Of a DNA stretch of 64,000 nt, positions 1 through 64,000 are shown piece after piece (within the stretch, counting starts at the first letter, position 1; every line of letters begins with the position of its first letter). The stretch is taken from the NCBI RefSeq assembly GCF_900117395.1, contig NZ_FPEG01000003.1, forward strand, positions 434,001 to 498,000, in the 5' to 3' direction. The notes beneath the pieces were generated by a model. It was not told where the DNA came from. It worked only from the letters and a program-made list of their open reading frames with translations, and searched no databases. Both the position numbers and the translations under genes were made by a program. The stretch comes from Agrococcus sp. Marseille-P2731 (GTDB lineage: Bacteria; Actinomycetota; Actinomycetes; Actinomycetales; Microbacteriaceae).

Positions 1-392
1 TGGGTGTTCTGCGACACGATCGCGCGGATCGCGTCGTCCTTCGTCGAGTTGTGGCCGTCGCCGTAGTTCGTGAAGGCGATGTAGCAGGAGTAGACGATGA
101 CGAAGACCTGGAAGATCGCCAGGAAGATCAGGCCGGGCGTGAGGTACTTCGCCGGCAGCATCCCCGGCGAGAGGTAGACGACGTTGACCAGCAGCGTCGC
201 GAGCACGACGACGGCGAGCACCGTCCAGTTCTCCTGGAAGAACAGGATGGTCATCGCGAACACGGCGATGGCGTCGACGATTGCGAGCATGGCGATCTTC
301 GCGACCAGCACCCTCATGCTCGGAGGCTGGTGCTGGATGCCTCGCTTCGGCGCGCGGCGGCGCTGGGCGAGGTGGGGGGACGTCGTCGTCAC
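1..392 (-). CDS. ABC sugar transporter permease, MalF-like (3' end cut off)
   Basis: N-terminal part of an inner-membrane permease of the carbohydrate ABC family; about 130 codons are visible before the window edge. The GTG start at 392 is preceded by AGGAG seven bases upstream. A short basic, Gln-rich N-terminus is followed by three hydrophobic segments (about residues 27-47, 50-70 and 82-104), with NYGDGHNS-type residues after the third, as in MalF-type proteins where a periplasmic loop follows TM3. It lies 75 bases downstream of the binding-protein gene in the same direction, so it is very likely the membrane partner of that protein. MalF rather than MalG is inferred from gene order and N-terminal length. 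Substrate: maltose or another alpha-glucoside, inferred from the adjacent GH13 enzyme. Confidence 0.85.
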   Translation of the reverse strand, partial: MTTTSPHLAQRRRAPKRGIQHQPPSMRVLVAKIAMLAIVDAIAVFAMTILFFQENWTVLAVVVLATLLVNVVYLSPGMLPAKYLTPGLIFLAIFQVFVIVYSCYIAFTNYGDGHNSTKDDAIRAIVSQNT

Positions 393-421
393 TCGTGCTC
401 CTGGGTGGGGTGGAAACCGGG

Positions 422-458
422 GCGACGGCCGGCCGAGGTGCACTCGGCCGGCCGTCGC
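422..458. other. Perfect 16-bp hairpin between binding-protein and permease genes
   Basis: Arms 422-437 and 443-458 are perfectly complementary (GCGACGGCCGGCCGAG on the left) with a 5-base loop. It lies in the gap between the binding-protein stop (468) and the permease start (392). No T-run follows on the transcribed strand, so it looks like an mRNA-stabilising or partly attenuating structure rather than a full terminator. This would give more binding protein than permease, as known for malE-malF in enteric bacteria. Confidence 0.7.
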
Positions 459-467
459 AACAGGGTG

Positions 468-1730
468 TCAGCCGTCGATCGTCGACTGGATCGAGGCGGC
501 AAGGTCTGCCCACGCGGCAGCCGGGTCAGCCGTCTGACCACTGATGATCTGTGCCTGGACGGCACCCCAGTCAGCCCAGACAGCATCCATCTCGGGGATG
601 TTGGGCATCGGGACGCCCTCGGCGCCAACCTCGCCGAACGCGGCGACGGTCTCGTTCGACTGCGCTGCGTCGAACGCGGCCGTCAGGGCCGGGGCACGGT
701 CGCCGGCCTCGTAGATGGCCGTCTGCGCCTCTTCGCTCGCGATGTAGTCCGTGAGGAACTGCGTCGCGACGATCGGGTTCTGGCTGTACGCCGACAGGAA
801 GAAGCCCTGCACGCCGACGAACGGCGTTGCCGGCAGGTCACCAGCGGCGGGGATCGGGTCGATCGCGTACTCGATGCCCGCGTCGTCGAACTGCTCGAGG
901 CTCCAGGGGCCGGTGATCGTGAACGGGCTGGCGCCGGAGGCGAACTGCTCCTTGGCGATGTCCTGCGAGATGTTCAGGTTCAGCACCCCGGTCTCGCCCC
1001 ACGCCGCGAGCGCCTCAGCGAACTCGAGGTTGCCCTCGTTGCCCATCTGGAGGTCATCGGCGTTGTAGGAGCCGTCCTCGTTGACGCCGAAGATCGGGCC
1101 ACCGAACGAGGCCTGCAGCGGGTACAGGTGGTAGGGGTCGGCCGCGTTCGGGTCGAGCCCGATCAGCACGGGGTACTCGGCGTCGCCAGCCTCGACCGCT
1201 GCCTCGCCGACCTGCACGAGCTCATCCCACGTGGCGGGAGCCTCCGGGGCGAGCGCGGTGTTGCGCACCAGGGCGATGCTCTCGATCGAGACGGGCACGC
1301 CGTAGACGGAGCCGCCGTTGCTCATCGCCTCGATCGCGACCTCCTGGAAGTCGCCGACGGCGTCTCCGAGCTCGATCGGCTCCGCGACGCCGTTCTGCAC
1401 GAGCTTGCCGATCGCGTCGTGCGGGCCGAGCACGATGTCAGGCCCGTCGCCCGACGGCGCCTGGGTGATGAAGTCGGCGGCGAGCGTGTTGAACTCCTTG
1501 ATGATGACCTCGACCGTGGTGCCCGTCGCGTCCTCGAACTCGGCGATCACCGGCTCGAGCGCCGAGGCGCGGTTCTCGTCCATCCAGACGACGAGCGAGC
1601 CGCCTCCGGCGGCCTGGGTCTCGGCCGGTCCGCTCTCGGACGGCGCAGGGGTCCCTCCGCCGGAGCACGCCGCGAGCGTGAGCGCGAGCGCTCCGACCCC
1701 GGCGGCCTTCATGAGGCTGCTTCGCTTCAT
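468..1730 (-). CDS. Extracellular sugar-binding lipoprotein (MalE-like, ABC family 1)
   Basis: Binding component of a sugar ABC importer, 420 aa, anchored outside the membrane. The start chosen is ATG at 1730 with AAGG upstream; it gives a lipoprotein signal (MKRSSLMKAAGVGALALTL then lipobox LAAC at about residue 24) followed by a Gly/Ser/Pro linker. The open frame continues upstream to about 1994, but that extension has no signal peptide at its start. The mature part has the usual family 1 pattern: VVWMDENRASALEPVIAEF near the N-terminus, and FTITGPWSLEQF and VGVQGFFLSAYS in the second lobe. It leads the permease operon and is divergent from the alpha-glucosidase, so maltose or maltodextrin is the likely ligand. 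Confidence 0.9.
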   Translation of the reverse strand: MKRSSLMKAAGVGALALTLAACSGGGTPAPSESGPAETQAAGGGSLVVWMDENRASALEPVIAEFEDATGTTVEVIIKEFNTLAADFITQAPSGDGPDIVLGPHDAIGKLVQNGVAEPIELGDAVGDFQEVAIEAMSNGGSVYGVPVSIESIALVRNTALAPEAPATWDELVQVGEAAVEAGDAEYPVLIGLDPNAADPYHLYPLQASFGGPIFGVNEDGSYNADDLQMGNEGNLEFAEALAAWGETGVLNLNISQDIAKEQFASGASPFTITGPWSLEQFDDAGIEYAIDPIPAAGDLPATPFVGVQGFFLSAYSQNPIVATQFLTDYIASEEAQTAIYEAGDRAPALTAAFDAAQSNETVAAFGEVGAEGVPMPNIPEMDAVWADWGAVQAQIISGQTADPAAAWADLAASIQSTIDG

Positions 1731-1920
1731 GGTGCCTTCTTTCGTTTGTTGGGCTCCGCGGCCGACGGCCATCGTCGGCTGGGCCGAGCACAGCGTGGCG
1801 GAGCGCACGACCCCGCGCAAGTCGGTGGCGCGTGGCGACTGCGATCGTTGATGATTCGTTACCTTCGACGCCTCAGCCCTCGCGCACGTGCCGTTCGCCG
1901 GCGCGTCGTAGCCTTGATGG

Positions 1921-3567
1921 ATGCATCCCGAATCCACGCGATCCATCCCGAACCAGACTCCGCCCGGCGACGAGTGGTGGCGCTCCGCCGTCATCTACCA
2001 GATCTATCCGCGATCGTTCGCCGACGCCAACGGCGACGGCATCGGCGACCTCCAGGGCATCGCGGCACGCCTGCCGCACATCGCCGAGCTCGGCGCCGAC
2101 GCCGTCTGGCTGAGCCCCTTCTACCGCTCGCCGCAGAAGGACGCCGGCTACGACGTCGCCGATTACTGCGACGTCGACCCGCTCTTCGGCACGCTCGACG
2201 ACTTCGACCGGATGCTGACGACGGCCCACGGCCTGGGCCTCCGCGTGATCGTCGACCTGGTGCCGAACCACTCCTCGGACCAGCACCCCTGGTTCCAGGA
2301 GGCGCTGACCGCCGGGCCGGGCAGCGAGGCGCGCTCGCGCTACATCTTCCGCGACGGCAAGGGTGAGGACGGCGAGCTGCCGCCCAACAACTGGCAGAGC
2401 GTCTTCGGCGGCCCGGCCTGGACCCGCGTGCCGGACGGCCAGTGGTACCTGCACCTGTTCGACTCCTCACAGCCCGACTTCGACTGGGATCACCCGGCGG
2501 TCGGCGACATGTTCGTCGACGTGCTGCGATTCTGGCTCGACCGCGGCGTGGACGGGTTCCGCGTCGACGTCGCGCACGGCAACGCGAAGGCGCCGGGCCT
2601 CCCCGACGTCGACGAGGTGCTGCTCGCCGCCGGTTCGATGGAGTCGCCGTACTTCGGCCAGGAGCACGTGCACGAGATCTACCGTCGCTGGCGCGCGGTG
2701 CTGGAGGAGTACGAGGGCGACCGCGTGCTCTGCGCCGAGGCCTGGGTGAGCCCGCTCGAGAAGATGGCGCGCTTCGTGCGCCCCGACGAGATGCACCAGG
2801 CGTTCAACTTCGTCTACCTCGAGACCCCGTGGAGCGCGCCCAAGCTGCGCACGGCGATCGACGAGTCGATCGAGGCCTTCGGTGCTGTCGGCGCTCCCCC
2901 GACCTGGGTGCTCTCGAACCACGACACCATCCGCCACCGCACGCGCCTCGCGCTGGTGCCGCCGCCGGCGCACGGCGTGGGCATCGGCCCGACCTCCGCG
3001 TCGAAGGCCGACTCGACGGTGTCGCTCCGGCGTGGTCGCGCGGCGACCGCGCTCATGCTCGCGCTGCCCGGCGGCGCCTACCTCTACCAGGGCGAGGAGC
3101 TCGGGCTCCCCGAGGTCACGGCCATCGAGGCAGACCAGCGCCAGGACCCCACCTTCATCCGCACGCAGGGCGAGCTCTGGGGCCGCGACGGCTGCCGCGT
3201 GCCGATCCCGTGGGAGGCCGACGCCGTCGGCTACGGCTTCAACACGACCGGCGAGAGCTGGCTGCCGCAGCCACCCGAGTGGGCTGCGCTCGCTCGGGAT
3301 GCGCAGGTCGGCGTGGCCGACTCGACGCTCGAGATGTACCGGCAGGCGCTGCGCGTGCGGCGCGAGCTGTCGCTCGGCACCGGCACCCTGGAGTGGCTCG
3401 ACGTGGGCCCGACGGCGCTCGCCTTCCGCAACGGCCCGCTGACCGTGGTGGCGAACCTCGGCCACGACGCGATCGATGTCCCGCGCGGCGAGATCGTGCT
3501 GGCCTCGTCGCCGCTCGACTCCGCGTCGCTGTCGGCTGACGAGGTCGTCTGGGTGCGCACCAGCTAG
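1921..3567 (+). CDS. GH13 alpha-glucosidase / oligo-1,6-glucosidase type
   Basis: Cytoplasmic alpha-glucoside hydrolase, 548 aa, with no signal peptide. All GH13 regions are present: WWRSAVIYQIYPRSFAD at the N-terminus, DLVPNH (Asp112-His117), GFRVDVAHG with nucleophile Asp216, CAEAWV with acid/base Glu273, and SNHD with the third catalytic Asp335. Length fits the oligo-1,6/alpha-glucosidase subfamily. A TAGCCT box ends 6 bases before the ATG (1909-1914), so the mRNA is probably leaderless. It is divergent from the sugar ABC operon across a 190-base gap and would hydrolyse the imported sugar. Exact linkage specificity cannot be read from the sequence. Confidence 0.92.
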   Translation: MHPESTRSIPNQTPPGDEWWRSAVIYQIYPRSFADANGDGIGDLQGIAARLPHIAELGADAVWLSPFYRSPQKDAGYDVADYCDVDPLFGTLDDFDRMLTTAHGLGLRVIVDLVPNHSSDQHPWFQEALTAGPGSEARSRYIFRDGKGEDGELPPNNWQSVFGGPAWTRVPDGQWYLHLFDSSQPDFDWDHPAVGDMFVDVLRFWLDRGVDGFRVDVAHGNAKAPGLPDVDEVLLAAGSMESPYFGQEHVHEIYRRWRAVLEEYEGDRVLCAEAWVSPLEKMARFVRPDEMHQAFNFVYLETPWSAPKLRTAIDESIEAFGAVGAPPTWVLSNHDTIRHRTRLALVPPPAHGVGIGPTSASKADSTVSLRRGRAATALMLALPGGAYLYQGEELGLPEVTAIEADQRQDPTFIRTQGELWGRDGCRVPIPWEADAVGYGFNTTGESWLPQPPEWAALARDAQVGVADSTLEMYRQALRVRRELSLGTGTLEWLDVGPTALAFRNGPLTVVANLGHDAIDVPRGEIVLASSPLDSASLSADEVVWVRTS

Positions 3568-3584
3568 GCACGCACCGCGAACGC

Positions 3585-3616
3585 AGAAGCCCCGCCGAGC
3601 GATCGGCGGGGCTTCT
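3585..3616. terminator. Bidirectional terminator between convergent genes
   Basis: 14-bp perfect stem AGAAGCCCCGCCGA (3585-3598) with its complement at 3603-3616 and a GCGA loop. The ends are A/T-rich on both strands (AGAAG and CTTCTT). It lies between the glucosidase stop (3567) and the M23 peptidase stop (3673). Confidence 0.85.
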
Positions 3617-3672
3617 TGCTGCTCCCGGAGGATGCATCCCGCGGAAGGGGCATCGCGCGGTGGCGAAGCGGT

Positions 3673-4851
3673 CTAGCGGTACTCGAGGTTCATCTCGCGC
3701 GTCTGCAGCCACAGCATCGGGTCGAACGAGACGTACTCGGAGTTCTTGAGCTCGAGGTGCAGGTGCGGGCCCGTCGAGCGGCCCGAGTTGCCGACCTGGC
3801 CGATGACGTCGGTGATGTCGACGACCTGGCCGACCTCGACCTGGATCGAGCCGGGCATCATGTGCGCGTACCACGACTGCACGAACTGGCCGTCGATGTT
3901 GTGGTCGATGAAGACCGCGTAGCCGCCACCGCCGGGGTTGTTGCCCTGCCACACGGCCGAGACCACGCCGTTGGCGATGGGGCGGATGTCGGTGCCGAGG
4001 CCCGGCGTGAGGTCGCTGCCACCGTGGAAGCCGCCCGGCCGGTAGCCGAACTGGCTCGACATCGGCACCTGGTCGAGGCTCGGGAACGGCGTCTGCACGA
4101 AACCGGTCTCGAGCATGCTCCACACCTGCGGGAAGGCGGCGTCGCCCGTGTAGGACGGGCCTGCGGTCTCGCCGTCGGCGACCGACTGGTAGGCCGCGCG
4201 CTCGCCCCCGGACATCCGCGCCGCCGCCATCTGGTCGTTGACCGTGACGTCGTCGCGCGAGAAGTAGGTGGTGGTCTCCGACGAGACGCTCTCGAGCGTC
4301 TGCACGTCGTGGATCTGCGCGACCTCCGGGTCGATCCCGATGGCCGGCTGCACGGCCTGCGCCGGCAGCGAGGTGACGACGACGAGCGAGCCGATGAACA
4401 GCAGCGCCGCGCCCGCCGAGATCTTCTGCGCGAGGCGGCGGGTGCTGCCTGCCTTGCGGGTGGGAGGGGCGACGGGCGCGGGGTGGACGACGCGCGGCGA
4501 GAAGGGGCGGGCCGGTCGCACCGAGGGCGTCGCGGTGCCGCCGTTGCCGAGCGACGGAGCGTCGACCGTGATGATCGGAGCGGTGAACGTCGGCTCGGCG
4601 ATGGTGACCGAGATCTCCTGCGCGACGCGCGTCGCGGCCTCGCGCATGGCGCGGCGGCTGGTGTAGATCGGGGCGGAGCCCTCGACGACCGTGACGCGAG
4701 CAGCGGTGCGCGCCTCGTTGGCCGTCACCGCGATCGCCGCAGCGGCGCGCTCGCGCTCGCGCAGCTCACGGCGGGTCGGGGCCAGCTGTTCCTCGGGTCG
4801 ACCAGCGTCCACAGCAGACGAGCGAAGTGCTCGTCGGGTGGGATGCGTCAC
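3673..4851 (-). CDS. Membrane-anchored M23 family metallopeptidase
   Basis: Peptidoglycan endopeptidase of the lysostaphin/LytM family, about 392 aa. Layout: an Ala/Arg-rich cytoplasmic N-terminus (1-140), one transmembrane segment (about 142-168, ISAGAALLFIGSLVVVTSL), an extracellular linker, then a C-terminal M23 domain (about 250-392). Zinc ligands are visible: HGGSD (His about 276 and its Asp), YAHM, and HLH (about 363-365). I take GTG at 4851 (VTHPTRR); GTG at 4896 is also possible and adds 15 residues, but neither has a strong ribosome site. Upstream lie a two-part CGTGCAA motif and an MtrA-like tandem box, which fits control by a cell-wall regulator; MtrA control of M23 genes is known in other actinobacteria. 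Confidence 0.9.
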   Translation of the reverse strand: MTHPTRRALRSSAVDAGRPEEQLAPTRRELRERERAAAAIAVTANEARTAARVTVVEGSAPIYTSRRAMREAATRVAQEISVTIAEPTFTAPIITVDAPSLGNGGTATPSVRPARPFSPRVVHPAPVAPPTRKAGSTRRLAQKISAGAALLFIGSLVVVTSLPAQAVQPAIGIDPEVAQIHDVQTLESVSSETTTYFSRDDVTVNDQMAAARMSGGERAAYQSVADGETAGPSYTGDAAFPQVWSMLETGFVQTPFPSLDQVPMSSQFGYRPGGFHGGSDLTPGLGTDIRPIANGVVSAVWQGNNPGGGGYAVFIDHNIDGQFVQSWYAHMMPGSIQVEVGQVVDITDVIGQVGNSGRSTGPHLHLELKNSEYVSFDPMLWLQTREMNLEYR

Positions 4852-4918
4852 GCTTCGGCCGTCCTGGAGGTCTGTGGGTCTGGGGTTGCTCTGCACTCAG
4901 CTGAACGCGCGCCGCGCG

Positions 4919-4962
4919 TTGCCTTCGTGCAAGCATTGCGCGCGGGTGCGGCGTGCAATTCC
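4919..4962. promoter_or_regulatory. Two-part CGTGCAA motif upstream of the M23 gene
   Basis: CTTCGTGCAA (4923-4932) and CGTGCAATTCC (4952-4962) are separated by 19 bases. The same pair, with an 18-base spacer, occurs at 53548-53586 upstream of the GDDFIIM peptide gene. TTGC at 4919-4922 and GCAA at 4929-4932 also form a small inverted repeat around CTTCGT, again as at 53543. A shared operator is inferred; the regulator is unknown. Confidence 0.45.
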
Positions 4963-5046
4963 ACCGGCATCGATAGTGGCATGAACCTGGGAAGCGCCGC
5001 AACGACGTGCCGAGTGCATGTGCACTGCGTCGTTCAACGGTCAAAT

Positions 5047-5062
5047 ATAACGGATTGGTAAC
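5047..5062 (-). promoter_or_regulatory. MtrA-like tandem box upstream of the M23 peptidase
   Basis: On the minus strand the site reads GTTAC, 6 bases (CAATCC), GTTAT: two direct GTTAY units with an 11-bp period, which is the described architecture of MtrA sites in Corynebacterium, Mycobacterium and Streptomyces. It overlaps an AT-rich TTATATTTGACC stretch that could hold the promoter. A 15-of-16 identical copy is at 43811. Confidence 0.55.
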
Positions 5063-5076
5063 GACCTGGCAAGAGG

Positions 5077-5880
5077 TCAGACTTCGTGCGGGTGCAGGGG
5101 CGCGAGCAGCTCCATCAGCCCGGCGGCCAGGTCGGGCGCCGCTGCGAGCAGGAAGTCGGAGCTCGCTGGCGCGCCGTCCCACCCCAGCACCGCGCCGCCC
5201 GCCTCTTCGACCAGCAGGGCGCCGGCGGCCATGTCCCACGGCTGCAGGCCTCGCTCGAAGTAGGCGTTGAGGCTGCCGCTCGCGACCGAGGCGAGATCGA
5301 GCGCCGCCGATCCGATCCGGCGGATGTCGCGCACCGACCCGATGAGGCCCTGCACCACGGCGGCCTGCCGCACGCGGCGCTCGGCGCTGTACCCGAAGCC
5401 CGTGCCGATAAGCGCGATCTCGGCGGGCACCGCATCCGCCACCCGGATCTCGCGACCGTCCCTCCGGGCGCCGCCGCCGCGCTGCGCCTCGAAGAGCTCG
5501 CCGGTGGCGGCGTTGACGACCGCACCGGCGATGGCCCGCCACGTGCGCGGGTCGGGGTCGCCCTCAACGAGCGCGATCGAGACGGCGTAGGCGGGGATGC
5601 CGTAGAAGTAGTTGACGGTGCCGTCGATCGGGTCGATGACCCAGGTGAGACCGGAGGTGCCGGTGACGCTCGTGCCCTCCTCGCCGAGGATGCCGTCGTC
5701 GGGGCGGGCGGCGCGGATGCGGTCGACCACCAGGCGCTCGACCTCGCGGTCTGCCTCGGTCACGATGTCCTCGAGGCTGGACTTGCTGGCCGCGACGGTG
5801 ACGCCGACATCGCGGCGCTGCTTGGCGAGGGTGGCGGCGTCGACGGCCATGCCGACGAGCAGGTCGTGGAGCTCGCTCAT
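5077..5880 (-). CDS. Inositol monophosphatase family protein
   Basis: Mg2+-dependent sugar-phosphatase fold, 267 aa, cytoplasmic. Family motifs are present: the EADREVE region, GEEG (about residue 67), DPIDGTVN (about 82-89, metal-binding Asp residues) and WDMAAGALLVEEAGG (about 211-225). The start at 5880 follows a TAGGTT box by 6 bases, so the transcript is probably leaderless. In actinobacteria such proteins act on inositol-1-phosphate, histidinol phosphate or PAP; the sequence alone does not choose, and no histidine or inositol genes are nearby. It is transcribed toward the M23 gene with a 180-base regulatory gap between them. Confidence 0.88.
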   Translation of the reverse strand: MSELHDLLVGMAVDAATLAKQRRDVGVTVAASKSSLEDIVTEADREVERLVVDRIRAARPDDGILGEEGTSVTGTSGLTWVIDPIDGTVNYFYGIPAYAVSIALVEGDPDPRTWRAIAGAVVNAATGELFEAQRGGGARRDGREIRVADAVPAEIALIGTGFGYSAERRVRQAAVVQGLIGSVRDIRRIGSAALDLASVASGSLNAYFERGLQPWDMAAGALLVEEAGGAVLGWDGAPASSDFLLAAAPDLAAGLMELLAPLHPHEV

Positions 5881-5979
5881 GCCTCGAACCTACCGTCGGG
5901 CGCCTCTGGGCGACGACCGCCGGAGTCGTCGAGCAGGTCGCTCGCCATGTATGCTGGTCGGCGGCCTTGCACGGCCAAT

Positions 5980-6062
5980 GGCGAGTTACCCAAGTGGCCA
6001 AAGGGATCTGACTGTAAATCAGCTGGTGTATGCCTTCGGGGGTTCGAATCCCTCACTCGCCA
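5980..6062 (+). tRNA. tRNA-Tyr (GTA)
   Basis: Acceptor arms GGCGAGT (5980-5986) and ACTCGCC (6055-6061) pair fully; the discriminator is A at 6062. The anticodon stem is TCTGA/TCAG with loop CTGTAAA, anticodon GTA. The T arm reads GGGGGTTCGAATCCCTC. The long variable arm (83 nt overall) is normal for bacterial tRNA-Tyr. CCA is not encoded. Confidence 0.97.
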
Positions 6063-6067
6063 CGCTC

Positions 6068-6096
6068 CGAAGCCCCGTCCACGCGACGGGGCTTCG
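6068..6096 (+). terminator. Terminator after tRNA-Tyr
   Basis: Perfect 12-bp stem CGAAGCCCCGTC (6068-6079) and GACGGGGCTTCG (6085-6096) with a 5-base loop, five bases after the tRNA. Confidence 0.85.
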
Positions 6097-6143
6097 TCGC
6101 CTCCCGGGGAGCTCGGCCCGCGCCGGTGCACTGGCGGACTGGA

Positions 6144-7130
6144 TCACTGCAGCTGGGCTGCCAACCGATCGCGCAGCGCTGCCGCAGCATCCGTCCAGCC
6201 TGTCGAGTCGTGGCCGGGCGGCACGAACGCGAGGGTCGTCCAGAGCAGCAGCACCGGCCACCACTGCCGCTCCGCAGCTGTCAGCCCGGCCACTGACTCG
6301 TAGCCCTGGAGCAGCGCCTTGTGGGTGTCGCTGCCGACCGGTCCCCAGTGGTGGAACCGCGTGCCGAGCAGCACCGCCGTTCGCGCCAGCTCGACGATCC
6401 GGTCGTCGATGCGCGCATCCTCGAAGTCGAGGAAGGCTGCGATCCCATCTTCGGAGCAGAGCACGTTGGCGGCGCGAACATCGCCGTGGACGAGCTGCGT
6501 GCTGAGCCCCGGAGTGGCGAGGCTGCGGCATCGCTCGAGCAGCGCGACCGCCACGGGATCGAGGTGCCCGGGCGCTGCGTCGAGCCATCCGGCCAGCCGT
6601 GCGGGCAACGGAGCCGGCTCGTCGCCGAACGCGGACGTCACGGCTCGTGCGTCGCGGAGCTCAGCGTGGAGCAGCGCGAGGGCGCGCCCGGCGGCGACGA
6701 CCTGCGCTGGGTCTTCGGCGTCGAGCAGCCGGCCGGCGACTTCGTGCTGCAGCCCCATGGAGACCCCCTCGGTCTCGACCTGCAGCGAGCCATCCGCGGC
6801 AGGCACAGGTGCCGACACCGGCACGCCACGAGCGGCGAGCCAGTGCACCAGCGCCGCGAGAGCGCGCAACCGCTCGAACCGTTCATCCGCGCCAGTCCAC
6901 TTCAGGACCATCCTGGATCGGCCGACGCGCACCCAGGCCAGCGCATTGCGATCGCTCATCACGACGCGCTCGCAGACATCGACGTCGATCCCCCAGTGCC
7001 TCCGCAGCATCGCGCGCACCCACTCCGCGACATCCGCCGCCGACTCGAAGCCGAACCTGCGCTCCAGCACGCGCGCGGGATCGTGCGCCTCCCACAGCAT
7101 CTCCAGCGCCGGGCGCTCCTGTGCATCCAT
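6144..7130 (-). CDS. Phosphotransferase, aminoglycoside-phosphotransferase (APH) fold
   Basis: Kinase-like protein of about 328 aa. The catalytic loop HGDVRAANVL (HGDxxxxN) lies near residue 215 and the metal-binding DFEDA about 18 residues later. An N-terminal lobe lysine is seen in MVLKWTG (about residue 80). I prefer ATG at 7130 (MDAQERP), with AGG about 12 bases upstream and CAGGAT ending 6 bases upstream; GTG at 7151 would add 7 residues. The substrate cannot be inferred: this fold covers drug, choline, homoserine and sugar kinases, and the neighbours do not form a pathway with it. There is no sign that it is a resistance gene. Confidence 0.82.
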   Translation of the reverse strand: MDAQERPALEMLWEAHDPARVLERRFGFESAADVAEWVRAMLRRHWGIDVDVCERVVMSDRNALAWVRVGRSRMVLKWTGADERFERLRALAALVHWLAARGVPVSAPVPAADGSLQVETEGVSMGLQHEVAGRLLDAEDPAQVVAAGRALALLHAELRDARAVTSAFGDEPAPLPARLAGWLDAAPGHLDPVAVALLERCRSLATPGLSTQLVHGDVRAANVLCSEDGIAAFLDFEDARIDDRIVELARTAVLLGTRFHHWGPVGSDTHKALLQGYESVAGLTAAERQWWPVLLLWTTLAFVPPGHDSTGWTDAAAALRDRLAAQLQ

Positions 7131-7228
7131 GCTGCGATCCTGCCTCAGCACCCGCCAAGACGCCTGCCGTGGTCGCTCGCCCCACAGCGGCTGAGAGCGA
7201 CCGGCACGGCGGTGCGTAGGATCGGGGC

Positions 7229-7717
7229 ATGGCAGATTCCTCGTTCGATGTGGTCAGCAAGGTCGACAAGATGGAGGCGGAGAACGCCGTCAACCAGGCG
7301 CGCAAGGAGGTCGAGCAGCGCTACGACTTCAAGGGCGTCGGTGCGGATGTCTCCTGGAGCGGCGACAAGGTGCTGCTCAAGGCGTCCTCCGAGGAGCGCG
7401 TGAAGGCCGTGCTCGACGTCGTGCAGTCGAAGTTCATCAAGCGCGGCATCGAGCTGAAGATGCTCGACCAGGGCGACCCCTACCCCTCCGGCAAGGAGTT
7501 CCGCATCGAGATCGCGCTGAAGGACGGCATCTCGACCGAGGACGCGAAGAAGGTGACGAAGCTCATCCGCGAGCAGGGGCCGAAGACGGTCAAGACGCAG
7601 ATCCAGGGCGACGAGGTGCGCGTCACCTCGAAGAGCCGCGACGACCTGCAGTCGACGATCGCGCTCCTCAAGGGCGGCGACTTCGACATCGACCTGCAGT
7701 TCATCAACTTCCGCTGA
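7229..7717 (+). CDS. YajQ family nucleotide-binding protein
   Basis: 162 aa, full family length. The N-terminus MADSSFDVVSKVDKMEAENA and the VEQRYDFKG element are highly typical. The family binds cyclic di-GMP in some proteobacteria; that role is not established for this group. A TAGGAT box ends 6 bases before ATG (7217-7222), giving a leaderless start. It is followed after 10 bases by the cardiolipin synthase gene on the same strand. Confidence 0.93.
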   Translation: MADSSFDVVSKVDKMEAENAVNQARKEVEQRYDFKGVGADVSWSGDKVLLKASSEERVKAVLDVVQSKFIKRGIELKMLDQGDPYPSGKEFRIEIALKDGISTEDAKKVTKLIREQGPKTVKTQIQGDEVRVTSKSRDDLQSTIALLKGGDFDIDLQFINFR

Positions 7718-7727
7718 CGCGCTTCCA

Positions 7728-9179
7728 GTGGAGGTGACGCTCACCCAGGCGCTCACCTGGCTCTTCTTCGCGATCGACATCGCGCTGCGCCTGCTGGCGC
7801 TCGTCGTGGTGCCCTACAACCGCCGACCCGCCTCCGCGATCGCGTGGCTGCTCATCATCATGATCCAGCCGATCGCCGGTTGGATCGTCTTCGGCGTGCT
7901 CGGCAACACCCGCCTGCCGCGCGGCCGGCGCAAGAAGATGGCGGCCATCCAGGAGCTGATCCGCGAGAGCACGCTGAGCGTCGAGGACTCCCCCGCCGTC
8001 ACCGAGCGACCCGACTGGCTCCCGGGCGTGCTGGAGCTGAACCGCGGCCTCTCGTCGATGCCGCACGTCGGCCCGACGAAGGCTCTCGTCATCGACGAGT
8101 TCGACGACCAGCTCGCCGCGATGGCCCGCCGGATCGACGAGGCGACCCGCTTCGTGCACGTCGAGTTCTACCTCATCGTCGCCTCGAAGCGCACCGAGGT
8201 GTTCTTCGACGCCCTCGAGCGCGCGGCCGCCCGCGGCGTCACCGTGCGCGTGCTCGTCGACCACCTCACGAGCATCCGCTACCCGCGCCGCAAGCAGACG
8301 GTCGCCCGCCTGCGGGCGATGGGCGCAGAACTGCGGGACATGGTGCCGCTGCGCCCGTGGCGCGGCGAGTGGCAGCGACCCGACCTGCGCAATCACCGCA
8401 AGCTCGTCGTCATCGACGGCGACGTGGGCTTCACCGGCTCGCTCAACCTCGTCGACCCCTCCTACCTCTGGCGCAAGAACATCCGCCGCGGGCTCCAGTG
8501 GCGCGACTCCTGGGTCGAGCTCGAGGGACCCTCGGTCGTCGCGCTCGACGTGCTCTTCTGGTCGGACTGGTGGGCCGAGACCAACGAGCTCGTGGAGCTC
8601 GCCAGCCGAGCCCGCGCCACCGATGGCGATCTCAACGCCTCCGTCGTGCCCTCGGGCCCGGGCTTCGAGGGCGAGATCAACCTGCGCATCTTCCTCGAGC
8701 TCGTGCACGCGGCAGAGCGCCGCATCACGATCGTGAGCCCCTACTTCGTGCCCGACGAGGCCATGCGCTACGCCATCACCTCGGCGGCGATGCGCGGCAT
8801 CGAGGTGGAGCTGTTCGCGAGCGAGGTCGGCGATCAGTTCTGGACCTACCACGCGCAGCGCAGCTACTACGAGGAGCTGCTGCGAGCGGGTGTGAAGATC
8901 ACGCTCTTCGCCAAGCCGACGGTGCTGCACTCGAAGTTCATGACCTTCGACGACCGCGTCTCGGTCATCGGCTCCTCGAACATCGACATGCGCTCGTTCG
9001 GCCTGAACTTCGAGGTGTCGATGCTCATCGAGGGCGCCTCGATGGTCGATCAGCTGCAGGCGACGGTGGATGCGTACCGGCGGCAGTCGACGGAGCTGAC
9101 GCTCGAGGCGTGGATGGCCAGGCCGCGCATCGCCCAGGCCTTCGACAGCATCGCGCGCCTCACCTCTGCGCTGCAGTAG
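7728..9179 (+). CDS. cls: Cardiolipin synthase (phospholipase D family)
   Basis: Membrane phospholipid synthase that condenses phosphatidylglycerol to cardiolipin, 483 aa. Two N-terminal transmembrane segments (about 5-25 and 38-58) with an intervening NRRPASAIAWLL are typical of the Cls N-domain. Two HKD motifs are present: NHRKLVVIDGDVGFTGSLN (about 222-240) and HSKFMTFDDRVSVIGSSN (about 402-420). The start is GTG at 7728; GTG at 7734 is an alternative. It probably shares the leaderless transcript of the yajQ gene. Confidence 0.93.
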   Translation: MEVTLTQALTWLFFAIDIALRLLALVVVPYNRRPASAIAWLLIIMIQPIAGWIVFGVLGNTRLPRGRRKKMAAIQELIRESTLSVEDSPAVTERPDWLPGVLELNRGLSSMPHVGPTKALVIDEFDDQLAAMARRIDEATRFVHVEFYLIVASKRTEVFFDALERAAARGVTVRVLVDHLTSIRYPRRKQTVARLRAMGAELRDMVPLRPWRGEWQRPDLRNHRKLVVIDGDVGFTGSLNLVDPSYLWRKNIRRGLQWRDSWVELEGPSVVALDVLFWSDWWAETNELVELASRARATDGDLNASVVPSGPGFEGEINLRIFLELVHAAERRITIVSPYFVPDEAMRYAITSAAMRGIEVELFASEVGDQFWTYHAQRSYYEELLRAGVKITLFAKPTVLHSKFMTFDDRVSVIGSSNIDMRSFGLNFEVSMLIEGASMVDQLQATVDAYRRQSTELTLEAWMARPRIAQAFDSIARLTSALQ

Positions 9180-9185
9180 CCGCCG

Positions 9186-10025
9186 TCAGGTGAGCAGCAT
9201 CGCGAGGGCGACGGCCAGCGCGAAGCCGATGACGACGATGCGCAGCAGCCAGCTCGGCACGCGGCGCGAGAGCCAGCCGCCCAGCAGACCGCCGAGCAGC
9301 GAGGCGCCCAGCATGATCGCGACGACGCCCCAGTGGATGAGCGGCGAGAACGCCAGGATGATCGCTCCGGTGCCGTTGATGACGGCGGCCATGATGTTCT
9401 TGAGGGCGTTGTGGTGCTGCAGGGTGTCGTGGATGACGAGGCCGAGCAGCGCGAGCATCATGATGCCGATGCCGGCACCGAAGTAGCAGCCGTAGGCGCC
9501 GATGAGCACGAAGGCGGCCTTGGCGGGCCAGCCGCCGGTGTGGTCTCGTGACGCGAGCGCCTCCGGCGCGCGCTCCTCGACCGGCGGGGCGGCGAGCGCC
9601 TCCGGCGCGCGCTCCTCGACCGGCGGGGCGGTGTCAGCGGCGGAGCGGTTGAGGCGCTTCGTGAGGGCTGGCTGGATCGCGAAGAGCGCGGCCGCCAGCA
9701 GCACGAGCCACGGCACGATCTCGGTGAACGCGGCCGAGGGCGTCACGAGCAGCAGCACCGCACCGATCACGCCGCCGATCGCCGCGAAGGGCGCGTTGAC
9801 GACGAAGCGCCGGCGCTGGCGGCGCAGCTCGTCTCGGTAGCTCCAGGCACCGCCGAGCGTGCCGAACAGCAGGCCGATCGACGACGTCATGTTGGCAGCG
9901 AGCGGGCTCATGCCTGCGGCGAGCATCGCCGGGAAGGTGATGAGGGTGCCGCCGCCGGCCGCCGCGTTGATGGCGCCGGCGCCGACCGCCGCGAGGGCGA
10001 TCAGGAGGTAGCCGGTCAGGTCCAT
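9186..10025 (-). CDS. Sulfite exporter TauE/SafE family permease
   Basis: Multi-pass membrane protein, 279 aa, with the family signature GAGAINAAAGGGTLITFP near the N-terminus and a similar C-terminal half (YFGAGIGIMMLALLGLV). It probably exports small organosulfur or carboxylate anions; substrate unknown. The central cytoplasmic loop (about residues 128-160) holds two identical copies of APPVEERAPEALA, encoded by a 39-bp tandem repeat that belongs to a dispersed element. Without it the loop would be near normal length. No promoter box or ribosome site is visible, because a second copy of the element fills the 55-base gap upstream. Confidence 0.88.
   Translation of the reverse strand: MDLTGYLLIALAAVGAGAINAAAGGGTLITFPAMLAAGMSPLAANMTSSIGLLFGTLGGAWSYRDELRRQRRRFVVNAPFAAIGGVIGAVLLLVTPSAAFTEIVPWLVLLAAALFAIQPALTKRLNRSAADTAPPVEERAPEALAAPPVEERAPEALASRDHTGGWPAKAAFVLIGAYGCYFGAGIGIMMLALLGLVIHDTLQHHNALKNIMAAVINGTGAIILAFSPLIHWGVVAIMLGASLLGGLLGGWLSRRVPSWLLRIVVIGFALAVALAMLLT
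9542..9590. repeat. Dispersed repeat element, copy inside the TauE gene
   Basis: Begins GGTCTCGTGACGCG and continues with an internally complementary AGCGC...GCGCT core and CTCCTCGACCGGC. It matches 10030-10078 with only about three differences, and the first 14 bases recur at 56279. Here it is in frame and translated. Confidence 0.85.
9553..9630. repeat. Exact 39-bp tandem duplication inside the TauE coding sequence
   Basis: Units 9553-9591 and 9592-9630 are identical base for base. 39 bp is 13 codons, so the frame is kept and the protein carries the same 13 residues twice. The unit is the distal part of the dispersed element starting at 9542. Confidence 0.95.
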
Positions 10026-10029
10026 GCTG

Positions 10030-10078
10030 GGTCTCGTGACGCGTGCGCCTGCGGCGCGCGCTCCTCGACCGGCAGGGG
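10030..10078. repeat. Dispersed repeat element, intergenic copy
   Basis: Second copy of the GGTCTCGTGACGCG element. It fills nearly the whole gap between the reductase stop (10081) and the TauE start (10025). The internal complementarity suggests a stem in RNA or single-stranded DNA. Confidence 0.85.
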
Positions 10079-10080
10079 AG

Positions 10081-11433
<1,353 letters not shown>

Positions 11434-11488
11434 GGTTCTCCTTCAGCGAGGGGCGGCAGCGCCGCGGGGGTTTCAGCGGGTTGCGGTC

Positions 11489-12499
11489 TTAGCGGGTGCG
11501 AGCCACGACGTGCTCGGCGAAGGCCTCGAGGCCGCGGCGCACCGTGCCGGCCGGCAACGGCCGCAGCGCCTCGAGCGCCCTGCGCTGGAAGCGCTCAGCC
11601 TCGGCGATCGACTCGCGGACGACCTCGTGGGTCGCGAGCTCGGCGATCGCGGCAGCCAGGTCGGCGTCGTCCGCGGGCGACTCGAGGCGGGCGCGCAGCG
11701 CCACGGATGCCGCATCGTCGCGCTTCGCCAGCAGCAGCACCGGCAGCGTCCGCACGCCGGCGCGCACGTCGTTGCCCTGATCCTTGCCCGTCGCCGGGTC
11801 GGCGGAGAGGTCGATGACGTCGTCCACCAGCTGGAACGCGACGCCGATGCGCTCCCCGAACTCGCGGAGCGGCTGGCGCAGGGCCTGATCGGCGCCACTG
11901 ACGACGATGCCGAGCTCAGCGGCGGCGGCGATGAGCGAGCCCGTCTTGTCGCTGAGCACCTGCAGGTAGTGCGCGACGGGATCGGCCTCGCCCGGGCCGA
12001 GCGTCTCGTGCAGCTGGCCGAGGCAGAGCCGCTCGAAGGTGCGCGCCTGCAGCTCGGCAACCTCGCCGCCGAGCGGGGCCGACACGGCGCCGGCGCGGGC
12101 GAAGAGCAGGTCGCCCGCGAGGATCGCGACCGAGTTGCTCCACACGACGTGGGCCGCGGGCACCCCGCGACGGGTGTCGGCCTCGTCCATGACGTCGTCG
12201 TGGTACAGGCTCGCGAGATGCGTGATCTCGACGACCTGGGCGGCCGCGAGCACATCGTCGTCGATGCCCCTGCCAAGGTGCGCGGCGAGCAGGAGGAGCA
12301 GCGGCCTGGCGCGCTTGCCGCCAGCCTCGTTCAGGTACCGCGTCACCGCATCCGCCACCGGATCGGCGATCTGCAGGTGCGCAGCCAGGAGCGTCTCGAG
12401 CCGCTCGAGGCCCGACTCGACGGCGTCGACGACGCGCTTGTCCGCGGGCATCGCGAAGCGCGCCCCGCGCAGCCCGAAGGCCGAGGTGACCGAGGCCAT
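11489..12499 (-). CDS. All-trans polyprenyl diphosphate synthase (quinone side chain)
   Basis: Makes the polyprenyl diphosphate chain attached to the naphthoquinone by MenA; 336 aa, alpha-helical class I prenyltransferase. The first aspartate-rich motif DDVMDEAD (about 113-120), GGKRARP upstream, and the second motif DDVIDLSADPATGKDQGND (about 241-259) are intact. The ATG at 12499 shares one base with the TGA of menG (TGATG), so the two are translationally coupled. Chain length (C40-C50) cannot be set from sequence alone. Confidence 0.9.
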   Translation of the reverse strand: MASVTSAFGLRGARFAMPADKRVVDAVESGLERLETLLAAHLQIADPVADAVTRYLNEAGGKRARPLLLLLAAHLGRGIDDDVLAAAQVVEITHLASLYHDDVMDEADTRRGVPAAHVVWSNSVAILAGDLLFARAGAVSAPLGGEVAELQARTFERLCLGQLHETLGPGEADPVAHYLQVLSDKTGSLIAAAAELGIVVSGADQALRQPLREFGERIGVAFQLVDDVIDLSADPATGKDQGNDVRAGVRTLPVLLLAKRDDAASVALRARLESPADDADLAAAIAELATHEVVRESIAEAERFQRRALEALRPLPAGTVRRGLEAFAEHVVARTR

Positions 12500-13251
12500 C
12501 AGGCGTCCTGCTCCTCCGGCTGGGCGTGGCGGGCGAGGCGCATGGCGCTCGTGATCTCGGTGGGCTTGCGGCCGCGGTGCAGCGCGACGACACCCATCGT
12601 GAGGTTGCGGTGCGCGACGCGCGTGAAGCCGGCCGTGCGGATCCACTGGGACAGCGTCTGCTGGTCGGGCCATGCCTGGATCGACTCGACCAGGTAGCGG
12701 TAGGACTCGGGGTTGCTGCTGGCAGCCTTCGCGAAGCCGGGCAGTGCCGTGCGCATGTAGAACTCGTACCCCTTGCGCACGACGTTCACGGGGGGCTGCG
12801 AGAACTCGCAGACGACGAGGCGGCCGCCCGGCTTCAGCACGCGGAGGAACTCGCTGAGCGCCGCGCGCGGGTGCTGCACGTTGCGCAGGCCGAAGGAGAT
12901 GGTCACGGCTTCGAAGGTGTCCGCCTCGAACGGCAGCTCCTCGGCTGAGCCGTGCACGAACTCGATGTCGGGGTGCCTGCGCCGGCCCTCGTCGATCATG
13001 CCCTGGCTGAGGTCGAGCGCGGTGACGAGCGCCCCGGCCTTCGCCATCGGCGCGGCGGATGCCCCGGTGCCGGCGGCGACGTCCAGGATCCGCTCCCCCG
13101 CCTGCGGCCGCACGGCGCGCTGCATGTGGATGCGCCAGAGCTTGTCGTTGCCGCCCGACATCAGGGAGTTCAGCAGGTCGTAGCGCTTGGCCGTCGCGTC
13201 GAACATGCCCGCAACCTCGTCCGGGTCCTTCTGCATGTCTGCTCGGCTCAC
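12499..13251 (-). CDS. menG: Demethylmenaquinone methyltransferase MenG (UbiE family)
   Basis: Final step of menaquinone synthesis: SAM-dependent C-methylation of demethylmenaquinone; 250 aa. Visible motifs are FDATAKRYDLLNSLMSGGND near the N-terminus, SAM motif I ILDVAAGTGASA (about 56-67), ISFGLRNV (about 117-124) and the post-motif FLRVLKPGGRLVVCEFS. GTG at 13251 follows a TAGGAT box by 6 bases (13258-13263), so the mRNA is probably leaderless. It is divergent from menF, whose own box lies about 70 bases away. Confidence 0.95.
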   Translation of the reverse strand: MSRADMQKDPDEVAGMFDATAKRYDLLNSLMSGGNDKLWRIHMQRAVRPQAGERILDVAAGTGASAAPMAKAGALVTALDLSQGMIDEGRRRHPDIEFVHGSAEELPFEADTFEAVTISFGLRNVQHPRAALSEFLRVLKPGGRLVVCEFSQPPVNVVRKGYEFYMRTALPGFAKAASSNPESYRYLVESIQAWPDQQTLSQWIRTAGFTRVAHRNLTMGVVALHRGRKPTEITSAMRLARHAQPEEQDA

Positions 13252-13337
13252 CCCTCCATCCTAGGCTCCCGCGCGTGCGCGCTCCCCGGGTGCTCGCGTC
13301 GACGCCGAGGGAGGGCGCCTCGGCGTAGGCTTGGAGC

Positions 13338-14546
13338 ATGCCAGGCCTGCGGGTGCGCTCCGAGCGCGCGGAGCTCGGGCGCCTGCTGGAGCACGCGGAT
13401 CCGCGGTTCCCGCTCGCCGTCCGACGCGGCGCCGACGGCATCGTCGGGCGCGGCGAGGCCCTGCGGCTCGAGTTCCACGGCGCCTCTCGATTCACCGAGG
13501 CGGCGGATGCGTGGCGCGCGGTCGCGCGCGCGGCCACGGTCGAGGATCCGGTCGGGGTGCCCGGCACCGGCCTGATCGCCTTCGGCGCCTTCGCCTTCGA
13601 CGACCGGTCGAGCGCGACGAGCGTGCTGATCGTGCCGCAGGTCGTGGTCGGCCGCCGGGGCGATGACGAGTGGATCACCTGGATCGGCGACGAGGGCCGT
13701 CTGCACCCGACCGCGGTCGACGAGGTGCGCGTCGAGCTCGCGGACGGCGCGATCGACGGCGAGCGCTACCGCGCCGTCGTGGCCGAGGCGACCGAGCGCA
13801 TCCGTGCCGGTGCTGCCGAGAAGGTGGTCGTCGCCCGTGATCGCGTCGGGCAGCTGCCGGAGGGCGGCGACGTGCGCTCGGTGGCCGTCGGCCTCGTGCA
13901 GCGCTACCCCGATGCCGTGACCTACGCCGTCGACGGGCTGATCGGCGCGAGTCCCGAGACGCTGATCGCCGCGCACCGCGGGCACTTCTTCTCGCGGGTG
14001 CTCGCCGGCACCGCTGCTCGCGGCGCCACCCCCGCGCTCGACGCGGAGATCGCAGAATCGCTCGCCTCCGGAGACAAGGACCTGCGCGAGCACCGCTACG
14101 CAGCCGACTCGGCGATGGCGGTGCTGCGCGACCTCGCTCCGGACGCGCGCGCGTCGGAGCCGTTCCCGCTGCGGCTGCCGAACCTCTGGCACCTCGCGAC
14201 CGACATCACCGGCACCCTCGGCGACCGATCGACGCTCGACGTGCTCGCGCTGCTGCACCCGACTGCCGCGGTGGCCGGCACGCCGCGCGCCGCGTCGCTC
14301 GCGATCATCCGCGAGCTCGAGGGCGTCGACAGGGGCCGCTACGCGGGTCCGGTCGGATGGATCGACCAGCAGGGCGGTGGCGAGTGGGTGATCGCGCTGC
14401 GCGGCGCCGACATCGCGGCCGACGGCTCGATCCGAGCGTTCGCCGGTGCCGGCATCGTCGCGGGCAGCGATCCCGACGCCGAGCTCGCCGAGACGGCCGT
14501 GAAGCTGCGGCCGATCACCGACGCGCTCGCCGACCCGCTGCCCTGA
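13338..14546 (+). CDS. menF: Isochorismate synthase MenF
   Basis: Chorismate to isochorismate, the entry step to menaquinone; 402 aa, chorismate-binding fold in the C-terminal two thirds. Conserved elements are AAEKVVVARD (about 156-165), YAVDGLIGASPETLI, LAGTAARG, LLHPTAAVAGTPR (about 312-324), YAGPVGWID and RGADI. ATG at 13338 is preceded by TAGGCT with a 6-base spacer. Salicylate or anthranilate synthase is unlikely given the men neighbours. Confidence 0.9.
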   Translation: MPGLRVRSERAELGRLLEHADPRFPLAVRRGADGIVGRGEALRLEFHGASRFTEAADAWRAVARAATVEDPVGVPGTGLIAFGAFAFDDRSSATSVLIVPQVVVGRRGDDEWITWIGDEGRLHPTAVDEVRVELADGAIDGERYRAVVAEATERIRAGAAEKVVVARDRVGQLPEGGDVRSVAVGLVQRYPDAVTYAVDGLIGASPETLIAAHRGHFFSRVLAGTAARGATPALDAEIAESLASGDKDLREHRYAADSAMAVLRDLAPDARASEPFPLRLPNLWHLATDITGTLGDRSTLDVLALLHPTAAVAGTPRAASLAIIRELEGVDRGRYAGPVGWIDQQGGGEWVIALRGADIAADGSIRAFAGAGIVAGSDPDAELAETAVKLRPITDALADPLP

Positions 14547-14577
14547 GCAGCGGACGAGCTGCGCGCCGCTCCTCGCG

Positions 14578-15639
14578 CTACATCGCCTGCTTGTCGAGCT
14601 TGGCCTTCTTGGCACCCTTCGACTGCTTGCCGCTCTTGGGCTTCTTGCGCTCCTTGGCCTGCTTGTCGCCCTTGCGCCGCTCGTCGGCCTTCCGCTTCTT
14701 GCCGCCCTTGGCCTTCTTGCGCTTGCCGGTCTGCTTGCCCTGCTCCGACGGCGCAGCCGCGTCATCGGGCGCTGGCTCCTCGCCGGCCTCCGGCAACGTC
14801 ACGTCGCCCGTCGCCAGCAGCCGCTCGCGCTCGACCTCCACGTCGAAGTCCGCCGTCGGCCACTGCGGATCGACCGCCTCGAGCGCCTCGAGCAGCAGCT
14901 CGCGCACGGCGAGCCGCGCGTACCACTTGCGGTCGGCGGGCACGACGTGCCACGGGGCGCCGACGCGGGCCGTGCGGTTGATGGCGACCTGGTAGGCCTC
15001 CATGTAGTCGTCCCAGCGCTCGCGCTCGTCGACGTCGCCCGGGTTGTACTTCCAGTGCTTGTCGGGCCGGTCGATGCGCTCCAGCAGCCGCGAGCCCTGC
15101 TCGGCGCGCGAGATGTGCAGCATGACCTTGACGAGCCGGATGCCGCGCTCCGCGACCTCGCGCTCGAACTCGACGATGCGGCCGTAGCGCTCCTGGATCT
15201 CATCTGCCGGCGAGAGCTGCCGCACGCGATGGATCAGCACGTCCTCGTAGTGCGAGCGGTCGAAGACCCCGATCATGCCGGGCTGCGGCAGCGCCTGCTC
15301 GATGCGCCAGAGGAAGTCGCGCTTGCGCTCCGCGGCGGTCGGCGCCTTGAACGAGGTGATCGCGACGCCCTGCGGGTCGACCTGCCCGATGACGTGGCGC
15401 ATGATGCCGCCCTTGCCAGAGGTGTCCATGCCCTGCACCATCAGCAGCACCGCATCCTGCGCCCCTGCGCGGCTCGCGGCGAAGAGCCGCTCCTGCAGCT
15501 CGGCCAGCCGCTCGACGCCCTCGGCGAGCGCCACCTGGCCCGCGAGCTTGTCGCCCGTGAAGCCGGGCGTGGATGCGGGATCCAGCTCCGCCAGCCGGAT
15601 CGAGCGGGTGATGCGGAGAGCGTCGGTGATCTCGGTCAT
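14578..15639 (-). CDS. Polyphosphate kinase 2 family protein with lysine-rich tail
   Basis: Phosphotransfer between polyphosphate and nucleotides, 353 aa. The Walker A-like GMDTSGKGG (about 70-78), lid region KAPTAAERKRDFLWR (about 98-112), Walker B-like VFDRSHYEDVL (about 125-135) and HWKYNPGDVDERERWDDY are all typical of PPK2. The last 65 or so residues are a low-complexity Lys/Arg tail outside the catalytic fold, likely binding polyphosphate or nucleic acid (inference). Its start at 15639 follows TAGTCT by 6 bases. It sits inside the men region but has no role in that pathway. Confidence 0.9.
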   Translation of the reverse strand: MTEITDALRITRSIRLAELDPASTPGFTGDKLAGQVALAEGVERLAELQERLFAASRAGAQDAVLLMVQGMDTSGKGGIMRHVIGQVDPQGVAITSFKAPTAAERKRDFLWRIEQALPQPGMIGVFDRSHYEDVLIHRVRQLSPADEIQERYGRIVEFEREVAERGIRLVKVMLHISRAEQGSRLLERIDRPDKHWKYNPGDVDERERWDDYMEAYQVAINRTARVGAPWHVVPADRKWYARLAVRELLLEALEAVDPQWPTADFDVEVERERLLATGDVTLPEAGEEPAPDDAAAPSEQGKQTGKRKKAKGGKKRKADERRKGDKQAKERKKPKSGKQSKGAKKAKLDKQAM

Positions 15640-15648
15640 GCGCCGAGA

Positions 15649-16941
15649 CTACTGCTGTGGCGCTCCGCGCTTGCCCCGGCCTCGGCCGGCGCCCCGATCG
15701 GCCTTGCTGCGCTTGGCCCTGCCGCGCTCGCCCCTGCCTTGCTTGGCGGCGCGTCGTCGCTCGGCCCTCGGCTCCGCGGTGCGCTCGCCCACCTGCACGC
15801 CCGGGCCGATCGCCCGGCCGATGCGGCCGTCGCGCGCGGGCTCGAGCTTGTTCGAGATGAACTTGCTCACCCAGTGCAGCTTCGGATCGGGATCGATGAG
15901 CAGCGTCTTCACCGCCAGCGTGGCCGGCAGCGCCAGCAGCGCGCCGACCGGTCCGAGCGCGAACGCCCAGACCAGCAGCGACAGGAAGGAGGTCGCGGGC
16001 GTGACGCCCACGGCGTCGCCCGCCACCTTGGGCTGGATCAGCGACTGCATGACGAAGTTGATGACGCTGAAGAGGATGGCCGTGAGCAGGGCGTTGAGCG
16101 GCCCGTTCGCGAGCAGCGCCATCAGCGTCGGCGGGATGACCCCGAGCACGAAGCCGACGTTCGGGATGTAGTTCGTGACGAACGCGAAGACCGCCCAGAC
16201 GAGCGCGAGCGGCACGCCGAGCGCGGTGAGCGCGACGAAGTCGAGCACCGACACGATCAGGCCGAAGATCGTCGCGACCACCCAGTAGCGCTGCACGCCG
16301 GCCGCGAAGTGGTCGATGCCGCGCACGATGCCCGGGTTGGAGGCGGCGATGCGCTTGATGCGCTCCGGCAGCCCCATCGAATCCCAGCAGAGGAAGAAGA
16401 TGACGACGAACAGCGTCGCGAGGAACGCGAGCGCCACACCGGCGTCGGAGGCCACCATCCCGACCGCGCTGGCGATGGCGCTCGGGCTGAAGGCGTTCTG
16501 CAGCTGCTGCAGCGCCTCGTCCTGCGAGATGCCGAGCGACTCGAGCCACACGAGCGTGTCGCGATACATGCGGTTGAACTCGGCCGAGTAGCCCGGCAGC
16601 TCGACGACGAGCGACTGCACGGACCAGTAGATGGACCACAGCAGCGCGATCAGGAAGGCGTAGACCGTCAGCAGCGACGCGAGCGCTGCCAGCACCTTGG
16701 GCGTGCCGATGCGCAGCAGCCACTGCTGCAGCGGCATCACCGCGATCACGAGGTTGAAGCCGAGGAAGACGGGCGCGACGAACGTGCTCACCTGGCTGAG
16801 CAGGATCAACACGGCGATCACCGCGATGATCGACAGCAGCACGATGAGGGTGCGCGGCAGCATCCAGCGCTGCGCGTCCTCCGCCGTCATCTGCGGCACC
16901 GGAGGCGGAGCAGGGGTGCGACGCTGCCACGGCCAGCGCAT
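15649..16941 (-). CDS. AI-2E family transporter
   Basis: Multi-pass membrane protein of the AI-2 exporter/PerM family, 430 aa, with about eight hydrophobic segments between residues 28 and 345. Family marks are FLGFNLVIAVMPLQQWLLR, the long soluble section before VVIFFLCWDS, NYIPNVGFVLGVIPP (about 240-254) and SLIQPKVAGDAVGV (about 291-304). The C-terminal 75 residues are Arg/Lys-rich and cytoplasmic. The ATG overlaps the SDR stop by one base (TGATG). Actual substrate unknown. Confidence 0.88.
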   Translation of the reverse strand: MRWPWQRRTPAPPPVPQMTAEDAQRWMLPRTLIVLLSIIAVIAVLILLSQVSTFVAPVFLGFNLVIAVMPLQQWLLRIGTPKVLAALASLLTVYAFLIALLWSIYWSVQSLVVELPGYSAEFNRMYRDTLVWLESLGISQDEALQQLQNAFSPSAIASAVGMVASDAGVALAFLATLFVVIFFLCWDSMGLPERIKRIAASNPGIVRGIDHFAAGVQRYWVVATIFGLIVSVLDFVALTALGVPLALVWAVFAFVTNYIPNVGFVLGVIPPTLMALLANGPLNALLTAILFSVINFVMQSLIQPKVAGDAVGVTPATSFLSLLVWAFALGPVGALLALPATLAVKTLLIDPDPKLHWVSKFISNKLEPARDGRIGRAIGPGVQVGERTAEPRAERRRAAKQGRGERGRAKRSKADRGAGRGRGKRGAPQQ

Positions 16942-17810
16942 CAGCGGCCGCGCTCTCGATCGGCGGGCGGCGCGGCGGCCGGCCGCCCGCGGAACCCGTC
17001 CATGCCCTCGTTGACGCCCAGCGCATCCGCCACCCAGTCGCCGACCGCGGTCGGCAGCGCCTTGATCGCCGGCACCAGTCGCACGAGCGGCGGCAGGGCC
17101 AGCAGCGCTCGGCGCGACTCGATCGCGCCGAGGATCTGCGTGGCGACGCGCGCCTGCGACAGGATCGGCAGCAGCGCGGGCACCCGCGTCGTGACGCCCT
17201 CGAACATGCCGGTGTCGATGTAGTAGGGCGCCACGGTGAGCGCCGTGATGGGTGACCCCTGCTTGCGCAGCTCGGCGCGCAGCGACTCCATGAACCCGAC
17301 GGCGGCGAACTTGCTGGCTGCGTAGTCGGTCTGCCCGGCGACGCCGATGAAGCCCGCCGCGCTCGCGACCGTGACGATGCGACCCCTGCCGGCGTCGCGC
17401 ATCGCCGGCAGCAGCGCGCGCGTGACGAGCATGGGCGCGATCGCGTTGACGCGCATCGTCAGGTCGATCTGCGCGGCCGTCAGCTCGGTGAGCGGCTTGC
17501 CGGAGACCACGCCCGCGTTGTTCACGAGCACGTCGACGGGGCCGAGCATGAGGGTCTCGGCGGCGGCGAGCTCGATCGCGTCGGCGTCGGCGAGGTCGAC
17601 GACCACGACGGTGCCGCGGCCGCCGGCGCCGTGCACCTCGCTGGAGACGCGGCGCGCTGCCGCCTCGTCGCGATCCCAGATGACGACGTGCGCGCCCTTG
17701 CGGGCTGCCCCGAGCGCGACGAGCCTGCCGATGCCGCTCGCGGCTCCGGTGATGACCATGGTCGTCCCCGCGTCGATGCGGGTCGCGGCCACCCCGTCAG
17801 CGCTGCGCAT
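16941..17810 (-). CDS. Short-chain dehydrogenase/reductase
   Basis: NAD(P)-dependent oxidoreductase with a classical Rossmann fold, 289 aa. The cofactor motif TGAASGIG (about 22-29), NNAG (about 98-101), catalytic Ser in VASAAGF (about 150) and YAASK (about 163-167) are present. Reaction unknown. It is coupled to its neighbours: its start overlaps the end of menD by 14 bases and its stop overlaps the AI-2E gene by one base, so all three are probably on one transcript. I see no evidence that it acts in quinone synthesis. Confidence 0.85.
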   Translation of the reverse strand: MRSADGVAATRIDAGTTMVITGAASGIGRLVALGAARKGAHVVIWDRDEAAARRVSSEVHGAGGRGTVVVVDLADADAIELAAAETLMLGPVDVLVNNAGVVSGKPLTELTAAQIDLTMRVNAIAPMLVTRALLPAMRDAGRGRIVTVASAAGFIGVAGQTDYAASKFAAVGFMESLRAELRKQGSPITALTVAPYYIDTGMFEGVTTRVPALLPILSQARVATQILGAIESRRALLALPPLVRLVPAIKALPTAVGDWVADALGVNEGMDGFRGRPAAAPPADRERGR

Positions 17811-19485
17811 CCGGCGCTCCCTCCACCTCGGCCTCCAACACGGCTTCGATGATGCCCGGTCGAGACTGCGAGAGCGCCCGGCGCAGGCCCGCCCGATCGG
17901 TGACGCGCTCGTAGGGCCAGCCGTAGGCGGCGGCGAGGTGCTCGAGATCGATGTCGTGGGGGGTGCGCTGCACGCGCTCGAAGTCGCCCGGGTGCGCGCT
18001 GGCCGCCACCTCGAGCAGCGTGAAGAGGCTGCCGCCGCGGTCGTTGCCGACGACGATCTGCAGCCGCGGCCGCTCCTCCCCCGGCGGCACGTGGAGCCCG
18101 CCCGCGTCGTGCAGCAGCGCGAGGTCGCCGATCAGGAGCCGGGTGAGGCCGGGCGAGCCCGAGCGCGCGTGCGCGATGGCGATGCCGGATGCGGTGCTGA
18201 CGGTGCCGTCGATGCCCGCGAGCCCGCGGTTGGCCCTCGCGGTGACGGCCTTCGGCCCCGCGACGTCGTCGAGCTCGCGGATGAGCCGCGAGGCGGCGAC
18301 GACCAGCCGGTCGTGCGGCCAGGTGCGATCCCAGACCTGCGCGACGAGCTCGCGCCGGGTGATGGGCGTGCGCCCCTCGGCAAGCTCGGCGCGTGCGTAG
18401 TCTGCCCTGGTCAGGTCGGAGTCGGGCGCGGTCTCGCGATCGCGCTCCGCGGCGATCGCACGACCGGCGCTCACCCAGCGCTGCGTCCAGGCGCGGCCGG
18501 CGGTCTCGGTCTCCTCCGTCAGCTCCTCCACGACGACCCGGCCGCTCAGCACCGTCGAGCGGCCCGTGCCGCGCACGTTGTCCTGGTGCGCGCGGCCGAT
18601 CGTGACGACCTCGACGTCGGGGCGGCGGATGAGCCCGGTCACGGCCCGAGACAGGGTCGGGTGGCCGAGCACCACGACGCGGCGCACCTCGCCGCCCAGC
18701 TGCCCGATGACCTCGCGCGCGTGCTGCACCAGCGAGGGGCCGAAGCGGGCGCGCGAGGTGGGCTCGGCGATGAGCGGCGCACCGAGGATCTCGGCGACGT
18801 CGACAGCGCTCTCGCCCGCGTCGGCGCCCGCGATCACGACCGTGCCATCGGCGGGCAGCAGCGCCGCGGTCGACATCGGCGGGCGCTCGACGCGCTCGAC
18901 CGGCTCTCCGATCGCGGGCTCGCCGCCCGAGAGCGGCTCGCGGAAGGCGATGTTCAGCTGCACCGGGCCGGGCTCGGTGTGCCCGGCGTGCTCGGGCTCC
19001 CGCCAGCCCAGGGCGCTCCGCACCGCCATGACCGCGTCGCCCTCTGGGTCGTGCAGCGCATCCGCCCCCACGTCGAGCACGATGCGCGCGCCCTCGCCGA
19101 AGATGCCTGGCTGGCGCGTCGTCTGGTTCGCGCGCACCCCCTGCAGCTCGGCCGGCCGGTCGGCGGTGATGGCGATGACGGGCACGTCGCTGTGGTGCGC
19201 CTCGAGCATCGCCGGGTGGAGGTTGGCGAGCGCGGTGCCGCTCGTGACGACGATGGCGGCGGGCATGCCGGTCTCGCGCGCGAGGCCGAGCGCGAGGAAG
19301 GCGGCGCTGCGCTCGTCGATGCGCACGTGCAGGTCGAGCAGCCCGTCGCGGGATGCGCGGGCGGCGGCGAGCGCGATCGCCTGCGAGCGCGAGCCCGGGC
19401 AGACGATCAGGTCGGTCACTCCGGCCGCGGCGAGCGCTGCGACCAGCCGGTCGGCATACGCTGCGGCCGACAGGCTCTCAGGCAC
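17797..19485 (-). CDS. menD: MenD (SEPHCHC synthase)
   Basis: Thiamine-diphosphate enzyme joining isochorismate with 2-oxoglutarate; about 562 aa. VCPGSRSQAIALA, HVRIDERSAAFLALGLA and VVTSGTALANLHPA mark the N-terminal half, and the C-terminal half carries the ThDP-binding GDLALLHDAGGL with NDRGGSLF. I chose GTG at 19485, which overlaps the upstream gene's stop (GTGCCTGA) and leaves about 29 residues before VCPGSR as in other MenD proteins. An ATG at 19551 is possible but would overlap the neighbour by 74 bases. Confidence 0.92.
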   Translation of the reverse strand: MPESLSAAAYADRLVAALAAAGVTDLIVCPGSRSQAIALAAARASRDGLLDLHVRIDERSAAFLALGLARETGMPAAIVVTSGTALANLHPAMLEAHHSDVPVIAITADRPAELQGVRANQTTRQPGIFGEGARIVLDVGADALHDPEGDAVMAVRSALGWREPEHAGHTEPGPVQLNIAFREPLSGGEPAIGEPVERVERPPMSTAALLPADGTVVIAGADAGESAVDVAEILGAPLIAEPTSRARFGPSLVQHAREVIGQLGGEVRRVVVLGHPTLSRAVTGLIRRPDVEVVTIGRAHQDNVRGTGRSTVLSGRVVVEELTEETETAGRAWTQRWVSAGRAIAAERDRETAPDSDLTRADYARAELAEGRTPITRRELVAQVWDRTWPHDRLVVAASRLIRELDDVAGPKAVTARANRGLAGIDGTVSTASGIAIAHARSGSPGLTRLLIGDLALLHDAGGLHVPPGEERPRLQIVVGNDRGGSLFTLLEVAASAHPGDFERVQRTPHDIDLEHLAAAYGWPYERVTDRAGLRRALSQSRPGIIEAVLEAEVEGAPDAQR

Positions 19486-20017
19486 GCGCGGAATCGCCGT
19501 CGTCAGGAGCGCGGTGCTCCTGGCCGTCGGTGTCATCCTCGGGGGCCGCATCTGCGTCGTGCGACGTCGACCGCTTCGGCTTCGGCGACGGGCCCTCGGG
19601 GGCAGCAGGAACCGCCCCCTCTGCAGGGCCGGCCGTCGCCTCAGGCTCGCCGGCGATCGGCTCGTCGGCGGCCGCGGTGCGCTCTGCCTCCGGGACGCCG
19701 GTGAAGTCCTCGTCGTCGAGCGCGGCCAGCTGCGCCTCGAGCTCGGCGATGCGGCGGTCGGCCTCCTCGTCGCTCACGTCGCTCGAGCGCGTGAACGAGG
19801 GGTCGTCGTCAGGAGCGAAGGGGCGTGCGGAGGACCGCGGCCCCTTGCCCCACGCGAGCCAGCCGATCGAGCCGAACACCGGCAGCACCACGATCAGCAC
19901 GACCCACAGCACGCGGTTCAGGCGGCGGATGCGGCGATCGTCGGTGACCGTCAGGTCGACGAGCGCGTAGACCGTGACCACTAGGGCCAGGATCCCGCCA
20001 ATGATGAGCCACCGCAT
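19478..20017 (-). CDS. PLDc_N-domain membrane protein with acidic tail
   Basis: 179 aa. Two transmembrane segments (about 3-21 and 36-56) form the short domain also found at the N-terminus of phospholipase D-like proteins; here no HKD catalytic domain follows. The rest is an Ala/Glu/Asp/Pro-rich tail that looks disordered. ATG at 20017 follows TACCCT by 7 bases, so the leader is absent or nearly so. Its stop overlaps the menD start, placing menD, the SDR and the AI-2E gene behind this promoter. Function unknown. Confidence 0.8.
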   Translation of the reverse strand: MRWLIIGGILALVVTVYALVDLTVTDDRRIRRLNRVLWVVLIVVLPVFGSIGWLAWGKGPRSSARPFAPDDDPSFTRSSDVSDEEADRRIAELEAQLAALDDEDFTGVPEAERTAAADEPIAGEPEATAGPAEGAVPAAPEGPSPKPKRSTSHDADAAPEDDTDGQEHRAPDDGDSARA

Positions 20018-20066
20018 GTCACCCAGGGTAGGCCCCTTCGCTATGGGCCGCTCATAGACTTGACGC

Positions 20067-20384
20067 ATGTCCCCCTCCCTGCGCTACCTCGTCGTGCGCG
20101 CCCTGCTGTTCGTCGTGCCCTTCGCCGTGCTGATGATCGCGCGCGTGCCGTGGGTGCTGTCGCTGCTCGTCGCGCTCGCGTTCGCGTTCGCCGCCTCGAT
20201 CGTGTTCTTCGGCCGCCTGCGCGCCGAGGCGGCAGCCGACCTGCAGCGGATGCGCGACGGGCGCAAGCGCGCGGATGCGGCGCCCGACGATGGCGACGTC
20301 GAGGACGCGATGCTGCGCGACGACGACCTGCGCGACAGCCAGGACGACGACGGGACCGGGCCGGACGCATCCGCCCGCCCCTGA
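20067..20384 (+). CDS. DUF4229 small membrane protein
   Basis: 105 aa: two transmembrane segments (about 8-26 and 30-48) separated by a tight turn, then FFGRLRAEAAADLQRMR and an acidic tail, the pattern of DUF4229. ATG at 20067 follows TAGACT by 6 bases. It is divergent from the PLDc_N gene with only 49 bases between starts. Function unknown. Confidence 0.8.
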   Translation: MSPSLRYLVVRALLFVVPFAVLMIARVPWVLSLLVALAFAFAASIVFFGRLRAEAAADLQRMRDGRKRADAAPDDGDVEDAMLRDDDLRDSQDDDGTGPDASARP

Positions 20385-20409
20385 GGGCCGCGCGCGCTCG
20401 TGCCGGGCG

Positions 20410-21405
20410 CTACGGGACGCTGACGAAGCCCGCCGGGCCACCCCAGATGGCCACGGCGAGTCCGACGCCGTAGAGCAGCGCCGTCATGCCGGTGAGGCCG
20501 AGCGCCGTGATGAGGTCGCGCGGCGTGCGCGCGAGCGCGACGATCACCATCGCGGGGCCGGCGAGCAGCAGCACCGCGAAGACCATGACGCCGTAGGCGA
20601 GCGCGTAGGCGAACAACCAGAGGATCACGAAGGGCACGAGCATCAGGGCGATGTAGAGCGCCTTCGACGGCCGTCGCCCGATGATCGTCGCGAGGCTGCG
20701 CTTGCCCGCAGCGCGGTCGGTCTCGATGTCGCGCAGGTTGTTGCACAGCATGAGCGCCGCCGAGATCGCACCGATCGCGATGCCGAGCGCGATGGAGTCC
20801 TCGGTGGCGCGGCCGATGATCGCGTAGGTCGTGCCGACGACGGCGACGGGCCCGAAGAACAGGAACGCCATCAGCTCGCCGAGCGCGTAGTAGCCGTAGG
20901 GGCGCTTGCCGCCCGTGTACGTCCACGCCGCGACGATGCAGACGACGCCGACGAGCAGCAGCCACCAGCGGCCGGAGAGCACGACGACCAGGATGCCCGC
21001 GAGCGCACCCGCCGCGAGGAACGCGATCGCGACGTCGCGCACCGTCCGCGCGGCTGCCTTGCCCGCGCCGACCAGCCTGCCGGGGCCGACGCGCACCGCA
21101 TCCGTGCCCTTGACCCCGTCGGAGTAGTCGTTGGCGAAGTTCACGCCGATCTGCAGGAAGACGGCGAGCGCGAGGCACGCGAGCGCGATGCCCAGGTGGT
21201 AGCCCTCGGCGTTGAAGGCAGCAGCCGTGCCGAGCGCGACGGGCGCGATCGCCATGCCGAGGGTGCGCGGGCGGGCGGCGGCGATCCAGTCGCGCCACGT
21301 CGCGGGCGAGGGCGTCTCGCCGCGCTCCTGCGCTCGCCTCGCCGGATTGCCGGACCGGGGCTGGATGCCCGATCGGGCCTGCTTGCCTGAGCTCTGCTGC
21401 GCCAT
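20410..21405 (-). CDS. menA: 1,4-dihydroxy-2-naphthoate polyprenyltransferase MenA
   Basis: Membrane prenyltransferase that attaches the polyprenyl chain to DHNA with loss of CO2; 331 aa with about eight to nine transmembrane segments. The prenyl-diphosphate motif NDYSDGVKGTD (about 89-99) and the second aspartate motif NNLRDIETDRAAGKRS (about 217-232) are intact. The N-terminal 35 residues are basic and Ser/Gln-rich. ATG at 21405 has TACCAT 7 bases upstream and GAGGGG directly in front, so both leaderless and SD starts are possible. Confidence 0.93.
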   Translation of the reverse strand: MAQQSSGKQARSGIQPRSGNPARRAQERGETPSPATWRDWIAAARPRTLGMAIAPVALGTAAAFNAEGYHLGIALACLALAVFLQIGVNFANDYSDGVKGTDAVRVGPGRLVGAGKAAARTVRDVAIAFLAAGALAGILVVVLSGRWWLLLVGVVCIVAAWTYTGGKRPYGYYALGELMAFLFFGPVAVVGTTYAIIGRATEDSIALGIAIGAISAALMLCNNLRDIETDRAAGKRSLATIIGRRPSKALYIALMLVPFVILWLFAYALAYGVMVFAVLLLAGPAMVIVALARTPRDLITALGLTGMTALLYGVGLAVAIWGGPAGFVSVP

Positions 21406-21431
21406 CCCCTCGATGGTATTCCCCGCCGGGG

Positions 21432-22439
21432 TCAGCCGAAGAAGCCGCGGCGCCTGCGCTCCTGCGTGCGGCTGGCGACGAGCCGCGCCAGGCGCTTGCG
21501 GTCGGGCTTGCCGGATGCGGTGGTCGGCATCACCGAGACCGTCACCAGGTGGTTGGGCCGGGCGGGCTTGCCGAGGGCGTTCGCGACCGCCGACCGGATC
21601 TCGGCGAGGGAGGGCTTGAGGGTCGTCACGACCGCCGGCACCTCGCCCCACTCTGCGTGCGGTGCTGCGACGACGACCGCGTCGGGCGCGAACACCTGCA
21701 CGACGTGCTCGACGGCGGCGAGCGAGACCTTGATGCCGCCTGAGTTGATGACGTCGTCGATGCGGCCCGAGACCTGCAGCGTGCCGCCGATCAGCGAGCC
21801 CGCGTCGCCCGTCTTGTACCAGCGGGTGCCGATCGCGTCGGCGTGGAAGCGCTGCGCGGTGAGCTCCGCATCCTCGTAGCCGTCGGCCAGCTGCGGCCCG
21901 GCGATCTCGATCTGGTCGGTCAGGCGCACCTTCACGTCGCGCAGCGGCCGGCCATCCCAGACGCAGCCGCCGACCGTCTCGGTGGCGCCGTAGGTGCGCG
22001 TGATGCGCCAACCCAGGCGCGCGGCGCGCTCGATCAGGCCGAGCGGCGCGCGCTGGCCACCCAGCAGGATGCGGTCGAGGCGCGCGATCGGGCCGATGAA
22101 CGAGCGGTCGAGCGATGCTGCGTCGACGAGCCGCGCGAGCTGCGTCGGCACGAGCGAGGTGTACTTGCGGTCGTGCTCGAGGCTCTGCACGGCCTCGACG
22201 AAGGCCTCAGCGGTGAAGGCACCGGCGGTGCGGACGAGCGGGGCGCCGCTCACCTCGTTGCGCCAGATCACGTTGAGGCCTGCGATGTAGTGCTCCGGCA
22301 GCGCCAGCACCCACTGCCCGGGTGCTCCGAGCCGGTCGATGGCGGCGTCGGTCGAGGCGGCGATCGCCTCGTCGGAGAGCACGACGCGCTTGGGAACGCC
22401 GCTGGATCCACTCGTCTCGACGACGACTCCCACGGGCAC
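21432..22439 (-). CDS. menE: o-Succinylbenzoate-CoA ligase MenE (short actinobacterial form)
   Basis: Activates o-succinylbenzoate with ATP and CoA; 335 aa, shorter than enteric MenE because the N-terminal lobe begins almost at the P-loop (TSGSSGVPKRV, about 9-19). Other ANL motifs are YGATE (about 155-159), YKTGD (about 218-222), GRIDDVINSGG (about 233-243) and the catalytic lysine in ASGKPDRKRL (about 313-322). A strong AGGAGG precedes GTG at 22433; GTG at 22439 is two codons earlier. It lies 41 bases downstream of menB on the same strand. Confidence 0.92.
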   Translation of the reverse strand: MPVGVVVETSGSSGVPKRVVLSDEAIAASTDAAIDRLGAPGQWVLALPEHYIAGLNVIWRNEVSGAPLVRTAGAFTAEAFVEAVQSLEHDRKYTSLVPTQLARLVDAASLDRSFIGPIARLDRILLGGQRAPLGLIERAARLGWRITRTYGATETVGGCVWDGRPLRDVKVRLTDQIEIAGPQLADGYEDAELTAQRFHADAIGTRWYKTGDAGSLIGGTLQVSGRIDDVINSGGIKVSLAAVEHVVQVFAPDAVVVAAPHAEWGEVPAVVTTLKPSLAEIRSAVANALGKPARPNHLVTVSVMPTTASGKPDRKRLARLVASRTQERRRRGFFG

Positions 22440-22480
22440 CTCCTCTGCGCTGCGCTGCTGCTGTTCGGTCGGTCGTCTGG

Positions 22481-23380
<900 letters not shown>

Positions 23381-23447
23381 GGTGCCAGCCTAGCGAGCGC
23401 CGCGCCGTGCTTGGTGGGCGGTTCGGCTGCTCGGCGCACGCTGGCGC

Positions 23448-24500
23448 TCACACCGCTGGGCACGGCTCGGTCGGTGCGCTGTGCTCGTTGAGCGGCGTGC
23501 ACAGCCACTCGGTCACGGCACCGCGATCGTCGCGCACGATGCGGATCCCCAGGTCGAACCAGCTCATGCTGGCCGGGCCGCCGACCATGACCGCCGAGCG
23601 GAGCTCCAGGTGCGTGGGCGCCAGCGCCGTGACGAAGGCGTTGGCGTCGTGCTGGATGTCTCCGTCGGGCACCTCAGGGCAGCTGCCGTCGGCGCGGCAC
23701 CGCTCGGCGACCGCGACCGCGATCGCCCCGGCTCGCTCGATCACCTCGGGATCGAGGGTGGCCTCGTAGAAGGCCTCGGTCGGCGTCGCCCGATCGCCGT
23801 CCACCACGAAGGCGGTGCCCTGCGCCGTGACCATCGGGTCGTCCTGGACGTCGAAGCTGTAGACACCGGGGTGCAGCTGCGACGGAGCAGCCATCGACAG
23901 CTCCTCCCCTGCGATCAGCGGGACGAAGGCACCGCCGTTGCCGAAGACCGTGACGGGCTCGACGAGCGATTCCGTCAGCTGCCACGCGCCCGCTGCGCGC
24001 TCGGCGGTCAAGGGGCGCACGACCTCGTCGCCGTCGACCTCGTAGGACACCTCGACCGTCGCCTCGTCGCCGTCGATGTGCACGAGCCGCACCGCGGGGC
24101 GCGCGATCGGCTCTGCCGACTGCAGCACCGCATCCGACACCGACCGCGCCGCGCGCGAGCCCGACACCATCGCCTCGGCATCGACAGCACGACCCTCGAC
24201 GATCGCCGTGAGGTATCGCATCGCGGTCGCCCCGAGGCGATCCTCGTCGGCGCCCACCGCCGCCCGCTCGGCCAGCTGGATGCCGCCGGGGACCAGCGCA
24301 CCGACGATCGCCCCGACAACGCCGGCGACGAGCACGTGCCGCCAGTCGATGCCGCGGCGGCGGGCGGGGCGCGGCGCCGGCTCGTCGCGGGCGTCGGGAT
24401 CGCTCGTGTGCGCTGGCCGCACGGTGACCGGCTGCTCGAGCGCGGGCAGCGGCGCATCGCCCGCCGGGGGCATCACGAACTCGGGCATCGACGACGACAC
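23448..24500 (-). CDS. Hypothetical single-pass membrane protein, paralogue of the next gene
   Basis: 350 aa. Layout: a Pro-rich cytoplasmic N-terminus opening with MPEFVMP, one transmembrane helix (about 54-76, HVLVAGVVGAIVGALVPGG), then an extracellular part of about 270 residues with two conserved cysteine-bearing stretches (RCRADGSCPEV and EWLCTPLNE). It shares this plan, order and local motifs (SAEPI, GxYxxD, FVVDGD) with the protein at 24614-25765, so the two are a tandem duplication. A GATGAT stretch ends 6 bases before GTG 24500. Function unknown; a surface or cell-wall role is only inferred. Confidence 0.75.
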   Translation of the reverse strand: MSSSMPEFVMPPAGDAPLPALEQPVTVRPAHTSDPDARDEPAPRPARRRGIDWRHVLVAGVVGAIVGALVPGGIQLAERAAVGADEDRLGATAMRYLTAIVEGRAVDAEAMVSGSRAARSVSDAVLQSAEPIARPAVRLVHIDGDEATVEVSYEVDGDEVVRPLTAERAAGAWQLTESLVEPVTVFGNGGAFVPLIAGEELSMAAPSQLHPGVYSFDVQDDPMVTAQGTAFVVDGDRATPTEAFYEATLDPEVIERAGAIAVAVAERCRADGSCPEVPDGDIQHDANAFVTALAPTHLELRSAVMVGGPASMSWFDLGIRIVRDDRGAVTEWLCTPLNEHSAPTEPCPAV

Positions 24501-24613
24501 CGCATCATCATCGCGCGGATCGCGCGACTCGACGCCGCTTCCGCCCGCATCGTTGCAGAACGGATGCCGAAGCGTCCGTGCAGGGGCTCAGAGCGTGGAG
24601 AGCGCGCAGGTGC

Positions 24614-25765
24614 TCAGAGCGTGCAGCCCCGCAGCGCCTCCGGCTCCCCCGGCTCGCCGCAGCGCCACTCCGTCGGCACGCCGCGGTCGTCGAGCAGCGC
24701 CCGCAGCCGCACGTCGAACCACTCCGTCTCGGGGTCGGAGCCGTCGGTGCCGCGTCCGTCGCCGCCGACCGCCATGATCGACACGACCAGCTCGACGACC
24801 CCGGCCGCGGCGTCGACCTCGACCGGGTAGGGATCGCCGACCGGCAGCAGGCTCAGCCCGAAGTCGACCGGGCACCGCGCGCGCATCTGGCAGTCCGCGA
24901 CCACGTCGAGCGCGAGCTCGGTGGCGTAGTCGCGGATGCGCGGCACGACCCCTGCGGTCACGTACGGCACCGTCGGCGTGCGCACGTCGCCGTCCACCAC
25001 GAACCGGTCACCGCCCGAGAGGAAGAACGCCCCCGAGTAGGCGTCGATCGTGTAGCTGCCGGGATAGAGCAGCACGGGCGAGCGGCCATCGAGCGGCACG
25101 CCCGCGACCTCGACGCGGCCGATTGGCTCCCGGAAGCGCACGTCGGCCACCTCGGCGAGCGAGTCCTGCAGCTGCCACTCCCCGTCGATGAGGGCCGCGT
25201 CCAGCGCGCGGAGCACGTCGGCGCCGCCCACCCGGAACCGCACGTGCGCCGCGCCCGAGGCGCCGTCGACCTGCACGAGCTGCACCGAGAAGTCGGTGAT
25301 CGGCTCCGCCGACGCCAGCACCGCATCCGGCGCGACGCGCCCGCTGCTCGTCACCGGTGCGAGCGCCGTCGCGACGCCGGAGCGCCCGGTCGCGATCGCG
25401 GTCAGGTAGTCGAGGGCGACGCCGCGCAGGCTCTCCGCCTGCGCGCTGGCCGTCGTGTCGTCGAGCGCGCGCATCGCGGTCGGGACCGCGATGCCGAGCA
25501 GCGTGCCGACGATGCCCGCGACGAGCAGCTGTCGCCAGCCGAAGCGGAGGGCGGGATGCGCTGTCGCAGGGCGCCCCGGGATGCGGAACGGGTCAGGACC
25601 GCCAGCGGATCGCGGCGGTTCGGCCACGAGCGCCTGCTGCCGCCGAGCGCTCTGATCGACCGCGTCGGATCGCCCCTGGGCGCGCGCTGCGGGACGAGCC
25701 GCAGCCGCCGCCTGGGGCGGTGCCTCGAACTGCGGCATCTCGAACTCCGGCATCGCCGTCGACAC
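24614..25765 (-). CDS. Hypothetical single-pass membrane protein, paralogue of the previous gene
   Basis: 383 aa. N-terminus MPEFEMPQFEAPP, a longer disordered cytoplasmic stretch, one transmembrane helix (about 78-98, LLVAGIVGTLLGIAVPTAM) and a large extracellular domain. Shared landmarks with its neighbour include YLTAI, VLASAEPI, YPGSYTIDAYSG, DRFVVDGDVRTPT, a CxxxxxC pair (DCQMRARCPV) and a C-terminal EWRCGEP. The N-terminal DNA around the start (GTGTCG, then ATGCC) is also alike. Function unknown. Confidence 0.75.
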   Translation of the reverse strand: MSTAMPEFEMPQFEAPPQAAAAARPAARAQGRSDAVDQSARRQQALVAEPPRSAGGPDPFRIPGRPATAHPALRFGWRQLLVAGIVGTLLGIAVPTAMRALDDTTASAQAESLRGVALDYLTAIATGRSGVATALAPVTSSGRVAPDAVLASAEPITDFSVQLVQVDGASGAAHVRFRVGGADVLRALDAALIDGEWQLQDSLAEVADVRFREPIGRVEVAGVPLDGRSPVLLYPGSYTIDAYSGAFFLSGGDRFVVDGDVRTPTVPYVTAGVVPRIRDYATELALDVVADCQMRARCPVDFGLSLLPVGDPYPVEVDAAAGVVELVVSIMAVGGDGRGTDGSDPETEWFDVRLRALLDDRGVPTEWRCGEPGEPEALRGCTL

Positions 25766-25813
25766 GGCATCATTGTCGCGCCGCCCACCGGGCTGCGGAA
25801 GATGCGATCTGCG

Positions 25814-26227
25814 TCAGGCAGGGGTCGACAGCGCCTCGAGGAAGCCCCAGCCGAACGAGGTGGCCGCCGCGAAGAGCACGAGGAACGCGAGCCCCAAGGC
25901 GACGCCGAAGAGGCCCGTGCGTCGCCCATCCGCCGTGGTCGCCGCCATCGCGCCGCAGACGACCCCCGCGCATCCGACGACCGAGGCGACGATCACCATG
26001 GTGAGCACCAGCGGGAGCTCGCCCTCCCGCGGCGCGAAGAGGTGGCTGAGCTGCTGCACGAGCGAGACGACCTGCAGGACGACCGCGAGCGCCAGCAGCC
26101 AGAGCGAGACGGGGCCGAGCCGCGCGCGGCGGCGCTGCGACGGCGTGGTGCGCGCTGCCGGGCGGTCGGAGGCGCGGGCAGCGCTCCGGTCGGAGCTCGG
26201 CTCGGAGCGCAGCAGGTCGTCGATCAT
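25814..26227 (-). CDS. Hypothetical three-TM membrane protein
   Basis: 137 aa. A charged N-terminus of about 38 residues is followed by three hydrophobic segments (about 41-60, 70-92 and 105-126). No family is recognised; it resembles the DUF4190-like small actinobacterial proteins only in layout. ATG at 26227 follows TACGAT by 6 bases. A neighbouring small membrane protein gene lies 56 bases upstream on the same strand. Confidence 0.7.
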   Translation of the reverse strand: MIDDLLRSEPSSDRSAARASDRPAARTTPSQRRRARLGPVSLWLLALAVVLQVVSLVQQLSHLFAPREGELPLVLTMVIVASVVGCAGVVCGAMAATTADGRRTGLFGVALGLAFLVLFAAATSFGWGFLEALSTPA

Positions 26228-26283
26228 CCGGCGATCGTATGCAGGCACCGGTGCGCGCCGCACGAGGCGCGCCACCGCATCCG

Positions 26284-26616
26284 CTACTGCAGGATGCCGA
26301 CGGTGAGGGCGATGATGAGGAACACCACGGGGTTCGAGATCACGAGCACCCCCGCGGCGATCGCCGCCATCGTGACGTTGCCGGTGCCGCGCTTGACGAG
26401 GGCAGTGACGGCGAAGGCCACCGCGAGCAGCGTGATGACGCCCCACACCGGCAACAGCCAGATCACCAGGCCGTCGAGATCGACCCACGCGATGCCGAAC
26501 GACACGAGGAAGCTCGCGCCGCTGAGCGCAGCGCCGACGAGCGCGAGCACGCCCCAGACGGGATTGCGGCGACGCTGCACGGCGCGCGTATCGATCACCC
26601 ATGGCAGCTCGGTCAC
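26284..26616 (-). CDS. Hypothetical small membrane protein
   Basis: 110 aa. N-terminal VTELPWVIDTRAVQRRRNPV is followed by four hydrophobic segments (about 19-38, 43-58, 61-76 and 82-108). GTG at 26616 follows CAGAAT by 6 bases. It is divergent from menC with 34 bases between the starts. No function can be assigned; it resembles other small actinobacterial membrane proteins only in layout. Confidence 0.65.
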   Translation of the reverse strand: MTELPWVIDTRAVQRRRNPVWGVLALVGAALSGASFLVSFGIAWVDLDGLVIWLLPVWGVITLLAVAFAVTALVKRGTGNVTMAAIAAGVLVISNPVVFLIIALTVGILQ

Positions 26617-26650
26617 GCGTCGATTCTGCCAGGCGTGCGAGCATGGGCGC

Positions 26651-27622
26651 GTGGACCTCGACTTCGAGCGGCTCGCCGACCGCATGCACGTGGTGTCGCT
26701 GCCGCTCGCGACCCGCTTCCGCGGTGTCGAGCATCGTGAGGTGGCGCTGCTGTCGGGGCCGGCTGGGTGGGGCGAGTGGAGCCCGTTCCTCGAGTACGAG
26801 CCGGCCGAGGCTGCGCGCTGGCTGCGCGCTGCGCTCGAGGACGCCGAGCTCGAGCGGCCAGCGCTCGTGCGGGAGCGGATCCCGGTGAACGCGACCCTGC
26901 CGGCCGTGGCGCCGGAGGCCGTCGAGGGTGTGCTCGCGCGCTTCGACGGCTGCCGCACGGTGAAGGTGAAGGTCGCCGAGCGCGGCCAGACGCTCGACGA
27001 CGACATGGCACGGGTCGCCCGGGTGCGGGCGCTGCTGCCGGATGCGCGCATCAGGCTCGACGCGAACGGCGGCTGGAACCCTGACGAGGCCGAGACCGCG
27101 ATCCGCGCGCTCGAGCGCTTCGACCTGGAGTACGTCGAGCAGCCCTGCGCGACCGTGCCGGAGCTGGCGGAGCTGCGGATGCGGGTGCACCGCCTCGCGA
27201 TCCCCATCGCCGCCGACGAGTCGGTGCGCAAGGCCGAGGACCCGCTGCTGGTCGCGCGGGCGGGTGCCGCCGATGTGCTGGTCGTCAAGGCGCAGCCGCT
27301 CGGCGGGATCCGCGCAGCGCTCGCGATCGTCGCCGAGGCCGGTCTGCCCGCCGTGGTCTCGAGTGCCCTCGACTCCTCCGTCGGACTGTCGCTCGGTGCC
27401 GCGCTCGCCGGGTCCCTGCCTTCGCTGCCCTTCGACTGCGGGCTCGGCACCGGCGCGCTGCTCGCGGCCGATGTGACGCCGACGCCGCTGGTGCCGGTCG
27501 CGGGCGAGATCACCGCCGCGCGCGTGGCGCCAGACCCCGCGCTGCTCGCGTCCCACGCCGCCTCGCCCGAGCGCACCGAGCACTGGCGAGCCCGCCTCGC
27601 GGCGGCCCTCCCCCACCTCTGA
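26651..27622 (+). CDS. menC: o-Succinylbenzoate synthase MenC (enolase superfamily)
   Basis: Dehydrates SHCHC to o-succinylbenzoate; 323 aa, the short actinobacterial MenC length. Enolase-superfamily sites are visible: the KVKVAE base (about 109-114), DANGGW (about 136-141, metal Asp), VEQPCATVPEL with the metal Glu, AADES (about 189-193), and the second lysine in VVKAQPLGG. GTG at 26651 is the in-frame start; an ATG at 26643 is out of frame. It completes the menaquinone set of this region. Confidence 0.9.
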   Translation: MDLDFERLADRMHVVSLPLATRFRGVEHREVALLSGPAGWGEWSPFLEYEPAEAARWLRAALEDAELERPALVRERIPVNATLPAVAPEAVEGVLARFDGCRTVKVKVAERGQTLDDDMARVARVRALLPDARIRLDANGGWNPDEAETAIRALERFDLEYVEQPCATVPELAELRMRVHRLAIPIAADESVRKAEDPLLVARAGAADVLVVKAQPLGGIRAALAIVAEAGLPAVVSSALDSSVGLSLGAALAGSLPSLPFDCGLGTGALLAADVTPTPLVPVAGEITAARVAPDPALLASHAASPERTEHWRARLAAALPHL

Positions 27623-27685
27623 CACGAGGTGCTCGACGCGCGCGCCGGCAGCGCATGCCGGCCGGAGCGCCATCCACCCGTCCTT

Positions 27686-27744
27686 CAACCGGTGAGGCGG
27701 TCGAAGGACCGGATAGTCCGGCCGAGACGCGCCACCACCGGTTG
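27686..27744. repeat. Nested CCGG palindrome downstream of menC
   Basis: Outer arms CAACCGGTG (27686-27694) and CACCGGTTG (27736-27744), with an inner GGAC...GTCC stem (27706-27719). It lies between the menC stop and the DUF559 start. It may terminate menC; similar CCGG-centred palindromes stand after other genes in the window. Confidence 0.55.
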
Positions 27745-27818
27745 GCGGGCAGCCGCACTGTCCACAACCGGGGTCTGCCTCGCTTCGCTCCCGGCTGCAC
27801 CTGCCCGACCATGCCGCG

Positions 27819-28697
27819 ATGGACTTCCTGGCATGGCTCAGCACCGTCGGCGGCGTCTGCACCACGTCGCGGGCCACGGAGCTGATCGCGCAGCGCGAGC
27901 TGCGGGCGCTCAGGGCCCGCGGCGCGCTCTGGGTGCCGCTGCGCGGCTGGACAGCGCTCGGCGGTGTGCACAACGACGTGACGCGGGCGCTCGAGCTCGG
28001 TGGTGTCGTGACCTGCGCGAGCGCGTTCCGCGCTCACGGCCTCTGGACTCCGCATCGCGACCAGGGCCTGCACATCCGCGTGCACCGCGAGACGCACAGC
28101 GCGCGGCTCGCCACGGCCAGGCGCGCCGACGGCGTCCACGTGCATCGACTGCTCGGACGCATCGCGGAGCAGCGCCCCTGGGACGGGATCGACAGCATCC
28201 GCACCTCGCTCGCGGTCGCGACGAGCTGCGTGTCCGCAGTCGATGTGCTGGCTGCCGCGGACGCTGCGCTGCATCTCGGGAAGCTGCGGTCCGAGGACCT
28301 CGCGGAGCTGCGGCGGCAGCTGCCCAAGTCGCGCGGCCGGATCCTCGCCACTGCGACGGGCCTCGCGGGCTCTGGTACCGAGTCGCTCTTCGCTGCCATG
28401 CTGCGCAGGGCCGGCATCCGCTTCGTGCAGCAGCCGGAGCTGCTGCCGGGCGAGTTCTTCGACTTCTTGATCGGCACGTCGCTCGTCGTGGAGATCGACT
28501 CGCTCGCATGGCACGGCTCGCGCGCTCAGATGGCGAACGACCGCCGACGCGACGCGGAGCTCACCGCGCTCGGGTACCGGGTGCTCCGCTTCACCTACGA
28601 GCAGGTGGTGTTCGAGCCGGAGCGCGTGCTGAGGCTCGTGCTCGGTCTCGTGCGGCGTGACGTGCACGAGCGGGGGCTCTTCCCTCCGGAAGCGTGA
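27819..28697 (+). CDS. DUF559 endonuclease-domain protein with AbiEi-like N-terminus
   Basis: 292 aa. The N-terminal third (about 1-100) resembles the winged-helix-plus-domain start of AbiEi-like antitoxins (TTSRATELIAQRELRALRARGALW). The C-terminal third (about 200-285) is a Vsr-like DUF559 domain: GTESLFAAMLRRAGI, then VVEIDSLAWHGSRAQMANDR with acidic catalytic candidates, and YRVLRFTYEQV. The family is common in Microbacteriaceae as a lone gene and its role is not established; defence or DNA repair is inference. No toxin partner is adjacent: the next gene is convergent. Confidence 0.8.
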   Translation: MDFLAWLSTVGGVCTTSRATELIAQRELRALRARGALWVPLRGWTALGGVHNDVTRALELGGVVTCASAFRAHGLWTPHRDQGLHIRVHRETHSARLATARRADGVHVHRLLGRIAEQRPWDGIDSIRTSLAVATSCVSAVDVLAAADAALHLGKLRSEDLAELRRQLPKSRGRILATATGLAGSGTESLFAAMLRRAGIRFVQQPELLPGEFFDFLIGTSLVVEIDSLAWHGSRAQMANDRRRDAELTALGYRVLRFTYEQVVFEPERVLRLVLGLVRRDVHERGLFPPEA

Positions 28698-28713
28698 CCG
28701 CCAACCGCTGGGG

Positions 28714-28748
28714 GCGATCGTCGACCGGATGATCCGGTCGACCATCGC
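28714..28748. terminator. Palindrome between convergent genes
   Basis: Seventeen-base arms 28714-28730 and 28732-28748 are complementary except for one position, centred on CCGGATGATCCGG. It lies between the DUF559 stop and the ccsB stop, so it is probably a bidirectional terminator lacking a T-run. Confidence 0.6.
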
Positions 28749-28819
28749 TCACGCCGGTCGACGGTCGCTGGTGCCGCAGCGCTGCCCTGGCAAGCAGCCG
28801 CACGCCGCGAGCGCGAGGC

Positions 28820-29776
28820 TCAGAGGCCGGAGTAGGCGTGCAGGCCGGCGAAGAACTGGTTCACGATCGTGTAGTTGAACACGATCGCGCTGAAGCCGAT
28901 GATCTGCAGCCACGCCGAGCGCGAGCCGCGCCAGCCGCGCGTCGCGCGAGCGTGCACGTAGCCGGCGTAGATGACCCAGATCACGAAGGTCCAGACCTCC
29001 TTGGTGTCCCAGCCCCAGTAGCGCCCCCAGGCCTGCTCGGCCCAGATCGCACCGGCGATGAGCGTGAAGGTCCAGAAGATGAAGCCGATCACGCCGACCC
29101 GGTAGGCGAGGTCCTCGAGCTGCACAGGCGACGGGAGCGAGCGCAGGAAGCCGTTGTCGCGCCGCTCCTTGATGAGCTGCAGCACGCTGAGGCCGGTGCC
29201 GAGCGCGAGGAAGCCCATCGCGAGCGTCGCCACGAAGACGTGGATCACGAGCCACGGCGACTGCAGCGCCGGCGGCAGCGGCGTCACGCTGACGTAGAAG
29301 TTGACCGTCGCCGCACCCAGGCTCACCGCCGCGAGGCCGCTGATGAAGACGCCGAGGTAGTTCAGGTCCTTCCAGAGCCGCGACAGCACGAAGACGCCGA
29401 CGATCACGGCGACCCCGGTCATCGCGAACTCGTACATGTTCGACCACGGCACGCGCCCGGCGGCGAGCCCGCGCAGGACAGCACCCGCCAGGTGCAGACC
29501 CCACGCGAGCACGATGAGCGTGAAGCCGATGCGCGCGCCCCGACCCGCCTTCGCAGTCGGTGCCACGGCGGATGCGCCGGCACCGTCGGATGCGCCGGCG
29601 CCGACCCGTGCGGTCGGTGCGCCCGCACCCACGAGCTCGCGCACCTCCACCGGCGCCTGCTTGGCCGCCGACCGGCGAGCGACATCGACGGCGTACGCGA
29701 TGAACGCCAGCACGTAGAGGCCCATCGCCGAGTAGATGAGCAGCAGCGAGTAGGAGTCGAGTTCTGCCGTGGTCAC
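28820..29776 (-). CDS. ccsB: Cytochrome c synthase component CcsB/ResC
   Basis: Polytopic haem-handling protein of System II cytochrome c maturation; 318 aa. The tryptophan-rich haem motif WGRYWGWDTKEVWTFVIW (about 241-258) and the histidines of VIHVF, the VHARA region and the early NMYEF are present. A Gly/Ala-rich cytoplasmic insertion (about 50-75) is low complexity. Its GTG overlaps the resB stop (GTGA), so it is translated in step with resB, its partner in the haem-export complex. Confidence 0.93.
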   Translation of the reverse strand: MTTAELDSYSLLLIYSAMGLYVLAFIAYAVDVARRSAAKQAPVEVRELVGAGAPTARVGAGASDGAGASAVAPTAKAGRGARIGFTLIVLAWGLHLAGAVLRGLAAGRVPWSNMYEFAMTGVAVIVGVFVLSRLWKDLNYLGVFISGLAAVSLGAATVNFYVSVTPLPPALQSPWLVIHVFVATLAMGFLALGTGLSVLQLIKERRDNGFLRSLPSPVQLEDLAYRVGVIGFIFWTFTLIAGAIWAEQAWGRYWGWDTKEVWTFVIWVIYAGYVHARATRGWRGSRSAWLQIIGFSAIVFNYTIVNQFFAGLHAYSGL

Positions 29777-31407
29777 GAGTCGATCCTACGCTCGCGCTCG
29801 GCGGTCGGCTCAGCCGCATCCGCCCCGCCGAGCCGCTTCGCGAGGTCGTCCACGGCCCGCTCGAGCGTCGGATCCTCGCCACGGGCGAGACCGGCGAGCT
29901 CGAGCCGGTCGCCGACGGCCTTCACCCACAGCCGTCGCCGCGGGATCAGCAGCGAGCCGAGCAGCGAGCCGACGAGCACCATGGTGATCCAGAACACCGG
30001 CGTCTGCGTGTGGTCGACGTGCACGTCGATCACGCCGTAGCGCCGCACGTCCTCGAAGGTGATCGAGCCGAGCCCGTCGGGCAGCTCGAGCGTCTGGCCC
30101 GGCACCATCGTCAGCGCGCCAGCTTCCGCGTCGCCGCCGGCGAGCGGCGTCATCTCGTCGGTGTCGAGCGTGTACACCGATCGCGGGATCCCGCCGTTGA
30201 GCCCGAGGTCGCCGGTGAACGCCTGCAGCGACAGCACGGGGTTCGCGAGGTCGGGGTAGCCGGAGGCGAGCGCTCCCGTGTCGAGCGGCACCGCCGTCGG
30301 GTAGAAGAAGCCGCGCAGGCCGAGCTGCTGCTCGAGCCCATCCGGCAGCTTGATCACGCCGAGGCTCGTCATCATCGGATCGTCCTGGGCGAGGAACGGG
30401 GTGTACTCGTCGTAGACGACATCGCCCGCGGCGTCGCGCACGGAGATGCGCGGCGCGTAGCCGTTCGAGATCAGGTAGAGGTCGGCGCCAGCGACCGACA
30501 GCGGCTGGTTCACCTTGATCTGCGCCTCGCGCGTCGCGTCGCCCTCCGTCACCGAGACGCTCGCCGTGAAGTCGAGCGGCGCCCCGATCGCGTCGGGGTT
30601 CGAGGTCTCGTAGACGACGTCGAGGTCGTCGAGCTGCACGGCGAACGGCGGCAGCGACGCCTCGTCGAACCACTGCCCGCCGCTGAAGGTGTCGTAGCTC
30701 GAGAGCGAGTTGGCGAAGCCGCGCCCCTCGACCAGCAGCCGCTGCCCGTTGTAGCCGAAGCCCGAGCCGAGGCCGACCACCAGGATCAGGGCGAGCAGCG
30801 AGATGTGGAAGAGCAGGTTGCCGCTCTCGCGCAGGTAGCCGCGCTCGGCCGAGACCGACTCGCCGTATCGCGCCGTGCGGTAGCCGAGCCTGCGCAGCAC
30901 GCCGTCGGCGCGGTCGAGGTCGGATGCGGTGCCCGCCACCGTCTGGAAGCCCACGAGGCGCGACAGCCGGGACGGCGTGCGCGGCGGCTGCGCGCGCATC
31001 GCCTTCCAGTGGTGCGCGAGGCGCGGGATGACGCAGCCGACGAGCGAGGTGAACAGCAGCACGTAGATGGCCGAGAACCACGGGCTCGAGTAGACGTCGT
31101 GGAGCGACAGCGCGTCGTAGAGCCAGACGAGCTCCGGATTGTCGGCCCGCACCTGGATGACGCCGTTCGGATCGCTCGAGCGCTGCGGCACGAGGCTGCC
31201 GGGGATCGCACCGACGGCGAGCAGCAGCAGCAGCACGATCGCCGTGCGCATCGACGTGAGCTGCCGCCACCCGAACCGCAGCCAGCCGCTCAGCCCGAGC
31301 TTCGGCCCGGATCCGGAGCGCTCGGCGGGCACCGGCGAGTCGAAGTGATCGCGCGGGCGCAGCGGATCCGAGGAGCGCTCGGGCGCGGGGCTAGATGACG
31401 GTGACAA
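29773..31407 (-). CDS. resB: Cytochrome c biogenesis protein ResB
   Basis: Membrane partner of CcsB in System II maturation, about 544 aa. QLTSMRTAIVLLLLLAVGAIPGSLVPQR is the conserved first helix region; further helices lie near 90-110, 180-200 and the C-terminus (FWITMVLVGSLLGSLL), with a large extracytoplasmic domain between. The start is a judgement: PLRPRDHFDSP upstream of the first helix is conserved in relatives, so I take TTG at 31407, overlapping the ccdA stop by 17 bases. GTG at 31332 is the next option and would lose that stretch. Confidence 0.88.
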   Translation of the reverse strand: MSPSSSPAPERSSDPLRPRDHFDSPVPAERSGSGPKLGLSGWLRFGWRQLTSMRTAIVLLLLLAVGAIPGSLVPQRSSDPNGVIQVRADNPELVWLYDALSLHDVYSSPWFSAIYVLLFTSLVGCVIPRLAHHWKAMRAQPPRTPSRLSRLVGFQTVAGTASDLDRADGVLRRLGYRTARYGESVSAERGYLRESGNLLFHISLLALILVVGLGSGFGYNGQRLLVEGRGFANSLSSYDTFSGGQWFDEASLPPFAVQLDDLDVVYETSNPDAIGAPLDFTASVSVTEGDATREAQIKVNQPLSVAGADLYLISNGYAPRISVRDAAGDVVYDEYTPFLAQDDPMMTSLGVIKLPDGLEQQLGLRGFFYPTAVPLDTGALASGYPDLANPVLSLQAFTGDLGLNGGIPRSVYTLDTDEMTPLAGGDAEAGALTMVPGQTLELPDGLGSITFEDVRRYGVIDVHVDHTQTPVFWITMVLVGSLLGSLLIPRRRLWVKAVGDRLELAGLARGEDPTLERAVDDLAKRLGGADAAEPTAERERRIDS

Positions 31408-32146
31408 CGGAGGCGATCCATCCCTGGAGCGATTGCATGATGGCGTTCCACGCGCCGGTGACCATGAGCAGGCCGATGGCGACCAGCATGGCACCGCCGG
31501 CGATGTTGACGGCCCGGATGTGCCGGCGCAGCCAGGCGACCGCGCCGCCCGCCCAGCCGAGGCCGAGGGCGATGAGGAGGAACGGGATGCCGAGGCCCAG
31601 CGCGTAGGCGAGGCCCAGGATCGCGCCCTGCCCGGCGCTGCCGGTGGTGACGGTGAGCGCGCTGATCGCGGCGAGGGTCGGCCCGGAGCACGGGGTCCAG
31701 CCCAGGGCGAAGACGACACCGACGACGGGCGCCGCCCACATCCCGCCCGACTTCACCTGCTGCGGCTTCCACACGCGCTGCAGGAACGAGAACTGGCCGA
31801 CGAAGACGAGGCCGAGCGCGATGAGCACGACGCCCAGGATCCGCACGAGGAGGTCGGCGTGCTGCAGCAGGAACGAGCTCGCCGCACCGACCACGGCCGT
31901 GCCGAGCACGAACACGAGGGTGAAGCCGGCGATGAACAGCGAGACGCCCGCGATCAGCCGGCGGCGGCCGCCGTCCTTGCCGCCGACGAGGGAGCCGACG
32001 AGCCCGAGGTAGCCGGGCACGAGCGGCAGGATGCACGGGCTCGCGAAGGAGACGAGGCCGGCGAGCAGCGCGATGGGCACCGAGACGAGCAGCTGCCCGC
32101 TGAGCACCGCGCCCGCGGGGTCGAACGCCGCAGCATCGAAGCTCAC
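31391..32146 (-). CDS. ccdA: Thiol-disulfide electron carrier CcdA
   Basis: Six-TM membrane protein that moves reducing equivalents outward to TlpA/ResA; 251 aa. The paired cysteines are in ASPCILPLVPGYLG (about residue 31) and GWTPCSGPTLA (about residue 157). GTG at 32146 overlaps the tlpA stop (GTGA). With TlpA, ResB and CcsB it forms a complete System II operon. Confidence 0.93.
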   Translation of the reverse strand: MSFDAAAFDPAGAVLSGQLLVSVPIALLAGLVSFASPCILPLVPGYLGLVGSLVGGKDGGRRRLIAGVSLFIAGFTLVFVLGTAVVGAASSFLLQHADLLVRILGVVLIALGLVFVGQFSFLQRVWKPQQVKSGGMWAAPVVGVVFALGWTPCSGPTLAAISALTVTTGSAGQGAILGLAYALGLGIPFLLIALGLGWAGGAVAWLRRHIRAVNIAGGAMLVAIGLLMVTGAWNAIMQSLQGWIASVVTVI

Positions 32147-32754
32147 CGCTCGAGCTCCTCCCTCAGCAGCGTCGAGAGGATGCTGGTGTCGCTCACCGCG
32201 CCGGAGACGCGAGCGGCGACCCGCCCCTCGGCGTCGAGCACGATCGTCGACGGCACCGCGTTCGGGGCGACGATGCCGGTGAACGCGAGCTGCGCCTGCG
32301 CCGATTCGTCGTCGAGGATCGAGGGGTACTCGATGCCGAACTGCTCGTCGAAGGCAGCTGCCTGCGCGGCCCCGTCGCGCACGTTGACGCCGAGGAAGTC
32401 GACCCGGTCGCCGTACTCGGCGTGCAGCTCGGCGAGCACGGGCGCCTCGACGCGGCAGGGCGGGCAGGCGGCGTACCAGAAGTTGACGAGCGTGACGCCG
32501 TCGAGCTCGGCCGAGTCGAAGTCGCCGCCGTCGACGAGCGGGCCGGAGAAGGCCTCCGGTGCGACGCGCTGATCCGGCTCGAACTCCGTCCAGAGCCCGT
32601 CGCCGGCGATGTAGCCGGCGTCGCCGACCTGGCCGGCGACACCGTCGCTCGACGAGCAGCCGGCGAGGGCGAGCCCCGCGACCATCGCGGCCCCGATCGC
32701 GGTGCGCGCGCCGCGCATCCGCCGCCTGCCAGCGCTCATGCGCCCGGCACTCAT
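32143..32754 (-). CDS. TlpA/ResA-like thiol-disulfide lipoprotein
   Basis: Extracytoplasmic thioredoxin that keeps apocytochrome c haem-binding cysteines reduced; 203 aa. Basic N-terminus, hydrophobic segment and lipobox LALAGC (Cys near 33) indicate a lipoprotein. The active site is ACPPCR (about 104-109) within VNFWYAACPPCRVEAPVL. The start ATG at 32754 overlaps the phosphatase stop (ATGA). Confidence 0.92.
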   Translation of the reverse strand: MSAGRMSAGRRRMRGARTAIGAAMVAGLALAGCSSSDGVAGQVGDAGYIAGDGLWTEFEPDQRVAPEAFSGPLVDGGDFDSAELDGVTLVNFWYAACPPCRVEAPVLAELHAEYGDRVDFLGVNVRDGAAQAAAFDEQFGIEYPSILDDESAQAQLAFTGIVAPNAVPSTIVLDAEGRVAARVSGAVSDTSILSTLLREELER

Positions 32755-33404
32755 ACGGCCCCCGTGTCGATCGCATCGACGGCAGCGGCGGGCTCGACGT
32801 AGTCGACCTCGACGAAGCGGCCGTCGACGAGCGCGAAGCTCGTGATCGATGAGAGCTGGCAGCGGCGCGAGCGCGGGTCGTGCCAGAGGCGCTTGCCCGC
32901 GATGCGCAGGTGGGCCATCCAGATGGGCGACTGGTGGCTGACCATCACGATGTCGCCGTCGTCGTCGGATTCGTCGAGCTCTGCCCAGGCATCCTCCATC
33001 GCCGCGATCACGCGCTGCGCGATGGCCGTGTAGGGCTCGCCCCAGGAGGGCCGGAAGGGGTTGCGCAGCAGCGGCCACGATGCCGGGTGCGACAGCGCGC
33101 CGCTCGCCTCGAAGGTCTTGCCCTCGAAGGAGTTCGTGGGCTCGATGATGCGGTGCTCGGTGCGGAGCTCGAGGCCGAAGGCGTCGGCCCACGGCTGGGC
33201 CGACTGCTGCGCGCGCTCGAGCGGGCTCGCGGCGAGGCGCACGACGGAGCGCTCGGCGCCGCCGGTCGCGAGGTGCTCGGCGGCGAGCTGCGCCATGCGG
33301 TGGCCGCGCTCCGAGAGCACGTAGCCCGGCAGGCGGCCGTAGAGCACGCCCTCGGGGTTGTGCACCTCGCCGTGGCGCACGAGATGGAGGCGACGTGCAG
33401 GCAT
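32751..33404 (-). CDS. Histidine phosphatase family protein
   Basis: 217 aa, phosphoglycerate-mutase-like fold. RHGEVHNPEGVLYGRLPGY (catalytic His about 10) and the second catalytic His in VSHQSPIW (about 158) are present. ATG at 33404 follows TACGAT by 7 bases, making this the first gene of the coupled operon with tlpA, ccdA, resB and ccsB. The same arrangement is widespread in actinobacteria, but its contribution to cytochrome c maturation is unknown. Confidence 0.88.
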   Translation of the reverse strand: MPARRLHLVRHGEVHNPEGVLYGRLPGYVLSERGHRMAQLAAEHLATGGAERSVVRLAASPLERAQQSAQPWADAFGLELRTEHRIIEPTNSFEGKTFEASGALSHPASWPLLRNPFRPSWGEPYTAIAQRVIAAMEDAWAELDESDDDGDIVMVSHQSPIWMAHLRIAGKRLWHDPRSRRCQLSSITSFALVDGRFVEVDYVEPAAAVDAIDTGAV

Positions 33405-33474
33405 GGGGGCAATCGTACCGGCGCAGGCTATGTGCGCCGGCGGCGGGCGCGGCAGCGGTCGGCATACTGGGAGC

Positions 33475-33741
33475 ATGCCCCTGCTCGTGCCCGTGCTCAT
33501 CGCGCTCGGCATCGTGCTCGCCGCCGTCATGCTGTGGGTGTGGGCGACGTCGATCGCTCGCGTGCAGCACGGCGGCCGAGTGGCGAGCGGCGCCGGCGCA
33601 GCGGCCGCGCTCGCCATCGGCCTGATGGTGTCGGATGCGTCGCTCGAGTGGGTGGGCTGGGCGCTGCTCGCGGTCGGCGCGGTCGCGCTCGTCGCGGGCT
33701 GGGTCTGGCTCGCGCGGTGGGGGTCGCCCGCGGCTCGGTAG
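33475..33741 (+). CDS. Small two/three-TM membrane protein
   Basis: 88 aa: transmembrane segments at about 4-24, 37-52 and 57-80, joined by short basic turns. ATG at 33475 follows CATACT by 6 bases. Its stop lies inside the promoter box of aspS (TAGGAT at 33739-33744, where TAG is also its stop codon). No family recognised. Confidence 0.65.
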   Translation: MPLLVPVLIALGIVLAAVMLWVWATSIARVQHGGRVASGAGAAAALAIGLMVSDASLEWVGWALLAVGAVALVAGWVWLARWGSPAAR

Positions 33742-33751
33742 GATCGAGCCT

Positions 33752-35059
33752 GTGACTCAGCGGACTCTCATCAAGGACCTCGCATCGCTCCCCGACGGAC
33801 CCGTGGAGGTGGCGGGCTGGGTCGAGACGGTGCGCGACCAGAAGCGCGTGCAGTTCGTGATCCTGCGCGACGAGTCGGGCTCTGCCCAGCTCGTGAACCC
33901 CGTCAACGACGAGACGGCCGACACCGCCGCCTCGATCTCGGCCCTCATGCACGGCTCGTTCGTGTCGGTCGAGGGTGACCTCAAGGCCGATGAGCGCGTC
34001 AAGCTCGGCGGGCTCGAGGTGAAGGTGCGCTCGCTCACCGTCGAGTCGGTGGCGAAGGACTCCCCGATCGCCGAGGACTCGTCGATCGACAAGCGCCTCG
34101 ACTGGCGCTTCCTCGACCTGCGCCGCCCGGAGGCGCAGCTGATCTTCCGCGTGCAGACGACGATCGAGCACGCGATGCGCCAGCACTGGATCGACGAGGG
34201 CTTCATCGAGCTGCACACGCCCAAGCTCATGGCCACGGCCTCCGAGTCGCGCGCCGAGCTCTTCGAGGTGCCCTACTTCGACACCACCGCGTACCTGGCG
34301 CAGTCGCCGCAGCTCTTCAAGCAGATGGCGCAGTCGGCCGGCTTCGGCAAGATCTTCGAGATCGCTCCCGCGTTCCGCGCCGACCCCTCGTTCACGAGCC
34401 GCCACTCGACCGAGTTCACCTCGATCGACAGCGAGATCTCGTGGATCGACTCGCACGAGGACGTCATGCAGCTGCACGAGACGCTGCTGACGAAGGCGAT
34501 CACGGCGGTCGTCGAGCGCCACGGCGACGACCTCAAGCAGCACTTCGACGTCGACCTGCAGGTGCCGACGATCCCCTTCCCTCGCATCACCCACGCGGAG
34601 GTCAAGGCCATCGTCGAGGCGCGCGGCCACACCATCGAGCGCACCGACGGCGACCTCGACCCCGAGGCCGAGCGACAGATCTCGCAGCACGTCAAGGATG
34701 AGCTCGGGCACGACTTCGTCTTCGTGACCGAGTACCCCTCGAGCGTGCGGCCGTTCTACCACCTGCGCCCCGAGGGTCGCGCAGAGGTCACGAACTCCTA
34801 CGACCTGATCTACAACGGCGTCGAGATCTCGACCGGCGCGCAGCGCGAGCACCGGGTCGACGTGCTCGAGGCGCAGATCGTCGAGAAGGGCATGAACCCG
34901 GGTGAGCTCGAGGAGTACCTCGACTTCTTCCGCTACGGCGTGCCCCCGCACGGCGGCTTCGGCATGGGCCTCGCGCGCGTGGTCATGCTCATGCTCGGCC
35001 TCGGCTCGATCCGCGAGACGACCTTCCTCTTCCGCGGCCCGACGCGCCTCACTCCGTAG
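33752..35059 (+). CDS. aspS: Aspartyl-tRNA synthetase, short archaeal/non-discriminating type
   Basis: Charges tRNA-Asp, and in this subtype usually tRNA-Asn as well; 435 aa against about 590 for the usual bacterial enzyme, because the GAD insertion domain is absent. An OB-fold anticodon domain (about 15-105) is followed by the class II core: FLDLRRPEAQLIFR, QSPQLFKQMAQSAGF, HSTEFTSIDSEISWI, and motif 3 GFGMGLARVVMLMLG near the C-terminus. GTG at 33752 follows TAGGAT by 7 bases. If non-discriminating, it requires GatCAB to make Asn-tRNA. Confidence 0.93.
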   Translation: MTQRTLIKDLASLPDGPVEVAGWVETVRDQKRVQFVILRDESGSAQLVNPVNDETADTAASISALMHGSFVSVEGDLKADERVKLGGLEVKVRSLTVESVAKDSPIAEDSSIDKRLDWRFLDLRRPEAQLIFRVQTTIEHAMRQHWIDEGFIELHTPKLMATASESRAELFEVPYFDTTAYLAQSPQLFKQMAQSAGFGKIFEIAPAFRADPSFTSRHSTEFTSIDSEISWIDSHEDVMQLHETLLTKAITAVVERHGDDLKQHFDVDLQVPTIPFPRITHAEVKAIVEARGHTIERTDGDLDPEAERQISQHVKDELGHDFVFVTEYPSSVRPFYHLRPEGRAEVTNSYDLIYNGVEISTGAQREHRVDVLEAQIVEKGMNPGELEEYLDFFRYGVPPHGGFGMGLARVVMLMLGLGSIRETTFLFRGPTRLTP

Positions 35060-35074
35060 CCGCATCCGCCTCGC

Positions 35075-35323
35075 TCAGCCGAGTCGGGCGCGGATGCGGT
35101 CGGCCAGCTTCGCGGGGTCGACGCGCCAGGAGGAGTGGGGCCGGCCGTCGATGAGCACGACGGGGATGTCCTCGGCCCAGCGCTCCTCGAGCGCGGGGTC
35201 GTCGAGGATCGAGACCTCCGTGAGCGTCACCGCGTCGAAGCCCTCGACGACCCGCTCGACGACCGGCCTGGCCTCGTCGCAGAGGTGGCAGCCGGGCTTC
35301 GCGATGAGGGTGATCTCGACCAT
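35075..35323 (-). CDS. Glutaredoxin-like protein
   Basis: 82 aa thioredoxin-fold protein with CHLC at about 12-15 (KPGCHLCDEARPVVERV) and the cis-Pro loop DIPVVLIDG (about 52-60). ATG at 35323 follows TAGGCT by 6 bases. It is convergent with aspS, 15 bases between the stops. It probably handles small-thiol-linked disulfides; partner unknown. Confidence 0.85.
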   Translation of the reverse strand: MVEITLIAKPGCHLCDEARPVVERVVEGFDAVTLTEVSILDDPALEERWAEDIPVVLIDGRPHSSWRVDPAKLADRIRARLG

Positions 35324-35375
35324 GCCGCAAGCCTAGGCGGCGCGCTCGAGCCCGAGCACCCCTCGCCGGACGCGC

Positions 35376-35412
35376 AGAGGCCGGGCGCCTGCTGGTGCAG
35401 GGCCCGGCCTCT
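35376..35412 (-). terminator. Terminator after the bS22 gene
   Basis: Arms AGAGGCCGGGC (35376-35386) and GCCCGGCCTCT (35402-35412) are perfectly complementary with a 15-base loop. It starts nine bases past the bS22 stop, between it and the glutaredoxin promoter. Confidence 0.75.
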
Positions 35413-35420
35413 CGAACCGA

Positions 35421-35519
35421 CTACTTGCGGTTGCGACGCTGGTGGCGCGTCTTGCGAAGCAGCTTGCGGTGCTTCTTCTTCGCCATGCGCTTGCGGCGCT
35501 TCTTGACCACAGAACCCAT
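35421..35519 (-). CDS. Small ribosomal protein bS22 (AURKAIP1/COX24 domain)
   Basis: 32-residue, very basic protein beginning MGSVVKKRRKRMAKKKHRKL and ending in RRNRK, the hallmark of the bS22 protein found near the decoding centre in mycobacterial ribosomes. ATG at 35519 has GAGGA about eight bases upstream. It is a lone gene with its own terminator. Confidence 0.93.
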   Translation of the reverse strand: MGSVVKKRRKRMAKKKHRKLLRKTRHQRRNRK

Positions 35520-35665
35520 TGAGGTTCCTCACTTCCGTTGGAGATTGCTCGTCGACGCTGCGTGATCGCCTTCGCCGGAGGGCGATACGACATCAGCGCA
35601 TTGAAAACGCTCGGGACAGCGTACCGGAATCCGGCTGCGCGCCGCATATCGGGGCGCCGGGCGCC

Positions 35666-36367
35666 TCAGTCGAGGTCAGCGTCGTCGCTCTCGCGGGCCG
35701 GCCGCTCGCCGCGATGGGCACGCTCATCGGCGCCCGGGGCGGTCAGCTCGTCGCGGCCGCGCATCTTGTCTCGCACGCCGTCGAAGCGCTGCGATGCGCG
35801 CGACTGCATCTCGTGCAGGCGGTCCTGCACCTCCTGCACGCGGTCCCGGGCCTCCTGCACGCGGTCCTGCAGATCGTGCACGCCCTCTGCGGCACGACGG
35901 CCGAGGGAGTTGCCGACCGGCGCCGGGTGCTCGACGCTCTCGGTGACCCGCGCGAGCGCCGCCTCGGTCGCGACGCGGGCCTGCTCGGCCGCCTGGCGCG
36001 CCTGATCGGCAGCGGCGCGCAGCGGCGCCTGCACGTTGACCCCGGCCCAGGCGGCGAAGGCGGCAGCGCCGAGGTTCGCCTCCTCCTGGTCGCTGTCCGC
36101 GAAGATGAACGGCATCAGCCAGTCGTCGATCTCGTCGAAGGGCGAGAGCACGATCGAGTAGAAGCGGTGCTGGCCGTCTTCGCGCACCGTCACGAGGCCC
36201 GCGTCGCGCAGCGTGCGCAGGTGCTTCGACACGGTCGGCTGCGGCACGCCCAGCGTGTCGACGATCTGGCTCACGCTGGCCTCGCCCGAGGCGCCGCGAC
36301 GGTCGAGGAGCACGCTGAGGATGTCCCGTCGCGTGCTGTCCGCGATCACGCTGAAGATGTCGGCCAT
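35666..36367 (-). CDS. ArsR-type winged-helix regulator with C-terminal coiled coil
   Basis: 233 aa. Residues 1-85 form an ArsR/SmtB-like winged helix (FSVIADSTRRDILSVLL, recognition helix PQPTVSKHLRTLRDAGLV, wing REDGQHRFYS). The remaining 150 residues are unusual: an Ala-rich helix, then heptads DLQDRVQEARDRVQEVQDRL (about 175-194) predicting a long coiled coil, and a charged tail. No metal-binding cysteines are visible. ATG at 36367 follows CATGCT by 6 bases. It is divergent from the K+ uptake genes and may regulate them, though nothing proves that. Confidence 0.85.
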   Translation of the reverse strand: MADIFSVIADSTRRDILSVLLDRRGASGEASVSQIVDTLGVPQPTVSKHLRTLRDAGLVTVREDGQHRFYSIVLSPFDEIDDWLMPFIFADSDQEEANLGAAAFAAWAGVNVQAPLRAAADQARQAAEQARVATEAALARVTESVEHPAPVGNSLGRRAAEGVHDLQDRVQEARDRVQEVQDRLHEMQSRASQRFDGVRDKMRGRDELTAPGADERAHRGERPARESDDADLD

Positions 36368-36492
36368 GCGCTCAGCATGCCAGCGCGGCGCGGGCGCGAC
36401 AAACCGCGATCCGTGCGTCTTCGGTGGGAAGGACTACGCTTGGCGCGTTCTGCGCCGAGCTGCGGCGCTCGCATCGTCGGGAGGCGCGTCAG

Positions 36493-37923
36493 GTGGCGGA
36501 GCGGCAGTCCCTCAGCGCTCGGGAGACCCTCGGGCGCGCGCGCGACCGCCTCGAGGCGTTCACCACCGCCTACCCGGCCCGCTTCGCGATCTTCGTCTTC
36601 GCGGCGCTGAACCTCGTCTGCATGCTGCTGCTCATGACGCCGCTCGCCGCGGCCGACGGGCGGGCCACCTCGGTCGTCGACGCCTTCTTCCAGGCCGTGA
36701 GCGTCGTCTGCGTCACGGGCCTGACCGTCGTCGACATGGCGACGCACTGGAGCCCCTTCGGCAACGCCGTCGTGCTCATCGGCGTCGAGGTCGGCGGCAT
36801 CGGCGTGCTGACGCTCGCCTCGCTCCTCGGCATGACGGTCGCTCGCCGGCTGGGGCTCCGCCAGCGCCTGATGGCCGCGAGCGACAGCAACCCCTCTCGG
36901 GTGCGCAAGGGCGTCGTGAAGGAGGGCCAGGCCATCCGCCTGGGCGAGGTCGGCGGCCTGCTGCGGATCGTCGCGCTCTCGGTGCTCGTGTTCGAGGCCG
37001 TGCTGATCGTGCTGCTCTTCCCGCGCCTGCTGCTCGCCGGCAAGGACCCGCTGACGGCGCTCTACGAGGCCACCTACTGGTCGATCATGGCGTTCACGAA
37101 CTCGGGGTTCGTGCCGACCGTCGAGGGCCTCGAGCCCTTCGCGACCGACCCGTGGTTCCTCATCGTGCTGATGCTCGGGGTGTTCATCGGGTCGCTCGGC
37201 TTCCCCGTCTACTTCGTGCTGCTGCGGCACCTGAGCCACCCGCGGCAGTGGTCGCTGCACGTGAAGCTCACCATCTCGGTGTCGATCATGCTCTTCCTCG
37301 CCGGCGGCCTCGCCTACCTCGTCCTCGAGTGGGGCAACGAGGACTCCTGGGGCACGCGCGACTTCGGGCAGCAGATCCTGCACGCGTTCTTCCTCTCGTC
37401 GATGGCCCGCTCCGGCGGCTTCGCCGTCGACGACCTCGGGCTGCTGCACAACTCGAGCCTGCTCGTGACCGACATGCTGATGTTCGTCGGCGGAGGCTCG
37501 GCCTCGACCGCCGGCGGCATCAAGGTGACGACGCTCGCGATCCTCTTCCTCGCGGCGATCGCCGAGGCGCGCGGCCGCAAGTCGATGGAGGCGTTCGGCC
37601 GCCGCATCCCCTCCGACGTGCTGCGCCTGGCGGTCTCGGTGACGCTGTGGAGCGCGACGATCATCGCCACCGTCACGGTCGTCCTGCTCGAGATCACCGG
37701 CGCCCCGCTGTCGTTCGTGCTCTTCGACGTCATCAGCGCGTTCGGCACCGTCGGGCTCTCGACCGGCTTCACGCACAGCGGGCTCGAGGACCCTGCGAAG
37801 GTGATCCTCGCGCTGACCATGTTCGCCGGGCGCATTGGTAGTGTGACGCTCGCTGCAGCCCTGGCTGCCAGCCAGCGCACGCAGCTGTTCACGCGCCCCG
37901 AGGAGAGGCCGATCGTTGGTTGA
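36493..37923 (+). CDS. ktrB: TrkH/KtrB-type potassium transporter, membrane subunit
   Basis: Na+/H+-coupled K+ channel-like subunit, about 476 aa from GTG 36493, which has GGGAGG eight bases upstream. GTG at 36424 is an alternative start but lies above a TACGCT box. Four selectivity-filter repeats are recognisable: VVCVTGLTV, FTNSGFVP, RSGGFAVDD and FGTVGLSTGF. Length and absence of extra N-terminal helices fit KtrB rather than TrkH. Its stop overlaps ktrA by 8 bases. Confidence 0.92.
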   Translation: MAERQSLSARETLGRARDRLEAFTTAYPARFAIFVFAALNLVCMLLLMTPLAAADGRATSVVDAFFQAVSVVCVTGLTVVDMATHWSPFGNAVVLIGVEVGGIGVLTLASLLGMTVARRLGLRQRLMAASDSNPSRVRKGVVKEGQAIRLGEVGGLLRIVALSVLVFEAVLIVLLFPRLLLAGKDPLTALYEATYWSIMAFTNSGFVPTVEGLEPFATDPWFLIVLMLGVFIGSLGFPVYFVLLRHLSHPRQWSLHVKLTISVSIMLFLAGGLAYLVLEWGNEDSWGTRDFGQQILHAFFLSSMARSGGFAVDDLGLLHNSSLLVTDMLMFVGGGSASTAGGIKVTTLAILFLAAIAEARGRKSMEAFGRRIPSDVLRLAVSVTLWSATIIATVTVVLLEITGAPLSFVLFDVISAFGTVGLSTGFTHSGLEDPAKVILALTMFAGRIGSVTLAAALAASQRTQLFTRPEERPIVG

Positions 37924-38587
37924 CAGGATCCCCCACGACGCCCCCGTGCTCGTGATCGGCCTGGGACGCTTCGGCGCCGCCACCGCCGGGCAGCTCGCGC
38001 GCCTCGACCGCGAGGTGCTCGCGATCGACGGCGACATCAACCTCGTCCAGAAGTGGTCGGAGCGCCTCACGCACACCGTGCAGGCAGACGCCCGCTCGAT
38101 CGACGCGCTCAAGCAGCTGGGCGCGCAGGACTTCTCGATCGCCGTCTGCGCCGTCGGCTCGTCGATCGAGGCCTCGGTGCTCATCGTCGCGAACCTCGTC
38201 GACCTCGGCATCCCGCAGATCTGGGCGAAGGCGATCAGCCAGTCGCACGGCAAGATCCTCAGCCGCATCGGCGCGAACCACGTCATCTACCCCGAGGCAG
38301 AGGCGGGCGAGCGCGTCGCCCACCTCGTCTCGGGTCGGATGCTCGACTACATCCAGTTCGACGACCGATTCGCCATCGTGAAGATGTACCCGCCGAAGCA
38401 CATCCGGGGCGTCACGCTCGCCGAGTCCAAGATCCGATCGAAGTACCACCTGACGGTCGTCGGCGTGAAGAGCCCCGGCGGCGAGTTCACGTACGCCACC
38501 CCAGAGACCGTGGTGTCGAACCACGACCTCATCATCGTCTCGGGCGAGCAGAACGACATCGAGCGCTTCGCCAGCGTCGGCTCGTGA
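37916..38587 (+). CDS. ktrA: KtrA/TrkA regulatory subunit of potassium uptake
   Basis: 223 aa cytoplasmic gating protein with an RCK_N Rossmann domain (VLVIGLGRFGAATAGQLARL, about 11-30, then the acidic AIDGD) and an RCK_C domain (about 140-223). The TTG start at 37916 overlaps the ktrB stop, so the pair is coupled; family members gate the channel in response to ATP/ADP and c-di-AMP. Confidence 0.93.
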   Translation: MVDRIPHDAPVLVIGLGRFGAATAGQLARLDREVLAIDGDINLVQKWSERLTHTVQADARSIDALKQLGAQDFSIAVCAVGSSIEASVLIVANLVDLGIPQIWAKAISQSHGKILSRIGANHVIYPEAEAGERVAHLVSGRMLDYIQFDDRFAIVKMYPPKHIRGVTLAESKIRSKYHLTVVGVKSPGGEFTYATPETVVSNHDLIIVSGEQNDIERFASVGS

Positions 38588-38994
38588 GCCACGACTCCGA
38601 GCGCCGGGCGCTCGCCGACACCGACCGCTGCCCGTGCGGCACCGGTCTGCCGTTCGGCGAGTGCTGCGCGCCGATCCACCGCGGCGAGCGCCAGGCGGCC
38701 ACCGCCGCGGCGCTCATGCGCTCCCGCTTCACGGCCTACGCGGTGGGCGACGTCGACTGGCTGCTCGCCTCCTGGCACGCCTCGACCCGGCCCCGATCGC
38801 TCGAGCTCGACCCGGGCATCCGCTGGCTGCGCCTCGACGTGCTCGGCAGCACCGGGGGCGGCCCCTTCGACCGCGAGGGCACCGTGGCGTTCGCCTCGCA
38901 CTGGCTCGCCGAGGGCACCCGTGGCTCGATGCGCGAGCACAGCCGGTTCCGGCGCGACGCCGGCTGGCAGTACGTGGACGGCGACAGCCTCTAG
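38584..38994 (+). CDS. YchJ family protein with SEC-C motif
   Basis: 136 aa UPF0225 protein. The N-terminal zinc-binding CPCGTGLPFGECCAPIH (about 16-32) is followed by the NTF2-like core RSRFTAYAVGDVDWLLASWH. GTG at 38584 overlaps the ktrA stop (GTGA), placing it in the K+ operon. Role unknown. Confidence 0.9.
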   Translation: MSHDSERRALADTDRCPCGTGLPFGECCAPIHRGERQAATAAALMRSRFTAYAVGDVDWLLASWHASTRPRSLELDPGIRWLRLDVLGSTGGGPFDREGTVAFASHWLAEGTRGSMREHSRFRRDAGWQYVDGDSL

Positions 38995-39028
38995 CCACCC
39001 GCGGCCGGCCCGTGGCGACGCCTCGGTG

Positions 39029-39859
39029 TCAGCCCGCGGCCAGCTCCTGCGCGCGCGCGAGCGCCGCCGTGGTCGCCCGGTCGAAGGTGCCGCCGAGATC
39101 CGCGGCCTGCAGCACGCCGACGGCCTGCTCGGTCGTGCCCTTGGGGCTCGTCACGCGCCGTCGCAGCTCGGCGGGCGAGGCACCCGTCTCGTCCGCGGCG
39201 AGCAGCTCGGTCGCGCCGCGGAACGTGCCCTGCACCATCGTCGCCGCCTGCTCGGCCGTGAAGCCCATCCGCTCAGCCGCCTTCGTCAGCTCCTCGATCA
39301 GCAGGAAGACATAGGCGGGGCCGGAGCCCGAGATGGTCGAGAGCGCATCGATCTGCGACTCGTCGAGCACGATCACCTCGCCAACGGCCTCGAACATGCG
39401 CGCCACCAGGGCGATGTCCTCGTCGCTCGCGCGGCTGCCGCCGGCGACGCCGGTCACCCCGAGCCCGACGGTCGACGGCGTGTTGGGCATCGCCCGCACG
39501 ACGGCGACGGATGCGGGCAGCGCGGCCTCGATGGACGCGGTGGTCGTGCCAGCGGCGATCGAGACGACCACCGCATCCGCCGCCAGGTGCGGGGCGATCT
39601 CGCGCGCGAGGTCGACGATGCCGACGGGCTTGACCCCCAGGACCACGAGCTTGGCGCCCGCGATCGCGCGGGCGTTGCCGTCGGGGTCGTCGGCGAGCGC
39701 GATCGACTCGACGCCGTCGAGCTCGATCGCGGCGGCCTTCTCAGCGGTGCGGTTCGTGACCGCGATGCGCTCGGCGCCGTGGCGCACGAGACCGTGGAGG
39801 ATGGCGCCGCCCATGGAGCCGACACCGAGCATGGCGATGGGAGGGAGGAGATCGGTCAT
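39029..39859 (-). CDS. proC: Pyrroline-5-carboxylate reductase
   Basis: Last step of proline synthesis, NAD(P)H-dependent; 276 aa. The Rossmann glycine motif AMLGVGSMGGAI (about 9-20), VRAMPNTPSTVGLG (about 119-132) and the signature SGSGPAYVFLLIEELTKAA (about 174-192) are intact. ATG at 39859 follows TAGCCT by 7 bases. It is divergent from the CDF transporter gene. Confidence 0.94.
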   Translation of the reverse strand: MTDLLPPIAMLGVGSMGGAILHGLVRHGAERIAVTNRTAEKAAAIELDGVESIALADDPDGNARAIAGAKLVVLGVKPVGIVDLAREIAPHLAADAVVVSIAAGTTTASIEAALPASVAVVRAMPNTPSTVGLGVTGVAGGSRASDEDIALVARMFEAVGEVIVLDESQIDALSTISGSGPAYVFLLIEELTKAAERMGFTAEQAATMVQGTFRGATELLAADETGASPAELRRRVTSPKGTTEQAVGVLQAADLGGTFDRATTAALARAQELAAG

Positions 39860-39938
39860 GCCGGCCAGGCTATCCGCGTCGCTCGTCGTGCGCGGCGACG
39901 GCGCGTGGCGTCGCCGCCGCGAGCGTAGACTTCCCGCC

Positions 39939-40901
39939 GTGAGCGCATCCCACGGTACGAAGGCAGTCGTCGCGGCATTCCTGGCCAACACCGGCATCGC
40001 CATCACGAAGTTCATCGCCTGGTTCTTCTCGGGCTCGGCATCCATGCTCGCCGAGGCCATCCACTCGGTCGCCGACGCCGGCAACCAGCTGCTGCTGCTG
40101 CTGGGCGGCCGACTGGCGAAGAAGAAGGCCGACGAGGAGCACCCCTTCGGCTACGGCCGCGAGCGCTACGTCTGGGCGTTCATCGTGGCGCTCGTGCTGT
40201 TCTCGGTCGGCGGCCTGTTCTCCATCTCGGAGGGCATCTCGAAGATCCAGCACCCGCACGAGCTCGAGATCGTCTGGCTGCCGCTGGTCGTGCTCGGCGT
40301 GGCGATCGTGCTCGAGAGCTTCTCATTCCGCACGGCGATCAAGGAGGCCAACCAGGTGCGCGGCACGTCCGGTTGGTGGCAGTTCATCCGTCGCTCGAAG
40401 AGCCCCGAGCTGCCGGTGATCCTGCTCGAGGATCTCGCGGCGCTCGTCGGCCTGGTCTTCGCCTTCTCCGCCGTCGGCCTCACCGCGCTCACGGGCAATC
40501 CGCTGTTCGATGCCATCGGCACCCTGTTCATCGGCGTGCTGCTGATCGCGGTCGCAGCGATCCTGGCTGTCGAGATGAAGTCGCTGCTGATCGGCGAGGG
40601 AGCCACGAGCGAGGACCACGCTCGCGTGCAGCGCGTCCTGAACGCCAACCCGGGCGTCGAGGCCGTCATCCACATGAAGACGCTCTACCTCGGGCCCGAC
40701 GAGCTGATGATCGCGGCGAAGGTCGCCTTCCCGCCGCACTCCGACATCGAGCACATCGCGACCACGATCAACGATCTGGAGGCGAGCCTGCGCGACGAGG
40801 TCGAGCACGCCCGCGTCATCTACATCGAGCCCGACCTCTACATCGAGCGGCCCGAGATCGCGCCGTCCACCGACCACATCGTCATCCAGTCGGGCAACTG
40901 A
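39939..40901 (+). CDS. Cation diffusion facilitator family transporter
   Basis: Proton-coupled divalent-metal exporter (Zn, Fe, Mn or Co), 320 aa. About six TMs; the metal site HSVADAGNQ (HxxxD, about 41-49) in TM2 and LLEDLAALVGL (about 165-175) in TM5. The C-terminal cytoplasmic domain is present (about 210-300). GTG at 39939 follows TAGACT by 7 bases. Metal specificity cannot be read from the sequence. Confidence 0.9.
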   Translation: MSASHGTKAVVAAFLANTGIAITKFIAWFFSGSASMLAEAIHSVADAGNQLLLLLGGRLAKKKADEEHPFGYGRERYVWAFIVALVLFSVGGLFSISEGISKIQHPHELEIVWLPLVVLGVAIVLESFSFRTAIKEANQVRGTSGWWQFIRRSKSPELPVILLEDLAALVGLVFAFSAVGLTALTGNPLFDAIGTLFIGVLLIAVAAILAVEMKSLLIGEGATSEDHARVQRVLNANPGVEAVIHMKTLYLGPDELMIAAKVAFPPHSDIEHIATTINDLEASLRDEVEHARVIYIEPDLYIERPEIAPSTDHIVIQSGN

Positions 40902-40932
40902 GGTCGCGGCCGCGGCTCCCTAGGCTGGCTCC

Positions 40933-41352
40933 ATGGACTTCCTGCACTCGCTCCTCGTCGCTGCGCACCTGATCGGCGCCTCCCTGCTGGTCGGCACCTT
41001 CTTCGTGCAGATGCGCGCCAAGGCGGGGTTCCACTTCCCCATCATGCTGACGGGCGCGTCCATCCAGCTCGCCTCCGGCATCGCGCTCTACGGCCTCGCG
41101 ATGGCCGGCGACGACGAGCCGAACCACGTGAAGCTCGGCATCAAGGGGCTCATCGCGGTCGTCGTCTTCGTCGCGGCGCTGCTCGGCTTCCTGCGCGGCC
41201 GCGCGATCCAGCACGAGAAGGCGGGCCTGCGCCAGGGCGGCGCGGTCTCGGTGGGCAACCTCGCGGTGCCCGAGCGTCGCGTGAAGACGCTCTTCCACAT
41301 CGCCGGCGGCCTGGCGCTCGTCAACCTGCTGATCGCGGCCCTCTGGCAGTGA
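40933..41352 (+). CDS. Hypothetical four-TM membrane protein
   Basis: 139 aa with helices at about 3-25, 35-57, 68-88 and 115-137. TM1 holds a His (AAHLIGASLLVGTFF) and TM4 another (LFHIAGGLALVNLL). ATG at 40933 follows TAGGCT by 6 bases, so it has its own promoter despite lying 31 bases after the CDF gene. No function assigned. Confidence 0.7.
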   Translation: MDFLHSLLVAAHLIGASLLVGTFFVQMRAKAGFHFPIMLTGASIQLASGIALYGLAMAGDDEPNHVKLGIKGLIAVVVFVAALLGFLRGRAIQHEKAGLRQGGAVSVGNLAVPERRVKTLFHIAGGLALVNLLIAALWQ

Positions 41353-41405
41353 GGCGCGGCGCTCGCCCGGGCGACCGGTAGGGCGATGCCGAGTCGGGTG
41401 CCGAG

Positions 41406-41419
41406 CGGCCAGCTGGCCG
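41406..41419. terminator. Perfect GGCC palindrome between convergent genes
   Basis: CGGCCAGCTGGCCG is a 14-base perfect palindrome flanked by GACCGG (41374) and CCGGTC (41417), which can extend the fold. It lies between the hypothetical membrane protein stop and the tadA stop. No T-run. Confidence 0.45.
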
Positions 41420-41431
41420 GTCGAGCGGGCC

Positions 41432-41893
41432 TCAGCGGCGGGCGGCGAAGAACGCGCGCAGCTGCGCCTCGGCCTCACCGGCGAGCACGCCCGCGACGAC
41501 CTCGACGCGGTGCGGCAGCCGCCGCTCGCGCAGCACGTCCACCACGCTGCCGGCGGCGCCCGCCTTGTCGTCCCAGGCGCCGAAGACCACGCGCTCGATG
41601 CGGCTCGCGAGGATCGCGCCGGCGCACATGACGCAGGGCTCGAGCGTGACGACGAGCGCGCATCCGTCGAGCCGCCACGTGCCCAGCCGCGCCGCGGCCT
41701 GGCGCAGCGCCACGACCTCGGCATGCGCCGTCGGGTCGTGCAGGGCCTCGCGCTCGTTGCGACCGGTGCCGATGACGGTGCCGGATGCGTCCACGACGAC
41801 GGCGCCCACCGGCACGTCGTGCGTGACCTCGGCCGCGAGCGCCTGCTGGAGCGCCTCGCGCATGTGCGCCTCGTCGCGCGCAGCTGGCCGCAT
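41432..41893 (-). CDS. tadA: tRNA adenosine(34) deaminase TadA
   Basis: Zinc hydrolase that makes inosine at the wobble base of tRNA-Arg(ACG); 153 aa. The catalytic HAE (in DPTAHAEVVAL, about 55) and PCVMC (about 85-89) are intact. ATG at 41893 has AGGAG five bases upstream. Its substrate, tRNA-Arg(ACG), is encoded at 54990-55062. Confidence 0.93.
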   Translation of the reverse strand: MRPAARDEAHMREALQQALAAEVTHDVPVGAVVVDASGTVIGTGRNEREALHDPTAHAEVVALRQAAARLGTWRLDGCALVVTLEPCVMCAGAILASRIERVVFGAWDDKAGAAGSVVDVLRERRLPHRVEVVAGVLAGEAEAQLRAFFAARR

Positions 41894-41956
41894 CCGAACT
41901 CCTCGCGCTGATCCTCGACGCTCGGCGCACCGCGTGCGCCCACTACCCTGAACCCT

Positions 41957-42595
41957 ATGCGAGTCCATGTCGCCGACCACCCGCTCATCACCCACAAGCT
42001 GACCGTGCTGCGGGATGCGGCCACGCCCTCCCCCACGTTCCGCGCACTCGTGGGCGAGCTGATGACGCTCCTCGCCTACGAGGCCACCCGCAACGTGCGC
42101 GTGACGCCGAAGGAGATCCAGACGCCGGTCACGACGACCGTGGGTGTCGCGATCGCCGAGCCGCGACCGCTCGTGGTCCCGATCCTGCGAGCCGGGCTCG
42201 GGATGCTCGAGGGCATGACGGCGCTCGTGCCGACCGCGGAGGTCGGCTTCCTCGGCATGGCGCGCAACGAGACGACGCTGGAGCCGACGACCTACGCCGA
42301 GCGCCTGCCCGACGACCTCAGCGACCGCCAGTGCTTCGTGCTCGACCCGATGCTGGCCACCGGCGGCTCGCTCTCGGGTGCCATGCGGTTCCTCTTCGAC
42401 CGCGGCGCTGTCGACGTCACCGCGATCTGCCTGCTGGGCACCCCCGAGGGCCTGGAGCGCGTGGAGCGCGACATGGCCGGCCACGACGTGACGATCGTGC
42501 TGGGCGCGCTCGACGAGCGCCTCGACGAGCGCGGCTTCATCGTGCCGGGGCTCGGCGACGCGGGCGACCGGCTGTACGGCACCGTCGACCACTGA
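41957..42595 (+). CDS. upp: Uracil phosphoribosyltransferase
   Basis: Pyrimidine salvage, uracil plus PRPP to UMP; 212 aa. [13 protein letters not shown] (about 75-87) and the PRPP loop [10 protein letters not shown] (about 131-140) are present. ATG at 41957 follows TACCCT by 7 bases. It is divergent from tadA. Confidence 0.95.
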
Positions 42596-42671
42596 GGGAC
42601 CGGTGCTGCGGCGCAGCGCCCGCTGGGCGCCGTGCCCGTCTCCGTCACAGTTCGTCACATCGTTGCGAAGT

Positions 42672-42701
42672 TTGACACCGCACGCGCGAAGCCTCGATAC
42701 T
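42672..42701 (+). promoter_or_regulatory. Consensus sigma-A promoter for the micro-ORF
   Basis: TTGACA at 42672-42677 and GATACT at 42696-42701, 18 bases apart. It is the best -35/-10 pair seen in the window. The ATG begins 8 bases after the box, so the first base of the mRNA is at or near the start codon. Confidence 0.8.
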
Positions 42702-42708
42702 GGCAGGC

Positions 42709-42804
42709 ATGACGACCACCTTCCGCCCTCAGTCCGTCCTCGTGACGAACGGGTCGAACGGCATGATGATGCCGAAGGTCGCCATGCGTCGAATGTGTGC
42801 TTGA
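42709..42804 (+). CDS. Leaderless 31-codon micro-ORF upstream of the winged-helix gene
   Basis: Begins ATG ACG ACC ACC and encodes a Met-rich peptide ending MMMPKVAMRRMCA before TGA. Start codon, promoter and 7-base spacer match the leaderless pattern of the window. After TGA the same frame runs on for 24 codons (including DRLYEESLTLSRRTLWA) to a second TGA. It could be a leader peptide controlling the downstream gene 200 bases away, a small protein, or the remains of a longer one. No homologue is known to me. Confidence 0.5.
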   Translation: MTTTFRPQSVLVTNGSNGMMMPKVAMRRMCA

Positions 42805-42879
42805 GCACAGCTCGCACCGTCTGACCGCCTCTACGAGGAGTCGCTGACGCTCTCGCGTCGCACCCTCTGGGCTTGAGCA

Positions 42880-42915
42880 GCCCCATGGGGCGGTCCCCGA
42901 ACCGGATCCGGTTCG
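42880..42915. promoter_or_regulatory. Two perfect palindromes in the leader of the winged-helix gene
   Basis: GCCCCATGGGGC (42880-42891) and CGAACCGGATCCGGTTCG (42898-42915) follow each other closely. The GGGG of the first can instead pair with CCCC at 42895-42898, so alternative folds are possible. Either operators for the downstream protein or an attenuator, or both. Confidence 0.5.
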
Positions 42916-43006
42916 CACACGACTGATCGACACTCACGTCGACGGCTGCGTCATCCGTGCCTCCGCGCACGCGCAGCCGACGACGGCACCGCCGGAAGGC
43001 CCCCTC

Positions 43007-43753
43007 ATGACCATCACCGCCCTCAGCACCCGCACCCGCCGCCCCTCCTTCGAGCAGCCCGCCGCCCGCGGCACGAGCGCCCTCGCGCGTCGGGTCGCCA
43101 CAGTCCACCCCGCTGCGCAGCCGCAGCCGGCCGCATCCCGCCCGGTTGCGCCCAGCCCCGTGCGAGCCGTCCCCGAGGGCACCGAGGCGCGCGGCTTCGT
43201 GCTCTACGTCGGTCTCGGCGAAGACGCGGCAGCGGCCGACCAGATCGAGCTCGCCCGCCTCGTCGGCGAGCTGCGCGCGCTCACCGCGCGCCTGGCGCCC
43301 AGCGCGCAGACCCACGCCGCGGTCGCGCTCGCGCCCTCCGGTTCCGGCGGCCGCGACGTCGAGGTCGTGCGCCGCGCGCTCGGCGACCCGGCCGTGCAGC
43401 AGGCCGCGGCGCCCGAGGTCGAGCAGGGCATCGTCATCGACCTGAGCCGCAAGCGCGTCGCGATCGGCGACGACATCGCGCCCCTCACGTACCGCGAGTT
43501 CGAGCTGCTGCAGCACATCGTGCTGCGCGAGGGCTCGACCGTCGGTCGCTGCGACATCATCGACGCGCTCTGGCACGTCGACGCCGACGACCGGCCGAAC
43601 GAGCGCACCATCGACGTGCACGTGCGCCGGCTGCGCGCGAAGCTCGGCGGCTACGCCGAGATCATCCGCACGGTGCGCGGGGCTGGCTACCGCTTCGACC
43701 GCCACGCTGACGTGACGGTGCTCGCGAGCGGCCCCAGCCCTGACCGCTTCTGA
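43007..43753 (+). CDS. Orphan winged-helix (OmpR/PhoB-type DNA-binding) protein
   Basis: 248 aa. The C-terminal 100 residues are a Trans_reg_C effector domain: PLTYREFELLQHIV, ERTIDVHVRRLRAKLG and VRGAGYRFD. In place of a receiver domain the N-terminal half has a Pro/Ala-rich stretch (about 1-60) and a region beginning RGFVLYVGLGEDAAAADQIELA with no phospho-acceptor motif. GGAAGG precedes ATG 43007. It lies 200 bases after the micro-ORF and two palindromes. Targets unknown. Confidence 0.88.
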   Translation: MTITALSTRTRRPSFEQPAARGTSALARRVATVHPAAQPQPAASRPVAPSPVRAVPEGTEARGFVLYVGLGEDAAAADQIELARLVGELRALTARLAPSAQTHAAVALAPSGSGGRDVEVVRRALGDPAVQQAAAPEVEQGIVIDLSRKRVAIGDDIAPLTYREFELLQHIVLREGSTVGRCDIIDALWHVDADDRPNERTIDVHVRRLRAKLGGYAEIIRTVRGAGYRFDRHADVTVLASGPSPDRF

Positions 43754-43810
43754 GGCATCGAGCGCCGGCTGCGTGCCACAGCCAAATCACAGCCCGCGCT
43801 GGGCCCGCTC

Positions 43811-43830
43811 GTTACCGATCCGTTATACAT
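43811..43830 (+). promoter_or_regulatory. MtrA-like tandem box with overlapping -10
   Basis: GTTAC (43811), 6 bases (CGATCC), GTTAT (43822), running into TATACAT. It differs at a single base from the minus-strand box at 5047-5062 over 16 bases. It points into the 250-base gap between two convergent genes. Confidence 0.5.
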
Positions 43831-43833
43831 TCG

Positions 43834-43940
43834 ACGCACGTTGATCGTAGTGCTGTGGCGGTCAGCGGAAGCGAAGGCCAACGCCTCGCTTGGTGCAAGG
43901 GACTGGGGCCGGCCGAGAGAACTCGGTCGGCCCTGCACCA
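43834..43940 (+). ncRNA. Candidate small structured RNA
   Basis: Downstream of the box at 43811 two stable folds follow. Stem 1 pairs AAGCGAAGGC (43869-43878) with GCCTCGCTT (43883-43891), one bulge. Stem 2 pairs GGTGCA (43892-43897) with TGCACC (43934-43939), enclosing GGGCCGGCCGA (43906-43916) and TCGGTCGGCCC (43923-43933) with one G-U. No convincing ORF lies here. Stem 2 may simply be the terminator of the convergent genes, so the RNA call is tentative. The 5' end is inferred. Confidence 0.35.
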
Positions 43941-44006
43941 TGTCCGGGGCGCGCGGGCGCTACCGCGAGCAGCGCCACAGGGCAGCCGCCGATCCGGGAG
44001 CGGCCC

Positions 44007-44765
44007 TCAGCCCAAGTGCTCTGCCAGGAACGCGGATGCGCGGCGCCGGAACGTGCCGGAGGTCGGCGCGTTCACGTGGTTGCGACCCGGGATCGGCTCG
44101 AAGCGCCCGTCGGGCAAGATCGGCACGAGGGTCTCGGTATCGCTGGCGCGGCGATCCTGATCACCCGTCATCAGCAGCGTCGGCACCGCGGGCGGCGCTT
44201 CCTGCGGATCGAAGAGGGTCGCCGACACCTCGCCGGCCAAGGTCACGAGCGTCGCGGGATCGTGCTCGGGGAACACGCCCGCCAGGTCGACGATGAACGA
44301 CTCCATCGGGCCCGGCTCGGCCTCGCCCGCCAGCGCCCGGTGCGCCAGCTCGACGTCGAAGCGCTGGAACGGGTCCCCCGCCGGCAGTCCGCCGAGCACG
44401 AGCGCGCGGAAGGCGTGCGGCCGCGTGCCGGCATGCCGCCACAGCAGCCGAGCACCCATCGAGTAGCCGATCGCGCCCGGCACCTCGTCGAGCGCGAGCT
44501 GCTCGAGCACCGCGTCGACGTCGTCGACGAAGCGCTGCACCTCGTAGCCGATCGTCGGGCGGTCGCTGTCGCCGTGCCCGCGCAGATCCATGGCGATGCC
44601 GCGCAGCCCCGCGGCGGCGAGCGCCTCACCCCATCGCGTGTCGATCCAGTTGCGCTGCGCGTTCGACGAGAAGCCGTGGATCAGCAGCACCGGCCGGCCG
44701 GCCGGATCGCCGAGCTCGTGCAGGGCGATCCGCACGGCGTCTGGCGCCATCGCGAAGACGGTCAT
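44007..44765 (-). CDS. Alpha/beta hydrolase
   Basis: 252 aa. The oxyanion region VLLIHGFSSNA (about 26-36), LRGHGDSDRP (about 61-70), the nucleophile elbow GYSMGA (Ser about 101) and a C-terminal His in GRNHVNAP (about 229) complete the triad; an Asp lies in MTGDQDRR. No signal peptide. Start ATG 44765 lacks a clear ribosome site; ATG at 44750 is an alternative. Substrate unknown. It is divergent from the amidotransferase-like gene. Confidence 0.85.
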   Translation of the reverse strand: MTVFAMAPDAVRIALHELGDPAGRPVLLIHGFSSNAQRNWIDTRWGEALAAAGLRGIAMDLRGHGDSDRPTIGYEVQRFVDDVDAVLEQLALDEVPGAIGYSMGARLLWRHAGTRPHAFRALVLGGLPAGDPFQRFDVELAHRALAGEAEPGPMESFIVDLAGVFPEHDPATLVTLAGEVSATLFDPQEAPPAVPTLLMTGDQDRRASDTETLVPILPDGRFEPIPGRNHVNAPTSGTFRRRASAFLAEHLG

Positions 44766-44856
44766 GCCGCGGCCACCACAGCGCGGCGGTCCGATCGGGC
44801 ATCGAGCTCGGGAGCATCCATGGCTTTAGGCTATGCGTCGAGAGAGAGGGCTCCCG

Positions 44857-45546
44857 TTGCCGCGTTCCGTCCTGTTCGTCAAGCACATCGAGTACGAGAC
44901 GGGCGGGCACGCCACGACGCTGCTGTCGCACCTGCCGACGCGCGAAGCCGTCTTCCCGACAGCGCTGCCGAGCCTCGACGAGATCGCGGGCATCGTGATC
45001 CTCGGCGGCCAGATGAGCGCGGCGGACATCGACGAGTTCCCCTCCCTGCAGCTCACGGCCGACCTCGCGCTCCGCGCGATCGACGCCGAGATCCCGGTGC
45101 TCGGCCTCTGCCTCGGCCATCAGATCATCGGCCGCGCGCTCGGCGGCGAGCACCGCGAGGGGGCCGTCGACGCGGTCGGCGTCGTGGACATCGACCTGAT
45201 CGAGCCGGAGCCATGGCTCGGCGACCACATCGGCCGCATCGGCGCCATGCGCTGGAACAGCGATGTCGTCTCGCTGCCGCCCGGCGCCACGCTGCTCGCC
45301 CGCAGCGAGAGCGTCGACAACGACGCCTTCCGCTACGGCTCGGCCGTCGGCATGCAGTTCCACCTCGAGGCCGACGATCGCGTGATGCGCCTGTGGAACT
45401 CCGTCGCGACTCCGACGCTCACAGACCTGCGGGGCGCGGATGCGGTGGCGCAGTGGCGCGAGCACCTCGCGACCGATCCGACCCTGCTGGGCGTCGTGGA
45501 GCGCGGCTTCGGCGCCTTCGCGAGCGCCTGCGCCGAGCGGCTCTAG
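44857..45546 (+). CDS. Class I glutamine amidotransferase-like protein
   Basis: About 229 aa with the triad of the GMP-synthase-type GATase: GLCLGHQ (nucleophile Cys) and QFHLEAD (His, Glu). No synthetase domain is fused. I choose TTG at 44857 with GAGAGAGG upstream. An in-frame ATG at 44833 directly abuts a TAGGCT box, so a transcript from that box would begin after it. It is followed by the peptidase-E-like gene after 10 bases. Possible role: deamidation or glutaminyl hydrolysis; unresolved. Confidence 0.8.
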   Translation: MPRSVLFVKHIEYETGGHATTLLSHLPTREAVFPTALPSLDEIAGIVILGGQMSAADIDEFPSLQLTADLALRAIDAEIPVLGLCLGHQIIGRALGGEHREGAVDAVGVVDIDLIEPEPWLGDHIGRIGAMRWNSDVVSLPPGATLLARSESVDNDAFRYGSAVGMQFHLEADDRVMRLWNSVATPTLTDLRGADAVAQWREHLATDPTLLGVVERGFGAFASACAERL

Positions 45547-45556
45547 GAAGGGCACC

Positions 45557-46243
45557 ATGAAGCTCCTGCTGACCTCGATGGGCGTCACGAACGCCAGCAT
45601 CTCCGACGCGCTCGTCGAGCTCCTCGGCAAGCCGATCGCCGAATCCAGCGCGCTCATCATCCCGACCGCCGCCCACCCGTTCCCCCAGGGCGCCGGCATG
45701 GTGTGGGAGGCGGTCGCCGGCCGCGCTCCCGGACCGCTGGCCGAGCTCGGCTGGAAGTCGCTCGGCGTGCTCGAGCTCACGGCGCTCCCCACCATCCGAG
45801 AGGAGAGCTGGGTGCCCGCGGTGCGCGACGCCGACGCCCTGCTGGTCTGGGGCGGCGACGTGCTGTACCTCTGCCACTGGATGCGGCGGTCCGGCCTCGC
45901 CGACCTGCTGCCCTCGCTCGACTCGACCGTCTACGTCGGCGTGAGCGCCGGCAGCATCGCGCTGACGCCCCACAACCCCGATGCGGAGTTCGACCTGCAG
46001 TTCGTGCCCGATGGCAGCGACATGGCGCAGGAGGCCGACATGACGCTGGGCCTCGTCGACTTCGCGCTGCACCCGCACCTCGTCCCGGAGGGCACGCCCG
46101 GCGCGACCCTGTCGGCGATCGAGCGGTGGGCCGAGGGCATCCCCAGCTCGACCTACGCCATCGACGACGCGACCGCGATCACCGTCGTCGACGGCGCGGT
46201 GCGAGTGGTCTCCGAGGGCGACTGGCACCTGCTGCAGCACTAG
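45557..46243 (+). CDS. Peptidase E-like (family S51) protein
   Basis: 228 aa, class I glutamine-amidotransferase fold with a serine nucleophile in VGVSAGSIALTP (Ser about 135), as in alpha-aspartyl dipeptidase. VWGGDVLYLCHWM and FALHPHLVPEG support the family. ATG at 45557 has GGAAGG about 7 bases upstream. It shares a transcript with the preceding gene. Together with the convergent asparaginase gene it suggests amide and aspartyl-bond turnover, but this is inference. Confidence 0.85.
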   Translation: MKLLLTSMGVTNASISDALVELLGKPIAESSALIIPTAAHPFPQGAGMVWEAVAGRAPGPLAELGWKSLGVLELTALPTIREESWVPAVRDADALLVWGGDVLYLCHWMRRSGLADLLPSLDSTVYVGVSAGSIALTPHNPDAEFDLQFVPDGSDMAQEADMTLGLVDFALHPHLVPEGTPGATLSAIERWAEGIPSSTYAIDDATAITVVDGAVRVVSEGDWHLLQH

Positions 46244-46273
46244 GCGCAGCACTCCGCCGGCACTGGCGCTGCG

Positions 46274-47191
46274 TCAGATCGCGACGCGCAGGCGCCCGAC
46301 CGGCTCGCCGGCGCTCAGCTGCAGGAGCCCGAGCGGCTCCGCGAGGCGGTCGAGGGTGCCTGCCGGGATGGCGCCCGCGCGCTCGAGCAGTGCGAGCGCC
46401 ACGGGCGCGCCGGCGCGGCGGGCGCCGTCCGCGGTCTTCACGACCGCGGTCGTGCCGTCGGGGGCGACCATCGCCTGCGTGCCCTCCGCGCCGAACTTCG
46501 TCGCGCATCCGGTCGCCTCGATCACGACCGCATCGGGCTTGCCCGTGCCGTCGATGAGCGTCGGATGCGCGCGCATCGCGTCGCCGATGCGCCGGTGCGC
46601 GCCGACGCCGTCGGGCGCGAGGCGGCGGAAGGCGCACGCGAGGCCCACCGGCGTGGTCGGGAAGACGACCGCGCCGCATCCGTCGTGCGCGAGGCCGTCG
46701 ATGCGCTCGCCGGCCGCGGCAGCGAGGCCATCGCGCAGCACACCCGTGAGCGGATGGTCGTCGCGCCAGTACTCGGCGGGTGCGCCGAGCGCGCGTGCGG
46801 CGGCGGCGAGACCGATGTGCTTGCCGGAGCACATGTGCGCGAAGCGCCGCTGCGAGCCGTCGGGCGCGCGCATGGGCGTGCAGCGCAGGTGCTGCTCGTC
46901 GACGCCGTGCAGCGCGGCCATCGCCTGCGCGGTGTCGAGGTGCTGCTGCTCGGCGTGATGGCTGGCGCTCGCGAGCGCCGCGTGGGCCGGCTCGAGCTCG
47001 AGCAGCCCTGCGTCGATGAGGGCCGCGGCGTACAGCGGCTTCAGGCTGCTGCGGGCGAGGAACGGCCGTGCGATGTCGCCGTGGGCCTCGACGACGGTGC
47101 CGCTCGGGTCGATGACGACCGCGACGCCGCGGTGCTCGGATTCGTCGAAGCCGTCGCGCTCGACGACGGCGAGGAGCTCGGTGGTGGGCAT
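46274..47191 (-). CDS. L-asparaginase II family protein
   Basis: 305 aa of the thermostable (Rhizobium-type) asparaginase II family, unrelated to the enteric enzymes. Typical marks are RPFLARSSLKPLYAAAL (Ser-x-x-Lys, about 43-59), ALASASHHAEQQHL, MCSGKHIGL (about 123-131), HDGCGA and GKPDAVVIEATGCATKFGAEG. ATG at 47191 follows TAGCGT by 6 bases; that box overlaps the stop codon of the upstream methyltransferase gene. Confidence 0.9.
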   Translation of the reverse strand: MPTTELLAVVERDGFDESEHRGVAVVIDPSGTVVEAHGDIARPFLARSSLKPLYAAALIDAGLLELEPAHAALASASHHAEQQHLDTAQAMAALHGVDEQHLRCTPMRAPDGSQRRFAHMCSGKHIGLAAAARALGAPAEYWRDDHPLTGVLRDGLAAAAGERIDGLAHDGCGAVVFPTTPVGLACAFRRLAPDGVGAHRRIGDAMRAHPTLIDGTGKPDAVVIEATGCATKFGAEGTQAMVAPDGTTAVVKTADGARRAGAPVALALLERAGAIPAGTLDRLAEPLGLLQLSAGEPVGRLRVAI

Positions 47192-47200
47192 GCCTCCACG

Positions 47201-47821
47201 CTAGTCGGCGGTGCTGCTCGCCTCGAGGCCCAGCAGCAGCTGCTTGGCCGCCGCCCCGCCGGCGTACTGACCGATGCCGCCGTCGCTGCGCACCACCCGG
47301 TGGCACGGGATGACGATCGGCAGCGGGTTCTTGCGGCACGCCGTGCCGACGGCGCGCACCGCGGCGGGCGAGCCCACCGACTGCGCCACCTGCGCGTAGC
47401 TGCGGGTCTGGCCGTACGGGATCTCGCGCAGCCGCTCGACCACGCGTCGCCCGAAGCCGCGCGCGAGCGCGAGGTCGAGCGCGCCGTCGTAGGTGCGCGC
47501 GTCTCCGGCGATCAGCCGCTCGAGGCCGCGCGCCGCGTCGTCGAGCAGCGCCGGCGCCTCGAGCACGCGGGGGCTGAGCGTGGCGGAGAGCCGCTCGAGG
47601 GTCGCCTCGGGGGCGGCGCCGTCGAAGGTGACCGAGACGAGCCCCGCGGGAGTCGCGGCGAGCAGCAGCGGGCCGAGCTCGGTGTCGAGCCTGCGATAGC
47701 CGACGTCGAGCAGCTGCTGCTCGGCGGCGCGCTCGGCGAGACGGGCGCGCAGCGCGGTCAGGGGCGCCGCCGGGAGCTCGAGGGATGCAGGCAGGTCGAG
47801 GTGCATCGCGTCGTCAGGCAC
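47201..47821 (-). CDS. ogt: Methylated-DNA-protein-cysteine methyltransferase (longer paralogue)
   Basis: Suicidal repair of O6-alkylguanine, 206 aa. Active-site IPCHRVV (Cys about 163) with RAVGTACRKNPLPI before it and a helix-turn-helix region around FGRRVVERLREIPYGQTRSYAQVA. The 45-residue N-terminal extension is helical and absent from the second copy. GTG at 47821 has GGGAGG five bases upstream and overlaps the sigma-factor stop by 8 bases (GTGCCTGA). Confidence 0.9.
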   Translation of the reverse strand: MPDDAMHLDLPASLELPAAPLTALRARLAERAAEQQLLDVGYRRLDTELGPLLLAATPAGLVSVTFDGAAPEATLERLSATLSPRVLEAPALLDDAARGLERLIAGDARTYDGALDLALARGFGRRVVERLREIPYGQTRSYAQVAQSVGSPAAVRAVGTACRKNPLPIVIPCHRVVRSDGGIGQYAGGAAAKQLLLGLEASSTAD

Positions 47822-48293
47822 CGTCGCCTCCCAGCAGTGCGCGCAGCCGACGCATGCCGTCCGACGAGGCGCGACGCGCCGCATCCGCAGACCCGCCGAT
47901 CGCTGCGGCCACGTCTGCGAACGGCAGGCCGCCGAGGTGGTGGAGCACCACCGTCTCGCGCTGGCGCGGCGAGAGCCGAGCGAGCGCGCGCGCCAGGTCG
48001 AGGTCGCGAGCGAGCCCCGGCACGGTCGAGTCGGGCGCCGCGCGATCGGGCACCTCGCCGACCACGAGCCGCGAGGACCGGCGCAGCACGTCGATGGACT
48101 TGCGGTGCGCGATGGTCACGAGCCATCCCTCGATGCTCGCGTCGTCGGCCAGTCGGGGGTAGGCCTCGAGCGCCGCGAGGAAGGTCTCGCTCCACGCGTC
48201 GTCTGCGTCGGCCTCGGGCAGCAGCGCCCTGCACACCCGCCAGACCCGCGTGCCGTGCTGCGCGACGATCGCATCGAACGGGGCACGGGTCAC
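47814..48293 (-). CDS. ECF-type RNA polymerase sigma factor
   Basis: 159 aa: sigma region 2 (FDAIVAQHGTRVWRVCRALL to DASIEGWLVTIAHRKSIDVLRR, about 5-80) and region 4 (ALARLSPRQRETVVLHHLGGLPFADVAAAIG, about 105-135). No anti-sigma gene is adjacent. GTG at 48293 overlaps the upstream methyltransferase stop (GTGA), and a TAGATT box 7 bases upstream may give a second, internal leaderless start. Context implies that it responds to alkylation damage or controls these repair genes. Confidence 0.88.
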   Translation of the reverse strand: MTRAPFDAIVAQHGTRVWRVCRALLPEADADDAWSETFLAALEAYPRLADDASIEGWLVTIAHRKSIDVLRRSSRLVVGEVPDRAAPDSTVPGLARDLDLARALARLSPRQRETVVLHHLGGLPFADVAAAIGGSADAARRASSDGMRRLRALLGGDGA

Positions 48294-48826
48294 GCGACCG
48301 AATCTAGCCCGCCGCCGGCAGCGCCGGTCGGGATGTCGCGGTCGCCGAGATCGAGCGCAGCGCCGACCTCGAGATCGAGCAGGAAGCGCTTGCGCTCCGT
48401 GCCGCCCGCGTACCCGGTGAGCGCGCCGCTCGCGCCGACGACCCGGTGGCACGGCACGACGATCGAGAGCGGGTTGCGGCTGTTCGCGAGGCCCACGGCG
48501 CGCACCGCGGTCGGCTGGCCGATGCATGCCGCGATCCAGCCGTAGGTGCGCGTCTCGCCGTAGGGGATCTCGCGCAGGGCGCTCCACACCCGCTGCTGGA
48601 AGGCGGTGCCGGCGGGGGCGAGCTCGAGGTCGAAGCCGGTGCGCTCCCCCGCCCAGTACTCGCCGAGCTGCGCCACGGCATCCCCGAACGCCGCGTCGTC
48701 GCGCTCGCCGAAGGCCGCCTCGTCGGGCGCTGGCCGGTGGTCGAGCATGTAGACGCCGCGCAGGCCCGCGTCGCCGCGGACGAGGGTGAGCGGGCCGATG
48801 GGACTGGAGATGGTGGTGTGCGTCAT
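48290..48826 (-). CDS. ogt: Methylated-DNA-protein-cysteine methyltransferase (shorter paralogue)
   Basis: 178 aa. The active site VPCHRVV, the arginine-finger region FQQRVWSALREIPYGETRTYGW and RAVGLANSRNPLSI are all intact. ATG at 48826 has GAGAGG nine bases upstream; TTG at 48853 is an alternative. A C-terminal tail of about 15 residues extends past the fold. First gene of a three-gene coupled unit ogt-sigma-ogt. Confidence 0.9.
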   Translation of the reverse strand: MTHTTISSPIGPLTLVRGDAGLRGVYMLDHRPAPDEAAFGERDDAAFGDAVAQLGEYWAGERTGFDLELAPAGTAFQQRVWSALREIPYGETRTYGWIAACIGQPTAVRAVGLANSRNPLSIVVPCHRVVGASGALTGYAGGTERKRFLLDLEVGAALDLGDRDIPTGAAGGGLDSVA

Positions 48827-48918
48827 GGTCGTATTCCTCTCATACCCTGCCAACGCGCGGGGCGGCTCGGATGTGAGGCTGTGGATCGCAGCCCGGCGCG
48901 CCGCCGTAGGCTCAGAGC

Positions 48919-49464
48919 ATGGAGATCGCGCTCGTCCGCCACGGCCAGACCGACTACAACCGTGACGGGCGCCTGCAGGGCTCGAGCGACATCCCGCTGA
49001 ACGAGACGGGCATCGCGCAGGCGCTCACCGCCGCGCGACTGCTCGCCGACGAGCCGTGGGATGCGGTGGCGTCGTCGACGCTGCAGCGCGCGATGGTCAC
49101 GGCCGACATCATCGCCGCAGAGCTCGGGCTCGACGTCGCGGGCCGATACGCGAGCCTCATCGAGCGCGCCTACGGCGAGGCCGAGGGGCTCACGAAGGAG
49201 GAGGCGGTCGCCCGCTTCGGCGACGAGTGGCCGGGCGAGGAGTCCTTCGAGGACCTGCAGCGGCGTGCGGTCGCCGCCGTCGACGAGGTCGCCGCGGCGA
49301 ACCCGGTCGGTGGGCTGGTGATCGTGGCGCACGGCACCTTCATCCGAGCCTTCGCCGATCACGTCAGCGGCATCGAGACGGACACGCCCGCCAACGCGCA
49401 CTCGGTGCGCTTCGCAGGGCTGCCGGGTGCGTGGCGCCTCGTCGGCGGGCTGGTGCTGCGATGA
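48919..49464 (+). CDS. Histidine phosphatase family protein
   Basis: 181 aa phosphoglycerate-mutase-like protein. LVRHGQTDYNRDGRLQGSSD (catalytic His about 8) and VAHGTFIRAF (second His about 138) are present, with SSTLQRAMVTAD between. ATG at 48919 follows TAGGCT by 6 bases. Its stop overlaps the next start (ATGA). Substrate unknown. Confidence 0.88.
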   Translation: MEIALVRHGQTDYNRDGRLQGSSDIPLNETGIAQALTAARLLADEPWDAVASSTLQRAMVTADIIAAELGLDVAGRYASLIERAYGEAEGLTKEEAVARFGDEWPGEESFEDLQRRAVAAVDEVAAANPVGGLVIVAHGTFIRAFADHVSGIETDTPANAHSVRFAGLPGAWRLVGGLVLR

Positions 49465-50804
49465 GCCTCCATGCACTGCGGGCCGCGCTGCCGGAGGGCG
49501 TGCTGATCGTCGACCCGGTGGCCCTGGCCGTCACGCGCGCCGACAAGTCCGGCCACCGCTCGGCATCGGCGCCGCTCGCGATCGTCGAGGCCCAGGCGCC
49601 CGAGCACGTGCAGGCGGCGATGCGCTGGGCGAGCGAGCACGGGGTGCCGGTCGTGCCGCGCGCCGCGGGCACGGGCCTCGCGGGCGGCGCGATCGCCAGC
49701 GGCGGCGAGCTCGTCGTCTCGGTCGACAGGATGCGGCGCGTCCTCGACATCTCGCTCATCGACCAGTCGTGCGTCGTCGAGCCGGGCATCCGCAACGCCG
49801 AGCTCAACGAGATCCTGGCGACGCACGGCCTGTGGTGGCCGCCGGACCCGGCGAGCCGCGCGATCTCGACCGTCGGTGGCAACATCGCCACGAACGCCGG
49901 CGGCCTGCTGTGCGCGAAGTACGGCGTCACGCGCGAGTGGGTGCTCGCCCTCGACGTGGTGCTCGCCGACGGAAGCCGCATCACCACCGGGCACCGCACG
50001 GTCAAGGGCGTCACCGGCCTCGACATCACCGCGCTCATGATCGGCTCCGAGGGCACGCTCGGCATCGTCGTCGGCGCGACCCTCAAGCTGCGGCCGCTCG
50101 TCGACGGCGTCGTCTGGACCGTCGGTGCCTTCTTCGACGACGAGACCACCGCGGCAGCCGCCTGCACCGCCGTGACGGCCTCGCGCATCCGCCCCGCCAT
50201 CATGGAGCTCGTCGGCCGCGACGCCGTCGCGATGCTCGCCGCCTACACCGGCCGCCCGATGGAGGGCGCGTTCGTGCTCGTGCAGACCGACGACCTCGGG
50301 GCCGAGGCGACCTCGGAGACGGTCGCGCAGATCCTCGTCGCGCACGGCGGCCGGGTCGAGCGCACCGACGACCTGCGCGAGTCGGATGCGCTGGTGCAGG
50401 TGCGCAGGCAGGTGCACTTCGCGCTCGAGTCGTTCGGCACGGTGCTCGTGGAGGACATCTCGGTGCCTCGGTCGCGGCTGGCCGACATGTTCGTCGCCTG
50501 CGACGAGGCGGCGGCACGGCACGGCGTGCGGCTCGCCGTCACGGCCCACGCGGGCGACGGCAACCTGCACCCGACCTTCGTCTTCGACGGGCCGGAGCCG
50601 AGCGACGCGATCTGGGCCTGCGCGAACGACGTCTTCGCGGCGGGCATCGCGCTCGGCGGCACGCTGACCGGCGAGCACGGCGTCGGCATCCTGAAGCGCC
50701 GCTGGCTCGTGGACGAGCTGGGCGAGCGGCAGCTGGCGCTGCAGCGGGCGGTCAAGGCCGCCTTCGACCCGCTCGGCATCCTCAACCCGGGCAAGGCCCT
50801 CTGA
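49461..50804 (+). CDS. FAD-binding oxidase, GlcD/D-lactate dehydrogenase type
   Basis: 447 aa. The PP-loop of the FAD domain is VPRAAGTGLAGGAI (about 64-77), with STVGGNIATNAGGLLCAKYG (about 136-155) and GLDITALMIGSEGTLGIV. The C-terminal FAD-oxidase domain has AHAGDGNLHPTF (about 363-374) and GEHGVGILKRRWL. The cap is followed by ...DPLGILNPGKAL, the usual end of the family. Oxidises a 2-hydroxyacid (D-lactate, glycolate or similar). Translated in step with the phosphatase before it. Confidence 0.9.
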   Translation: MSLHALRAALPEGVLIVDPVALAVTRADKSGHRSASAPLAIVEAQAPEHVQAAMRWASEHGVPVVPRAAGTGLAGGAIASGGELVVSVDRMRRVLDISLIDQSCVVEPGIRNAELNEILATHGLWWPPDPASRAISTVGGNIATNAGGLLCAKYGVTREWVLALDVVLADGSRITTGHRTVKGVTGLDITALMIGSEGTLGIVVGATLKLRPLVDGVVWTVGAFFDDETTAAAACTAVTASRIRPAIMELVGRDAVAMLAAYTGRPMEGAFVLVQTDDLGAEATSETVAQILVAHGGRVERTDDLRESDALVQVRRQVHFALESFGTVLVEDISVPRSRLADMFVACDEAAARHGVRLAVTAHAGDGNLHPTFVFDGPEPSDAIWACANDVFAAGIALGGTLTGEHGVGILKRRWLVDELGERQLALQRAVKAAFDPLGILNPGKAL

Positions 50805-50816
50805 CGCCCTGACGCT

Positions 50817-50875
50817 CAACCGGCCAGGCGGCCGGGCGAAGCCCTCTGAGGCCCCGCCGACCGGCTGGCCGGTTG
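50817..50875. terminator. Convergent-gene palindrome after the FAD oxidase
   Basis: CAACCGGCCA (50817-50826) pairs with TGGCCGGTTG (50866-50875). Between them AAGCCCTCTGAGGCCC echoes the gene's own last codons (AAGGCCCTCTGACGCCC at 50793-50809). Lies between the FAD-oxidase stop and the FKBP stop. Confidence 0.5.
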
Positions 50876-50882
50876 GAGGTGA

Positions 50883-51254
50883 CTAGCGGACGGCGACGAG
50901 GTCGCAGACGAAGATGAGCGTCTCGTTGGGGCCGATGACGCCACCGGCGCCGCGCTCGCCGTAGGCCAGGTGCGGCGGGATCACGAGCTTGCGACGCCCA
51001 CCGACGCGCATGCCCTCGATGCCCTGCTCCCACCCGGGGATGACCATGCCGACGCCGAGCGGGAACTCGAGCGGGGCGCCACGGCCGTAGGAGGCGTCGA
51101 ACTCCTCGCCGCCGGAGTGGGTCACACCCACGTAGTGCACGCTCACCTGCGTGCCCTTCACCGCCTCGTCACCGTCGCCGACAGTGATGTCGGTGATCTC
51201 GAGCTCGGTCGGTGCGGGGCCCTCGGGGGCGTCGATCTCAGGCTTCTCAGTCAT
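50883..51254 (-). CDS. FKBP-type peptidyl-prolyl isomerase
   Basis: 123 aa single FKBP domain, cytoplasmic. VSVHYVGVTHSGGEEFDASY (about 38-57), GMVIPGWEQGIEGMRVGGRRK and IPPHLAYGERG are conserved and keep the hydrophobic active-site residues. The acidic N-terminus of about 18 residues is disordered. Role: proline isomerisation in folding. Confidence 0.93.
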   Translation of the reverse strand: MTEKPEIDAPEGPAPTELEITDITVGDGDEAVKGTQVSVHYVGVTHSGGEEFDASYGRGAPLEFPLGVGMVIPGWEQGIEGMRVGGRRKLVIPPHLAYGERGAGGVIGPNETLIFVCDLVAVR

Positions 51255-51304
51255 GCGTCAATCCTCGCACGCCCGCCGCTGGACACCGGGGCGCGGGCTC
51301 CGGG

Positions 51305-53023
51305 TCAGTGCTCGTCCTCGTCAGCCTGCAGCCCGATCTCCTCGCGGTCGACGATGCGCTGCACCGTGCCGACCGTCTTCGAGTCGAAGCGCCCGGAGCG
51401 TCGCACGTGGTCGAGCCACAGGCGCTCCGCCTCGACCGCGAGGTGGCGGAGGCGCGCGATCTGCGCGACGTCGGTCGCGGCATCGTCCGGATCCACCTCG
51501 GCGACGTGCGCTGCCCACGCGCGGCGGGACCGCATCCGCTCGCCCGCTGCCTCGACGAGCGCGCGGTCGATGCCCTGCTGCTCGGCCGAGCGCTCCATCG
51601 CGTCGATGCCTGCCTCGATCGTCTCGCCGAGCAGCTCGTCGAGCTCGAGCCGGTGGCGCTCGGCGCCGTCGTGCGTGAGCCGCAGCGCGCGCACGAGCCA
51701 GGCGAGCGTGCCGCCCTGCACGAGCAGCGTGACGATCGCCACGACGAAGGCGACCAGCACGAGCTCTGCACGCATCGGCACGTCGGCTGGCAGCGTCTGC
51801 ACGGCCGCGACGGTGACGACGCCGCGCATGCCCGCCCAGCCGATCGTGAGCATGTCGCGCCAGCCGAGGCGCTGGTCGTCGAGCGCCTCGATGTCATGCC
51901 CGCGCATCGCGTGCAGGCGTCGCAGCTTGGCAGTGCGCTTGGAGTCGCCCTCGGCCTGCTCGAGCTTGCGGCCGAGGCGCGCGTGCTCGCGGCGGCGATG
52001 TCCTGCCGCGCTTCGCAGCCACCACATGAGCGGCGGCATCGAGATGCAGCGCACCGCCAGCAGCACCGCGCAGAGCAGCAGCCCCACGAGCACCACGTTG
52101 ACGAGGTGGCGCTCGCCCGCGTCGACGGCATCCATGATCACGAGCAGCTGCATGCCCATCGTCAGGAAGACGCCGTTCTCGACGATCACGGAGAACGTCG
52201 CCCAGGTGGCGCTCTCCTGCGCACGCCTGGTGGCGCGGATGCGCACCTGGCTGCGGTTGCCGATGACGAGCCCGGTGATCACCACAGCGACGATCCCGGA
52301 GCCGTGCAGCGACTCCGCCGCGAGGAACGCGAGGAACGGCGTCGCGAGCGAGATCGCGGTGTCGATCGCGCGGTCGTTGGCGAACTGGCGGATGCGCACG
52401 GTCGCGTAGCCGACGACGGCGCCGACCACGAGGGCCACCACGACGGCGATCGCGAAGTCGCCGAGCAGCGGGCCGGCCGCGATGTCGGAGTCGCCGACGC
52501 GGACGATGGCTGCGACGGCGGTGCTCAGCAGCACGAGCGCCGTGGCGTCGTTGATGAGCCCCTCGCCCTCGAGGATGGTGACGACGCGCGGTGGCAGGCC
52601 GAGCCGCTTGCCGAGCGCGGTGGCGGCGACGGCATCCGGAGGCGCGACGACGGCGCCGAGGGCGAGTGCGGCGGCGAAGCCGATCACCGGCCACAGCGCC
52701 TGCAGCACGAGCGCGACCGCGAGGGCGCTGACGGCGACGAGCAGCACCGCGAGGTAGCCGATCACGCGCAGGTTGCGGCGGAAGTCGACCGCTGGCACCT
52801 TGAGCGCCGCCGTGTAGAGCAGCGGCGGCAGGATGATCGTGAGGAAGACCTCCGGCGGCACCTCGATCTCTGGCACGCCAGGGATGAGCGAGATGCCGGC
52901 GCCGAGCACGACGAGCAGCAGCGGCGCGGCGACGCCGATGCGGTTGGCGATGGTCGCGACGGCACCGATGATCAGGATGCCGATCACGACCACCAGGGTC
53001 ACTTCTGTGGTCACGCCGTGCAT
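51305..53023 (-). CDS. Na+/H+ antiporter, CPA1 (NhaP) family
   Basis: 572 aa. About twelve TMs through residue 410. The ion-binding ND motif is in LEGEGLINDATALVL (about 145-159), and the NhaP features APPDAVAATALGK and WAGMRGVVTVAAVQTLP are present. The C-terminal 150 residues are charged, helical and cytoplasmic, likely regulatory. ATG at 53023 follows TACGAT by 6 bases. Exports Na+ or K+ in exchange for H+. Confidence 0.92.
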   Translation of the reverse strand: MHGVTTEVTLVVVIGILIIGAVATIANRIGVAAPLLLVVLGAGISLIPGVPEIEVPPEVFLTIILPPLLYTAALKVPAVDFRRNLRVIGYLAVLLVAVSALAVALVLQALWPVIGFAAALALGAVVAPPDAVAATALGKRLGLPPRVVTILEGEGLINDATALVLLSTAVAAIVRVGDSDIAAGPLLGDFAIAVVVALVVGAVVGYATVRIRQFANDRAIDTAISLATPFLAFLAAESLHGSGIVAVVITGLVIGNRSQVRIRATRRAQESATWATFSVIVENGVFLTMGMQLLVIMDAVDAGERHLVNVVLVGLLLCAVLLAVRCISMPPLMWWLRSAAGHRRREHARLGRKLEQAEGDSKRTAKLRRLHAMRGHDIEALDDQRLGWRDMLTIGWAGMRGVVTVAAVQTLPADVPMRAELVLVAFVVAIVTLLVQGGTLAWLVRALRLTHDGAERHRLELDELLGETIEAGIDAMERSAEQQGIDRALVEAAGERMRSRRAWAAHVAEVDPDDAATDVAQIARLRHLAVEAERLWLDHVRRSGRFDSKTVGTVQRIVDREEIGLQADEDEH

Positions 53024-53118
53024 CCTCGGATCGTATCGACCCCGCGCATCCCGAGGTTGCCGCCGTAGCCTGAGCACGTCGGCCCGACACCGGTGTCGAC
53101 GCGACGCAAGGAGGAACC

Positions 53119-53541
53119 ATGGCCATCACCTCGAACGCCAGCGCGACCTGGAACGGCGATCTCGCCTCGGGCAGCGGCACCGCACAGCTCGCCTCAGGAT
53201 CGAGCTTCGACCTGACCTGGAAGGCACGCGCAGAGGAGGGCGGCTCCGTGACGCCCGAGGAGCTGATCGCCGGAGCGCACGCCTCGTGCTTCTCGATGGC
53301 GCTCTCGCACACCCTCTCCCAGGCGGGTCACACCGCGGAGTCGCTCGCGACATCCGCGAAGGTCTCGTTCGTGGCCGGCACGGGCATCACCGGGAGCGCG
53401 CTCACGGTGACCGGGCGCGTGCCCGGGATCGACCAGGACCAGTTCGCCGAGTTCGCAGAGCAGGCGAAGGCCGGATGCCCGGTGTCGCAGGCGCTCGCCG
53501 GTATCGAGATCACGCTGGAATCCGCGGTGCTCGAAGGCTAA
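53119..53541 (+). CDS. OsmC/Ohr family peroxiredoxin
   Basis: 140 aa thiol peroxidase of the OsmC subgroup. Catalytic cysteines are in AHASCFSMAL (about 58) and KAGCPVSQAL (about 116). A strong AAGGAGG precedes ATG 53119. Reduces organic hydroperoxides. Confidence 0.93.
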   Translation: MAITSNASATWNGDLASGSGTAQLASGSSFDLTWKARAEEGGSVTPEELIAGAHASCFSMALSHTLSQAGHTAESLATSAKVSFVAGTGITGSALTVTGRVPGIDQDQFAEFAEQAKAGCPVSQALAGIEITLESAVLEG

Positions 53542-53542
53542 C

Positions 53543-53596
53543 TTGCGCTTCGTGCAATGTTCGCCCTAGCACTCGCGTGCAATTCCGGGCTATAAA
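53543..53596 (+). promoter_or_regulatory. Control region of the GDDFIIM peptide gene
   Basis: Holds CTTCGTGCAA (53548-53557) and CGTGCAATTCC (53576-53586), the same pair found upstream of the M23 gene, and a TATAAA box at 53591-53596. No -35 is evident at the expected distance; a TTGACA at 53602-53607 lacks a -10. Confidence 0.45.
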
Positions 53597-53634
53597 CAGA
53601 GTTGACAGACTTTCCAACTCAACGAAGGAGCATC

Positions 53635-53739
53635 ATGAAGCTCAGCAAGCCCGGCCGCCGTGGTGACGATTTCATCATCATGGGCGACCTCGTCATCACC
53701 GGCGACGACTTCATCATCATGGGTGGCGGCGACGACTGA
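53635..53739 (+). CDS. 34-residue repeat peptide (GDDFIIM repeats), unknown
   Basis: ATG at 53635 has GAAGGAG five bases upstream, and an intrinsic terminator starts 17 bases after the stop: a complete transcription unit. The peptide has a basic head (MKLSKPGRR) and then GDDFIIM, GDLVIT, GDDFIIM, ending GGGDD, i.e. three six- or seven-residue repeats opening with Gly-Asp. No signal peptide or TM. The repeated codons differ at wobble positions, so the repeat is kept at protein level. No family known to me; a modified-peptide precursor, a beta-stacking peptide or a small regulator are all possible. Confidence 0.75.
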   Translation: MKLSKPGRRGDDFIIMGDLVITGDDFIIMGGGDD

Positions 53740-53756
53740 CGCCAGCTCGAACCCGT

Positions 53757-53791
53757 AGCCGCGGCCCCGACATCCGAGTCGGGCCGCGGCT
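53757..53791 (+). terminator. Terminator of the peptide gene
   Basis: AGCCGCGGCCCCGAC (53757-53771) pairs with GTCGGGCCGCGGCT (53778-53791), one bulge, loop ATCCGA, followed by TCGGCTTTC. Confidence 0.8.
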
Positions 53792-53851
53792 TCGGCTTTC
53801 TGCGGGCAGGGCGCCGGTCGAGGCAGGACGGGTGCGGTGCCCGCGCAGCGC

Positions 53852-54877
53852 TCAGCGCAGGTCGTCGGCGATGCGGATGAGCACCTTCCCGGTGACGCCT
53901 GCTTCGACGGCGTCGTGCGCCGCTGCCGTGTCCTCCAGGCCGAACCACGTCAAGGGCAGCCCCGCGTCCTCGCCCACGGGAAGCGCGCCCGCTTCGAGGG
54001 CCGCGCTGATGTCGTGCGCCGCGGCTGCGAGCGCCTCCTGCCCGACGGTGTAGAGCAGCACTCCCTGCCAGCGTGCGTTCTTGGCGAAGCTCGCCATGAT
54101 CGGAGCGGTGAACTCGTCGCCGTTGTTGTTGGCGTAGTAGGCGATGCTGCCGTGGTTGGCGAGCACCTCTGCGTCGAGCGCGGCGTTCTGGGCGAGCGCG
54201 ACCTCGACGATCTGGTCGACGCCGTTCGGAGCGATCGAGCGCACCTTGGACGCGAGCGCGCCATCGGGGTACTGCAGGACGTGGTCCGCGCCCGCCGCGC
54301 TGGCGAGCGCTGCTTTCTCGTCGCTGCTGACGGTGGCGATCACCGTCGCCCCCGCCCACCGCGCGAGCTGGATCGCCGCGTGCCCGACGGCCCCTGCGCC
54401 GCCCTGCACCAGGACAACTCGCCCGTCGAGAGAGCCAGGCGAGAGGTGCGCCGGGCCCAGCTCGTGCACCGTGAGCGCGCGGTGTGCAGTCATCGCCGGG
54501 ACTCCCAGGCTCGCCGCGACGTCGAACCCGATGTCGTCCGGCAGCGGCACGACACGGCTCGCGGGCAGGACCGTGAACTCCTGCGCAGTTCCTGTCGGCC
54601 GTTGATGGGCCGCCAGGAAGACCCATACGCGGTCGCCGACCTGCAGATCATCGACGTCTGCGCCGACAGCGTCGATGACGCCTGCGCCGTCCTGGTTCGG
54701 GACGACCTCGTCGAGCTCGAGGGGCCGATTGCCCGCACGGGCCTTCCAGTCCGTCGGGTTCACGCCTGACACGGCGACGCGCACGCGCACCTCGTCCGGT
54801 CCCGGAGCCGCGGGCTCGCGCTCGGTGAGCTGGAGGACGGACGACGGGCCGGGCTTCGAGTAGATGACAGATCGCAT
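53852..54877 (-). CDS. NADPH:quinone reductase-like MDR protein
   Basis: 341 aa zinc-free medium-chain dehydrogenase. NPTDWKARAG (about 40-49), DGAGVIDAVGADVDDLQVGD (about 63-82), the nucleotide-binding VQGGAGAVGHAAIQLAR (about 157-173) and NANNNG-type QOR features mark it as quinone oxidoreductase-like; no structural-zinc cysteines. Likely one-electron or two-electron reduction of small quinones or enals. Confidence 0.88.
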   Translation of the reverse strand: MRSVIYSKPGPSSVLQLTEREPAAPGPDEVRVRVAVSGVNPTDWKARAGNRPLELDEVVPNQDGAGVIDAVGADVDDLQVGDRVWVFLAAHQRPTGTAQEFTVLPASRVVPLPDDIGFDVAASLGVPAMTAHRALTVHELGPAHLSPGSLDGRVVLVQGGAGAVGHAAIQLARWAGATVIATVSSDEKAALASAAGADHVLQYPDGALASKVRSIAPNGVDQIVEVALAQNAALDAEVLANHGSIAYYANNNGDEFTAPIMASFAKNARWQGVLLYTVGQEALAAAAHDISAALEAGALPVGEDAGLPLTWFGLEDTAAAHDAVEAGVTGKVLIRIADDLR

Positions 54878-54922
54878 GGTGTGTGCAAGGCCGAATCGGA
54901 CGCGGACATTCCTCAGCCAACA

Positions 54923-54964
54923 GAAGAACCCCCGGCCAGACTCGCGTCTGACCGGGGGTTCTTC
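54923..54964 (-). terminator. Terminator after tRNA-Arg
   Basis: 19-bp stem: GAAGAACCCCCGGCCAGAC (54923-54941) pairs with 54946-54964 with a single mismatch and a 4-base loop. It lies 25 bases beyond the tRNA 3' end on the minus strand. Confidence 0.85.
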
Positions 54965-54989
54965 GTCCTACTACTGTCTCAACACAGTG

Positions 54990-55062
54990 CGCGCCCGGAG
55001 GGATTCGAACCCCCAACCTTCTGATCCGTAGTCAGATGCTCTATCCGTTGAGCTACGGGCGC
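54990..55062 (-). tRNA. tRNA-Arg (ACG)
   Basis: Acceptor GCGCCCG (55062-55056) pairs with CGGGCGC (54997-54991), discriminator G at 54990; 73 nt. The anticodon stem TCTGA/TCAGA encloses CTACGGA, anticodon ACG, read as ICG after deamination by TadA. The T loop TTCGAAT is intact; CCA not encoded. Confidence 0.96.
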
Positions 55063-55070
55063 CAGGCCAA

Positions 55071-55105
55071 ACGGCCAGAGATCAGATTACATGATCTCTG
55101 GCCGT
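55071..55105 (-). terminator. Terminator after the cold-shock gene
   Basis: Perfect 14-bp stem ACGGCCAGAGATCA (55071-55084) and its complement (55092-55105), loop GATTACA, between the csp stop and tRNA-Arg. Confidence 0.85.
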
Positions 55106-55144
55106 CTGGCGAATCGGGTCACGCCGCATGCGACGCGACGAGAC

Positions 55145-55348
55145 TCACAGGGGGCGGATGTCCGCTGCCTGCGGGCCCTTGGTGCCCTCGACGATCTCGA
55201 ACTCGACTGCCTGAGCCTCTTCGAGGGTCTTGAAGCCGTTGGACTGGATCTGGCTGTAGTGAGCGAACAGATCCTTGCCGCCGTCGTCCGGAGCGATGAA
55301 GCCGAAGCCCTTGCCGGAGTCGAACCACTTGACGGTGCCGGTTGCCAT
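55145..55348 (-). CDS. Cold-shock protein (CspA family)
   Basis: 67 aa single cold-shock domain, RNA chaperone. [13 protein letters not shown] (RNP1) and DLFAHYS (RNP2) are intact. ATG at 55348 has GAAGGA three bases upstream. The leader is longer than for most genes here: a TACGCT box at 55425-55430 implies about 70 bases of 5' UTR with a CAGCCCCTGGCTG hairpin. Confidence 0.95.
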
Positions 55349-55546
55349 ATTTCCTTCAATCAATGCAATGCAGCCAGGGGCTGCGTTCAGAAGAGCAGAA
55401 CAAGATCCGTCCTGCGCCTTCATCAGCGTAGCGCGACATGGGGTTGCTCCGCTGAGAAAGTTCTGGCCGACCATCAGGGAGGCGGCACTGGGCGCGTGTC
55501 GACACACCGGTGGTGCTCGCCATGTACCCCACCTAGGGTGAACCGC

Positions 55547-56020
55547 ATGACCTCACGAACGCGTTCTCTCGTTGGCCCGCTGGTCGCCGCTGCGGCCGCC
55601 GCTGCACTCCTTGCCGCCTGCGCGGGCGGCACTCCTGACCCCACCCGCACCCCTGAGCCCGTCGCGACGACGGCACCAGCCGTCACCGACGAGGGCACCC
55701 CGACCCCCGAGCCGCTCGAGACGGACGCGCCCGCCGCGTCGGAGAGCGCCGACGCGGAATCCCTCGCGGAGGACGCCTGGGAGGCGGTGCTCGCGCACTT
55801 CGGCGGCGAGGTGCCCGCCTCGTCGCCACTGTCGGCGGTCATCGCCACCGAGGACATCTCGGCGGACACCATCCGAGTCCATGTCGACGACGAACTCACG
55901 GACGCGGACCGGGAGGAGGTCGCGCGGCTCACCTTCGAGCTCGGCGCTGCCGATGACCAGGCCCTGCGCAGCGTCGTGGTGCGCGACGCGACCGGCGTCG
56001 ACTCGGATCACGAGCGGTAG
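55547..56020 (+). CDS. Hypothetical lipoprotein
   Basis: 157 aa: basic start, hydrophobic segment and lipobox LLAACAGG (Cys about 25), then a Thr/Pro/Glu-rich spacer (about 30-70) and a small domain (about 75-150: [15 protein letters not shown] ... [17 protein letters not shown]). ATG at 55547 follows TAGGGT by 7 bases. No function assigned. Confidence 0.8.
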
Positions 56021-56088
56021 CCGCAGACGGTCACGGCTGTACCACGACCATGGGCGAGCGTGGACGCACGCCCGAGCGCCAACGCGAA

Positions 56089-56133
56089 GAAGGCCCCGAC
56101 ATGCAGTTGAGCACTGCAGCTGTCGGGGCCTTC
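56089..56133 (-). terminator. Terminator after tRNA-Ser(GCT)
   Basis: GAAGGCCCCGACA (56089-56101) and TGTCGGGGCCTTC (56121-56133) pair perfectly; an inner TGCAGT/ACTGCA extends the stem around TGAGC. It begins 8 bases past the tRNA on the minus strand. Confidence 0.85.
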
Positions 56134-56140
56134 CAGCCGG

Positions 56141-56229
56141 TGGAGACGGAGGGATTTGAACCCTCGGTCCCCTATTGGGGACTCCACCTTAGCAGGGTGG
56201 TGCACTCGGCCGGACTATGCGACGTCTCC
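56141..56229 (-). tRNA. tRNA-Ser (GCT)
   Basis: Acceptor GGAGACG (56229-56223) pairs with CGTCTCC (56148-56142), discriminator A at 56141; 89 nt with the long variable arm of tRNA-Ser. The anticodon stem CCACC/GGTGG encloses CTGCTAA, anticodon GCT. Confidence 0.95.
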
Positions 56230-56278
56230 TCGGCCAGCTCGCTGGCAGGCCGACGGCAACTCTACCAAAGAGCTACGC

Positions 56279-56292
56279 GGTCTCGTGACGCG
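56279..56292. repeat. Partial copy of the GGTCTCGTGACGCG element
   Basis: Fourteen bases identical to the start of the elements at 9542 and 10030; the rest has diverged. It stands between the tRNA-Ser gene and the 3' end of the LCP gene. Confidence 0.6.
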
Positions 56293-56310
56293 GGTGGCCG
56301 CGCCGTGCCC

Positions 56311-57582
56311 TCAGCTGCCGAAGGGCACGACGCACGACTGCTGCGACGCATCCTGGCCCACGACGTCCTCGAGGCCCGTCGTCGGCGTGGGCGTCGGCTC
56401 CGCGCCCGGCGCCTCCGTCGGCAGCGGCGTCTCGGTGGCCACCGGGGCCTCCGCGCCCTCCTCACCGGGCGTCGGCGCGGGCGTCTCGTTCGTCGAGCCG
56501 ATGCCCAGCGAATCCTCGCCCAGCTCGATCGGCAGGTCGAGGCGGATGCGTCGCATCAGCTCGTCCGCGGCCTCCTCATCGGGGTAGACGCGGTTGCCCT
56601 CGAGCACGTTCGGGTAGAGCACGAACTGCATGGTGTCGAGAGGGATGTCGGCGAGCACGCGCGCCATCGACACCATCGTGCCGACGTTGGCCATGCCCGA
56701 GGAGAGCGTCATGTTGTCGAGCGCGACCTGCGAGATCGCGTACAGCCGCGTGAAGTCGGTGAGCACCGCATCCGACTGCAGCGTGCGCACGAGGGAGGAG
56801 AGGAAGACCTGCTGCGAGGAGATGCGCGCGAGGTCGGAGCCGTCACCGACGCCGTGGCGGGAGCGCAGGAACTGCAGCGCCTGCTCGCCCTCGAGCTCGT
56901 GCGTGCCCGCCTCCTCGATCTGCAGGCCGGTCCACGGGTCGTCGATGGGGCCGGCGAAGCACACCGGCACGCCGCCGACCGCCGTCGACATGCTGATGAC
57001 CCCCTGGAAGGTGATCATCGCGGCGTAGGGCACCTCGAGGCCGGTCATGTCGCTGACCACCTCGGCCACGCACGAGAGCCCGCCGCGCGCCAGTGCCTGG
57101 TTGAACTGCACGTCAGACTCCGCCGGCGCCGTCTCGCCCGTCTCGGGATCCTCGCAGGCGGGGAAGTCGACGACGAGGTCGCGCGGGATCGACACGACGC
57201 GCGCCTGCTGGTGGTCGTCGCTGACGTGCATGAGCATCGTCACGTCGTTGAGGCGCCCTCCCTCATACTCAGCCTCGCCGAAGTCGGCGCCTTGGCCCTC
57301 GCGCTGGTCGGAGCCGACGAGCAGGATCGTGAACCCGCCCTCGTAGGGCGCGAAGCCCGCCTGCGCGGGCGGCACGTCGGAGCCGAGGTCGACGGTCGCG
57401 ATGCCGGTCGAGAGCCGCAGCACCGAGACGCCCACGACGCCCACGACGGCGACGAGCACGACCGAGAGCCCGAGGCCGACCCACCGCAGCAGGTGGGCGA
57501 GGCCCGAGTGGCGGCGCAGCCGCCCATGACGGGGCGCCATCGACGACGTGTCGACGACGCTCGACGCGCGCTCAGCGCTCAC
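56311..57582 (-). CDS. LytR-CpsA-Psr (LCP) family protein
   Basis: 423 aa enzyme that transfers secondary cell-wall polymers to peptidoglycan. Cytoplasmic head, one TM (about 34-56), then the LCP domain: FTILLVGSDQREG (about 84-96), RVVSIPRDLVVDFP (about 128-141), FLRSRHGVGDGSDLARISSQQVFL (catalytic Arg set, about 237-260). A Thr/Pro/Glu-rich C-terminal tail ends in a Cys-containing stretch. GTG at 57582 has GGAGGAGG seven bases upstream. Confidence 0.92.
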   Translation of the reverse strand: MSAERASSVVDTSSMAPRHGRLRRHSGLAHLLRWVGLGLSVVLVAVVGVVGVSVLRLSTGIATVDLGSDVPPAQAGFAPYEGGFTILLVGSDQREGQGADFGEAEYEGGRLNDVTMLMHVSDDHQQARVVSIPRDLVVDFPACEDPETGETAPAESDVQFNQALARGGLSCVAEVVSDMTGLEVPYAAMITFQGVISMSTAVGGVPVCFAGPIDDPWTGLQIEEAGTHELEGEQALQFLRSRHGVGDGSDLARISSQQVFLSSLVRTLQSDAVLTDFTRLYAISQVALDNMTLSSGMANVGTMVSMARVLADIPLDTMQFVLYPNVLEGNRVYPDEEAADELMRRIRLDLPIELGEDSLGIGSTNETPAPTPGEEGAEAPVATETPLPTEAPGAEPTPTPTTGLEDVVGQDASQQSCVVPFGS

Positions 57583-57619
57583 GCGCCACCTCCTCCTGCG
57601 ATCGGCCGGGCATCAAGGG

Positions 57620-57704
57620 CGGAGGGCGTGGGATTCGAACCCACGAGGCATCGCTGCCCACCGGTTTTCAAGACCGGCTCCATCGGCCGCTCGGACAGCC
57701 CTCC
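57620..57704 (-). tRNA. tRNA-Ser (TGA)
   Basis: Acceptor GGAGGGC (57704-57698) pairs with GCCCTCC (57627-57621), discriminator G at 57620; 85 nt with long variable arm. The stem CCGGT/ACCGG encloses CTTGAAA, anticodon TGA. Confidence 0.95.
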
Positions 57705-57823
57705 AAGCCCGGGCCGCTGGGGGCGGTCAGGCCTCGGGCGATTCTACGGTGCGATCGGATGCGCCGCCTACGCGCCGGCCGTCACCGGGCGATGGCAGGC
57801 GGTGCAGCACGCGCTGCAGCCGC

Positions 57824-58627
57824 TCAGCTGCCGGCTGCGAGCCCCTCGAGCAGCACCGCGAGCCCGTCGTCCTCGACCGACGCGGTCACCTCGTTGGCGG
57901 CGCGCTTGACCTCGTCGGGCGCCTGCCCCATCGCGACCGCGCGGCCACTGCCGGCCACGACCCACTGGAACATGTCGATGTCGTTGCGGCCGTCGCCGAC
58001 GACGACCATGCGCTCGCGGGTGTAGCCGAGCGCATCCGCCACCCGCTCGAGCCCGGTGGCCTTGTTCACGCCGTCGGGCGCGATGTCGAGCCACGACGAG
58101 TAGCCGATGGCGTAGGAGACCTTGTGCAGGCCCATCGACTCGACGATCTCCAGGAAGTCGTCGACCTGGTGATCGGGGCTCATCACGACGACGCGCATCG
58201 CCCGCGTCTCGAGCAGCTGCTCGAACTCGACCTGCTCGGCCTGGTCGAGGTTCCAGTCGAGCATGCCGTTGGTGTAGCGGCGGTGGCCCGAGGCATCCTC
58301 GACCATGAAGGAGCCCGTCGGCAGCCCCTGCGCGATCGTGCGCAGCGCGGGCGCCGGGTCGAAGGTCTCCACGTGGATCGCCTCGTACTCGCTGCCGCGC
58401 CGCTCGAGCACGAGGGCGCCGTTCGCCGCGACCAGGTGGCTGGGCTCGAGTCCCAGGCGCTCCGCCGTCGACTCGGTCGTCGCCTGCGAGCGGCCCGTGG
58501 CGAGCACGATCGTGTGGCCGGCGTCGATGACCGCGCGCACCGCATCCGCCACCCTGGGCGAGAGCGAGTCGTCCTCGCGCACGATGGTGCCGTCGATGTC
58601 GAGCCCGATCAGGAGCGGCTGCGTCAT
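57824..58627 (-). CDS. HAD superfamily (Cof-type) hydrolase
   Basis: 267 aa HAD-IIB phosphatase. Motif [10 protein letters not shown] (Asp about 9 and 11), motif II VLATGRS (about 41-47), a C2 cap, and motif [15 protein letters not shown] (about 212-224). ATG at 58627 overlaps the serS stop (ATGA). Small-molecule phosphatase; substrate unknown. Confidence 0.9.
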
Positions 58628-59901
58628 GCTCGCGCGCCGGTCGCGATGGGCTCCATGACCTCCAGGCCACCCAGGTAGGGCCGCAGCGCCTCCGGCACGC
58701 GCACCGAGCCGTCGGGCTGCTGGTGGGTCTCGAGGATCGCGACGAGCCAGCGGGTGGTCGCCGCGGTGCCGTTCAGTGTCGCGACCGGTGCGGTGCGCCC
58801 GCTCTCGGTGCGATAGCGGGTGGCGAGCCGACGCGACTGGAAGGTCGTGCAGTTCGAGGTCGAGGTGAGCTCGCGGTACTGCTGCTGCGAGGGGATCCAC
58901 GCCTCGATGTCGAACTTGCGCGCCGCCGACGAGCCGAGATCGCCCGCGGCCACGTCGATGACGCGGTAGTCGAGCTCGCACGCCTGCAGCATGCGCTCCT
59001 GCAGCGCGCGCAGGCGGTCGTGCTCGGCCTCCGCATCCTCAGGCTGCACGTAGGAGAACATCTCGAGCTTGTTGAACTGGTGCACGCGCAGGATGCCCCG
59101 GGTGTCACGGCCGGCGCTGCCCGCCTCGCGGCGGTAGCAGGTCGACCAGCCGGCGTAGCGCAGCGGCTGCTCGAGGTCGACGATCTCGTCGGCGTGGAAG
59201 CCAGCGAGCGCCACCTCGGAGGTGCCGGTGAGGTAGAGGTCGTCGGCCGGCAGGTGGTAGACCTCGGCCGCGTGCTCGCCGAGGAAGCCGGTGCCCTGCA
59301 TGATCTCCGGCCGCACGAGCGTCGGCGTCGTGAGCGGCGTGAAGCCGTCGGCGAGCACCTCGTCGAGCCCCATGAGCATGAGCGCGAGCTCGAGCCGCAT
59401 GCCGATGCCGGTCAGGTAGTAGAAGCGCGTGCCCGCGACCTTGGCGCCGCGCGCCAGGTCGAAGGCGCGCAGCCCCTCCCCCAGCTCCACGTGGTCGCGC
59501 GCCTCGAAGTCGAAGGCGCGCTCCTGCCCGTGCGTGCTGAGCGTGACGAAGTTCTCCTCGCCGCCGGCGGGCACGTCGGGGTGCACGATGTTGCCGATCC
59601 TCGAGACGGATGCGTCGAACGCGGCCTCGGCGTCGGTCACGCGCGACTGCGCGTCCTTGACGCCGGCGGCCAGCGACTTCCCGTGCTCGATGAGCGCCGG
59701 GCGCTCCTCCTTCGCCGCCTTGCCGACGAGCTTCGCGTGCGCGTTCTGCTCGGCACGCAGTGTCTCGAACTCGGTGATGGCGGCGCGGCGGGCGCTCTCG
59801 GCGGCGAGCGCCTCGTCGACGTGCTCCACCGGGTCGCCGCGGCGCTCCTGGCTTGCCTTGACGAGGTCGGGCTGCTCGCGCAGCAGCTGGGGATCGATCA
59901 C
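58624..59901 (-). CDS. serS: Seryl-tRNA synthetase
   Basis: 425 aa class II synthetase. N-terminal coiled-coil arm (about 30-100), motif 2 [19 protein letters not shown] (about 254-272), and motif 3 with [17 protein letters not shown] (about 345-361). GTG at 59901 follows TAGACT by 6 bases. Two of its tRNA substrates, Ser-GCT and Ser-TGA, are encoded within 4 kb downstream. Confidence 0.96.
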
Positions 59902-60044
59902 CGCTCCAGTCTACGAGCGCGCAGGTGACGTGCCGCTCGGAGCGGGTGCGCCTCAACTGCTCCGAGCCGATTCGCGCACCCGTTCTGCACCGGCGCAGGC
60001 GAGTGCTCGGGTTCGGCGGGGCTGACGGCGATACGGTGACCGCC

Positions 60045-61022
60045 ATGCGAGCAGGCATCGTCTACAACCCGGTCAAGCTGTCGCGCGACGATCTCGCGCC
60101 ACAGGTCGAGACCGCGCAACCCCTCGAGTGGTCCGAGCCCCTGTGGTTCGAGACCGGCGCAGAGGACGGTGGTGACGCGGCCGTTCGCGAGGCGCTCGAC
60201 GCCGGTGTCGACCTGCTGATCGTGGCCGGCGGCGACGGCACGGTGCGCAAGGGCGCCGACCTCGTCACAGGCTCTGGAGTGCCGCTCGCGATCATCCCGG
60301 CCGGCACCGGCAACCTGCTGGCGCGCAACCTCGGTATCGATGTCACGAACCTGCGGAACGCCGTGCGCACCGCCTTCGACGGCGAGGAGCGCGAGATCGA
60401 CCTGGGCGAGCTCGAGATCGAGGCCCCCGACGGCGGGCGCTCGCGTCACGCCTTCGCGGTCATGGTCGGCTTCGGCCTCGACGCCGAGATGATCGACGCC
60501 ACCGACGACGAGCTGAAGAAGAAGGTCGGATGGCTCGCCTACGTCGACGCCGCAGGTCGCGTGATCTCGTCGCTCGACACGGTGCGGGTGCAGGTGCGCA
60601 TGGACGGTGCGCGCACCCGACGCCAGACGGTCAACACGATGGTGATCGGCAACTGCGGCACCGTCACGAACGGCATCGTGCTGCTGCCCGACGCGGCGAT
60701 CGACGACGGCATGCTCGACATCGCGCTCATTCGGCCCAAGGGCGTGCGCGGCTGGCTGCAGGTGGGCGGCTACATCGCGCGCAACAACCTCATCGTCACG
60801 AAGCTGCTGCGCAAGCGCGGGCACCTCGGGCGCCAGCGCACGGGCCCGGCGCTCGGCTACGGGCAGGCACGCGAGACGACCGCGCGCCTCGACGAGCCCA
60901 GGGTGGTGCAGGTCGACGGCGATGTGGTCGGCAAGGCCATCGCGCTGCGAGCCACGATCCGACAGGATGCGCTGCAGGTGCGCGTGCCGAAGAAGCGCAC
61001 GCTCCTCGGGCCGGCGGTCTGA
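60045..61022 (+). CDS. Diacylglycerol kinase-like lipid kinase
   Basis: 325 aa DAGK-catalytic-domain protein. VAGGDGTVRKGADLV (about 61-75) and IPAGTGNLLARNLGI (about 85-99) are the nucleotide-binding motifs; GFGLDAEMI and DDGMLDIALIRP follow in the second domain. ATG at 60045 follows TACGGT by 7 bases; GTG at 60036 is in frame. Probably phosphorylates a diacylglycerol in membrane-lipid turnover, though sphingosine-type lipids cannot be excluded. Confidence 0.9.
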   Translation: MRAGIVYNPVKLSRDDLAPQVETAQPLEWSEPLWFETGAEDGGDAAVREALDAGVDLLIVAGGDGTVRKGADLVTGSGVPLAIIPAGTGNLLARNLGIDVTNLRNAVRTAFDGEEREIDLGELEIEAPDGGRSRHAFAVMVGFGLDAEMIDATDDELKKKVGWLAYVDAAGRVISSLDTVRVQVRMDGARTRRQTVNTMVIGNCGTVTNGIVLLPDAAIDDGMLDIALIRPKGVRGWLQVGGYIARNNLIVTKLLRKRGHLGRQRTGPALGYGQARETTARLDEPRVVQVDGDVVGKAIALRATIRQDALQVRVPKKRTLLGPAV

Positions 61023-61050
61023 CCACCGCGCGGCGATCTGCCAGCAGCGC

Positions 61051-61989
61051 TCAGGCGCTCGGCTCGCCGCCGATCAGGCCGCGCAGCCAGTCGCGGGCTT
61101 CCTCGAAGGACGCATCGGTGTAGCGACGCTCCACCTCGGCGCGATGTCCGTCGGCGCGCGGGTACGAGCCGAGGAACGTCACCTTCGGCGAGAAGCGCTT
61201 GAGGCCGAGCAGCGCATCCGCCACCCGCTCGTCGCGGATGTGCCCGTCGGCGTCCATGACGAAGCGGTAGCGCCCGAGCCGGTCGCCGATCGGGCGCGAC
61301 TGGATGAGCGAGAGGTTGACGCCGCGGGTCGCGAACTGCTCGAGCATGTCGAGCAGCACGCCGGGCTCGTCGCTCGGCAGCTCGACCACGAGGCTGGTCT
61401 TGTCGGCGCCGGTCGGCTCGCCGGGCGCACCCGCGCGACCGACGAACAGGAACCGGGTCACCGCATCCGCGTTGTCACCGATGCGGTCGGCGAGCACGTC
61501 GAGCCCATCGACCCAGTGGCCGATCGTCGGCGTCGACAGGGCTGCCTGCGCGGGCCCGCTGCCGAGATCGGCGGCGGCGGTCACGTTGGATGCGGCGGGC
61601 AGGTGCGCGCGGCCGGGCAGCTCGCGCTGCAGCCACTCGCTGCACTGCGCCCAGGCCACCGGGTGGGCCGCGACGACCCGGATGTCGTCGAGCCGCGTGC
61701 CCTCGAGCGCGACGAGCGAGAAGTTCACGCTCACGACGTGCTCGGAGATGATGCGGAGGCCCGGGATCGCCGCGAGCGCATCCTGCGCAGCCGTCACGCC
61801 GCCCTCGATCGAGTTCTCGATCGCGATCATCGCGGCGTCGGAGCGACCCTCGGCGACGGCGGTGAGCGCTTCTGCGACGTTCGCGACCGGCACCCGCTCT
61901 GCACCCTCGAGCCCGGTGACCTGCTCGAGCGCGGCCTCGGTGAAGGTGCCGCGGGGGCCGAGGAAGGTGACGACGCGCGGCTGGCTCAT
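61051..61989 (-). CDS. pheA: Prephenate dehydratase
   Basis: 312 aa monofunctional enzyme of phenylalanine synthesis: PDT domain (FLGPRGTFTEAAL, AIENSIEGGV, DNADAVTRFLFV) and a C-terminal ACT domain (about 195-275: KTSLVVELPSDEPGVLLDML, NLSLIQSRPIGDRLGRYRF), which binds Phe for feedback inhibition. ATG at 61989 follows TAGGCT by 7 bases. Confidence 0.94.
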   Translation of the reverse strand: MSQPRVVTFLGPRGTFTEAALEQVTGLEGAERVPVANVAEALTAVAEGRSDAAMIAIENSIEGGVTAAQDALAAIPGLRIISEHVVSVNFSLVALEGTRLDDIRVVAAHPVAWAQCSEWLQRELPGRAHLPAASNVTAAADLGSGPAQAALSTPTIGHWVDGLDVLADRIGDNADAVTRFLFVGRAGAPGEPTGADKTSLVVELPSDEPGVLLDMLEQFATRGVNLSLIQSRPIGDRLGRYRFVMDADGHIRDERVADALLGLKRFSPKVTFLGSYPRADGHRAEVERRYTDASFEEARDWLRGLIGGEPSA

Positions 61990-62174
61990 GCCTCTGAGCC
62001 TACGTTCTGCACGACGCAAGCCCTCGCGCCGCGGATCGCGCGTCGAGAGGAGCCTGGAGCCATCAGCCGGGCAGCGGATGCTCAGGGCTTGCGTCGTGCG
62101 CGCGCTCCTCGTGCGCGCGTGCCCGGTCGGCCGCAGTGCTGTGAGCGGTCAGCCCGCAGTGCTTTGATGGGGCC

Positions 62175-63824
62175 ATGAGCAGAGCCGGCACCGTCGCCCA
62201 GCCCCAGGACCTCATCGACGCGCGCGCCCTCGAGCGCGCCTACTTCGAGCTCGTGCCCGACGTGTCGAATCCCGATCAGGCCGTCGCGTTCGGCACCAGC
62301 GGGCACCGCGGCAGCGCCTTCGACACCGCGTTCAACGAGGCGCACATCCTCGCCATCACGCAGGCGATCGTCGAGTATCGCGCCGCGCAGGGCACGACCG
62401 GCCCGCTCTTCATCGGCCGCGATACGCACGCGCTGTCGCTGCCCGCCGAGCGCACCGCGCTCGAGGTGCTGGTGGGCAACGGCGTGCGGGTGATGGCGGA
62501 TGCGCGGGGCTCGGTCACGCCGACCCCGGCGGTGTCGCGCGCGATCCTCGCCTACAACCAGGACGCATCCGCCACCCCCGGCTCGAACGAGGGGCTCGCC
62601 GACGGCATCGTCGTCACCCCCTCGCACAACCCGCCGCGCGACGGCGGCTTCAAGTACAACCCGCCGCACGGCGGGCCGGCCGACTCCGACGCGACCGGCT
62701 GGATCGCGAAGCGCGCGAACGAGCTGATCGCCGGAGGGCTCGAGGGCGTGCGCCGGGTCGCGATCGAGGGTTCGAGCGACTCGCGCGTCGAGCTCTACGA
62801 CTTCCGCGACGAGTACGTGCACGCGCTCGGCCGCGTCATCGACTTCGAGGCGATCAAGGCTGCGGGGCTGCACATCGGCGCCGATCCGCTCGGCGGCGCG
62901 GCGGTGGAGTACTACGGTGCGATCGCCGAGCGCTACGGGATCGACCTGACCGTCACGAACCCGACCGTGGATGCGACCTGGTCGTTCATGACGCTCGACT
63001 GGGACGAGAAGATCCGCATGGACTGCTCGAGCCCGCACGCGATGGCCTCGGTGCTCGCGCGCCGCGACGAGTTCGACATCCTGACCGGCAACGACGCCGA
63101 CGCCGACCGGCACGGCATCGTCACGCCCGACGGCGGCCTCATGAACCCGAACCACTTCCTGGCGGTCGCCATCGAGTACCTCTACGCGCACCGACCCGGG
63201 TGGCGCGCCGACGCCGCGATCGGCAAGACGCTCGTGTCGTCGTCGATGATCGACCGGGTGGCGGATGCCCTCGGTCGGCGGCTCTGGGAGGTGCCGGTCG
63301 GCTTCAAGTGGTTCGTGCCGGGGCTCATCGACGGCTCCGTCGCGTTCGGCGGCGAGGAGAGCGCGGGAGCATCGTTCCTGCAGCACGACGGCACGGTCTG
63401 GACGACGGACAAGGACGGCATCCTGCTGTGCCTGCTGGCGTCCGAGATCCGCGCGGTGACCGGCAAGAGCCCCTCGCAGCTGTACGGCGAGCTGACGGAG
63501 CGCTTCGGCGCCCCGGTGTACGAGCGAGTGGACGCGCCGGCGACGCGCGAGCAGAAGGCGCGCCTCGGGAAGCTCACGGGCGACGCGGTCTCGGCGACCG
63601 AGCTCGCTGGCGACCCGATCGTGGCGAAGCTGACGGAGGCGCCGGGCAACGGCGCGGCGATCGGCGGGCTCAAGGTCGTCACGGAGCGCGCGTGGTTCGC
63701 GGCGCGACCCTCTGGCACGGAGGACGTGTACAAGATCTACGCGGAGTCCTTCGTGGGCGCCGACCACCTGCGCCAGGTGCAGGCGGAGGCGAAGCAGATC
63801 GTCGACGCGGCGCTCGCCGGCTAG
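62175..63824 (+). CDS. pgm: Phosphoglucomutase (alpha-D-glucose phosphate-specific)
   Basis: Interconverts glucose-1-P and glucose-6-P; 549 aa, full length. The phosphoserine loop is [16 protein letters not shown] (Ser about 152), the metal loop NDADADRHG (about 307-315), sugar-binding GEESAG (about 395-400) and the phosphate-binding [15 protein letters not shown] near the C-terminus. ATG at 62175 is preceded by TTTGAT with a 6-base spacer. Possible link to glycogen or the alpha-glucoside route at the window's other end. Confidence 0.95.
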
Positions 63825-63950
63825 CCGGCCGGTACGCCCGCGGGCTGAGCCGCTCCCCCCGCACCCCGCCGGCCGAGCCGGTCCGCCCGCCCCCCGCAGG
63901 GCTGACCGTGTCGAAGCCCAGCCGTCAGTGGCCCGCCCTAGCCTCGCACC

Positions 63951-64000
63951 ATGAGCGAGCCCTTCGAGTTCCGAGCCACCGATGCCGACCTCGAGCGGCT
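63951..64000 (+). CDS. CDS cut off by the window edge
   Basis: Starts MSEPFEFRATDADLERL and runs off the edge. TAGCCT (63939-63944) ends 6 bases before the ATG, the same start arrangement as many genes here. The visible 16 residues resemble the N-terminus of epoxide-hydrolase-like proteins, which is too short to be sure. Confidence 0.5.
   Translation, partial: MSEPFEFRATDADLER

Follow-up and report, generated by a model that had tools for sequence, protein, structure and literature searches.

A small-gene family adjoining osmC in Agrococcus encodes short peptides with a constant IIM-ending motif

A gene of 34 codons at positions 53635–53739 (+ strand) of the window, the 64,000-nucleotide stretch of Agrococcus DNA analysed here, translates to MKLSKPGRRGDDFIIMGDLVITGDDFIIMGGGDD and a stop, and its homologues and pN/pS make it almost certainly a genuine protein-coding small gene. 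The first-pass annotation had described it as a complete small gene unlikely to be due to chance, and homologues in 17 of 24 Agrococcus genomes, one gene found per carrier, bear this out. A conserved ORF in close relatives, which had been named beforehand as what should be seen, is present, and its reading frame is intact in all 17 homologues. The peptides combine a head that differs among lineages with a short motif that stays constant, and the motif may serve, tentatively, as a docking site for a partner protein.

Selection on the peptide is upheld by comparison between species. Five non-overlapping gene pairs of equal length give a pN/pS of 0.24 (27 differences at 113 synonymous sites and 24 at 418 non-synonymous sites; one-sided binomial p 7e-7; Nei-Gojobori counting, with transition bias uncorrected). 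These pairs are independent, and the peptide is judged to be under selection. All 21 type III pairs, which are non-independent, give 0.29. Selection had originally been argued from wobble-base differences between the repeated codons; the conclusion stands, but such differences within one gene are weak alone, and it is the between-species comparison that shows the selection. An exact 7-residue repeat arises in only 2 of 200,000 shuffles of the 34-residue peptide.

The signals expected of a separate transcription unit surround the gene. A promoter-like element, CTATAAACAGAGTTGACAG (53590–53608, +), contains a −10 sequence TATAAA (53591–53596) that ends 38 nt upstream of the small gene, and a ribosome-binding site GAAGGAG (53624–53630, +) stands 4 nt before the ATG. 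A bulged GC-rich hairpin, a probable terminator (53757–53791, +), folds after the stop and is followed by TCGGCTTTCT. All 17 genes have a GGA-type ribosome site before the start and, downstream of the stop, a GC-rich hairpin (folds judged by eye). Thus the TATAAA, ribosome site and terminator that had been read from the sequence are present, but the consensus scanner reports no sigma-70 promoter and no + strand terminator at the small gene, because the −35 is not good and the T-run is weak or short. The putative promoter and terminator rest on conservation, not on the scanner. Transcription is predicted to begin near 53603 and to yield an RNA of about 190 nt. An element of the TATAAACAG type is seen again ahead of the small gene in relatives, and the pattern CTATAAACAGAGNTGACGG, with two mismatches or fewer, is found once per genome in 7 of the 24 genus genomes, always upstream of the small gene; the other 10 carriers fall below this match threshold, and the reversed CTATAAACAGAGNTGACGG, run as a control, has no match in the genus genomes. 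The element was considered as the mark of a regulon and rejected, since it is found solely at the small gene in the 24 genomes. All six type II genes share a TACATTC-centred element instead, and one of them (G013) also has a TACAACTAGAGGTGACGGGG stretch resembling that of the other types. This G013 gene (L036/L113), with a GTG start and both upstream element types, TACATTCAGCAGTAG and TACAACTAGAGGTGACGGGG, looks intermediate. Farther upstream, alignment by eye places a possible operator, GTGCAATGTTCGCCCTAG, at 53552–53569 (+), where it is weak in this genome; at the same place, relatives with head types I, III and IV carry a GCAAAGTT..CTAG-like sequence or its inverse, AACTTTGC. This GCAAAGTT/AACTTTGC-like box, found in one or the other orientation on the upstream side of the TATAAACAG element, is possibly the binding site of a regulator.

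Across the family the peptides are 32–38 aa long, and consist of a head of one of four types, variable linkers and one to three copies of the motif. The pattern [GED]D[DGP][FWD]IIM fits 34 intact copies in the 17 peptides, a number that does not measure independent conservation since the pattern itself requires IIM and the copies share descent; no IIM occurs elsewhere in the peptides. Two or more units are found in 16 of 17 peptides, and G017 has a single copy. In the window, copy 1 (GDDFIIM, 53662–53682, +) is followed by GDLVIT (53683–53700, +) and copy 2 (GDDFIIM, 53701–53721, +). The first-pass annotation had counted three Gly-Asp repeats here; two of them are confirmed as GDDFIIM copies, but the conserved unit is the seven-residue pattern above, and GDLVIT, seen only in this genome, is a decayed unit; the peptide of the nearest relative (G001) instead contains GDDFIIM three times, always intact. 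The other decayed unit is DPVLEATM in G017. Type I heads (G000, this window, and G001) read MK(L/F)(S/N)KP(G/S)RR and precede two or three GDDFIIM; type II (six genomes) has M.FKQLPTHL.. and then two (E/D)DDFIIM; type III (seven genomes) has MK...QLP(T/I)HLL.. and then two GDDDIIM separated by four residues, the second followed by the stop; type IV (two genomes) has MRPNKNDLS.SK, with GDGWIIM twice in G007 and GDPWIIM once in G017. The heads are kept within types II and III, where QLPTHLL precedes the repeats in 11 of 13 peptides and QLPIHLL and QLPTHLM in one each, and are replaced in types I and IV. All seven type III peptides keep the two GDDDIIM copies unchanged, while head residues 3–5 vary freely. 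Fifteen of the 17 peptides carry a net charge of −3 to −5, and both type IV members one of +1.

The product is probably a short, disordered peptide of the cytosol, and its expression, disorder and location are inferred here. AlphaFold2 gives a mean pLDDT of 54.7 and a pTM of 0.20, with only short strands at residues 14–16 and 19–21, from a thin alignment (15 close sequences) whose thinness alone may account for the low confidence. The predicted model is uninformative, and such a pLDDT is compatible with disorder and not proof of it.

The family is confined to the genus Agrococcus in the genomes searched. A peptide search of 149 relatives returned clear homologues in the same genus, and a profile built from seven sequences recovered the gene from 15 of the 24 genus genomes, with E values no higher than 1.7e-5. 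The two diverged members (G007 and G017) were found by reading the DNA past osmC in the 22 genomes that have osmC, and a profile made from this pair brings up no more members in the genus (other matches E 0.2 or worse). Five genomes with osmC (G003, G008, G012, G021 and G023) have no similar gene after it, and in two others (G009 and G015, 65 and 86% complete) neither an osmC match nor the small gene was found. In G023 (L116), several near-identical tandem units of the kind CACCAGCACCGCTCGGTGAGGTGCGAGCGCAGCGAGC.. follow the osmC stop where others carry the small gene. Outside Agrococcus, no convincing homologue was found in the 149 relatives or in 398 family, 396 order and 396 phylum genomes, draws that overlap and take in some genus members, and none in the plasmids, phages and viral contigs searched. 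The matches beyond the genus are weak (best E 0.0027 and 0.0056). All but three lie in open frames of at least 120 aa and were presumed to be chance; the three in shorter frames (L023, L028 and L087) were inspected one by one, two of them facing a longer open frame on the opposite strand and the third containing a stop. A pattern scan that took a single genome from each of 84,980 species, demanded F-type codons twice and is therefore blind to types III and IV returned four Agrococcus stretches with the doubled motif (A. pavilionensis, A. lahaulensis, A. sediminis and Agrococcus sp. HG114) and five others, which were dismissed as unrelated hydrophobic repeats. The A. lahaulensis gene (strain DSM 17612) is of type II and 38 codons long. 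The W-type motif pattern matches none of 299 family genomes, a draw outside which the two known carriers lie. At osmC loci of other genera, a similar small ORF was found in none of the 27 read (of 79 genomes with osmC), where the ORFs listed were those of 20–60 aa with a GGAG, AGGA, GAGG or GAAGG site. An osmC tree of 21 of the 22 genus rows (G003 left out) is too poorly resolved to place gain or loss of the small gene, with three of 19 inner branches starred.

The gene has the same position in all carriers. osmC, encoding an OsmC-family peroxiredoxin (53119–53541, +; NCBIfam TIGR03562, 154 bits), adjoins it upstream on the same strand in 17 of 17 carriers at a distance of 89–166 nt, 93 nt in the window, where a convergent gene for a zinc-binding dehydrogenase follows the small gene. 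The linkage to osmC may be functional or may reflect plain shared descent, because gene content upstream of osmC is largely conserved too: in 20 stretches, each about 20 kb long (17 carrying the small gene and 3 lacking it), the upstream clusters c0, c2, c3 and c1 are found in 18, 18, 17 and 17, respectively, as judged by self-scripted gene calls and clusters; in the other genomes the neighbours were compared by clustering. The genes after the small ORF vary, the commonest downstream cluster being present in 11 of 20 stretches and none in all loci; from 53740 onward in the window, and at the corresponding place in relatives L147–L166, the region is variable, and gene content differs until shared genes are reached some kilobases away. 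A Pfam scan of 14 neighbour proteins, taken from self-made gene calls and lying no more than about 10 kb away in this genome, assigned a family to 13 and left one without a match. They include a hydrolase, an amidotransferase, an S51 peptidase, an asparaginase, an FAD oxidase, an FKBP, an alcohol dehydrogenase, two O6-methylguanine-DNA methyltransferases, a LytR-family protein, a seryl-tRNA synthetase, a lipid kinase and a prephenate dehydratase; NCBIfam assigned osmC and an antiporter. The two genes with 6-O-methylguanine-DNA methyltransferase domains lie side by side at about 47200–48855, in the conserved stretch upstream of osmC. A leader or attenuator peptide for the downstream gene was considered and rejected, since the following genes differ between genomes and a hairpin follows the stop.

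By these searches the family is new. The earlier statement that no family matches is borne out in Pfam, NCBIfam, PHROGs and PDB sequences, the members scanned being the 15 of types I to III. The best E values are 0.32, 0.05 and 0.23 for Pfam, NCBIfam and PHROGs, respectively, to unrelated or unnamed models matched by one to three members each, the sole Pfam match being LbR_Ice_bind (E 0.32, one of 15 members). The strings DDFIIM, GDDDIIM, QLPTHLL, GDGWIIM and GDDFII were not found in the literature searched, nor was the small gene in the accessible portions of the literature on Agrococcus, bacterial small proteins and multi-core RiPPs. Several known systems are similar in some respects. First, taxon-restricted bacterial small proteins (encoded by sORFs, <50 aa) are likewise short, limited to one genus, unannotated and transcribed as units of their own, but the Agrococcus family differs from them in its unusually constant tandem motif (34 copies in 17 peptides) and its switching heads. 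Second, RTX or beta-roll repeats are, like the peptide, Gly-Asp-rich with hydrophobic residues, whereas the spacing in the peptide is 7–13, with three copies at most and without the GGxGxDxUx nonapeptide. Third, SUMO-interacting-type motifs of eukaryotes place acidic residues next to three or four hydrophobic ones and often occur in tandem; this and other acidic-hydrophobic beta-augmentation motifs offer a likeness in how the peptide might work, and no homology is claimed.

The reading that we tentatively favour, because the motif is constant, the copy number variable and the heads exchangeable, is that of a cytosolic multivalent docking peptide. The peptide would consist of a lineage-variable head and one to three constant [G/E/D]-D-[D/G/P]-[F/W/D]-Ile-Ile-Met copies acting as a multivalent short linear motif, and a short constant motif in variable context, a feature of such motifs, is what the 17 peptides display. 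Because the composition is acidic-hydrophobic, the IIM stretch might pair as a short beta strand with the exposed edge of a partner protein, and the aspartates might contact a basic rim of that partner. Two or three copies would raise avidity, and the peptide could work as an inhibitor, tether or adaptor. Against this reading, the type IV charge of +1 and the single copy in G017 indicate that neither acidity nor multivalency is universal. Mimicry of a beta-clamp motif or FtsZ tail was considered and set aside. It is conceivable but doubtful that the family represents a new class of docking or core peptide, whose tandem units, borne by different heads in different lineages, would either serve a conserved protein of Agrococcus as a multivalent binding motif or be turned into a small modified peptide by an enzyme that is encoded in trans and independent of PqqD.

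An unlikely alternative to docking is a multi-core RiPP precursor, in which the QLPTHLL-type head would be the leader and the tandem units the cores, with the enzymes encoded elsewhere. Near-identical tandem units of varying number, which follow a conserved head in types II and III, would suit such a precursor, but that head gives way to others in types I and IV. However, in RiPP precursors the leader is expected to be more constant than the core, and here the repeats vary less than the heads. Among the 14 neighbour proteins scanned there is neither a RiPP modifying enzyme nor an exporter, no downstream cluster is common to all loci, and the PqqD-type recognition domain (PF05402) is found in none of the 24 genus genomes, with three of 14 control genomes positive; a PqqD-like recognition element is, for its part, dispensable in some RiPP classes.

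Rather unlikely, too, is a redox or metal peptide of the oxidative-stress response, in which the Asp and Met of each copy would bind metal or take up oxidant. The OsmC-family peroxiredoxin next door in every carrier and the Met that ends every intact copy would fit such a role, but the two Ile vary no more than the Met does and would not be needed for a purely chemical role of Met, and shared descent explains the linkage as well. A secreted signal or leaderless bacteriocin is very improbable. Small size, a separate transcription unit and fast turnover of the head could be so explained, and a putative leaderless-bacteriocin gene cluster is reported from Agrococcus sp. SL85 (PMC11580447). However, the prototype of that class is described there as highly cationic, with five tryptophans, and members of the aureocin A53-like kind are cationic, Trp-rich and about 50 aa long, whereas the peptides here are acidic in 15 of 17 and 32–38 aa long; no signal peptide is seen by eye, and no exporter is among the neighbours scanned.

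It is also very improbable that the conserved entity is the RNA, as a small RNA or structured mRNA, with the peptide as a by-product or second function. The stretch 53590–53805 does fold better than its dinucleotide shuffles (z −4.25), and all seven type III genes share an unchanged CGACAT-CATC-ATGTCG stem, but the former holds the terminator hairpin, and the latter is absent from other types (by eye) and its invariant pairs give no covariation. Codon-preserving resampling of the coding part in the 17 genes leaves a small excess of structure (mean z −0.94, range −2.83 to +0.47), on which an RNA element as the sole function was rejected, and substitutions favour synonymous sites. Finally, a chance ORF, which the shortness of the gene and the silence of the scanner might suggest, is effectively ruled out by homologues in 17 of 24 genomes with an intact frame at one syntenic place and by the pN/pS of 0.24.

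Therefore, a 34-codon gene spotted by eye in raw sequence belongs to a true family under selection, and searches limited to known families would miss it across a whole genus. Should the motif prove to act in docking, its constancy would make the partner findable, and the switching of heads would provide natural controls.
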